Source of the DNA: Clostridiaceae bacterium
GTDB lineage: Bacteria > Bacillota > Clostridia > DSM-8532
Assembly: GCA_012519655.1 (NCBI GenBank)
Contig: JAAYPS010000162.1
Location: 1 to 38,711 of the forward strand
Direction of reading: 5' to 3'
Length of the DNA stretch: 38,711 nucleotides
The first letter of the stretch is position 1, and each line of letters opens with the position of its first letter. The notes beneath the pieces are model-generated. The model was given only the letters and a program-made list of their open reading frames with translations. It did no database searches and was not told the DNA's origin. A program made the position numbers and the translations under genes. Of this stretch, positions 1 to 38,711 are shown one piece after another.

Positions 1-2
1 AG

Positions 3-506
3 TATTATAGATTAAGCCTTAATCATGGTGATGACATAACGTCCATCTCCAATGAACTGAAACTTGTCGAAAGCTATTTACATATCCAGTCCACGCGTTT
101 TCGTAACGACCTTTCAATACTAATCGACATAAAAGATATTGGAGATTTCGCAATCCCAAAAATTACACTACAACCAATTGTCGAAAATTCAATACTACAC
201 GGAATTCTTGAAAAGGACAATAAATCAGGTACAATTAAAATCAAGGGTAGGTTGAAAAAGGACAACATGATTGAGTTATCTATTGAAGACGACGGCATTG
301 GGATGGATAAGGCGCAAATTAGTAAACTTATGAACACTAAAAGAGAACCCTCCAATATGGGTAACTACGGGCTTCGAAATATTGAAATGAGAATCTGCTT
401 ATATTTCAATATCGAAAAGGCTATCCGAATAATAAGCAAACCAGGAGTTGGAACAAAGGTCTTAATAAACTTTCCACCTAAACCCTATAATTTGCAGGCT
501 AATTAA
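3..506 (+). CDS. YesM-type sensor histidine kinase, C-terminal part (cut by window edge)
   Basis: The reading frame is open from base 3 to a stop at 504-506, so only the C-terminal 167 residues are in the window. The visible part is the end of the dimerisation region and the HATPase_c domain of a LytS/YesM-family kinase. The N-box reads LQPIVENSILHG, the G1 box EDDGIGMD, and the G2-like segment GNYGLRNIEMRICLYF. The phosphoacceptor histidine and the sensor half would lie upstream, outside the window. Family members usually pair with an AraC-type response regulator and control sugar ABC transporters or glycosidases. The gene ends 11 bases from the convergent GH2 gene, which fits a glycan-utilisation setting. 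The kinase N-terminus near 24.9 kb is a separate fragment: the segment joining the two is absent and they are 24 kb apart. Confidence 0.9.
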   Translation, partial: YYRLSLNHGDDITSISNELKLVESYLHIQSTRFRNDLSILIDIKDIGDFAIPKITLQPIVENSILHGILEKDNKSGTIKIKGRLKKDNMIELSIEDDGIGMDKAQISKLMNTKREPSNMGNYGLRNIEMRICLYFNIEKAIRIISKPGVGTKVLINFPPKPYNLQAN

Positions 507-517
507 CATCAAAGATA

Positions 518-2902
518 TTATTCGGCTTTGAGATTTATAATAATATCTTTCATTCCTTTGGAAGATACTATTACCCTTATATCTCCCGGACCATCTGCTT
601 GTACCATTGCCATCAACAAGCCTGAAAGCATTTTGCGACTTGGTGAGCTGTATAAAGTATGGTCCATAAGATCTCCAGAGTCCATTCCAACCAAGTGAGC
701 AGGACCTTCCACCTTACAGTTTATCATGGGCGTGGCGTCGGGAACATGTAATCCGTCTATATCAATAGTTGAGATATCTATATGCGCAACTCCACCAACT
801 CTTAATTTCTCTCTATCAGCCATAGCCTTCAGTGCGTTCGGTTTTTTTGTTGTCTTGACTATAGTCTCTGCAACCTTCTTTCCAGCGATATATCCTATTG
901 CCTTTAACTCACCCGGTTGATAGGGTATGTCCCATACAAGATGCAAGTCATGAGTTGTAATATCCTCTCTTCTCGGATCATTCCATTCAAACCTGCAGCC
1001 ATAATTTGGGCACATATAACCCTTAGTCCCGACAAGACGTCCATTAATGTAAAGCTTAACATGCTCACAATTTGTGTAGGCAACAACCTGTTTGAAAACC
1101 CCCTCCTCACCTTCCCAGTTCCAGTGGGGAAGCAAGTGAAGTGTTATTTGGTTTTGATTCCATATACTTTTAAAATAATAGTATGTATCTTTCGGGAAAC
1201 CTGCGGTGTCCAATGGTCCACATGGTGCACCTTTGCTTGGCCAGCCAGCTTCACCTAAATAGTCAATACCCGTCCACAAATAATCGCCTGCTACAAAATC
1301 ACGACTTACAGTATAACGCCACAACCACTCATGTTCTAAAGTTGCTGCAACGTAATTTCTTTCAGGGCTGTAGTCACCACGGAAGGAACTTAAGCCAGCT
1401 GGATTTTCAGCTCCGCAGAAGCGCCGCTTGGGGTATAGCCTTTTATCTTCATCATATAGGGTTTCAGCCCTTTCATTCCAACGACCGGTATAATTATAGC
1501 CCACTACATCCAATTCATTTTCAAACTCGCGGTTTGTGGTGTACGGAGCAGCGGCTGCAATATTGTCACATGCACTAGTTACCATACGGCTCGGATCCTC
1601 ACGATGACATATATCACGAAGAAACTTTAATATTTTTACACCCTCTGCAGCAGACTGCTCAGGTATTTCATTGCCAATACTCCATAGGATGACAGAAGGA
1701 TGGTTACGATCTCTACGTATCATCCTTAGTAAATCTTCCTCACCATGGTTACTAAAAAACTGAGAGTAGCCATATGCGAAAGTCTCACTGTAATAATTAT
1801 TGAGCTTGTTCTTAGTCAGAAGCCATTCATCAAAAGCTTCGTCCATAACAAGGAAACCCATTTCATCGCAGAGATCTAAAAATTCTGGAGTAGGAGGATT
1901 ATGAGCACATCGTATACCATTACAGCCCATTTCCTTTAAGGCAAGAAGCCTCCTTTCCCATGTCTCTCGATAACCAACAGCACCAGTCAGCCCGCAGTCA
2001 TGATGCAAGCACATCCCTTTTATTTTTACTGATTTACCGTTGAGCAGGAAGCCTTTATCGCTATCAAATACCGCAGTGCGAATCCCAATTTTTGTTCTAA
2101 CAAAATCAACAGGTTCTCCATCAACAACAACCGTGCTTTCAAGAGTATACAGATAGGGATCGCTATCTGTCCAGAGGTGCGGGTTTTTGATTGTTGGGGC
2201 AACCATTGTATCACCGCTGGTACCTGGTTTAAGAAAAAGCGGTGCTCCTGTATAGCTTACCTGGACGCCCTCATGATCATAAATTCTATGCATGACACCA
2301 GTATTAACTGGTATACCACTTTCATTTACAATTCGAGTATTTATTTGAAGAATTGCTTTATCATCATTCATATAAATTCGATTGGTAAAACAAAATATAC
2401 CCCACTGATCTACATGAACTTTTTCATATATATCCAACCATACATTACGGTATATGCCAGAACCAGAATACCAACGTGAATTAGGTTGTAGGGAATTATT
2501 AACGCGGACAGCGATAACATTGTCTCCCTCCCTCAACCCCTCTGTTAAATCAACAGTGAAGGAACTATAGCCATATCCACAGCCTCCAACCAACTCACCG
2601 TTGAGATAAACCGAAGAATCCATATATACTCCGTCAAACATCAGTGAAACTTTTTTGTTCTTCATATTCTCTTCATAATTGAAGTGTTTACGATACCAGC
2701 CAATACCTGCCAGAGCATATCCTCCACCTCTTCCTGTAGGATTGTCTTTGTTTATGGGGTACTCAATGCTCCAGTCATGCGGAACATTAAGCTGCTGCCA
2801 GGTTTCATCATTTAGTTCGGGCTTAAAACCCTCCGGATCATCACCTAGTTTAAATAGCCAGTTGTGATTAAAGCATGAATGTCTTCGATAATTATTTTCC
2901 AT
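518..2902 (-). CDS. Glycoside hydrolase family 2 (beta-galactosidase-like)
   Basis: The 794-residue protein has the GH2 layout: an N-terminal jelly-roll (about 1-160), an immunoglobulin-like domain (about 165-275), a TIM barrel (about 280-590) and C-terminal beta domains. The acid/base glutamate is E412 in WSIGNE. The likely nucleophile is E499 in FCGAENPAG. The start follows GGAGGGG with good spacing. No signal peptide is visible, so the enzyme is probably cytoplasmic and acts on imported oligosaccharides. GH2 includes beta-galactosidases, beta-glucuronidases and beta-mannosidases. The shape (about 800 residues, short C-terminal domains) resembles the BgaB/GalB type of beta-galactosidase, but the sugar cannot be fixed from sequence. 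It is convergent with the kinase fragment upstream in the window and stands as a single gene before addA. Confidence 0.92.
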   Translation of the reverse strand: MENNYRRHSCFNHNWLFKLGDDPEGFKPELNDETWQQLNVPHDWSIEYPINKDNPTGRGGGYALAGIGWYRKHFNYEENMKNKKVSLMFDGVYMDSSVYLNGELVGGCGYGYSSFTVDLTEGLREGDNVIAVRVNNSLQPNSRWYSGSGIYRNVWLDIYEKVHVDQWGIFCFTNRIYMNDDKAILQINTRIVNESGIPVNTGVMHRIYDHEGVQVSYTGAPLFLKPGTSGDTMVAPTIKNPHLWTDSDPYLYTLESTVVVDGEPVDFVRTKIGIRTAVFDSDKGFLLNGKSVKIKGMCLHHDCGLTGAVGYRETWERRLLALKEMGCNGIRCAHNPPTPEFLDLCDEMGFLVMDEAFDEWLLTKNKLNNYYSETFAYGYSQFFSNHGEEDLLRMIRRDRNHPSVILWSIGNEIPEQSAAEGVKILKFLRDICHREDPSRMVTSACDNIAAAAPYTTNREFENELDVVGYNYTGRWNERAETLYDEDKRLYPKRRFCGAENPAGLSSFRGDYSPERNYVAATLEHEWLWRYTVSRDFVAGDYLWTGIDYLGEAGWPSKGAPCGPLDTAGFPKDTYYYFKSIWNQNQITLHLLPHWNWEGEEGVFKQVVAYTNCEHVKLYINGRLVGTKGYMCPNYGCRFEWNDPRREDITTHDLHLVWDIPYQPGELKAIGYIAGKKVAETIVKTTKKPNALKAMADREKLRVGGVAHIDISTIDIDGLHVPDATPMINCKVEGPAHLVGMDSGDLMDHTLYSSPSRKMLSGLLMAMVQADGPGDIRVIVSSKGMKDIIINLKAE

Positions 2903-3043
2903 TTTACCCCTCCATGTTCCGCATTGTCATGTTTTTCTTTATTAACCTAAATAAATTTTCCCAGCCATTATATTACATAATATTCAAGAATACAATCATT
3001 CACAATAACCTTCATCGATAATAATATCATCAATGTTTCAAAA

Positions 3044-6000
3044 CTATACATCCACACTTATGCTTCCATATCCTGTGAAATATAGCTCTCCGCTTTGTGA
3101 CCTTTCTTTTGTTATCATATTCCAAATCATACAGTATAGCTTAATTTGCTTTGAATAATGATCAGTCAATAACTTTAAGTCCTCATTGGTTTCAAAATAG
3201 TTTGTTTTATAATCAATTATTGACCAAGTATCCTTTTCCTTAATGGCAAGGTCAATCTTGCCTTGTAAAATAACTGGTACCTTCTGGATTTTTAAGAATT
3301 CATATACTGGATCACCAGTATCTATGATTATTGAAAAAGGCACTTCAGTAAGCTTCATATCAGCGTTTTGTATTCTGGAATAAAGAGAGCTTTCTTTAAA
3401 ATCTTTTATTAATCGGTCTGCCCTCTCAATATGCTCGGTCTCAGAAAAACCGTATTGGCTTAAAATATATCTTTTGTAGTCATGATTATCAAATTCGTCT
3501 TTGACTAAATGTTCAATTATTTCATGGATTGCATTCCCCCACTGAGGCCCAAGGCCACCCTTTACGGTGTGCAAGGGTTCGTCACTGATAATGTCGCTCA
3601 CTGACATTTCTATGTAAGTCGGCTTTTTTTGCATTGCAATAAATAATTCTGTCTGCCTCTTAAAGCTATCGAAATCTTCCTTACTATGTTCTACTGGAAT
3701 CTCTGCAAGCGCTTCGGATGGTTTTTGCTTTGGTGTTTGAACATCTGGTATATCATAAGCATCCTCTTTAATATTAACAAACTCAAGTAACGGTTCCCAA
3801 GGATTTCTTCTGTTAGATTTTTCGCTGTTTGAGATAAATAGAATGTTTTTTGCTCTTGTAGCAGCCACATACAAAAGACGAATTTCTTCGGCTTCCTGGT
3901 ACTCTTTTTCTGCTACCTCATACTCATCCCAAAATAAAGGTTGACCGATTACCTTACTAGAAAATTCACCCGTACTTTTTTTAATCACAAAATATCCTAC
4001 CGATTTTGTTTCTGTTCTCTTTATATGGTAATCCGGAGTTATATTTGGTCTTTTAAATGGATGAGCCAGAAAAACAACAGGCGCCTCAAGCCCTTTTGCT
4101 TTGTGAAGATTCATAATCCTTACAGCATTTTGCCCTTCCCCACTTATATCCAATTCTTCTTCCAAATCTGCTTCCATTATCACATCAAGGTTGTCGATCA
4201 TTGAGTTATAATCATTATTGCCTAACATGTTCTTTCTTAACATTTCTAGGATCTTAATAATATAACCACAAGAGGTTGTAAATTCGCTGGCAACAGCAGT
4301 TAATGGAATTAGTCCAATATCGGATGCAATTTGCTCAAACGTTGTTACGGGATGATTGTTTCGTGATAATCTATGGTACATTTTTAGTTTCTCGAAGGCA
4401 TTTCTAAATAGCTCTGCTGTATTCTCAGATAAGCCGTCCGGGATTGTTGCGTATGTTCTAAACACTCCTCCTTTAAGCTTATACTCAGCCAGCGCTTTAT
4501 CGCTAATACCAAAAAACATTCCTCTCAATACAGCAACAAGAAGAACTTCATTTTCTGGATCTTTTAAATACTTTAACAATATAATAAATTCTTTGAGCTC
4601 TTCAACATCCAAAAGTGAGCTTCCACCTGACAATTGCACGGGTATACCGTATTCTTTCAATGCTTTAGAGTATACCTCCATACTATCTTTATAACGTAAA
4701 ATCACTAAAAAGTCTTTGTACTCTGGTATTTCTGTTATTCCTTCCCTTGCTTCTTCTTTTGTGCGTGTAAGTCTTATACCTTGCCCATCCACAGCACTCC
4801 TAATAATCTTAGCTATGCTATTGGCATCATACTCCAATATTTCTTGTTTCTTCGTATATTGAATGGGAATACTAATAACTTTAGTTCCTGAGTGGGTACC
4901 TGGCAGATCATCCTTTAATGTATTAACCGCGCTAAATGCCGCCTGATAAGAATCTGCTTCTGGTGGCAACAAGTTCCTAAACACCTTATCAAACCATTCC
5001 CCCAGTTTATTCATTGAGCGGAAGTTAGAGGTTAGTTCCACCACTTCCCCTCCCGTTTGTGTGAATAATTTCTTTACACGGTTATATATATCGATATCAG
5101 CCCTTCTAAATCTATAAATGGACTGCTTTGGATCACCCACTACAAAAAGAGAGCCTGCAGAAGGCACAAGTTTAGTCCATTGATCTTCATATAAATCCTG
5201 CCCTGTTAAAAGAAGCATGAGCTCGGTCTGAATTGGATCTGTGTCTTGAAATTCATCTATCAAAAGACAGTGATATTTATTTTGGAAATATGATCTAACT
5301 TCTGGATAATTTCTTAGCATATTTACAGCTTTCAGCAGTAAATCTTGAAAATTGAGTCCAGCCTGCTTAGTTTTTATGTTCTCATAAAACTCAACTGCAG
5401 GCATTAAAAAACTCATTATTATATAGTGGCAGTATTCTCGCCACTGCTTAAGTACAGGTCTTATCTGTATCTGAGATACATGATTTATTTCTTGTTGTAT
5501 TTCCTTTGTTATTGCCTTATCGCTCAGCCATCTATTTAATGTTACCTTTTGATCATTTTCAAACATCTCTAATAAATTCACAATATTTGCTTCATTATCC
5601 ATATTATAATAGCGAATCATGCGAAGCGCGCTTCTGATTCTACCTTGGAGACTATCGTAACCTTTCTCCGGCTCTTCTTTTGGTATGAATTTTATCGCTC
5701 TATATATCAATGGTTTAATTTTTTCATAAGCAGGTAATAAATCAGGTTTTGGTGTACAGTTATACACGATTTCAACATCAGGGTATTGTGTAATACGATT
5801 GTATATCTCAACCAAATCCAACGCCTTTATTCCAATATCATTTAACTGTGCTAACTTTTCAGGAGAATTCACCCTGGCATCTAAAAGATACTGCTGCCAT
5901 GCTTGTTTATGTATCATCATGTCAGCAATATCATCAAGTTCTTCAAAATCCGGATCAACTGAGCCTTCTATAGGCCTTTCGCGCAGTATTGACGCACAAA

Positions 6001-6331
6001 AGGAATGAATTGTACCAATAAAACACGCCTCCATATTGTTCAACGCAGCTCTGAGCACACTTTTTTTCTGGTTATCTTCTTCCTCCTGGTAAGATTGTTC
6101 CAACTTGTTTTGAAAACGCTCTTTTAGCTCTTGAGCAGCTTTTCTTGTAAAAGTAATGGCTGCAATATTTTCAACTCTACATTTTTCTGAAGTAATAAGA
6201 CTTACCATACGATTTGTCATGCTCGTAGTCTTTCCCGAACCTGCGCCAGCCTCAATCAACATATTTACATCAAGTTTATATTTTATATCTTCACGAACAT
6301 CCAAATCCAAAATATTATTACTCATATTCAT
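3044..6331 (-). CDS. addA: AddA-type helicase-nuclease subunit
   Basis: This is the UvrD/Rep-like helicase and nuclease subunit of an AddAB (RecBCD-equivalent) enzyme, which resects double-strand ends for RecA. The helicase motifs appear in order: Walker A AGAGSGKTTS (K34), GTIHSFC, motif II LLIDEFQDTDP (D359), VVGDPKQSIYRFRRAD, VRIMNLHKAKGLEAPVVFLAHP region, and LLYVAATRAKN. The C-terminal PD-(D/E)XK nuclease has IIDYKTN with D1040 and K1042. At 1095 residues it is shorter than Bacillus AddA (about 1230). The start overlaps the end of addB by 14 bases. GGAGG lies 4 bases before this ATG and 10 before a second in-frame ATG at 6325, so either may be used. The overlap predicts translational coupling and equal subunit levels. 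Confidence 0.94.
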   Translation of the reverse strand: MNMSNNILDLDVREDIKYKLDVNMLIEAGAGSGKTTSMTNRMVSLITSEKCRVENIAAITFTRKAAQELKERFQNKLEQSYQEEEDNQKKSVLRAALNNMEACFIGTIHSFCASILRERPIEGSVDPDFEELDDIADMMIHKQAWQQYLLDARVNSPEKLAQLNDIGIKALDLVEIYNRITQYPDVEIVYNCTPKPDLLPAYEKIKPLIYRAIKFIPKEEPEKGYDSLQGRIRSALRMIRYYNMDNEANIVNLLEMFENDQKVTLNRWLSDKAITKEIQQEINHVSQIQIRPVLKQWREYCHYIIMSFLMPAVEFYENIKTKQAGLNFQDLLLKAVNMLRNYPEVRSYFQNKYHCLLIDEFQDTDPIQTELMLLLTGQDLYEDQWTKLVPSAGSLFVVGDPKQSIYRFRRADIDIYNRVKKLFTQTGGEVVELTSNFRSMNKLGEWFDKVFRNLLPPEADSYQAAFSAVNTLKDDLPGTHSGTKVISIPIQYTKKQEILEYDANSIAKIIRSAVDGQGIRLTRTKEEAREGITEIPEYKDFLVILRYKDSMEVYSKALKEYGIPVQLSGGSSLLDVEELKEFIILLKYLKDPENEVLLVAVLRGMFFGISDKALAEYKLKGGVFRTYATIPDGLSENTAELFRNAFEKLKMYHRLSRNNHPVTTFEQIASDIGLIPLTAVASEFTTSCGYIIKILEMLRKNMLGNNDYNSMIDNLDVIMEADLEEELDISGEGQNAVRIMNLHKAKGLEAPVVFLAHPFKRPNITPDYHIKRTETKSVGYFVIKKSTGEFSSKVIGQPLFWDEYEVAEKEYQEAEEIRLLYVAATRAKNILFISNSEKSNRRNPWEPLLEFVNIKEDAYDIPDVQTPKQKPSEALAEIPVEHSKEDFDSFKRQTELFIAMQKKPTYIEMSVSDIISDEPLHTVKGGLGPQWGNAIHEIIEHLVKDEFDNHDYKRYILSQYGFSETEHIERADRLIKDFKESSLYSRIQNADMKLTEVPFSIIIDTGDPVYEFLKIQKVPVILQGKIDLAIKEKDTWSIIDYKTNYFETNEDLKLLTDHYSKQIKLYCMIWNMITKERSQSGELYFTGYGSISVDV

Positions 6332-9314
6332 TAAGCCTCCTTAGTACGGAAAGAGCTTCCACGCTTTCATCATGGCGTTTTGCGGTAATGATTTGTTCAA
6401 GTCTATGAATTCTGCATACTATTTTGTAATCGCACCATCTGCAGTCACCTTGTTCCTCTGTTGCTGCAAATATTCCTTCGCCAATTACCATGAATAGGTC
6501 ATCTAAAAGCTTCAGAAAAGTTAAATTCTCTCTTTGTACCCGTGTAAAACGTCGGCCTTCTCCTTTTTTTGTGGGAAACGAGTATACCCCTTCTTGAACT
6601 TTGGCATTTTTAGTGCCGTCTTCATTCCTTAGAATTGTCTCACAGGCATATGCATATAGAGCATGTTGAATCTGCCTGCCACCTTTAAAAAAGTCCCTAT
6701 CACTAAAACCATAAGTTCCCCCCGATTTGTAATCGATAATTCTATATGTGTTTTCACTTAGCCTGTCTATTCTATCAATTTTTCCAGACAATAGAAATTT
6801 ATTCTCTGATGGAAGTGTCACCTCAACGGGTGGGTAACTTTCATCCTTTATACCAAAACCCAACTCAAATTCTATTGGAACTCCATCATCAGAATTTTCC
6901 TCCTCGCTTGTAAGAAATACAATACAGGACTCAAGTATGTCCTTTACCTCAACATCAAATACTACCTCATCGGGTGGAGGAATTTGCTTTTTAAACTCAT
7001 TAATCTCTGATTTTGCAATTTCAACAATTAGTGAAGAATGCTTATCCTTATTTGGCTTTTCTTTTCTTTCGGATATGGTTTTATAAAACTTCTCAAAAAT
7101 TGAGTGATATAATGTTCCTTTTTGAAGGGGATCGAGCCAAATTTCAGGATCATATGTTATCTCATCGGGTGGTGAAATATTGAGTACATATCGCAAGAAA
7201 TATTGATATGGGCACTTTGCCAACAGTTCCAGCTTACTGGCAGAAAACACCTTGTTTTTTATTTCTATGTCCATACTATCCACATATCCGTCATAACAAG
7301 TGAATTTCTCAGAACTTCGATTATCCCAAGCCATTACTCCTTGCTTTAAGTGAGGGTAACACTGGAAAATAAGCTCACTTTTATTCTTAGCATCTTGTGC
7401 ATGGAAACACTTTTCGAGCCAATATCCACTCTCATCTATCGCATTTGCTGTTATATATCCTTGGGTTATCTTAAAATGATTATGTAAATCTGAATAATCA
7501 GCAGAAGGTTTTCTACTAATCATCCTAAATAGTTGTAACATAAATGAAGATGGGGTTTTCTGCCTGTTTTCTGCAGTGTCGAATGAAGAATAAATAAGCG
7601 TTATATTACCCTTTAAATCCGACAATAATTCAGTGGTTCGATAAACTCTTTCATTTGCACGTTGCCTATTTTGTAATATGTTATTTGACAGTCTTTGCTT
7701 TTCAACATCAAGTAATATCGCATCTTCTGCAACCTTTCCTGGAAACCTGTCAGAATCGAAACCTATAAAATAATTATGCTGTCGATTGATAAAGAACTCA
7801 TTATCACTACTGCAAATATGGATATGACCTTCCTTTGGACCCGATACGCCTATACGGATACTTAGGATATAGCTTTTTAAGATACTAAGCGCTTCATCAA
7901 TATCAACTAATAGCTCTAATAACGATAGTTGGTTTAGAGTTTCGGTTATAATTATCTTTGCTTCAGCATCTAATTGACTTTTTTGCGGCACAAACACTTT
8001 TATTAAGGATGATATACCTTTAGCAAGCTTATTTAAAAACATTTTACCAGCAACGGCTTCGGGTATAGTTGTAAATAGGCTTTCAACAAACAATTTTACA
8101 CCCTCCACTATTCTAAGCTTATTTAATCGGTATTCTTCCTTCATATTTCTTTGAGACTGTAGATCTTCAGTTAAATCTGCAAGAATAGGAGCATAACGTT
8201 CCCTTCCCCAGCCTATACCAGATGCTCTAAGAGTATTCGCAGCTTGGTAAGGATTTATATTCTCGTTGTCATCTGAGGGTATTTCTATAAGTTCTTGATA
8301 AAGCATGCTAATAAAATCTGTTACCCGATAATCAGAACCTATCCAATCGATTATACTTCTAAACGCCTTTCCGGGTTTCGAGTTCTGAATATTAACACCA
8401 TACCCAAATGTAACAGGAATCTTAAGTTGTTGCATCTTCTGGTACATCAACTGTGAATATGGCTCTTTCGAAGCAGTGTAAATACATACATTATCAAAAG
8501 GAATTTGCTTTGCTATTACATCTCGAAGTACAGCTTCAATTTCATTGTTGTCACCAAATGCCTTAATTAAGCTAATACTGCTATAGTCGGTTTCTGCACT
8601 TTGTTTTTCAAGTGCAAATAAATTTACAAAAGGAGATTGATTCTCAGCCTGAGTCGGATAATTCTCACTATAATATGACTTAGGCACATCTAAGCTATTT
8701 ATCTTGTTACCGTACAGAATCTTTATAGCGGCAAATTTTTCGGCAATGAACTTTTTTTCAAGGAAACGAAGGTTAATACTATTTGGAATAAGGAGCAGTC
8801 CATCTTGTTTAAAGTCACTATCCAAAGCCATTTTAAGGATACCTGGATAGTCGACTAAACCTTGATTTTGTAGCTCTAAATCATAAGCTACAATGATCTT
8901 ACTTATATCAGAACCCTTTTCTACACTGACAAAAGAGGAGTTATTGAAATCGCTCTGAACAATGTCTGCATATTTGATTTCCATAATTGCATTCCATATT
9001 GAATTGGATATGGAAGGAGTTGCTTGAATATTTGTAAAATATTCAAACTCACCATTTTTGTGCATATTATATATGATTGCAAATAATATCTGTCGGGATA
9101 TGCTATCGTCAGCAAATATATAACCTTTACTACTTAATAAAGGCATGGCAATTTGAGTAGCAATATCGATTATGGTTTCTATCCTGAGATTGAGTATCGG
9201 TGTTTTTTCAGTGAGCCTTTTTATGATGTTCTGCCCTATTTGATATGAGGGCACCAGGAGTAATTTGTTTTCTATTAAGTTGTCCTTGCATACCTTTGAT
9301 AAAGCATCAATCAT
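6318..9314 (-). CDS. addB: AddB-like nuclease subunit with iron-sulfur cysteines
   Basis: The 998-residue partner of AddA is the first gene of the operon. Its C-terminal PD-(D/E)XK nuclease domain contains GKIDRIDR and IIDYKSGG (D861, K863). Four cysteines frame the domain: C701 in LLAKCPYQYF, and C958, C961 and C967 in CRWCDYKIVC. This is the 4Fe-4S arrangement known from AddB. The N-terminus (LLLVPSYQIGQNIIKRL) corresponds to the inactive-helicase half but has no GxxGxGKT Walker A, unlike Bacillus AddB, and the protein is shorter than the usual 1150-1170 residues. The start at 9314 follows GTAGGAGATG. An AddB/RexB-like role is inferred from the fold, the cysteines and the overlap with addA. 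Confidence 0.9.
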   Translation of the reverse strand: MIDALSKVCKDNLIENKLLLVPSYQIGQNIIKRLTEKTPILNLRIETIIDIATQIAMPLLSSKGYIFADDSISRQILFAIIYNMHKNGEFEYFTNIQATPSISNSIWNAIMEIKYADIVQSDFNNSSFVSVEKGSDISKIIVAYDLELQNQGLVDYPGILKMALDSDFKQDGLLLIPNSINLRFLEKKFIAEKFAAIKILYGNKINSLDVPKSYYSENYPTQAENQSPFVNLFALEKQSAETDYSSISLIKAFGDNNEIEAVLRDVIAKQIPFDNVCIYTASKEPYSQLMYQKMQQLKIPVTFGYGVNIQNSKPGKAFRSIIDWIGSDYRVTDFISMLYQELIEIPSDDNENINPYQAANTLRASGIGWGRERYAPILADLTEDLQSQRNMKEEYRLNKLRIVEGVKLFVESLFTTIPEAVAGKMFLNKLAKGISSLIKVFVPQKSQLDAEAKIIITETLNQLSLLELLVDIDEALSILKSYILSIRIGVSGPKEGHIHICSSDNEFFINRQHNYFIGFDSDRFPGKVAEDAILLDVEKQRLSNNILQNRQRANERVYRTTELLSDLKGNITLIYSSFDTAENRQKTPSSFMLQLFRMISRKPSADYSDLHNHFKITQGYITANAIDESGYWLEKCFHAQDAKNKSELIFQCYPHLKQGVMAWDNRSSEKFTCYDGYVDSMDIEIKNKVFSASKLELLAKCPYQYFLRYVLNISPPDEITYDPEIWLDPLQKGTLYHSIFEKFYKTISERKEKPNKDKHSSLIVEIAKSEINEFKKQIPPPDEVVFDVEVKDILESCIVFLTSEEENSDDGVPIEFELGFGIKDESYPPVEVTLPSENKFLLSGKIDRIDRLSENTYRIIDYKSGGTYGFSDRDFFKGGRQIQHALYAYACETILRNEDGTKNAKVQEGVYSFPTKKGEGRRFTRVQRENLTFLKLLDDLFMVIGEGIFAATEEQGDCRWCDYKIVCRIHRLEQIITAKRHDESVEALSVLRRLNEYE

Positions 9315-9441
9315 GTTTACATCTCCTACAAAATACTCTTACTATACATTTTACAATAACGAAAGACATTTTTGTAGAAAAAAGTAAACATTTTTACAAT
9401 GTAACCCTAATATGCGCCAAAATGCTGCTACCTATCTTGTA

Positions 9442-10812
9442 TTAGTTAGAACTTGCATATCTTCGAGAGAAATAAAGATATGTGAGCTCTGCTAAATAAG
9501 AACACACTGTGGCAACTATACTTCCAATAGCCATATTTTCTACTCCCAGTAGTAGCGAAACAAGAAGAATCAATGTAAGGGCTATAAGATTTATAGCCTT
9601 TCCTTTTGATAAAGGTTTAGTGGTTTGATTTTTCATCATAACACCGGTTTGATATTGAATGAGCACTGTCAAAACAGGCAGTATGGTTGCTATTTTAATC
9701 ATAGTATTTGCAATGTGCGCGACTCTTTCTTCAACACCAATTAATACTGTTAATATATGCATTCCAACCCCGGTAAATCCGATTATTAGGAATAGAGCTG
9801 TAAATATTATGCCAAGAAATATTGCAAACCGTTTTACAGCAACTTCAGACATTGAATCATCTGCCTTCATAAATCCAATGGGAACTTGATAAAATTCGGT
9901 TAATGGAGAACTAATCAAATGGCACAGTCCCCATGCAACAGAAAAGGTTGAAATTGTGAAATCAGGATCCACCGTCTGCCCCAACGAAGCGTTAATAATT
10001 GGAGAATTTAAAGTATGGAAAAATGAAGTTATTATTAGAGGCCAATAAAACCTCCAAACATTAGAAAGAGTTAAGGTATCTCCCTGTACTTCATTAGCAG
10101 GTTTTTCGTTAGCCAAATTACTTTGCGCTTCAAATGCTTTGGGTACATTCTTTACCGTTGCTTTAATTCCTATTAAGGATGTAAATGCATCTGTGTATAA
10201 CGAACAAATTAATATCGCACCCGCAAGCAATGCAGTAGGAATAAAAGTTAAATGTTCTACAGTAACTACAAATAGTATAAGAGTGAGCACACGTATTATT
10301 GAACTTACAGGCATAAGCCAGGTTTTCTTAAACTTTATCATTACTCCCTGGCTAAAATCTTTCATAAACAAGCCTATAGGATACAGGATAAAAACCGAAA
10401 AAATCTTAACTGCTTCGTTAAGAGTTTTTCCACTCAATTGAAATATATTGCTAAATATCGCTCGGGTTAGCCCACTTGCTCTAAAAATAAACATAATACA
10501 AGTTACAGTCAATGTGATTATTACCGCAAATTTTCTAACCTGTTTATATTTATTTGCATTATCAGCTAAAGATGCAATCGTTGGACTTATCATATATAAC
10601 GGACTTTGGAACATGGTCATAAAACTATTAGCAACTGAAAAAGCAGATATATAGACAAGTGGTTGCGAGAGCCTGGCTAAAGCGGAATTTACAAAGGTTC
10701 CAGTAGAGCTCAATATAACAGCCATGCAGATTAACGGGAAATAAAACTTAAGTTGATTTATAAAAGAGTACTCAGAATTAGCAAACACAAATTCCTTAAG
10801 CTTCTGACGCAT
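9442..10812 (-). CDS. MATE-like multipass membrane protein
   Basis: This polytopic protein has about a dozen hydrophobic segments arranged as two similar halves, as in the MATE/MviN flippase superfamily. I see no substrate-specific motif, so the cargo is unknown. The open frame runs up to 10866 (474 codons). I prefer the ATG at 10812 because GGGGGA lies 8 bases upstream of it, while the outer ATG has no ribosome binding site; this gives 456 residues starting MRQKLKEF. A hydrophilic linker near the middle (around SNLANEKPANEVQGD) divides the halves. It lies 81 bases downstream of citrate synthase on the same strand and may be co-transcribed with it, in which case the c-di-AMP riboswitch would control both. 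Confidence 0.75.
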   Translation of the reverse strand: MRQKLKEFVFANSEYSFINQLKFYFPLICMAVILSSTGTFVNSALARLSQPLVYISAFSVANSFMTMFQSPLYMISPTIASLADNANKYKQVRKFAVIITLTVTCIMFIFRASGLTRAIFSNIFQLSGKTLNEAVKIFSVFILYPIGLFMKDFSQGVMIKFKKTWLMPVSSIIRVLTLILFVVTVEHLTFIPTALLAGAILICSLYTDAFTSLIGIKATVKNVPKAFEAQSNLANEKPANEVQGDTLTLSNVWRFYWPLIITSFFHTLNSPIINASLGQTVDPDFTISTFSVAWGLCHLISSPLTEFYQVPIGFMKADDSMSEVAVKRFAIFLGIIFTALFLIIGFTGVGMHILTVLIGVEERVAHIANTMIKIATILPVLTVLIQYQTGVMMKNQTTKPLSKGKAINLIALTLILLVSLLLGVENMAIGSIVATVCSYLAELTYLYFSRRYASSN

Positions 10813-10893
10813 TAAAAATGTCCCCCAGCAAGTAATACATCTATTGTAATACTTTTTGAAGGACATAACAAGAAGCCCAGCAAGTATTGTTAA

Positions 10894-12273
10894 CTATCTA
10901 ACATTTATGCTTCTCATATTAATGGGTACATACTCTCTATCAGGCGCAATGCTCTTGTAAGCAGGTCTAATTATTTTACCCCTGTTTACTAACTCTTCTA
11001 TACGATGAGCACTCCACCCTGCAATTCTTGATATTGCAAAAATTGGTGTATAGAGCTCCTCAGGGATATTTAACATCCTATAAACAAGCCCTGAATAGAA
11101 ATCTACATTAATACTTACACCCTTGTATATTTTCCTTTTCTCAGCTATTATCTCAGGCGCAAGTTTTTCAACCATTTCATACAACATAAACTCGGCCTCA
11201 AAGCCTTTTTCGATTGCAAGCTTTTCGGCATAACCTTTAAATATAACAGCTCGTGGATCGGATAGCGAGTATACAGCATGACCCACACCATATATTAATC
11301 CTTCTCTATCAAAAGCTTCGCGGTTTAATAGCTTGAAAAGATAATCCCGTATTTCTCCTTCATTTCCCCAATCTCTGACTTCACGTTTCATATCCTCAAA
11401 CATATGAACAACTTTAATATTTGCACCACCATGTCTTGGACCTTTTAAAGAACATAGTGAAGATGCAATGGTTGAATATGTGTCAGTTCCAGTTGATGTA
11501 ATTACATGTGTAGCAAATGTTGAGTTATTTCCTCCGCCGTGCTCTGCATGTAAAACAAGGGCCAGATCCAATAACACAGCTTCAAGGTGTGTAAAATTCG
11601 AATCCGGTCTTAATAGATGTAGGATATTCTCTGCAGTTGAATACCTCCTCTTTGGAGAATGTATAATCAAGCTTTCATTCTTATAATAATGAGCCAAAAC
11701 CTGATATCCATATACAGCTAATAATGGAATCTGGGCAATCAACTGAAGGCATTGACTAATGACATTACTAATTGATGTATCGTCTGCATGGTCATCATAA
11801 GCATATAATGCGAGCACACTTCTGGACAGCACATTCATTAAATCCCTGCTAGGCAGCTTCATAATAGCATCCTCTAAAAAAGACTCAGGAAGCTTAGAAT
11901 AATTTGTCAATAAAGTTCTAAATTCATTTAATTCATTCGCATTTGGTAACTCTCCAAAAAGGAGCAAATATGCTGTTTCTTCAAAACCAAACCGTCCATC
12001 GTTTAAGAACCCATTTACAAGATCATTTATGTCCATCCCCCTGTAACTTAGTTTACCTGGTGTGGGTACGGTTATTCCATTTTCATCTGTAAAAGACGCA
12101 CTAACATCACCGATTTCTGTTAAACCAGCTAAGACCCCTTTTCCATTGATATCCCTTAGGCCTCTTTTAACATCATATTTCCTGTAAAGTTCAGGATCTA
12201 TTTTATTACTGTTCTCCGCCATGGAAGTGTATTCCTCTAACAAAGCACTCTTTCTTTTGTCGATCATTTCCAA
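10894..12273 (-). CDS. gltA: Citrate synthase
   Basis: Condenses acetyl-CoA and oxaloacetate to citrate, the first step of the oxidative TCA branch leading to 2-oxoglutarate and glutamate. The 459-residue protein has the catalytic set of the si-citrate synthase family: H245 in LHAEHGGGNNS, H281 in GPRHGGAN and D391 in VDFYSG. It carries an N-terminal extension of about 50 residues before the core, common in clostridial members. The start is most likely the TTG at 12273, 6 bases after GGGGGTGG; an in-frame ATG follows at 12267. A 2-methylcitrate synthase cannot be excluded, but no prp genes are nearby. Expression appears to be controlled by the sigma-A promoter at 12554-12582 and the c-di-AMP riboswitch in the 5' leader. 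Confidence 0.95.
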   Translation of the reverse strand: MEMIDKRKSALLEEYTSMAENSNKIDPELYRKYDVKRGLRDINGKGVLAGLTEIGDVSASFTDENGITVPTPGKLSYRGMDINDLVNGFLNDGRFGFEETAYLLLFGELPNANELNEFRTLLTNYSKLPESFLEDAIMKLPSRDLMNVLSRSVLALYAYDDHADDTSISNVISQCLQLIAQIPLLAVYGYQVLAHYYKNESLIIHSPKRRYSTAENILHLLRPDSNFTHLEAVLLDLALVLHAEHGGGNNSTFATHVITSTGTDTYSTIASSLCSLKGPRHGGANIKVVHMFEDMKREVRDWGNEGEIRDYLFKLLNREAFDREGLIYGVGHAVYSLSDPRAVIFKGYAEKLAIEKGFEAEFMLYEMVEKLAPEIIAEKRKIYKGVSINVDFYSGLVYRMLNIPEELYTPIFAISRIAGWSAHRIEELVNRGKIIRPAYKSIAPDREYVPINMRSINVR

Positions 12274-12370
12274 ATCAATCCACCCCCTATTTAATTAAAA
12301 AGTGATAGTGATTCAATGATTATAGTAGTATTTTATGTGTAAAATACGTGAATTTCGAAGTGTACAACGA

Positions 12371-12396
12371 AAACCATGGAGGATATTCCATGGTTT
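12371..12396 (-). terminator. Hairpin after the c-di-AMP aptamer (candidate expression platform)
   Basis: A perfect 10-bp stem (AAACCATGGA paired with TCCATGGTTT) with a 6-base loop lies directly downstream of the aptamer on the minus strand. It is followed by UCGUUGU rather than a clean U-run. The position suits the terminator of an off-switch, but the weak U tract leaves this uncertain. The remaining leader to the TTG start is about 100 bases, AT-rich and without other clear structure. Confidence 0.55.
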
Positions 12397-12525
12397 GCCC
12401 GATATACCCTCTTTCACGGCCTACGAGGTTAGCTGTCGGGCTCGGATTGAAAGAGATATCCTATCAAAAATGAATTCGCCCCAAAAAATGGTTCCCCCGC
12501 TCTACATATGTAAATTAGGCCTATA
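12397..12525 (-). promoter_or_regulatory. c-di-AMP riboswitch (ydaO/yuaA class) upstream of citrate synthase
   Basis: Read on the minus strand, the leader has the conserved blocks of the ydaO-yuaA class in order: GCCTAAT then a small hairpin, GCGGGGGAACC, TTTTTTGGGGCGAAT, ATAGGATATCTCTTTCAAT, CCGAGCCCGACAGCTAACC, TCGTAGGC and GTGAAAGAG. These match the pseudo-symmetric c-di-AMP aptamer. The class normally turns genes off when c-di-AMP is high, usually potassium, osmolyte or cell-wall genes. Here the next gene on the strand is citrate synthase. Boundaries are estimated by eye. Confidence 0.9.
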
Positions 12526-12553
12526 TAATTTCAACGAAAAACTATACTTTGTT

Positions 12554-12582
12554 ATTTTACATTATTCCGTAGCATTTGTCAA
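12554..12582 (-). promoter_or_regulatory. Sigma-A promoter of the citrate synthase leader
   Basis: On the minus strand a consensus -35 box TTGACA (12582-12577) and a -10 box TAAAAT (12559-12554) are separated by 17 bases. The predicted start of transcription is near 12547, just upstream of the c-di-AMP aptamer. Confidence 0.85.
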
Positions 12583-12893
12583 TTAAGGGAAATGCTTTGA
12601 TTTCACACCTTTCGCATCTTTAATATAACCAAAAACACTCTATCACACATACAGCGATATCAAATATTTAACATCGCGAAATACCCCGCAAAGGCTTTTG
12701 TGATGTATCCTCTACATGAGCTAACATGCAATATGTGGTGACAAACTTTTCTCCCCATAGTAACAAAGAATTTACAAACCGTTCAGAAATAAATACTATA
12801 TTTTTGATATAATAGTTAAGTACTAAACAATTTTTATTAACAGCACTATTTGTTTTTCTTTTTTATTTCTAACAACATACTAAAAAGAGGTAG
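12583..12893 (+). promoter_or_regulatory. Divergent intergenic region with a candidate usp promoter
   Basis: This stretch separates the citrate synthase promoter from the divergent stress-protein gene. A good -10 box TATAAT lies at 12808-12813 on the plus strand, about 80 bases before the gene, with no convincing -35 box. The first 200 bases hold no gene or clear hairpin that I can support. Confidence 0.5.
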
Positions 12894-13280
12894 ATGTACT
12901 TGAATATATATCAAAATGTATTGGTTTGTGTAACAAAGCAAAAAACATGTGAGCGGCTTATTAAAGAAGCTTCAAAAAGAAAAGATGTAAATGGTAATCT
13001 TCGTGTTTTGCATGTTGCTAAGAACACATGGAATATACTTGACAATGATAGGCAAAGTGAAGCACTTGAGTATCTTTTTAAAATCTCAAAAGAATACAAC
13101 GCAGATATGACAATGTTGAGGGCAGATAACATTTCTGAAACAATTGCGGATTTTGCAATAAAAAATGAGATTGATTTAGTTGTGCTTGGTCAATCAAGTA
13201 ACGAGCAGTACAATAAATTTTACGCAGAACTGTGCAGTCTTTTGGCTAACAAAATTAAGATTGAGATTATTTCCCATTAG
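12894..13280 (+). CDS. Stand-alone universal stress protein domain, KdpD-like
   Basis: This 128-residue protein is a single Usp (alpha/beta, Rossmann-like) domain. The N-terminus VLVCVTKQKTCERLIKEA and the middle LRVLHVAK match the Usp domain found inside KdpD potassium sensors more closely than typical UspA. IDLVVLGQSS near residue 115 is the usual end of the nucleotide-binding sheet. The frame opens with ATG at 12894, but AGAGG is only 3 bases away; the TTG two codons later (12900) is better spaced and may be the true start. It is divergent from the c-di-AMP-controlled citrate synthase. KdpD Usp domains can bind c-di-AMP in Staphylococcus, but I do not see the published SxS...FTAxY signature here, so ligand binding is not claimed. 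Confidence 0.85.
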   Translation: MYLNIYQNVLVCVTKQKTCERLIKEASKRKDVNGNLRVLHVAKNTWNILDNDRQSEALEYLFKISKEYNADMTMLRADNISETIADFAIKNEIDLVVLGQSSNEQYNKFYAELCSLLANKIKIEIISH

Positions 13281-13445
13281 AACTATCCTGTAAAATAGCT
13301 CCAGGATGATCGAAGATATTCTTTTTTTCTATATTTACCAATGTGTATGATGCATGCACAGGAGCTTTCCTACATGCGTATTTTCTTTAATTATATGGCT
13401 GTAGAGAATAATTATATAAAATAGTTAACAAACATATATACACGC

Positions 13446-13477
13446 AAAGGGACTGTATACAATAATACAGCCCCTTT
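13446..13477. terminator. Hairpin between convergent genes
   Basis: A 13-bp stem with one mismatch (AAAGGGaCTGTAT with ATACAGcCCCTTT) and a 6-base loop lies 22 bases beyond the stop of the oxoamine synthase gene. It can act on both strands, between this gene and the convergent usp gene. The U tracts are short. Confidence 0.7.
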
Positions 13478-13499
13478 CATTGTTGCTAATAATGTTGGA

Positions 13500-14696
13500 T
13501 TACTCCTTTTTAGCCTCTCTCGGCGGAAGCTTAGAGAAAACCTTTCCTATTGCTTCCATAGCTCTATCCATTTGCGCCTCTGTATGGGTTGCTGTATAGC
13601 TTGTACGGATTAAGCATTGGCCAGGAGCTACTGCTGGAACTATTACAGGATTAACATAAACGCCCTCTTCAAAGAGCATCTTTGTAGCCAAAAATGTCCT
13701 ATCAGTATCATAAGTCATGATGGGTATTATTGGAGTAGGCGATTCTAAAATGGGAATTCCCATTTCCCTTAGTCCCTTTCTCATATAATCTGATATACGC
13801 AATAGAGCTTTCATTCTCTGAGGTTCCTGTTCAATAATTTCAAGAGCCTTTAATGCGGCGGCTGCATTCGACGGAGGTATAGAAGCACTAAATATAAACG
13901 GGCGTGAATTATGCTTAACATAATGAACCACTTCCTCGCTGGCCACCATGTATCCACCAAGGCTTGCAAGGGACTTACTAAAAGTTCCCATTATTATGTC
14001 CACTTTATCTTCCAAATTGAAATATTCAGCAGTTCCTCGACCGCGCTCACCAATGACCCCAAGCCCATGAGCATCATCAACCATTACTCTTGCACCATAT
14101 TTTTCTGCGAGTTCAACAATTTCTGGGAGCTTACATATATCGCCTCCCATACTGAAAACTCCATCTGTTACAATTAGTATTCCTTTATTTTCGGGGATCT
14201 CACTTAGCACTTTATTTAAGTCACCCATATTACTATGCTCATATCTTACCATTTTGGCATAGCTTAGGCGGCAAGCATCATATATACTTGCATGATTTTC
14301 TTTATCACAAACAATATAGTCATTTCTTCCTGCTATTGCGGAAATAATTCCTAAATTACTTTGGTAACCTGTACTAAAAGTGATTGCAGCATCTTTATTC
14401 AGAAATTTCGCTAATTTTTTTTCTAATTTGATATGAAGATCAAGGGTTCCATTCAAAAAACGTGAGCCAGAACACCCTGAGCCATACTTTATCAATGCTT
14501 CTTTTGCGGCCTCAATAACGCGACTGTCAGATGTAAGACCTTGATAATTATTTGACCCAATCATAATAATGGGATGACCTTCCATAACAACTTCTGTATC
14601 TTGTCCAGTCTCGAGATGGTGAAAATAGGGATAAACTCCTGCAGCTATTACCTCTTTTGCTGCTGTGTAATCATAGCATTTTTGAAATAGGTCCAT
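13500..14696 (-). CDS. Alpha-oxoamine synthase (Kbl/BioF/Spt family)
   Basis: A PLP enzyme of the family that condenses an amino acid with an acyl-CoA with loss of CO2 or CoA. The 398-residue protein has GSNNYQGLTSD, YGSGCSGSRFLNGTLDLH, the PLP-stacking region ENHASIYDACRLS, DDAHGLGVIGERGRGTAEYF and the Schiff-base lysine K241 in GTFSKSLASLGGY. Candidates are glycine C-acetyltransferase, 8-amino-7-oxononanoate synthase and serine palmitoyltransferase. There is no tdh or other bio gene beside it, so context does not decide. The start follows AAGGAGATG. It is a single gene bounded by the 13446 hairpin. Confidence 0.9.
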   Translation of the reverse strand: MDLFQKCYDYTAAKEVIAAGVYPYFHHLETGQDTEVVMEGHPIIMIGSNNYQGLTSDSRVIEAAKEALIKYGSGCSGSRFLNGTLDLHIKLEKKLAKFLNKDAAITFSTGYQSNLGIISAIAGRNDYIVCDKENHASIYDACRLSYAKMVRYEHSNMGDLNKVLSEIPENKGILIVTDGVFSMGGDICKLPEIVELAEKYGARVMVDDAHGLGVIGERGRGTAEYFNLEDKVDIIMGTFSKSLASLGGYMVASEEVVHYVKHNSRPFIFSASIPPSNAAAALKALEIIEQEPQRMKALLRISDYMRKGLREMGIPILESPTPIIPIMTYDTDRTFLATKMLFEEGVYVNPVIVPAVAPGQCLIRTSYTATHTEAQMDRAMEAIGKVFSKLPPREAKKE

Positions 14697-14873
14697 AATA
14701 ACATCTCCTTGCTTATATGTCTCCTATGAGACAAAGACTATTATTTGATTATTATCAGATCCTAATACCTAAAGCGAATCTACACAAAATATTGTATCAC
14801 ATTTCTTTAAAACATTCACTTATTTTTAACTTTTCAAAAAATAAATGTAAAAGACCACATTTGAAAAAGTATA

Positions 14874-14898
14874 TTCCACTTCTTATGACGAAGTGGAA
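14874..14898 (-). terminator. Candidate terminator hairpin
   Basis: A perfect 9-bp stem (TTCCACTTC with GAAGTGGAA) and a 7-base loop lies about 65 bases after the stop of the small gene at 14963. On the minus strand it is followed by TATACTTTTTC, a delayed U tract. Confidence 0.55.
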
Positions 14899-14962
14899 AC
14901 AATTATATGCAAAAAAATTTCGCAATCTAGTTATACAACTCAGAATTTACCCATTCAATTAA

Positions 14963-15226
14963 CTAAATATTTTCTTCAAGACGTATTTCAAACCTATCAA
15001 AACTCACTGGCTCAAAAAATTGATCTGCATTAAATGTTGTCCACTTATATCTTGCGAATTCCCTGGTATTCTTACTAAGCCACATTGGCACCGATATTCC
15101 CATATTTTTGCATACCTCTACCAATGAAAGCTCTAATTGTTTTTGGAACCTACCTTCATCATTAATTACCGATTCCTCTTCCATAATGATTGTTTTCCCT
15201 CTATATATTTTAGCTGTTAATTTCAC
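14963..15226 (-). CDS. Small conserved-looking protein of unknown function
   Basis: I do not recognise the family. The 87-residue soluble protein starts VKLTAKIYRGKTII and has a charged middle, a WLSKNTREFARY segment and an acidic C-terminus. No cysteines, membrane segments or signal peptide suggest a role beyond a small cytoplasmic protein. The frame opens at 15241 with ATG, but GGAGG lies inside it, 8 bases before an in-frame GTG at 15226, so the GTG is the likely start. It sits 101 bases downstream of truA on the same strand, so shared transcription is possible. Confidence 0.75.
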   Translation of the reverse strand: MKLTAKIYRGKTIIMEEESVINDEGRFQKQLELSLVEVCKNMGISVPMWLSKNTREFARYKWTTFNADQFFEPVSFDRFEIRLEENI

Positions 15227-15327
15227 TTTAGCATCCTCCATTTTGACACCGTTGTAAATGAGATATTCGTGATAAATTACAATTCACAAATTGCCTCTCT
15301 CAGGTCAAGTATTTTAACGCATCAGAC

Positions 15328-16086
15328 TTAGTTTCTTGTGTCCTGCTCGTAATTAACCTCTACCAAGTAAAGTCCATGAGCAGGTGCGGTAATACCAGAT
15401 AAATTCCTATCCTTTTTTTCAAATAATTCGAAAATGCTATCTGCTGCTCTTTTGTTCATACCAACTTCCACCATTGTACCAGTCATTATTCGAACCATGT
15501 TATATAAAAAACCATCGCCTGATACAGTATAAACTAGATGTTCATTGTCTACTGTCCATTGGGAAATATATATATTGCGCTCAAAAGAAGTAATATTATG
15601 CCCACTTGAACAAAATGCAGTAAAGTCATGATATCCGATGAAGTTTCTCGCAGCTTCATTCATACTGTCAACATTTAGCATCCCTTTAATGTGCCAAGCT
15701 CGTTTTTCCATGATGGGAGAACGAGCTTTTCTATTTAGAATTTTGTATTTATATGTTTTTTTTGTGGCGGAAAATCTGGCATGAAAATCCTCGGAAACCT
15801 CCTCAGATAATATAATAGCAATACCTGAAGGAAGTGCTGAATTTAGTGCATCAGAAAATTTTACAGGTGGGATGTTTGAATTCGTATCAAAATGTGCCAC
15901 CTGACCATAGGCATGAACACCTGCGTCAGTCCGTCCCGAACCAGTTACTCTTGTTTGCTCACCCGTTATTTTATAAACTGCTCTTTCTATTTCTTCCTGT
16001 ACAGTATTTGCATTATTTTGTATTTGCCATCCATGAAAGCATGAGCCGTCGTATTCTATTACGAGTTTTATCCTTCTCAAAGGCAC
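15328..16086 (-). CDS. truA: tRNA pseudouridine(38-40) synthase TruA
   Basis: Isomerises uridines 38-40 of the tRNA anticodon arm. The 252-residue protein has the family start IKLVIEYDGSCFHGWQ, the catalytic aspartate D54 in GSGRTDAGVHAYGQVAHF, FHARFSATKKTYKY and the C-terminal FLYNMVRIMTGTMVEVG. Length is normal. The start codon is GTG at 16086 after AAGGTG. In many Firmicutes truA follows ECF-transporter and ribosomal protein genes, but here it stands between the ROK kinase and a small unknown gene. Confidence 0.96.
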   Translation of the reverse strand: MPLRRIKLVIEYDGSCFHGWQIQNNANTVQEEIERAVYKITGEQTRVTGSGRTDAGVHAYGQVAHFDTNSNIPPVKFSDALNSALPSGIAIILSEEVSEDFHARFSATKKTYKYKILNRKARSPIMEKRAWHIKGMLNVDSMNEAARNFIGYHDFTAFCSSGHNITSFERNIYISQWTVDNEHLVYTVSGDGFLYNMVRIMTGTMVEVGMNKRAADSIFELFEKKDRNLSGITAPAHGLYLVEVNYEQDTRN

Positions 16087-16179
16087 TACAATTCACCTTT
16101 CATATTATTTATTTTAAACTATATCAATTACCTATTGTGAACTATATCAGGCTTTACAAATCCTAAAAACATGGTTTAT

Positions 16180-17142
16180 TTATATTTTACCTTGCATACC
16201 AAGCATAGCAGCTCCCACTATTCCAGCATCATTACCTATTTCGGCTGCAACTATTTGTGCTTGAGGTACATCATCTTTCTTATAATAAAGATTGTCATTT
16301 ACTTTCTTTCTAAGTGGTTTTAAGAGTGTTTCGCCTTCTTTGCTAATTCCACCGCCAATAACCACCTTCTCTGGCTGTAGTGTAACTATAAGATTTGCAA
16401 TTCCTACAGCAACATACCTAATGTATTGATCTACTACCTTAGTTCCAACTTCGTCATTCAAACGCATTGCATCAAATGCAGTTTTTGCATTTATTAAATC
16501 CAGATTTCGGTTGACAAGCTTATTTATTTCTGAATCAGGATTCTCCTCTGCGGCTTTTTTTGTCTGTCTTATTAATGCAGTTGCAGAAGCATATGCTTCC
16601 CAGCACCCTCTTTTTCCACAAGTACATTCTTCTCCGTCAAGCACAATGGATATATGCCCTATTTCACCTGCCATACCATTGAAACCCAAAAAAATTTGCT
16701 TATTCATAACAATGCCACCGCCTACTCCAGTACCAAGAGTTATTGTTATGGAATCAGATACATCACGAGCTGCACCCGAAACACTTTCACCCAGCGCTGC
16801 ACAGTTTGCATCATTATCTATATATATAGGCAATGTTATATATTTTTGCATTTCACTAGCCATAGGCACATTATTAAAACCTATGTTATTTGCATATAAT
16901 AAAATCCCATTTTCTCTATCGCAGACTCCGGGGCTGCCAATTCCTATGTATTTAATATCTTCTACTGTTAATCCAGCCTCTTCAATAAGTTTCATTGAAT
17001 GTTCTGCCATATCTTTAATAATCTCTGGATATTCTCTCTCTTTCCCAGTAGGCACGCTACCCTTGATGACCATTTTTAGATTTTCGTCTAATATACCCGC
17101 TGCAATATTCGTTCCACCTAAATCTATACCTAGATAATACAT
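16180..17142 (-). CDS. glcK: ROK-family glucokinase
   Basis: Phosphorylates glucose with ATP in the cytoplasm. The 320-residue ROK protein has the phosphate loop LGIDLGGTNIAAG at its start, the ROK signature around ITLGTGVGGGIVMN and MAGEIGHISI, and the zinc site CTCGKRGCWE. This form (LGGTNI start, zinc site, no DNA-binding domain) is the glucokinase branch, not a NagC-type repressor. The frame extends to 17205, but the ATG at 17142 is preceded by GGAGGG at ideal spacing and begins exactly at the conserved MYYLGIDLGG. Substrates such as mannose or N-acetylmannosamine are possible in the family. Confidence 0.92.
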   Translation of the reverse strand: MYYLGIDLGGTNIAAGILDENLKMVIKGSVPTGKEREYPEIIKDMAEHSMKLIEEAGLTVEDIKYIGIGSPGVCDRENGILLYANNIGFNNVPMASEMQKYITLPIYIDNDANCAALGESVSGAARDVSDSITITLGTGVGGGIVMNKQIFLGFNGMAGEIGHISIVLDGEECTCGKRGCWEAYASATALIRQTKKAAEENPDSEINKLVNRNLDLINAKTAFDAMRLNDEVGTKVVDQYIRYVAVGIANLIVTLQPEKVVIGGGISKEGETLLKPLRKKVNDNLYYKKDDVPQAQIVAAEIGNDAGIVGAAMLGMQGKI

Positions 17143-17178
17143 ATTTTCCCTCCGTAAACAACTTTCTCTTTTTACTAT

Positions 17179-17184
17179 ATTATA
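17179..17184 (-). promoter_or_regulatory. Candidate -10 box of the ROK kinase gene
   Basis: TATAAT lies 37 bases before the ATG on the minus strand. TTGC-containing -35 candidates upstream have non-ideal spacing. Confidence 0.5.
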
Positions 17185-17215
17185 ACAACCCATGCAATTG
17201 CGCAAGCAAATGAAG

Positions 17216-17282
17216 CATACCGTTATATGGTTCTTAGCACTTGACTTTAAGGCACTTTAACATACCGTTACAAGGTTCTTAG
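17216..17282. repeat. Pair of 22-bp direct repeats in a divergent promoter region
   Basis: CATACCGTTATATGGTTCTTAG (given as its first 20 bases CATACCGTTATATGGTTCTT plus AG) at 17216-17237 recurs at 17261-17282 with two changes (CATACCGTTACAAGGTTCTT plus AG), 45 bases apart start to start. Each has an imperfect ACC/GGT dyad. They lie between the ROK kinase and the divergent YetF-type gene and could be paired operators. Confidence 0.7.
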
Positions 17283-17463
17283 ATTCGGTTTATGACAATT
17301 ATTATATGGTAGATTTTGTACAAACAAAGCATTCATTTCACACTTATGCAAGTATATAAAAAGCTTTGCTACTACAAGTCTTAATTTTGAATATAACTGT
17401 AGTGAAGTAGAGAAAATAAAAAAGTAGCAATTTAAGTTTCTGTTTTCAATTTGGAGGAAATTC

Positions 17464-18171
17464 ATGTCTTTTAACATCGTTTGGCAAACTGTTTTGTTAT
17501 ATATAATTGTGGTTATATCAATGCGTCTAATGGGGAAAAGGCAGATTGGAGAATTTCAACCATTTGAATTCGCAATAGCAGTTATGGTCTCTGAGCTGGC
17601 AGCTTTACCATTAACACAGGCCGATAGAAATATATGGCATGCCATAATTCCAATTTTCATCCTTGTAATATGCCAATTCTTGTTCTCTCTGGCATCTGTT
17701 AAGAGTATAACTATTAGGGCAATAATGTGCGGACGACCTAGAATTGTTATTAAGCATGGGCAACTTCAAGAGAAAAACTTAAGAAAAGAGATTTATACAA
17801 TAAATGATCTGCTTGAGCAGCTTAGAATTTTGAATGTCCAAAACATTTCAGATGTTGAGTATGGGATTCTTGAAACAAACGGTCAACTTAGTATAATCTT
17901 AAAATCCCAGAAACGACCAGTCACACCGTCCGACCTTGGAATAGATACAAAGTATGAAGGAATCACCCTTGACCTTATAATTGATGGTGTGATACTTGAT
18001 CATAATTTAGAATTGGCCAAACTCGATACAAATTGGCTTATAGACCAACTATCTCAAAAAGGCTACCCTAATCCAAAGGATATTTTTTATGCTTATCTGG
18101 ACACACAGGGTAATTTTTTCTCTCAACCTAAGCTAAAGGCATGCAAAAACCAAGTAGTAGACGAAAGCTAA
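17464..18171 (+). CDS. YetF/DUF421 membrane protein
   Basis: A 235-residue protein with two to three N-terminal membrane segments followed by a soluble DUF421 (YetF) domain. The conserved GKRQIGEFQPFEFAIAVMVSELAALPL near residues 24-50 is the family hallmark. The part after about residue 80 (RPRIVIKHGQLQEKNLRKE, then NDLLEQLR) is the cytosolic domain with its double-psi-like fold. Members such as YetF, YrbG and YdfS occur in spore-forming Firmicutes, and some affect germination or spore membranes; the function is not settled. The start at 17464 follows TTGGAGGAAATTC. It is a single gene, divergent from the ROK kinase. The last residues come from the first copy of a short imperfect tandem repeat. 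Confidence 0.9.
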   Translation: MSFNIVWQTVLLYIIVVISMRLMGKRQIGEFQPFEFAIAVMVSELAALPLTQADRNIWHAIIPIFILVICQFLFSLASVKSITIRAIMCGRPRIVIKHGQLQEKNLRKEIYTINDLLEQLRILNVQNISDVEYGILETNGQLSIILKSQKRPVTPSDLGIDTKYEGITLDLIIDGVILDHNLELAKLDTNWLIDQLSQKGYPNPKDIFYAYLDTQGNFFSQPKLKACKNQVVDES

Positions 18172-18202
18172 ATACCTGCAAAAAACAAATAGTTGACAAA
18201 AA
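18133..18202 (+). repeat. Imperfect 35-bp tandem duplication at a gene end
   Basis: Bases 18133-18167 and 18168-18202 match at about 27 of 35 positions. The first copy codes for the last residues (KACKNQVVDES) of the YetF protein. The second begins with the stop codon and, in a shifted frame, would read NTCKKQIVDKN. Confidence 0.6.
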
Positions 18203-18279
18203 CCCTACCTTCTTATCAATGAGCAACTGTAGTCAAATTATAGTGTGAATGTTTTTATGCATGGGAACTGTTACTGATT

Positions 18280-18774
18280 TTACACTTTAGGCTTCTTTCT
18301 ATTCTCAAGTCTTATCTTTCGTCTTTGGATAGCCTTTTCATATTCAAGTTTCTCCTCCTCAGTATTTATGATCAGTGATGGAACCTGAGTAGGCTGCCCT
18401 TTATCGTCAAGGGCGACGAAGGTAATATATGCCTTATTGGTTTTTATGACAGCACCGGTTTTCATGTTTTCACAATATACATCAACCCTAACTTCCATTG
18501 AAGTGTTTCCAACCCAGGTTATCCGTGGTTTTAAACGCACCATCTCACCAACTCTTACAGGATGTCGAAAATCCAGGCTATCCAATGCAGCTGTTGCAAC
18601 AACACAATTTGAATGTCGTGATGCAGCTAATGCACCTGCAATGTCAATCCAATGCATTAACCTACCACCCAATAGGTTACCAATTATATTGGTGTCATTT
18701 GGAAGAACCAGTTGACACATCTCAATCATTGACTCTTGTACTGATTTGCTTGGTCTTTCATTTTTTTCCGACAT
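18280..18774 (-). CDS. Acyl-CoA thioesterase, single hotdog domain
   Basis: Hydrolyses acyl-CoA to free acid and CoA. The 164-residue protein is one hotdog fold of the YciA/BACH group. The hallmark is LPNDTNIIGNLLGGRLMHWIDIAGALAASRHS, with the catalytic N/D pair in a helix, followed by ALDSLDFRHPVRVGEMVRL. The C-terminal 35 residues are charged (EEEKLEYEKAIQRRKIRLENRKK), a tail often seen in these enzymes. The start follows GGAGG. It is 53 bases upstream of the ribU stop and reads away from it, so it is a separate unit or the distal gene of the ribU transcript. Confidence 0.93.
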   Translation of the reverse strand: MSEKNERPSKSVQESMIEMCQLVLPNDTNIIGNLLGGRLMHWIDIAGALAASRHSNCVVATAALDSLDFRHPVRVGEMVRLKPRITWVGNTSMEVRVDVYCENMKTGAVIKTNKAYITFVALDDKGQPTQVPSLIINTEEEKLEYEKAIQRRKIRLENRKKPKV

Positions 18775-18826
18775 AATAACCTCCGCTCATATAGTTGATT
18801 ACATTGTATCTAAACAATGTTATTTG

Positions 18827-19465
18827 TCAACGATGCAAAACCCCTGATAATTTTTTATATATTAAGAATGTAATTACTGAAGATAACAAACTCTTGAGCA
18901 AGTTAAAGGGAATGGTTGCAAACAAAATAAAAGAGGTTAGATTTGTTATATATGGGTTGATGGCTGTACCCATTTGAATTATTTTATCAAGAGGCCAGCT
19001 AAAAGCCATAGCATAAACAGGGAGGAGTATATAAAAATTCATAACGGCAGCAAAAACAGTATTAACTATTATACCAACAATTAAACCTTTTACAGCGTTC
19101 TTCCGTGTCTTCTCTCTCCTGTAAATAATTGCAGCTGGTACAACAAAGGAACAGCCAACTAAAAAGTTTGATAATTCACCAATTCCTGCAGTTACCGTAC
19201 CATCAATGGCCAGATTTAAAAGAGTCTTCATAGCTTCTATCAAAATGCCAGCTACAGGCCCCATTGAAAAAGCTCCAAGTAAAACCGGAACTTCGCTTAG
19301 ATCTAACTTATAAAAACCCGGTATTAAAAAGATGGGCGTTTTTAAAAGCATTAGTACTGTAGCCACCGCCGATAAAATGGCAATCTTAGCAATTGTATTT
19401 GTGCTAAATAAATTTTTCTTGTTTTCCTTTGTTTCAGAATCATTTTTTACTGATAAGTTATCCAT
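18827..19465 (-). CDS. ribU: Riboflavin ECF transporter S component
   Basis: Membrane-embedded substrate-binding subunit that works with a shared EcfA/EcfA'/EcfT module, not in this window. The 212-residue protein has about six membrane segments, starting after a charged N-terminus with IAKIAILSAVATVLMLLKTPIFLIPGFYKLDLSEVPVLLGAF, the typical S-component start. The ligand is assigned from the FMN riboswitch and terminator directly upstream; sequence alone would only say ECF S component. The open frame begins at 19477, but the GGAGG there lies 5 bases before the second ATG at 19465, which I take as the start. Confidence 0.93.
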   Translation of the reverse strand: MDNLSVKNDSETKENKKNLFSTNTIAKIAILSAVATVLMLLKTPIFLIPGFYKLDLSEVPVLLGAFSMGPVAGILIEAMKTLLNLAIDGTVTAGIGELSNFLVGCSFVVPAAIIYRREKTRKNAVKGLIVGIIVNTVFAAVMNFYILLPVYAMAFSWPLDKIIQMGTAINPYITNLTSFILFATIPFNLLKSLLSSVITFLIYKKLSGVLHR

Positions 19466-19492
19466 GATATCCTCCATACTTAAATTTCAGAT

Positions 19493-19524
19493 AAAAAAAA
19501 CCTGAAATAAAAATACTTCAGGTT
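19493..19524 (-). terminator. Attenuator terminator of the FMN riboswitch
   Basis: On the minus strand an 8-bp stem AACCTGAA/TTCAGGTT with a 10-base loop is followed by a run of eight T. It lies between the FMN aptamer and ribU and is the classic intrinsic terminator formed when FMN is bound. Confidence 0.93.
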
Positions 19525-19550
19525 ACTTTTTTCCAAAAACAGAAAAACAC

Positions 19551-19677
19551 ATCTTCTTTCATCCAGACTGTACTGTCGGCTCCGGAATTCAACCGGATCA
19601 ACCTCTTAGAGGCTCGCGGGCTTTCAGCTTTTGCTGATTACCGCCGGTAGGGAATTACACCCGTCCCTGAAGATTCT
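19551..19677 (-). promoter_or_regulatory. FMN riboswitch (RFN element)
   Basis: Read on the minus strand, the leader has the conserved RFN blocks: ATCTTCAGGGACGGGTGTAA, TTCCCTACCGGCGGTAAT, AGCCCGCGAGC, TGATCCGGTT, AATTCCGGAGCCGACAGT and ACAGTCTGGATG with AAGAAGAT closing the basal stem. It would stop ribU transcription when FMN is plentiful. Confidence 0.97.
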
Positions 19678-19740
19678 TATTAGATTTTAATTATCCCAAA
19701 AAGCTAAACGAATAATAATCATGATTAATTATTCTTCATA

Positions 19741-19769
19741 ACTATACCATATCTTTAGCCAATATTCAA
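19741..19769 (-). promoter_or_regulatory. Sigma-A promoter of ribU
   Basis: The minus strand has -35 TTGAAT (19769-19764), a 17-base spacer and -10 TATAGT (19746-19741), placing the transcript start about 60 bases upstream of the FMN aptamer. Confidence 0.75.
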
Positions 19770-19821
19770 TAGTATTTCTTTTATTTTACAGTGAGCTTTT
19801 TTAAGACTCAATTATTAAAGT

Positions 19822-19855
19822 AAATTAGACCCCTATTTCAATTTTGGTCTAATTT
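19822..19855 (-). terminator. Candidate uvrA terminator hairpin
   Basis: A perfect 10-bp stem AAATTAGACC/GGTCTAATTT with a 14-base loop lies about 55 bases beyond the uvrA stop. A further partial copy of the arm (GTCTAATTTA) occurs near 19873. The U tract is weak (ACTTTAAT). Confidence 0.6.
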
Positions 19856-19908
19856 AGTCGTGGAAATCAGGGTGTCTAATTTAATATCAAAAACTTCCAT
19901 TAGTACTG

Positions 19909-22728
19909 TTAGATATATTTCCTCAAATATTGTCCTGTGTGTGATTTAGGATTTGCAGCAACCATTTCGGGTGTTCCTGTTGCAATAACAGTACCACCTC
20001 CATCCCCTCCTTCGGGGCCAAGGTCTATAATATGGTCTGCGGTTTTTATTACATCAAGATTATGCTCTATAACAACAACTGTATTACCGGCATCTACAAG
20101 CTTGTGCAAAACTTCTATAAGTTTGTGTATGTCTGCAAAGTGAAGACCAGTTGTAGGCTCGTCTAAAATGTATAGAGTTTTGCCTGTGCTTCTTTTTGAA
20201 AGCTCGGTTGCAAGCTTAACCCTTTGTGCCTCACCGCCCGACAATGTAGTGGATGATTGGCCTAACTTTATATAACCGAGACCAACGTCTTTAAGAGTAT
20301 TGATTTTTCTTGCGATACTTGGAATGTTCTTAAAATAATCCACAGCTTCATTAACGGTCATACCTAAAACATCTGCAATATTCTTACCCTTGTACTTCAC
20401 TTCCAAAGTTTCCCGGTTATATCTTTTCCCTTTACAGACTTCACATGGGACATAGACATCAGGTAAAAAATGCATTTCTATTTTTATTAGTCCATCTCCC
20501 TTACATGCTTCGCATCTTCCACCTTTTACGTTGAAACTAAACCGCCCCGGGTTATATCCGCGCATCTTAGCATCGTTTGTTGATGCAAATAACCTTCTTA
20601 TTTGATCAAATACTCCAGTATAGGTAGCTGGATTCGACCGAGGTGTCCTCCCTATAGGAGCTTGATTTATATCAATAACCTTATCAAGGTGCTGTAATCC
20701 CCGAATTGCCTCGTGGGCACCAGGCTTAGTTTTTGCTCTGTTTAGCTTTGAAGCCAGTTCTTTATATAAAATTTGATTCACTAAAGAACTTTTTCCCGAA
20801 CCCGATACACCAGTTACACAAATAAACAAACCTAGGGGAAAGGTAACGTTAATTTTCTTTAGATTGTTTTCGCTAGCACCCAGTACTACTAAATCTTTTC
20901 CATTGGGAATTCGTCTTTCTCCAGGTGCTACTATAGCTTTTTTGCCACTTAGATACTGCCCTGTAATAGATTCATTGTTTTTTAAAATATCCCCTAATGT
21001 ACCTTGGGCAACAACATACCCTCCATGTATACCTGCTCCAGGCCCCATATCAATAATATAATCAGCAGTTGTAATTGTTTCTTCATCATGCTCTACAACA
21101 ATAACTGTATTTCCTAAATCTCTAAGATGCTTTAATGTTGTTAATAAACGCGAATTATCCCTTTGATGCAACCCTATACTCGGCTCATCAAGTATATATA
21201 GTACGCCTGTTAGCCCTGAGCCTATTTGAGTTGCCAACCGTATGCGTTGTGCCTCTCCTCCCGATAGTGTGCCTGCAGACCGTGATAATGTGAGATAATC
21301 TAACCCTACATCAACCAAAAACTTTAGTCTTGCTTTTATCTCTTTAAGTATCTGTTGTGCAATTAGAGTTTCCATGCTGGTGAGCTCAAGGGTTGAAAAG
21401 AACTCAATACAATCCTTTATTGGCATTTTTGTAAGTTCAGCTATGTTTTTACCACCAACAGTAACGGCAAGACTCTCTTTTTTTAGCCTGTCCCCATTAC
21501 ACTCGGGACATGATATATCTGACATATATTCTTCGTAGAATTCCTTCATGCCATCTGAAATAGTGCCATTGTAGCGTCTTTCCATAGTGGTTATTACACC
21601 CTCAAACTCCGACAAAAACGAGCCACTTCTACTACCTTTGTCGAAAGTAACCTTAATTTTTTCTTTACCAGTACCATACAGTATTTTTCTTAAAATATTT
21701 TTTGGCAACTTTCCTACAGGGGTGTTAATATCAAAACCGTAATGTTTAGCTAACGCTCTAAGAAATATGCTGTTATATGTGTCGCTATTACTTAAATCCC
21801 ACCCGGTAGGATTTATTGCACCTTCAGCAAGTGATTTTGAGTAATCGGTAATCACTAAATCAGGATCAATCTTTCTAAAATATCCTAACCCACTACATTT
21901 GGGGCATGCTCCAAATGGATTATTGAATGAGAACATTTGCGGTGTAAGACTTTCTATGCTAATACCGCAATCTGGGCAGGCAAAATTCTGGCTAAACAAA
22001 ATTTCTTCGCCACCTATTACATCAACAAGAAGAATACCATCTGATATGCGAAGCACCGTTTCAATGGAATCAGCCAGCCTTTTTTGAATATTTGGTTTAA
22101 CTATTAACCTGTCAACAACAATTTCTATTGAATGTTTCTTGTTTTTTTCAAGTTGAATATCTTCATTTATGTCCATTACTACACCATCAATACGTAATCG
22201 GACATAACCGCTTTTTCTTGCGTCGGCTATTAGTTTTGTAAACTCACCTTTTCTTCCACGTACCACAGGCGCAAGTAGTTGAATTCTTGTTCCTTCTTCA
22301 AGGGAAAGAATACTGTCCACCATGTTCTCCACTGTTTGCTGAGATATCTCCTTGCCGCATTCAGGACAATGGGGAACCCCTATTCTGGCGAATAGCAACC
22401 TAAAATAGTCGTATATTTCGGTAACAGTACCAACTGTTGAGCGAGGGTTACGGCTTGTTGTTTTTTGGTCTATTGAAATAGCCGGGGATAAACCCGTAAT
22501 ATATTCTACATCTGGTTTTTCAAGAAGCCCTAAAAACTGACGGGCATAAGAAGATAATGACTCTACATACCTTCTTTGACCTTCTGCGTATATTGTATCA
22601 AAGGCTAGTGACGACTTGCCAGAGCCACTTAAACCAGTAATAACCACCATTTTGTTTCGTGGAATCTCCACATCTATGTTTTTTAAATTGTTTTCACATG
22701 CACCTTTAATATAAATGCTGTCTTTCAT
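19909..22728 (-). CDS. uvrA: Excinuclease ABC subunit UvrA
   Basis: Damage-recognition ATPase of nucleotide excision repair. The 939-residue protein has two ABC modules: Walker [10 protein letters not shown] (K38) and GVSGSGKSS, signatures [12 protein letters not shown] and [12 protein letters not shown], and Walker [14 protein letters not shown] and [13 protein letters not shown]. Zinc-binding cysteine pairs occur at CPECGKE, CPDCG with CPKCSGLG, and CEACKGDG with CEVCKGKRY. Length is normal. The frame runs to 22767, but the ATG at 22728 begins the conserved [17 protein letters not shown] and has GGAG upstream. uvrB, which often neighbours uvrA, is not in the window. Confidence 0.97.
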
Positions 22729-22914
22729 CTCTACCAGCTCCAAGATATATAGTGTTAAATGTAACAAGTTTACTTATGTGTGCATATAATATTCTTTTAG
22801 TTAACAAACCTGCTATATAAACCTCAATAATTATATCAAAGTGTATTTCAATATGCAAACATTTGTTCGGTAAATTTTCTAGTAATTTATGTATATAGCT
22901 CCAGAGTTTTTATA

Positions 22915-22995
22915 CCTTATATTTGATCTAAAAAAGGTAATCTATAGGCTATGAATCATGGTTTCTACGCCTTATGTTTGATCTAAAAAAAGGTA
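22915..22995. repeat. Two near-identical 25-bp repeats downstream of the GH29 gene
   Basis: CCTTATATTTGATCTAAAAA followed by AGGTA (22915-22939) recurs at 22970-22995 with one substitution and one extra A. The second copy supplies the U tract of the GH29 terminator. Each contains a small TACCTT/AAGGTA dyad. Confidence 0.75.
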
Positions 22996-23027
22996 TCAAT
23001 AGTCACTCTCGCCACTTCATTGATACC
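22985..23027 (-). terminator. Intrinsic terminator of the GH29 gene
   Basis: On the minus strand a perfect 9-bp stem GGTATCAAT/ATTGATACC with an 18-base loop is followed by seven T. It lies 59 bases after the stop of the alpha-L-fucosidase gene. Confidence 0.9.
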
Positions 23028-23085
23028 TTCTAATATTATGAGTTCTTTCTGTACTAAAGCCTAATCAAAACTATGATTAAAATGA

Positions 23086-24432
23086 CTACCTACCTGTAAA
23101 ATAGATATCTTCTCCTGGTTTCTTTGAAAATTCTTTGTCAAGTTCCATTTTGATTATTGTATCTATTGGAGATGTCAGCTCTTGAGGAATATCAATGGTT
23201 ATACCCTCGGCGCTCTGGTTAAATCCTACTTCGCTACCACCTAATACTGTGCACTTAACAATATTGGTTTCCATCGCAGGCAACTTTAGTTTTCTAAATT
23301 CATCCATATCTAAAATGTGTAAGTAGATAATGTTTTTGTTATATGTACTACCATAAACCCTATCCACAGGCTCAAAAGGACCTCCTCGAGTGCCATAGAC
23401 GCTCTCTCCATTTTTATTCATCCATTTGCCAATTTCCTTTAGTCTGTGAACAGCTTCCTCAGGAATTACCCCATCTTTGTCAGGTCCTACATTCAATAAC
23501 ACATTGCCATCACGGACAAATACATTTACAAGCATGGTAATAGCTTCTTTTTGTGTCATTATTGGATCATCAGGAATCCAACCCCAAGAGGTTCCACTGC
23601 CTATACAGAGATTTTTTTCCCAAGGAACAGGAATAATTTTACCCGTAATTTCATGCGAGCCTTCGTCACAGTAAAAATCACCTTCCCATCCAGAACGAGG
23701 GTTTACGACAACCTTAGGGTTATGGCTTTTCACCATTTTATTTAGTTTATCAGGTTCCCATAGCCATGCACTTGTTGTATCGTCTCCCTTGTGAGCAAGC
23801 CATCCGCCATCATACCACAGAATATCTATTTTCCCGTATTGGGTCATTAATTCCTCTACCTGATCATAGCATTGCTTTTTCATAAGAAGTGCATTATCCA
23901 ACAATTCCTTCGGGTGGAAATAACCTGGAAAGCGCCAATCCATAGGCGAATAATATAATCCTACCCGCAGCCCGGCATTTCGGCAAGCTTCCACGTATTC
24001 CTTAATGAAATCTCTTTTTGCTCCTGTTGCCATACTATTAAATTTATTGTAGCTTCCTGGACTGTCCCATAATGCAAATCCATCATGGTGTTTGGCAACC
24101 ATCACCATGTATTTCATTCCTGCTTCTTTGGCAATTGATGCCCATTCATTTGCATCAAATTTCTGTGGTTTAAATTCATCTGCTAGCTTAGCATATTCTT
24201 CAGCGGGTATTTTCTCAGCATGCATAACCCATTCACCACGGCCCAGAATAGAATAAAGTCCCCAATGTATAAACATTCCAAACTTTGCGTCACGCCACCA
24301 AGCCATATCTTCTTCAGAAAGCTTAAGTCCGGGTACTTTAAGCCCACCCAGGCTTTTGAAATTTATGCTGCTTTTTAGCATTGATTTTAATTCTGCACCG
24401 GTCATTTCTCTTGGCTTTTTCTTTGTACTCAT
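23086..24432 (-). CDS. Alpha-L-fucosidase, GH29
   Basis: Retaining alpha-L-fucosidase. The 448-residue protein has the GH29 barrel start WWRDAKFGMFIHWGLYS, the substrate-binding KHHDGFALWDS and the catalytic nucleophile D208 in KIDILWYDGGWL. A small C-terminal beta domain follows from about 350. The catalytic acid is not conserved across GH29 and I do not assign it. There is no signal peptide, so it probably works in the cytoplasm on imported fucosides. AAGGGG precedes the ATG. With the GH95 gene it gives the locus two unrelated fucosidase mechanisms, which commonly differ in linkage preference. Confidence 0.95.
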   Translation of the reverse strand: MSTKKKPREMTGAELKSMLKSSINFKSLGGLKVPGLKLSEEDMAWWRDAKFGMFIHWGLYSILGRGEWVMHAEKIPAEEYAKLADEFKPQKFDANEWASIAKEAGMKYMVMVAKHHDGFALWDSPGSYNKFNSMATGAKRDFIKEYVEACRNAGLRVGLYYSPMDWRFPGYFHPKELLDNALLMKKQCYDQVEELMTQYGKIDILWYDGGWLAHKGDDTTSAWLWEPDKLNKMVKSHNPKVVVNPRSGWEGDFYCDEGSHEITGKIIPVPWEKNLCIGSGTSWGWIPDDPIMTQKEAITMLVNVFVRDGNVLLNVGPDKDGVIPEEAVHRLKEIGKWMNKNGESVYGTRGGPFEPVDRVYGSTYNKNIIYLHILDMDEFRKLKLPAMETNIVKCTVLGGSEVGFNQSAEGITIDIPQELTSPIDTIIKMELDKEFSKKPGEDIYFTGR

Positions 24433-24902
24433 ACTTTTCCCCTTCTTTATTATTATTTTTGAGAGAACCCCAAATATTGATTTTATAGTTATACATTGAA
24501 AGTAAAAATTGAAAATGTGTTGAAATTATGTTCACCAAATATAGTAACAAGTCTACAATAGGCATTTCGCTATGCCAATTATCCAAATACAATGCAAGTA
24601 CACTGTGTGATGCATTGTGATTTTAAATAAAGTATGACATCACAAATTGCACAGTGGCTTTATTTCGGTTGTATTTGTAACAACCTTAATAATGTTGGCT
24701 TAATTATAGATTACCTAACTTTATTACAATCTACAATGATAATTATTTAAGATTTTTGAACATATTATTGTAAATTTGAAAAGCTGAGCCGACTATCCCT
24801 CCGGCTTTACATTCGAATAAGCAAATAGTAAAATAAGTTATAGTACAATAATATAAATAACCTGATTTAATTAATCTAAATAAATTTATTTTATGGGTAA
24901 AT
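24433..24902. other. 470-bp divergent intergenic region with several dyads
   Basis: No gene is visible. It separates GH29 (minus) from the kinase gene (plus). It holds an imperfect 56-bp inverted repeat at 24601-24656 (CACTGTG...TTGTGA against TCACAA...CACAGTG), a GGTTGT/ACAACC hairpin at 24667-24685, a small AGCCG/CGGCT hairpin at 24786-24806 and a TTTTGAACA motif at 24754-24762. Promoters must lie here, but no consensus pair stands out. Confidence 0.7.
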
Positions 24903-25871
24903 ATGAAAAAAACAAAAATTCCATTCGCTAATTATTTTTATAACAAGCTGATGCTTTTAAACACAGGAATCATTTGTGTTGTAACTCTTCTGTTCGGGGT
25001 TATAGCATCTAAAAACGCCATAAACTATGAGCGTGTCATGATGCTTAGGTCATACGACGATGCACTTAATCAGCTGCATGCAAACTATATTACCAAACAG
25101 GATAACTTCTCTAATCTAATGCTTACTTTTTATGAAAATGGTGATAACTTTCAGGCTATCAGCACTCTATTAGATAGCGATTCTGCTGATCTTTCGTCCA
25201 TTGACGCCTTTGAGTTGCAAAGAATAACTGTTCTTTTCAATGCTCTTTGCAATAAGGATCCCGATATTCTTTCAGTATTCGTATATAAGACCAAAACCGA
25301 AACATTATATTCTTACAGTCCAGCCTCCAGGGTTGTGAAAAAACTAAGTTCAGATTCACCTATTTATGACCAGTTGAAAAACAGAAATTTCTCCAGATCA
25401 ATTCATCCAGCAATGAACATAAGCAGCTCAGAATCTGATACACCTATTCTTACCTATGGGATCGGCGGGAATCTAAGCTCGGCCTCGGCCAGCATTCAAA
25501 GAAAACCTGGAAATATAATGGTTGCGTACAGTTTTAGTGGGCTGCAACGCGCTCTACAAAATAAAAACTTTCGCTTTCCTGGAAGGTTCTACATACTCAC
25601 ATTAGACGGAAAAGTAATATTTGATTCGGAAAAACAGATTGTCAGCTCTACCCAAGGGACTCAGTTTCCTTATGTGGAACAACTAATTAACAAGCAAAAT
25701 GTTATAACCATTGACGGTACAGAGTACTTCTCATCATCAATTATCGATGAAAAATACAAATACATATCCACTTACATTGTTCCAAAAGCAGATGTAGCCC
25801 CATTTGGTTTGCCTGGAAGTAGAATTTTAATGCACGCTTGTAGAAGCTGTCTTCATCAAGTACAGAATTGA
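24903..25871 (+). CDS. Sensor histidine kinase, N-terminal sensor half, truncated
   Basis: The protein starts MKKTKIPFANYFYNKLMLLN, has one membrane helix at about 17-37 and an extracytoplasmic sensor region (Cache-like, as in YesM-type kinases). The second membrane helix, HAMP, dimerisation and ATPase domains are missing. Native-looking sequence stops at about residue 298 (IVPKADV). The last 24 codons read antisense through the end of the facing solute-binding protein gene, so they are not native. Breakpoint near base 25797. As it stands it cannot signal. In intact loci such kinases regulate the neighbouring sugar transporter together with an AraC-type regulator. Sequence upstream of the ATG has only a weak ribosome binding site. 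Confidence 0.85.
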   Translation: MKKTKIPFANYFYNKLMLLNTGIICVVTLLFGVIASKNAINYERVMMLRSYDDALNQLHANYITKQDNFSNLMLTFYENGDNFQAISTLLDSDSADLSSIDAFELQRITVLFNALCNKDPDILSVFVYKTKTETLYSYSPASRVVKKLSSDSPIYDQLKNRNFSRSIHPAMNISSSESDTPILTYGIGGNLSSASASIQRKPGNIMVAYSFSGLQRALQNKNFRFPGRFYILTLDGKVIFDSEKQIVSSTQGTQFPYVEQLINKQNVITIDGTEYFSSSIIDEKYKYISTYIVPKADVAPFGLPGSRILMHACRSCLHQVQN

Positions 25872-26688
25872 TGGTATGGTTGGTTACATGCGCTTCCATT
25901 AACGGGCTTACATACTCGGTATCAATACCATATAAGAATGATAGGGTTGATACCTGAAGTGCGGTCAAGCTATCCCAGTCTGAGAATAGTGTAAAGCCAT
26001 ACACTTTCTCACCAGCTTCATTTACAGGATATATATCCTGCATTTGCTTTGTTACTGTCAAGTAGTCTTCCAGGGTATTGATTTCTGGCATGCCTACCTG
26101 TTTATACTGGTCCCACATCAACATTGGCTTCCAGTTGGTGTCTTTTGTAGCACCAAGTGGTCCAACTGCTGTCGGGATTATATACATATTACCCGAACCG
26201 CTGCTAAGTTCATTACGGCTGTATTTAACAGCATACTTCATCATATCGTTATCAAATATGTTAGGCATTATGTCTTTGTATTCTTCCAAATTTAGCAACA
26301 TTTTTGCGTCTACAGCAGCAATTCCTTGTTTATGCTCTTTGAATCCGACGATATCGGTCAGATCACCACTGGCCATCATTGCCTGAAGTTTTTGCTCAAC
26401 GGCATCACCAGTAGGAGCAAATTCAATTTGAATCTTAAGCTCATCTTTCATTATTTCAGCCATCCAGTCTTCTTCGAGACCAAAATTAGAGCTTACAGAC
26501 TGCATAATAAAAGCTGTCAATGTAACTAATTCCTTTTGTTTTTCAGGTTCGGCTGTGCTTGTACCAGTTGTTGGAGCAGTTATGGGCTTCGCTGGTGTTT
26601 GAGTTGTGTTTGCGCAACCAGTGAAGCTAACAGCCAAAATCAGAACTGCCAACAACATTGTCAGAATACTTTTCGTTCTTTTTTGCAT
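25741..26688 (-). CDS. Sugar ABC transporter solute-binding lipoprotein, truncated
   Basis: The lipoprotein start is clear: MQKRTKSILTMLLAVLILAV, then the lipobox SFTGCANT, then a Thr/Pro/Glu-rich linker. The body (TAFIMQSVSSNFGLEEDWMAEIM, DIVGFKEHKQGI) is a family-1 extracellular binding protein of the LplA type, normally about 500-550 residues. Native sequence runs to residue 298 (YFQANQMGL); where a continuation like IDPDS is expected, the frame enters the facing kinase gene and ends 17 codons later. AGGAGG precedes the ATG at good spacing. It is the third gene after two permeases and would deliver oligosaccharide to them. The truncated protein probably cannot fold its second lobe. Confidence 0.88.
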   Translation of the reverse strand: MQKRTKSILTMLLAVLILAVSFTGCANTTQTPAKPITAPTTGTSTAEPEKQKELVTLTAFIMQSVSSNFGLEEDWMAEIMKDELKIQIEFAPTGDAVEQKLQAMMASGDLTDIVGFKEHKQGIAAVDAKMLLNLEEYKDIMPNIFDNDMMKYAVKYSRNELSSGSGNMYIIPTAVGPLGATKDTNWKPMLMWDQYKQVGMPEINTLEDYLTVTKQMQDIYPVNEAGEKVYGFTLFSDWDSLTALQVSTLSFLYGIDTEYVSPLMEAHVTNHTINSVLDEDSFYKRALKFYFQANQMGLHLLLEQCKWICICIFHR

Positions 26689-26726
26689 TTAGACTACCTC
26701 CTAATAAAAAATTCCATATAACATAA

Positions 26727-26740
26727 ACCGGCGTTCCGGT
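26727..26740 (-). other. Small intercistronic hairpin
   Basis: ACCGG/CCGGT with a 4-base loop lies between the permease stop and the lipoprotein gene. Such hairpins often tune the higher output of the binding protein by limiting read-through or protecting RNA ends. Confidence 0.45.
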
Positions 26741-26783
26741 ATATGACAAATTTATAGGCTTGGGTTCATAACTTGCATATCTT

Positions 26784-27683
26784 TTATCCTTTTACTGCAC
26801 CAATCATAATACCCTTTAGAAAATACTTTTGGAAGAAGGGATATACAAATAGAATGGGCAGTATTGTCAGCATAGTAATAGTGAAACGTACCGACGTTGG
26901 AGTTAGTAATGTTGCAGGATCAATATTTGCAGCAGCTTCGGGATTTGTTTTCAATACCTCGGCAAGCGCTGAAGCTTCTCTTAAATACAAGTAAAGTGTA
27001 TACTGCAGTGTGAACAGGCGAGTTCTGCTTGTATATAACACTGTATCCATAAAAGAGTTCCACTGACCTACGGCAGCAAAAACAGCAATTGTGGCTATAA
27101 TGGGCTTAATCAGTGGGAATATAATTTGGGTATATCTGCGTAAATAACCCGCTCCATCAATTTCTGCCGATTCTTCCAGCGATGGAGGAATGGATTCTAT
27201 ATAGGTTTTACATAAAATCAAATTAAAAGGTGATACCAATGCTGGTAGAATGTATACTAGATAATTGTTTATGAGACCTAGGTTTTTATAAGTAACATAT
27301 ACAGGAATAATACCTGCGCTAAAATACATGGTTGCAACAATAAAACGGTACCAGAACTTCCTACCCCAGAATTCAAGCTTACTCAATGTATACCCTGGGA
27401 ACGAAGCAGAAATTATTGAAATTAAAGTTCCCAATACTGTTCGGGTCAAAGAGATCCATGCTGCTTGTGGTAAATTCTTTATTTTAAAGGCGCTTAAATA
27501 GTTCTCAATATGAATCCCTCTCGGATATAGCATAATCCTCCCCATTGAAACTAATGAGTTGTCACTGATTGAGTTAATCAGGATATAGTAAAAGGGGAAA
27601 ATGCATATAATTGTAAAAAGCCCGAAAAATGTATAGTTTATTATGTTGAATATAGCACTCCCTACAGTTAGTTTTCTCCTCAT
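26784..27683 (-). CDS. Carbohydrate ABC transporter permease (YtcP/LplC type)
   Basis: A 299-residue inner-membrane permease with six predicted helices. The EAA loop that contacts the ATPase reads EESAEIDGAGYLRRYTQIIFPLIKP, with the family's usual G. Length and the ending GIMIGAVKG are typical of the LplC/YtcP group, which handles oligosaccharides such as polygalacturonate or other complex glycans. GGGGGGAC precedes the ATG. It lies 11 bases downstream of the partner permease, so the two are co-translated. No ATPase gene is nearby; these importers normally share an MsmX-type ATPase coded elsewhere. Confidence 0.95.
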   Translation of the reverse strand: MRRKLTVGSAIFNIINYTFFGLFTIICIFPFYYILINSISDNSLVSMGRIMLYPRGIHIENYLSAFKIKNLPQAAWISLTRTVLGTLISIISASFPGYTLSKLEFWGRKFWYRFIVATMYFSAGIIPVYVTYKNLGLINNYLVYILPALVSPFNLILCKTYIESIPPSLEESAEIDGAGYLRRYTQIIFPLIKPIIATIAVFAAVGQWNSFMDTVLYTSRTRLFTLQYTLYLYLREASALAEVLKTNPEAAANIDPATLLTPTSVRFTITMLTILPILFVYPFFQKYFLKGIMIGAVKG

Positions 27684-27694
27684 TATTGTCCCCC

Positions 27695-28645
27695 CTAAAA
27701 TATACTATCGCCACGAACCAACTTAGAAAACCAGTTAGCAGTAAACAACAATATAAGGCTTATAATAGATTTTGTCATTCCTACGGCAGTTGCATATGAA
27801 ATATTGTTGCCTTGAATACCTTGGTTGTACACATAAAGGTCAAGAACCTCAATATATTCCTTGTTCATAGCAGTCTGGAAAATGTAGTACTGCTCCATAC
27901 CGTTATTTAATAAATTCCCTATGGAAAGCATGAGCAAAACAAAGAATGTGGGCAATAAGCCAGGTACTGTAATGTAAAGCATTTTGGAAAAACGTCCAGC
28001 TCCATCAATTTCTGCTGCTTCATATAACTCTGTATCAATAGAAGTTAGTGCAGATATATATAGAATCGCATTCCAACCAAGGTTTTTCCATTGCCCGTAA
28101 GCCCATTGAGTAATCCATACATTCTTACTTGTTCCAAGAAAGGCAATGGGTGTTTCGATTAGCCCAAATTTTAGCAGCACATTGTTAACTAAACCATCAT
28201 TTATAGAAAACAGTGACCATACAACTGAATACACTAAAACCCAGCTTATAAAGTGTGGTATTGTTGTTAAAGTTTGAACTGCCTTACGATATCTTTTTGA
28301 ACTGATTTCACCAAGAAAGATGGCAAATATCATGGGAAGTATCGATGTTGCCATTCCCAAAAAGCTCATAACCAACGTATTTCTCAATACTCTAACTATG
28401 TCATCCCGTAATATTGGATTACTAAAAGGTACTAGAAAATATTTCAAACCTACAAAATTAGTATCCAACAGTTTATGTCCTGCTTTATAATCAAAAAAAG
28501 CAAAGCTCCATCCAAACAAGGGTACATAGGAAAAAATAAAAGTAGCGATTAAAAAGGGCAGGGTCATCAAAAAAAGTTTTTTACCACCTATTTCTTTTGC
28601 TGTAGAATGCTTTTTCTTTTTATTTATGTTTTTTGGAAAGACCAT
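27695..28645 (-). CDS. Carbohydrate ABC transporter permease (LplB/YteP type)
   Basis: A 316-residue permease, first gene of the transporter operon. After a very basic N-terminus (KNINKKKKHSTAKEIGGKK) there are six helices. The EAA loop reads ELYEAAEIDGAGRFSKMLYITVPG. The ending NWFSKLVRGDSIF is the family's typical C-terminus. AAGGAGG lies 10 bases before the ATG. With the LplC-type permease and the downstream lipoprotein it forms the three-gene CUT1-type importer set. The fucosidases flanking the operon suggest a fucosylated oligosaccharide as substrate; that is inference from context. Confidence 0.95.
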   Translation of the reverse strand: MVFPKNINKKKKHSTAKEIGGKKLFLMTLPFLIATFIFSYVPLFGWSFAFFDYKAGHKLLDTNFVGLKYFLVPFSNPILRDDIVRVLRNTLVMSFLGMATSILPMIFAIFLGEISSKRYRKAVQTLTTIPHFISWVLVYSVVWSLFSINDGLVNNVLLKFGLIETPIAFLGTSKNVWITQWAYGQWKNLGWNAILYISALTSIDTELYEAAEIDGAGRFSKMLYITVPGLLPTFFVLLMLSIGNLLNNGMEQYYIFQTAMNKEYIEVLDLYVYNQGIQGNNISYATAVGMTKSIISLILLFTANWFSKLVRGDSIF

Positions 28646-28749
28646 TCCGATGAATCCTCCTTAATTCTAGAAATAACTCGCTCATTAAACTACATCAACA
28701 CACTGTCTATGGTTTCAAAGACCTATAGTATTATAAAGAATAAAATCTA

Positions 28750-28787
28750 TAGTTTGATAATTATAAACTAAAACACCAATCTGTCAC
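28750..28787 (-). promoter_or_regulatory. Promoter and overlapping dyad of the sugar ABC operon
   Basis: The minus strand has -35 GTGACA (28787-28782), a 16-base spacer and -10 TATAAT (28765-28760). A dyad TAGTTT...AAACTA (28750-28770) covers the -10 box, a good position for a repressor. The rest of the 470-bp gap up to 29117 has no gene; it holds a TTTTGAACA motif at 28833-28841. Confidence 0.6.
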
Positions 28788-29055
28788 AATTGTTCTCCTG
28801 TAACTTTAAGAGTTCATGAGGATTGTTTTCTGTTTTGAACACATATTAGAAACACATAATATAGTTCATTTAGCATATCTTACAATTTAAAGTATATCTT
28901 GCTTATGTTTTTTAGTAAATTGCACTAATTATATAAATTGATACAAATTATGAACAAAATATTAACAGGCCTTCAACAAAAACATATTGATTTTCTTTAT
29001 TTACTTTATTTTTTAAAACTACCAAACTTGGCTAATCTACAATCATTTATTTGTT

Positions 29056-29087
29056 GCAATTAGTATCATAATTATGATACTAATTGC
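29056..29087. repeat. Perfect 32-bp palindrome
   Basis: The arm GCAATTAGTATCATAA is followed at once by its exact reverse complement, with no spacer. It lies 30 bases beyond the stop of the UroD-fold gene. It could be a loop-poor terminator without a U tract, a protein-binding dyad, or a cruciform site. Confidence 0.9.
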
Positions 29088-29117
29088 CTGCGAGAATACT
29101 GATTTGTTGCGTATTTT

Positions 29118-30194
29118 CTATCTTTTACATGACATTTTTTCGACAAATTTAACAATATCCCTAGCTTCCGTCTCATTCTCAGCATCATTAACAATCAAAT
29201 GGAGGCCCTTTGGTGATAGCTCTTCAAGCAGTATCTTCAATTCATGTTTTTTAGGAAATAGTATAAGGCCCTTACCAGCTTCTTGGATTCGCTTTAATAC
29301 CGGGATAAAATCTGACGTCGGTGGCTGACCTGCTACAGGAGTCCATTGAATCATGTTGAGTTTCTCTAGAGATAATATCATATCTAAATGACGGATTTGT
29401 TCTTGACCATCAAGATGATAAATTGAATGATCCAACCATTGTGTTGCTCTCTCAAGCTCTATCATTGCGAACTCTTCAAACATGTCAGGTGATATCATCA
29501 CAGAAAAATCCACCTGTAAGTGCTGGTGTTTTCCAGGTGACCATGTATTCATCCACCCATGGGCGCTTCCTCCCTCGTTATTTTCACGAATAATATCAAA
29601 TATTTCTTCGCTGGATTGAATGTATCCATCATATATTGCCTCAATACACTGTTTCACCCAGTCGGGATTGTCAATTAAATCAAATAATAGATCGCTAGAT
29701 CCTCTTAAATGCTCAAGAGCATCAATAATTCCACAGTTGTCCGGCACTGAAACAAAATACTTGCCCATTCCTTCCTTGGAAAGATATCTCATGCATTCCT
29801 TTTCTACCTTGAGAATACTATCGTCTCCAATGTATTCGGGTATTTCTCCATCCTCCATAGAAGCTTCGTACCAAACTGTATCTTTTGAGAAACTAAATTT
29901 TGCATTCTTAAAATATTTAGCGTGTCCTGCTGTACCAAAATTTGTCCAGAGGACAGGATGTGCCTCACCCCCGAAATATGTGTTTTCAAAGCGGTGCATT
30001 TGCCTTTTATGTACCCATTCGCCATCAGTAAAATAGTGGAATAGATCCTCGGGGCTTTCGGGCATTTTCTCGCGCACGTAGTTATGACTATCCTTTAAAG
30101 CTGTAACAGATATACATGCCCTGTCAATGATTTCGTTATTCCATAGAGCTTCAAGACGTTGCTTTGATTTATCCCAATCATCCTTAAATAACAT
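29118..30194 (-). CDS. Uroporphyrinogen decarboxylase-fold protein (UroD/MetE-like TIM barrel)
   Basis: A 358-residue protein of the UroD-like superfamily that occurs beside glycosidase and sugar-transport genes in Firmicutes. It is not HemE: the HemE start and substrate arginines are not seen. Visible segments include WNNEIIDRACISVTALKD, DNCGIIDALEHLRGSSDLLFDLIDNP, VDFSVMISPDMFEEFAMIELERA, and HLDGQEQIRHLDMILSLEKLNMIQWTPVAGQPP. The conserved HLDG may hold metal or substrate. The frame runs to 30266, but GGAGG lies 6 bases before the ATG at 30194, which begins the usual MLFKDDWDKSKQR. The reaction is unknown. It is divergent from the GH95 gene and shares its control region. Confidence 0.8.
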   Translation of the reverse strand: MLFKDDWDKSKQRLEALWNNEIIDRACISVTALKDSHNYVREKMPESPEDLFHYFTDGEWVHKRQMHRFENTYFGGEAHPVLWTNFGTAGHAKYFKNAKFSFSKDTVWYEASMEDGEIPEYIGDDSILKVEKECMRYLSKEGMGKYFVSVPDNCGIIDALEHLRGSSDLLFDLIDNPDWVKQCIEAIYDGYIQSSEEIFDIIRENNEGGSAHGWMNTWSPGKHQHLQVDFSVMISPDMFEEFAMIELERATQWLDHSIYHLDGQEQIRHLDMILSLEKLNMIQWTPVAGQPPTSDFIPVLKRIQEAGKGLILFPKKHELKILLEELSPKGLHLIVNDAENETEARDIVKFVEKMSCKR

Positions 30195-30355
30195 GTTTAC
30201 CTCCATTTTTATAATCATTGAAAATACAAAAGGATATTCAGAGTTTTTGTTCATATCCATACACAAAACAGTTGATTGATCATTCTTACAAATTCTATTA
30301 TATATCTTACGGATTATTTATAACAATTGAACAAATTATAAGATTTTGAACAAAC

Positions 30356-30429
30356 ATAGAATACATTCTATCAATTACCATATACATTCATAAATTTGTT
30401 TGACAGGTTTCTTTCACACATGATAGAAT
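30356..30429 (+). promoter_or_regulatory. Promoter of the GH95 gene with upstream palindrome
   Basis: The plus strand has -35 TTGACA (30400-30405), an 18-base spacer and -10 TAGAAT (30424-30429). A palindrome ATAGAAT-AC-ATTCTAT (30356-30371) lies just upstream, and its half-site ATAGAAT recurs over the -10 box. Two TTGAACAAA direct repeats (30327-30335 and 30346-30354) lie further upstream, toward the UroD-fold gene. Confidence 0.7.
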
Positions 30430-30499
30430 GCAAAATAATCATTGCCGCAACACTCTCGAAATCTTAATTTGACTGTTGATAGGAAAGGTGGATGCAGAA

Positions 30500-32827
30500 T
30501 TGGTTACTAATAATAAAAACACATCCTTCGAAAATGACTATTTAAAGCTCTGGTATCGACAGCCTGCTTCTCGATGGCAGGAAGCTATGCCCCTTGGAAA
30601 TGGTAGAATGGGTGCAATGATAACTGGTGATCCCGTTAAAGAAATTATTGACTTAACCGAGATTACCTGTTTCTCAGGAGAAATACATAATAATGACACA
30701 TACAAGGAATCTCACTATTATTTCTATAAAGCCAGAGAAGCACTTATTAATAAAGACTATCCTCTGTCTCAGAAGTACCTACAGCAATATATTGGGGAGC
30801 GGCAAAATTATGGAACCCATCTTCCCCTAGGTCATTTGGTTATCACTACAGAGCATAAAGATATGAATGTTAGTAATTATATCCGCAGCCTCAATTTGAA
30901 TACAGCTGTGTCAGAAGTATCTTACAATATTAATAGCCATTCTTTTTATTCTCGTACTGCATTTATCTCTAATCCACAACAGATTATGATAATTAAATTC
31001 GAAGCCGAAGATGGTTGTTTGAATCTTGCTCTTTCCCTTGATGGAGGCAATAACCCGTATCAGGTTTGTGTTGACGAAACTGGTTATTTTCTTACAGGAA
31101 ATGCTTTTGAAAGTAAGCATAGTGATGGAAAAACCGGTGTTTCTTTTGCAGCAGAACTACATGTTGAATCAACTGGCGGCTCAGTTTACACAGAAAATAA
31201 ACAGATTTATATTGCAGATGCAAAAAGTGCCATCGTGTATATTGCCATTGAGACCGATTTCAAAGGATTAAAGCCTATTAAACTATGTAGGCAAAGGATT
31301 CAAAAAGCACTATCTTATTCATTTGATGAACTTTTACAAAATCATATTAATGATTATCAGGAACTGTTTAATAGAGTTAATTTTTATTTGGGCGAATCAG
31401 AAGGCTTACCAACCGACGTGCTTGTTAAACAAGTACAGGAAGGCAGTGTTAGTCCCTATTTAACCTCACTAATGTTTCAGTACGGACGATACCTTCTGAT
31501 ATCATCATCCCGGCATAATTCCCCATTGCCAACTCAGCTTCAGGGAGTATGGAATGACTCTGTTGCTTGCAATATAGGCTGGACATGTGATATGCACCTG
31601 GATATCAATACCCAGATGAATTATTGGCCGGTTGAAACAACTAATCTATCAGAATGTCATGTACCATTGTTTCAGTGGATAGAAAATTCCCTTGTACCAT
31701 CAGGCAGGAAGACCGCCCGCTTATTCTACAATCTAAACGGATGGGTTGCTGAGCTGGTTTCCAACGCTTGGGGCTATACAAACCCTTATTGGCACATCAA
31801 CCTTAGCCCTTGCCCAACTGGCGGCGCATGGATTGCAACTCATCTATGGGAACATTATCTTTTTACACAGGACAAGGACTTTCTACAAGAACATGTCCTT
31901 CCTGTTATTGAAGAAGCTGCAATCTTTTTTATGGGATATTTGTTTGAGGATCCTGAAACAGGACACCTTACCTCCGGACCTTCGATATCTCCAGAAAATC
32001 ATTTTTTGGTTGATGGAAAACCATATAGTGCTTCCATTGGACCAGTGTATGAAATCGTAGTAATTCGTGAAATTTTTGATATATACCTAAAATCATGTGA
32101 AATATTAGGTATTTCAGGAGACTTCTTCGAAAATGTAAAAGACGCAAAAAATGCATTACCACCCTTTAAGATCAGTGAAAATGGTGAGTTAATGGAATGG
32201 AGCCACAACTATAAAGCCTCAGATCCCCAGCATAGACATACCAGCCACCTGCTTGCACTGTTTCCATTCTCCCAAATTACACCCGAACACACCCCCGATC
32301 TTGCTCGGGCAGCCAGAGTCACAATTGAAAAACGGATGACACCTGAAGAAATCTGGGAAGATACTGGCTGGGCACGTTCTATGTTGATGCTGTATTCAGC
32401 AAGGCTAAAGGACGGTAGGGCAGCATTTGATCATATACTAAATATGCAGCAAAAGCTCACCAATCCCAACCTTATGGTGAAGCATCCACCAACCCGGGGG
32501 GCCCCATCATTTGCGGATGTATATGAGTTGGATGGTAATACTGGTTTGACTGCATGTATTGCTGAGCTATTACTGCAGAGCCATAATGATGAAATTGAAC
32601 TTCTTCCTGCGCTTCCAGATTCCTGGGAAACTGGTTCTATCAGTGGTCTGTGCGCCCGTGGAGGATTCGTTATTAATATGGAGTGGAAAGACCTTTCTCT
32701 AATTAAGGTTCAGGTGTATTCCTTAAGTGACAACATATGCAAAATTCGTTATGGTGATAGAGCAATTAAGCTTGTTACCGAAACAAAGCACACCTATTGC
32801 TACGATGGAAACTTAGAACCATGGTGA
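30500..32827 (+). CDS. Alpha-L-fucosidase-like GH95
   Basis: An inverting GH95 enzyme, usually specific for alpha-1,2-linked L-fucose, with some members acting on alpha-L-galactose. The 775-residue protein has the N-terminal beta domain start LKLWYRQPASRWQEAMPLGNGRMGAM and an (alpha/alpha)6 barrel with DINTQMNYWPVETTNLSECH. The general acid is E499 in SGPSISPEN. HTSHLLALFPFSQITPEHTPDLARAA and EEIWEDTGWARSMLMLYSARLKDG are further barrel hallmarks. There is no signal peptide. The frame opens with TTG at 30476, but AAGGTGG lies 8 bases before a TTG at 30500, the likelier start. Where characterised enzymes read NIN in the active site, this one reads DIN. Confidence 0.93.
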   Translation: MVTNNKNTSFENDYLKLWYRQPASRWQEAMPLGNGRMGAMITGDPVKEIIDLTEITCFSGEIHNNDTYKESHYYFYKAREALINKDYPLSQKYLQQYIGERQNYGTHLPLGHLVITTEHKDMNVSNYIRSLNLNTAVSEVSYNINSHSFYSRTAFISNPQQIMIIKFEAEDGCLNLALSLDGGNNPYQVCVDETGYFLTGNAFESKHSDGKTGVSFAAELHVESTGGSVYTENKQIYIADAKSAIVYIAIETDFKGLKPIKLCRQRIQKALSYSFDELLQNHINDYQELFNRVNFYLGESEGLPTDVLVKQVQEGSVSPYLTSLMFQYGRYLLISSSRHNSPLPTQLQGVWNDSVACNIGWTCDMHLDINTQMNYWPVETTNLSECHVPLFQWIENSLVPSGRKTARLFYNLNGWVAELVSNAWGYTNPYWHINLSPCPTGGAWIATHLWEHYLFTQDKDFLQEHVLPVIEEAAIFFMGYLFEDPETGHLTSGPSISPENHFLVDGKPYSASIGPVYEIVVIREIFDIYLKSCEILGISGDFFENVKDAKNALPPFKISENGELMEWSHNYKASDPQHRHTSHLLALFPFSQITPEHTPDLARAARVTIEKRMTPEEIWEDTGWARSMLMLYSARLKDGRAAFDHILNMQQKLTNPNLMVKHPPTRGAPSFADVYELDGNTGLTACIAELLLQSHNDEIELLPALPDSWETGSISGLCARGGFVINMEWKDLSLIKVQVYSLSDNICKIRYGDRAIKLVTETKHTYCYDGNLEPW

Positions 32828-32912
32828 CATCAGATTTTGTATCTGATCATCAGGCGTATTCTTCTACAATAACTGTATTGGACAGTTAAATTACAAACAG
32901 AGATAAAAAAAC

Positions 32913-32947
32913 GGCATAGCCTTGAAATCAGCTATGCCAATTTTTTT
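32913..32947. terminator. Bidirectional intrinsic terminator
   Basis: A perfect 8-bp stem GGCATAGC/GCTATGCC with a 10-base loop has a T-run on both strands: AATTTTTTT on plus, GTTTTTTT on minus. It ends both the GH95 gene and the convergent thrS gene. Confidence 0.93.
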
Positions 32948-32974
32948 GATAATCCCTATTTGAAAGGAGCATTA

Positions 32975-34729
32975 CTACTCCATTTCTTTTTTAAGCATAT
33001 CAATAAATTCAGTAACACCAATGCTACCCTTGTCTCCTTCATCCCTCTTACGAACTGAAACTTCTCTACTCTCCAATTCTTTTTGACCGACAATGAGCAT
33101 ATATGGTATTTTCTCCAATTGAGCTTCACGTATTTTGTAACCTACTTTTTCACTCCTTGTATCAACTTCACAACGGAAACCATGTTTCTTAAACTCATCC
33201 ATGATCTCTGTAGCGTAATCAATAAACCTATCAGAAATAGGTAATATTTTTATCTGTACAGGAGCTAGCCACAATGGGAACTTACCTGCAAAGTGTTCTA
33301 TTAGGATTCCAATAAATCTTTCTATCGAACCAAGCACAACCCTATGGATCATAATTGGTCTATGCTTCTCTCCATCCGCCCCTATATATTCTGATTCAAA
33401 TCTCAAAGGTAATTGGAAATCCAACTGGATGGTTCCACACTGCCATGTTCTACCCATAGAATCTTCTAAATGAAAGTCAATCTTAGGTCCATAAAACGCA
33501 CCATCGCCTTCATTTATTACATAATCTATTCCGCATGAATCAAGTGCTTTTTTTAATGCATCTGTTGCCAGCTCCCAATCTTCTTCACTGCCCATACTAT
33601 CTTCTGGACGTGTGGATAGCTCTATATGATATTTAAACCCAAACTTGCTATACACCTCATCAATCAAACTGATTACATTCATAATCTCGTCCGATATCTG
33701 CTCTTGAGTCATAAAAATATGAGCATCGTCCTGGGTGAAACTACGAACACGCATTAAACCATGCAACACCCCTGATTTTTCATGTCTGTGAACTAATCCA
33801 AGCTCGGCCATCCTAATGGGTAATTCACGGTATGAATGTGGTTGCATATTATAAACTAACATTGCTCCCGGACAGTTCATGGGTTTAATGGCAAAGTCCA
33901 TTTCATCTATTACAGTTGTATACATGTTTTCGCGGTAGTGATCCCAATGCCCAGATGTCTCCCATAGTTCTCGGTTCAGCATGATTGGAGTAGATATCTC
34001 TTCATATCCTTCTCTCACATGAAGTTTTCTCCAATAATCAATCAATAGATTTTTTAGAATCATTCCTTTAGGCAGGAAAAACGGGAAACCAGGTCCTTCA
34101 TCCATCATGGTAAATAAACCGAGTTCCTTGCCTAATCTTCTATGATCTCTTTGCTTTATTTCTTCTCTCCACTGGAGGTATTCTTCAAGTTGCTTATGGG
34201 TAGGAAAAGCTACGCCATAAATTCTTGTCAGCATTTTATTTTTCTCGCTGCCTCTCCAGTAAGCTCCTGCAATTGATGTTAAGCTAAAGGCTTTAATTAA
34301 ATTTGTATTTGTTACATGAGGGCCTGCACACATTTCTAAATATTCGCCCTGCTCATAGAAACCTAAGACTTCTTCGTCTGGCAAATCATGTATCAACTCT
34401 AGTTTATAGGGTTCTTCCTTGTCTGCCATCAGTTTTATAGCTTCTTCTCTGCTCATTTCAAAGTGTTTTAATTGCAGGTTTTCCTTAACAATTTTCTTCA
34501 TCTCTTTTTCTACTTCTTCAAGATGTTCTGCAGTAAATTCAAAGTCAAAGTCAAAATCATAGTAAAAGCCATCCTTAATGGCAGGTCCAATAGCACATTT
34601 TGCATTTGGGTACAGGCGTTTTACAGCTTGAGCTAAAATATGCGAAGCTGTGTGCCAAAAGGCTTTTTTCCCTTCTTCTTCTTCAAATTTATAGTCTTTT
34701 ACAGTTCCGTCCTTCATACTAACTTTCAT
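32975..34729 (-). CDS. thrS: Threonyl-tRNA synthetase without a full TGS domain
   Basis: Charges tRNA-Thr. The protein has the editing domain (HTASHILAQAVKRLYP, then EMCAGPHV) and the class II core with its zinc ligands: the cysteine of MNCPGAM, the histidine of QDDAHIF and the histidine of MIHRVVLGSIERF. Motif 2 lies in GLVHRHEKSGVLHGLMRVRSF. The anticodon-binding domain ends the protein. It is 584 residues, about 50 shorter than the common 635-645, and the deficit is at the N-terminus: only MKVSMKDGTVKDYKFEEEEG precedes the editing domain. The frame extends to 34762, but AAGGAGAT sits 6-8 bases before the ATG at 34729. A T-box leader controls it. Confidence 0.95.
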   Translation of the reverse strand: MKVSMKDGTVKDYKFEEEEGKKAFWHTASHILAQAVKRLYPNAKCAIGPAIKDGFYYDFDFDFEFTAEHLEEVEKEMKKIVKENLQLKHFEMSREEAIKLMADKEEPYKLELIHDLPDEEVLGFYEQGEYLEMCAGPHVTNTNLIKAFSLTSIAGAYWRGSEKNKMLTRIYGVAFPTHKQLEEYLQWREEIKQRDHRRLGKELGLFTMMDEGPGFPFFLPKGMILKNLLIDYWRKLHVREGYEEISTPIMLNRELWETSGHWDHYRENMYTTVIDEMDFAIKPMNCPGAMLVYNMQPHSYRELPIRMAELGLVHRHEKSGVLHGLMRVRSFTQDDAHIFMTQEQISDEIMNVISLIDEVYSKFGFKYHIELSTRPEDSMGSEEDWELATDALKKALDSCGIDYVINEGDGAFYGPKIDFHLEDSMGRTWQCGTIQLDFQLPLRFESEYIGADGEKHRPIMIHRVVLGSIERFIGILIEHFAGKFPLWLAPVQIKILPISDRFIDYATEIMDEFKKHGFRCEVDTRSEKVGYKIREAQLEKIPYMLIVGQKELESREVSVRKRDEGDKGSIGVTEFIDMLKKEME

Positions 34730-34829
34730 ATTCATATCTCCTTTCATATTCACCGCAAACAAAACTTCATGCCAACTTGTATAAACACTTACTCAACAAT
34801 ATAATCCGCTTGTGGCTAGCACATCTATT

Positions 34830-35105
34830 AATAAAATTGAAAAGCACCCTAAAATAATGGGTCTATCCCATCATTTAAGGGTGCATATACAACTGCACGG
34901 TTCCACCTTAACTTTTAACTTTCAGATTCTAACAAATCCTATCCTTTAACGCAGGCACACGGCAATGCTTACTAACTTCGGCATTACAGCTCCAGAGTGG
35001 TTTTCGTTTATTCTCCTGCATAAAAACTTACACCAAATACTGTTTTTTTCTCTGACTGATTCAAATAAACTACTGTTTCCTTCATCGCTTTTCCATATAA
35101 TATTA
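34830..35105 (-). promoter_or_regulatory. T-box leader of thrS
   Basis: On the minus strand the leader has the T-box bulge sequence AAGGTGGAACCGTGC (34909-34895), which pairs with the acceptor end of uncharged tRNA. An 18-bp terminator stem with two mismatches follows (GCACCCTTAAATGATGGG against its partner, 34844-34884), with TTTTCAATTTTATT after it. The 5' half holds the stem I region, with AACCACTCTGGAG on its 3' side; ACC or ACT there is a plausible Thr specifier. The leader's 5' end is at the promoter at 35112-35139. Confidence 0.93.
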
Positions 35106-35111
35106 ATGATT

Positions 35112-35139
35112 ATTATATCAAAACACATTACAATGTCAA
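35112..35139 (-). promoter_or_regulatory. Sigma-A promoter of the thrS leader
   Basis: Minus strand: consensus -35 TTGACA (35139-35134), a 16-base spacer and consensus -10 TATAAT (35117-35112). Confidence 0.85.
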
Positions 35140-35251
35140 TAATTTGAGATGATATGTGCGTTAAATCTGATCGATATTTGATAATGTCTCCCTATAAAAT
35201 ATCTTGTGTCACAGAAGGGAGTATATGTGTACTTACTATTCAGGTTCCTAT

Positions 35252-35437
35252 TTATCGCTTTATTATATAACCATTACATTCAAGAACGTTTATTGCACTT
35301 TCAAAATTTTCTTCTTTAGTTAAAATATAATCTGTATTATATGTTGACACTGCAAATATCCCAATCCCACCTTCTGCTAATAGTGTAGATATTTTTGCTA
35401 AAATGCCTACAAGGGAAAAGTCTAATCCAATAATCAA
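35252..35437 (-). pseudogene. ACT-domain protein remnant (C-terminal half)
   Basis: The 61 residues (GLDFSLVGILAKISTLLAEGGIGIFAVSTYNTDYILTKEE and on) match the second half of small two-part ACT-domain proteins of about 130 residues. The first half is missing. A TAA lies in frame two codons before the TTG at 35437, and the sequence upstream belongs to the YcxB-like gene whose stop it overlaps. There is no ribosome binding site of its own apart from possible coupling. It looks like a deletion product that fused onto the end of the neighbour. Confidence 0.75.
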
Positions 35438-36075
35438 ACATTAATTATGTCCACTACTTCGAAGAAATTGTGTGATTTGCTCGTAATAAAACTTATAAAC
35501 TCTTCTACATTAGCAGACAATAAATCATTCTTTTGTAAAACAGTTATTTTCTCATTCCAAATAATAATAAATAAATCCTCTGTGATGAATATGTTTTCTA
35601 TATCACTATAGTTAATTGTAACATTTCCTACCAACTGCACATTATCATCAGTAAAGGTAACTGTACCCATAGGCATTTTTTCATATTCACTAAATAGCTT
35701 AATAGCAGCTTTATCAAATGGTGTTACCTTCGCCTTTTTCGTGTTTCTTCCGCGCCCAAAATATAGTATTCCTATACCAATGCCAAAAGCCCCTGCAAAT
35801 AATGGTACTAACATTTCCTTAGGCTCCATTAGAGAAGGAATAAACATAAACAGACCCATAATCATTAAAATAATTCCATATATTCTATACCTAGTACGAC
35901 GCTTTTTCAGCACTTCTTCAGAGACTTTTCCCTTGGAGTTCATTTTATCTACAAATGTCCACATCCCGGGATGTTCTTTTCTTGAAACTAATTCTGTTCT
36001 CTTTTCTAATGCCTTACTTACTTGTGGTTTAAACGATACATCGTTATACTTGGTTAATTCGAAAACAAACTCCAT
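35434..36075 (-). CDS. Membrane protein with YcxB-like C-terminal domain
   Basis: A 213-residue protein starting MEFVFELTKYNDVSFKPQVSK. After a charged N-terminus it has two membrane helices at about residues 65-107 (YGIILMIMGLFMFIPSLM and the second after EPKEMLV). A beta-rich domain follows (TVTFTDDNVQLVGNVTINYSDIENIFITEDLFIIIWN) of the YcxB-like/PH-like type. The function is unknown. The open frame begins at 36132, but GAGGGTGG lies before the ATG at 36075. A second YcxB-type protein is coded at 37633-38154, so the region has two. The 3' end abuts an ACT-domain remnant. Confidence 0.75.
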   Translation of the reverse strand: MEFVFELTKYNDVSFKPQVSKALEKRTELVSRKEHPGMWTFVDKMNSKGKVSEEVLKKRRTRYRIYGIILMIMGLFMFIPSLMEPKEMLVPLFAGAFGIGIGILYFGRGRNTKKAKVTPFDKAAIKLFSEYEKMPMGTVTFTDDNVQLVGNVTINYSDIENIFITEDLFIIIWNEKITVLQKNDLLSANVEEFISFITSKSHNFFEVVDIINV

Positions 36076-36216
36076 ATATTCCACCCTCAAACTAAAAATA
36101 TCTCTGCAAATTTTTTTACTACATAGGAGCAAATTTTTATTTGTATTAATATTTTACCATTTTTATACTAAATCACAAGTGAAGTAGGAAAAATCACCCT
36201 AAAGGCTATATAATTA

Positions 36217-36265
36217 AGGGGCAGATACTGCTTGTGACATTTCACGCTCTACAGTTCTGCCCCCT
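36217..36265 (-). terminator. Terminator-like hairpin
   Basis: About 13 bp of pairing with two bulges (AGGGGCAGATACTG at 36217-36230 with CAGTTCTGCCCCCT at 36252-36265) lies 40 bases beyond the stop of the permease-like gene. The U tract on the minus strand is poor. Confidence 0.5.
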
Positions 36266-36304
36266 ATTCATACTTTTGCACTATTTCCATACATTTAGAG
36301 ATAA

Positions 36305-36964
36305 TCAATTCTTAACAACTGCTTTTCTCACAAGCATCCAGCTCAGCACCATAAATATTCCAAATAGAATAAAACAAGATAACATACACATAAAAGGATT
36401 TATTAATAATGCTCCAGAAATTTTAGCAACCCCTGTGAATAATACTCCTTTAAATAGCAAAGTATCAACTACAGGTAGAATAACAAACAAGAGGGCGGGA
36501 ACCCCGATTGACACTATTATCTTTTGAGTCTTATTCATTCGATAGTAAAGCGTGGTTATCAAATAGCCAACAGCTGTTAATGAAATATACATAAAGTAAC
36601 ATAATAGAAACGATATAATAAAGCCCCCTATACTGTCTATTCTTATATCGTACAGCATTTCCAGCATTCCTGCACTGTAGATACCATCGTTTACGACAGA
36701 AATGCTTTTGCTTATCAATGAAAGAACAGTGTCGATCAATGCCATAACACTGGAGATTACAAGTGTACTAGCAATCTGACTGATAAACATAGTCTTCCTC
36801 GAGATTCCATTTTGCATAAACATCTTGAAAACATCGGTGAAGGAATTTAAACCCAAAACAAACAGAAAGATTGCGGATGCAAGTTCCAATCCCTGAATAC
36901 TCCCCTGTATTTGGACATTACCCTTCATTAATGGTTCGATATTGCATAATAGACAGGTCTTCAA
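36305..36964 (-). CDS. ABC-2-type permease-like membrane protein, N-terminally short
   Basis: A 219-residue protein with about six hydrophobic segments, beginning LELASAIFLFVLGLNSFTDVFKMFMQNGISRKTMF. That segment resembles the middle of ABC-2-type permeases found with GntR-controlled ABC exporters in Firmicutes, which normally have one or two helices and a cytoplasmic lead before it. Here the frame opens with a TTG at 36964 and no ribosome binding site, and residues 1-25 look unrelated. It is therefore probably a 5'-truncated gene. No ATPase partner is in the window. The final residues (VLSWMLVRKAVVKN) look like a natural end. Confidence 0.6.
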   Translation of the reverse strand: MKTCLLCNIEPLMKGNVQIQGSIQGLELASAIFLFVLGLNSFTDVFKMFMQNGISRKTMFISQIASTLVISSVMALIDTVLSLISKSISVVNDGIYSAGMLEMLYDIRIDSIGGFIISFLLCYFMYISLTAVGYLITTLYYRMNKTQKIIVSIGVPALLFVILPVVDTLLFKGVLFTGVAKISGALLINPFMCMLSCFILFGIFMVLSWMLVRKAVVKN

Positions 36965-37031
36965 CAGGCGGCTTTTTTAAGGAATAATAACCAAGAGGTT
37001 TTTTTGTAGTTTTACTTATATCCTCAACTTG

Positions 37032-37538
37032 CTATTTATGCATAATGTGCTTAAATATTAATTCCCCGGCTTCTTTTGCAGAAATATCGCTTACATCAAT
37101 TTTATATGTATCCATTTTAAAGTAATTCTTTATTCTTGATACGCTTCTATTAATAACATCTTCAGTCCTTATTCCCATTTTTATATCCTTTGTAATTCGT
37201 GAAATTAATGCTTGTTCTGTACATATTAGAGAAAACTTATATAATTTACAATCATGTTTTTCTAACCTAGACAGCACATCATCAATAATACTTTGCTCAT
37301 GCATTACCCAACAAAAAACAATATTTTCATATACTGAGCATGAAATAAAATTATTTAAGAGATAACTAATATTATCAATTACCATATTTTTGGTTTCATC
37401 ATTAACGATAAAAGGAGACATGTCCCAACACCAATCACCATCCAGAAAAACACAGTTTGGCAAAAGTTTTTGCAATTCTCTGCTTGTTGCTGTTTTCCCT
37501 ACACCCATAGTTCCATTTATGAAAATTAGATTTTTCAT
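37032..37538 (-). CDS. Small P-loop kinase-like ATPase
   Basis: A 168-residue protein with Walker A NGTMGVGKT near residue 9-17, FLDGDWCWDMSPF near 33-45 (the usual acceptor-binding aspartate region of shikimate/gluconate-type small kinases), and a lid-like arginine-rich segment ISRITKDIKMGIRTEDVINRSVSRI. It belongs to the AAA/zeta-like P-loop kinases annotated as nucleotide kinases; the substrate is unknown. The ATG at 37538 follows GGGGA at 6 bases; the GTG at 37544 abuts the ribosome binding site and is less likely. Codon use and base composition look like those of the neighbours. Confidence 0.85.
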   Translation of the reverse strand: MKNLIFINGTMGVGKTATSRELQKLLPNCVFLDGDWCWDMSPFIVNDETKNMVIDNISYLLNNFISCSVYENIVFCWVMHEQSIIDDVLSRLEKHDCKLYKFSLICTEQALISRITKDIKMGIRTEDVINRSVSRIKNYFKMDTYKIDVSDISAKEAGELIFKHIMHK

Positions 37539-37632
37539 TTTCACTCCCCAATCTCAAAGGTTTAAATGTTCCCTAAACTAATGGCGGCTAAATGGCATGA
37601 AGTAACCACAACTTTCATGATGTTTATTAGCT

Positions 37633-38154
37633 TTATATTCTCTTAAACTTTTCTCCAAACTTTTCAACAAGAAATTCCTTGAACACACTAATATTATCTA
37701 AGTCTTTTTTTCTTACAAATGATGCTTGGTTTACTGTTAAATAAAAAATAAAATAATCTTTGCTTTCCAGTAAGGCATAAAATTGACTATACTTTAATTC
37801 ACCTGTTGACTTAAGTTCTTCATTCTCAAAAACTATTCTGTCTTCATAAAATTTTAAAGTATTAATGCTATCAAATGCTCCTGTTTTATCAGTCTTTATT
37901 CGTTGTACATTTCTCCGTTCAACTTTAAATACTACAACAGCAACTGCTAATGTAAACAATGCAATCCAACTTATTATGAATTTTGCTAAATTGATATTTG
38001 CGCTTTCAAAGCTAATCATTAGGCTTGCAAGCAAAGAGATTAACGCCAACAAAGGAATAGTTAACTTTCTTCTTTTGAAGGTTGCTATGTATAAAAATTT
38101 TCTATAGTCTTCCTTTGACATAGTCGTATTAATCACGATTTTGGGTTCTTCCAC
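37633..38154 (-). CDS. YcxB-family membrane protein
   Basis: A 173-residue protein with a short cytoplasmic lead (TTMSKEDYRKFLYIATFKRRK), two membrane helices at about 35-82 and a YcxB-like C-terminal domain (GAFDSINTLKFYEDRIVFENEELKSTGELKYSQFYALLESKDYFIFYLT, then SFVRKKDL). The layout (lead, helix pair, PH-like domain with a final Rx(K)DL) is the usual one for the family, whose function is unknown. The frame opens with GTG at 38163, which touches AAGGA; the GTG at 38154 is 8 bases after AAGGAG and is preferred. Confidence 0.85.
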   Translation of the reverse strand: MEEPKIVINTTMSKEDYRKFLYIATFKRRKLTIPLLALISLLASLMISFESANINLAKFIISWIALFTLAVAVVVFKVERRNVQRIKTDKTGAFDSINTLKFYEDRIVFENEELKSTGELKYSQFYALLESKDYFIFYLTVNQASFVRKKDLDNISVFKEFLVEKFGEKFKRI

Positions 38155-38328
38155 ATCATTCACTCCTTAACAAGCTATTAATAATGAAGTTTAATGGCCG
38201 GGCAAATAAACCTGCCCCTGTTTACTACTGTGATTATTATATCAATAACTACACAATATAGTCCCTATTAATTTGAAATATGGCCGCATATTAAGAATTA
38301 TACGTCGTAATTTGATAAAATCTCTTTA

Positions 38329-38658
38329 TTAACGTATATGTTTTATTAATGTTATTACTCTATCAATACCTTTTTTCAAGAATGTTCTTTTGTCTAGTAA
38401 AAGAGTTACTCCACTTCTTTTTGCAATTTCTTTAACGACATAGTCAATATTTCTATTATCTGTTATGATTTTTTCTTCGGTAATTTCAGTATCAAAAACT
38501 TTAATACAACTATCAATTTGAGATTTAGCCCAAGTTTCACCTCGTTCAAGCCGTTTATTCAATCGTTTTAATATGGTTTCTTTATTAGCATACAAAATAT
38601 AATGCTTTAGAATTATTCCGTCATCTGAAATATTCTGAGCAAAATAAAAGAGCCACAT
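38329..38658 (-). pseudogene. C-terminal fragment of a P-loop kinase-like protein
   Basis: The 109 residues contain HYILYANKETILKRLNKRLERGETWAKSQIDSC, which matches the lid and C-terminal part of small AAA-type kinases. The P-loop half is missing. In-frame coding-like sequence (RAAEMWLFYFAQNI) continues about 15 codons upstream of the ATG at 38658 to a stop at about 38699, so the cut lies inside the window and is not a window-edge effect. No ribosome binding site precedes the ATG. Probably a decayed paralogue of the gene at 37032. Confidence 0.6.
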
Positions 38659-38711
38659 TTCTGCAGCTCTACTATTTGAAAATTTATGTCTATTGTGTAG
38701 TTACAAATAAG

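Follow-up and report, generated by a model that had tools for sequence, protein, structure and literature searches.

Whether two neighbouring genes that converge and both stop short at one base record a loss in living cells or a fault of assembly is the question raised by this locus. The window, that is, the whole stretch of DNA analysed here, is 38,711 nucleotides long and makes up an entire contig (JAAYPS010000162.1, our C47) of the Clostridiaceae bacterium draft genome G000, which comprises 2.63 Mb in 198 contigs and is 97.6% complete and 0.45% contaminated. The plus-strand open reading frame (ORF) at 24903-25871 encodes 322 aa and the minus-strand ORF at 26688-25741 encodes 315 aa. In the preliminary description, both genes were held to lose their native sequence after codon 298 at about base 25797, each then reading a short antisense stretch of the other. 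Alignment with a sister genome, Clostridiales bacterium DTU070 (G002), which belongs to the same genus, placed both cuts exactly to the base, and the antisense tails were recovered by blastn and by the orthologue alignments. The features are collected in Table 1.

Table 1. Features around the join in the window and at the corresponding locus of the sister genome (stretch L022)
Feature	Position	Strand	Basis
GH29 alpha-L-fucosidase, intact	23086..24432	-	Alpha_L_fucos E 4.9e-85 (Pfam)
YesM-type sensor histidine kinase, 5' remnant, codons 1-298	24903..25796	+	Similarity to sister-genome orthologue
Non-native tail of minus-strand ORF, antisense kinase DNA	25741..25794	-	Kinase similarity reaches 25796
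Join, GTAG	25794..25797	.	Alignment of both genes to sister genome; unique in genome
Non-native tail of plus-strand ORF, antisense lipoprotein DNA	25797..25871	+	blastn match to sister-genome lipoprotein region starts at 25796
LplA/YtcQ-like sugar-binding lipoprotein, 5' remnant, codons 1-298	25795..26688	-	Sister-genome orthologue
ABC permease (LplC-like), intact	26784..27683	-	BPD_transp_1; 80.5% identical to sister genome
ABC permease (LplB-like), intact	27695..28645	-	BPD_transp_1; 83.2% identical to sister genome
GH95 glycoside hydrolase, intact	30476..32827	+	Glyco_hydro_95 N, catalytic and C-terminal domains (Pfam)
Sister genome: kinase, 615 aa	L022 4635-6482	+	Pfam HAMP, His_kinase, HATPase_c
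Sister genome: YesN-type response regulator, 516 aa	L022 6469-8019	+	Pfam Response_reg, HTH_18
Sister genome: EF-Tu/L12-like gene	L022 8024-9160	-	EF-Tu domain 2, ribosomal L12 C-terminal domains
Sister genome: lipoprotein, 586 aa	L022 9474-11234	-	Pfam SBP_bac_1
Sister genome: permease	L022 11308-12213	-	
Sister genome: permease	L022 12228-13175	-	

The plus-strand gene is 58% identical to the sister-genome kinase over 298 aa (E 1.3e-113), and the similarity stops at V298 (codon 25794-25796); the final 24 codons of the ORF are antisense lipoprotein. The N-terminal membrane segment and the extracellular sensor region are kept, whereas the second membrane segment, HAMP, His_kinase and HATPase_c, as judged from the intact orthologue, are lost. 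The ORF itself had no Pfam match, and HAMP, His_kinase (PF06580) and HATPase_c were all absent from it; it is named a kinase because its orthologue carries these three domains. It is a truncated kinase remnant and not a working YesM-type member. On the minus strand, the signal peptide and the first half of the lipoprotein are kept, with 77% identity to the orthologue over 292 aligned codons (75% in the search that found it). Here the similarity stops at L298 (codon 25797-25795), in a context conserved across relatives (NQMGL-[LV]DPDSLTQ). This ORF also had no Pfam match, and its 298 native residues compare with ~550-610 aa for a full-length, two-lobed SBP_bac_1 protein.

Homologues of both proteins are full length and about twice as long. 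Kinase homologues have open frames of 666 and 670 aa, and homologous lipoproteins are mostly open over ~450-670 aa. In a more distant relative of the family (G011), the kinase (656 aa) and the lipoprotein (610 aa) are both full length and lie on one strand. No homologue complete at the short sizes of the window was found among those examined. The earlier proposal that a single join lies behind both truncations was thus supported.

The sequence of the join was then compared with both parent genes. The native kinase and lipoprotein parts overlap by 2 bases, the microhomology is at most 4 bp (GTAG alone fits both parent genes), and no bases are inserted. Even with 3 mismatches allowed, the genome holds a single copy of the 33 bases spanning the join, and no shared words of at least 7 bases were found near the two break points in the sister genome; a repeat-mediated misjoin was rejected on these two grounds. 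A junction with this little homology (4 bp at most), free of filler and without a repeated copy, is typical of illegitimate recombination, and such a short match would not suffice for an ordinary misjoin at a k-mer repeat. By blastn, similarity to the sister genome starts at 25796 and extends to 28597 through both permeases (72%); therefore all the sequence to the right of the join belongs to the lipoprotein/permease side.

In the sister genome, the cassette genes of the window are intact on one contig, in matching order and orientation. Between the equivalent cut points lie 4,817 contiguous bases that are absent from the window. Of these, 951 belong to the kinase and 874 to the lipoprotein, and the segment also contains the whole genes for the regulator (1,551 bases) and the EF-Tu/L12-like protein (1,137 bases). 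The kinase start and the lipoprotein-permease region are collinear between the two genomes, and only the intervening segment is missing. The preliminary description had left the choice between a deletion and an inversion; because order and orientation match, the rearrangement is a simple deletion. It had also named the kinase end and the second lobe of the lipoprotein as lost, which held, but the comparison makes the loss larger, as the whole response regulator is gone too. The deleted length would be 4.8 kb if the ancestor resembled the sister genome, with the EF-Tu/L12-like gene lost as well, and ~3.4 kb if the ancestor lacked that gene. Among four genomes of the genus examined, only the sister genome has an orthologue of the response regulator. 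The EF-Tu/L12-like gene, which sits between regulator and lipoprotein, encodes a 378-aa protein with an N-terminal hydrophobic segment, an EF-Tu domain 2/3-like region and a ribosomal L7/L12 C-terminal domain, an unusual combination.

The preliminary description had suggested searching the rest of the genome for the missing kinase and lipoprotein ends, and this search returned only paralogues. The best matches in the genome were 32% identical for the kinase end, 28% for the lipoprotein end and 24-38% for the response regulator, well short of the 58-75% at which orthologues would be expected, and no orthologue of any of the three was found. Relocation of the missing halves within the genome was rejected accordingly, the paralogues standing at only ~24-38%. 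The left contig edge interrupts the gene of another YesM-type histidine kinase, leaving its C-terminal end at 3-506; this fragment is 33% identical to the sister-genome kinase end, a paralogue, and was rejected as the missing half. The missing piece could lie within the roughly 2% of the genome that is unassembled. A search for plasmid records near-identical to the window found none.

We consider a recent illegitimate deletion, carried by some or all of the population, to be the probable origin of the locus (about 75%), its existence in cells being a matter of inference. One continuous segment would have been removed from a cassette of sensor kinase, response regulator, lipoprotein and permeases, with one end inside the kinase gene and the other inside the convergent lipoprotein gene. 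Both genes are cut at one base and carry short antisense tails because the join lies within two convergent genes.

The loss is either very recent or an artefact, because both remnants are free of stops and frameshifts and show no faster protein evolution. Against the outgroup G011, the kinase half is 21.9% identical in the window and 23.3% in the sister genome, and the lipoprotein half 45.3% and 46.7%; synonymous sites are saturated in this comparison, and the reading of age uses protein identity only. The window remnants are thus not faster-evolving than the intact genes.

The less probable account, though one to be taken seriously, is an artefact of assembly or library: the organism itself would carry an undamaged locus, and the join would stem from a chimeric molecule or from the collapse of a gap separating two contigs placed in their correct order. 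Undecayed, normally constrained remnants are expected of it as much as of a very recent deletion, and no decay proves that cells lived with the loss; the draft lies in 198 contigs, and a wrongly closed scaffold gap would likewise give the correct order and orientation. However, gap characters are absent, the two sides have at most 4 bp in common and the junction sequence has no second copy. The missing 3.4-4.8 kb was not found as a separate contig, and a scan of the other genes of the window revealed no similar cut. By our estimate, a random chimeric join in a 2.6 Mb genome would meet the right partner, within 5 kb and properly oriented, in ~1/1,000 of cases. The literature on YesM/YesN and on chimeric contigs yielded nothing bearing on this join.

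The other explanations fared worse. It is improbable that the deletion was selected rather than accidental, in a lineage discarding sugar import and two-component control and keeping glycosidases and permeases. An inversion or translocation uniting two unrelated broken genes could produce genes that converge at the join, but it is very improbable, as kinase and lipoprotein also converge in the sister genome with intact genes between them, the flanking permeases are collinear, and no reciprocal junction or displaced ends were found in the genome. That the short genes encode natural, functional half-length proteins fits their open, stop-free frames but is scarcely credible, since the native sequence of both stops at one base, each running out in the other's antisense, and the homologues, about twice as long, hold the catalytic domains or the second lobe in the missing half.

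If the deletion is accepted, the absence of the binding protein would leave the transporter inactive, and the cluster would have lost its two-component control, kinase and regulator together. The locus had earlier been called a fucose-glycan locus. Whole GH29 and GH95 genes do adjoin it, but the link is weak, as it is drawn from a neighbourhood that is not conserved: the sister-genome cassette adjoins URO-D-type genes and, by our own reading, a GH4-like gene, and neither GH29 nor GH95 was apparent among the genes listed for that stretch.

Several further elements of the window were recorded. The 382-aa ORF at 29118-30266 (minus strand) had no match in Pfam or NCBIfam, and resembles only very weakly (E 0.003) the URO-D-like protein that occupies this position in the sister genome. 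Upstream of the first permease gene, a non-coding block at 28890-28971 is 74% identical to its counterpart position there and is possibly a promoter or operator for the lost response regulator. An operator common to several promoters was rejected, the block having no above-chance copy upstream of the GH29, GH95 and kinase genes. Elsewhere on the minus strand, a c-di-AMP riboswitch (12402-12531) lies upstream of a citrate synthase-like gene, an FMN riboswitch (19547-19678) upstream of an ECF transporter component, and a T-box (34874-35094) upstream of a threonyl-tRNA-synthetase-like gene.

In annotation, the two ORFs ought to be labelled as truncated, and no working sensor or binding protein should be inferred here. 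A real deletion would illustrate, on a small scale, a single event that knocks out uptake and regulation at once; otherwise, a local assembly error has been flagged in a public genome. Neither outcome touches an open question, and the case comes down to either everyday gene loss or a slip in the assembly; no new type of system is involved. The intact sister-genome locus has the domain set of a YesM/YesN two-component system with an LplA/YtcQ-LplB-LplC-type carbohydrate ABC importer, including the AraC-type HTH regulator and two BPD_transp_1-like permeases. In the window, by contrast, only the sensor half of the kinase, the first half of the lipoprotein and the permeases are left, and the regulator is gone. 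Ordinary illegitimate (microhomology) deletions that make pseudogenes likewise leave one join with at most 4 bp of homology, no insertion and two truncated genes; the only oddity here is that the genes converge, so that the truncations are visible as tail-to-tail ORFs.
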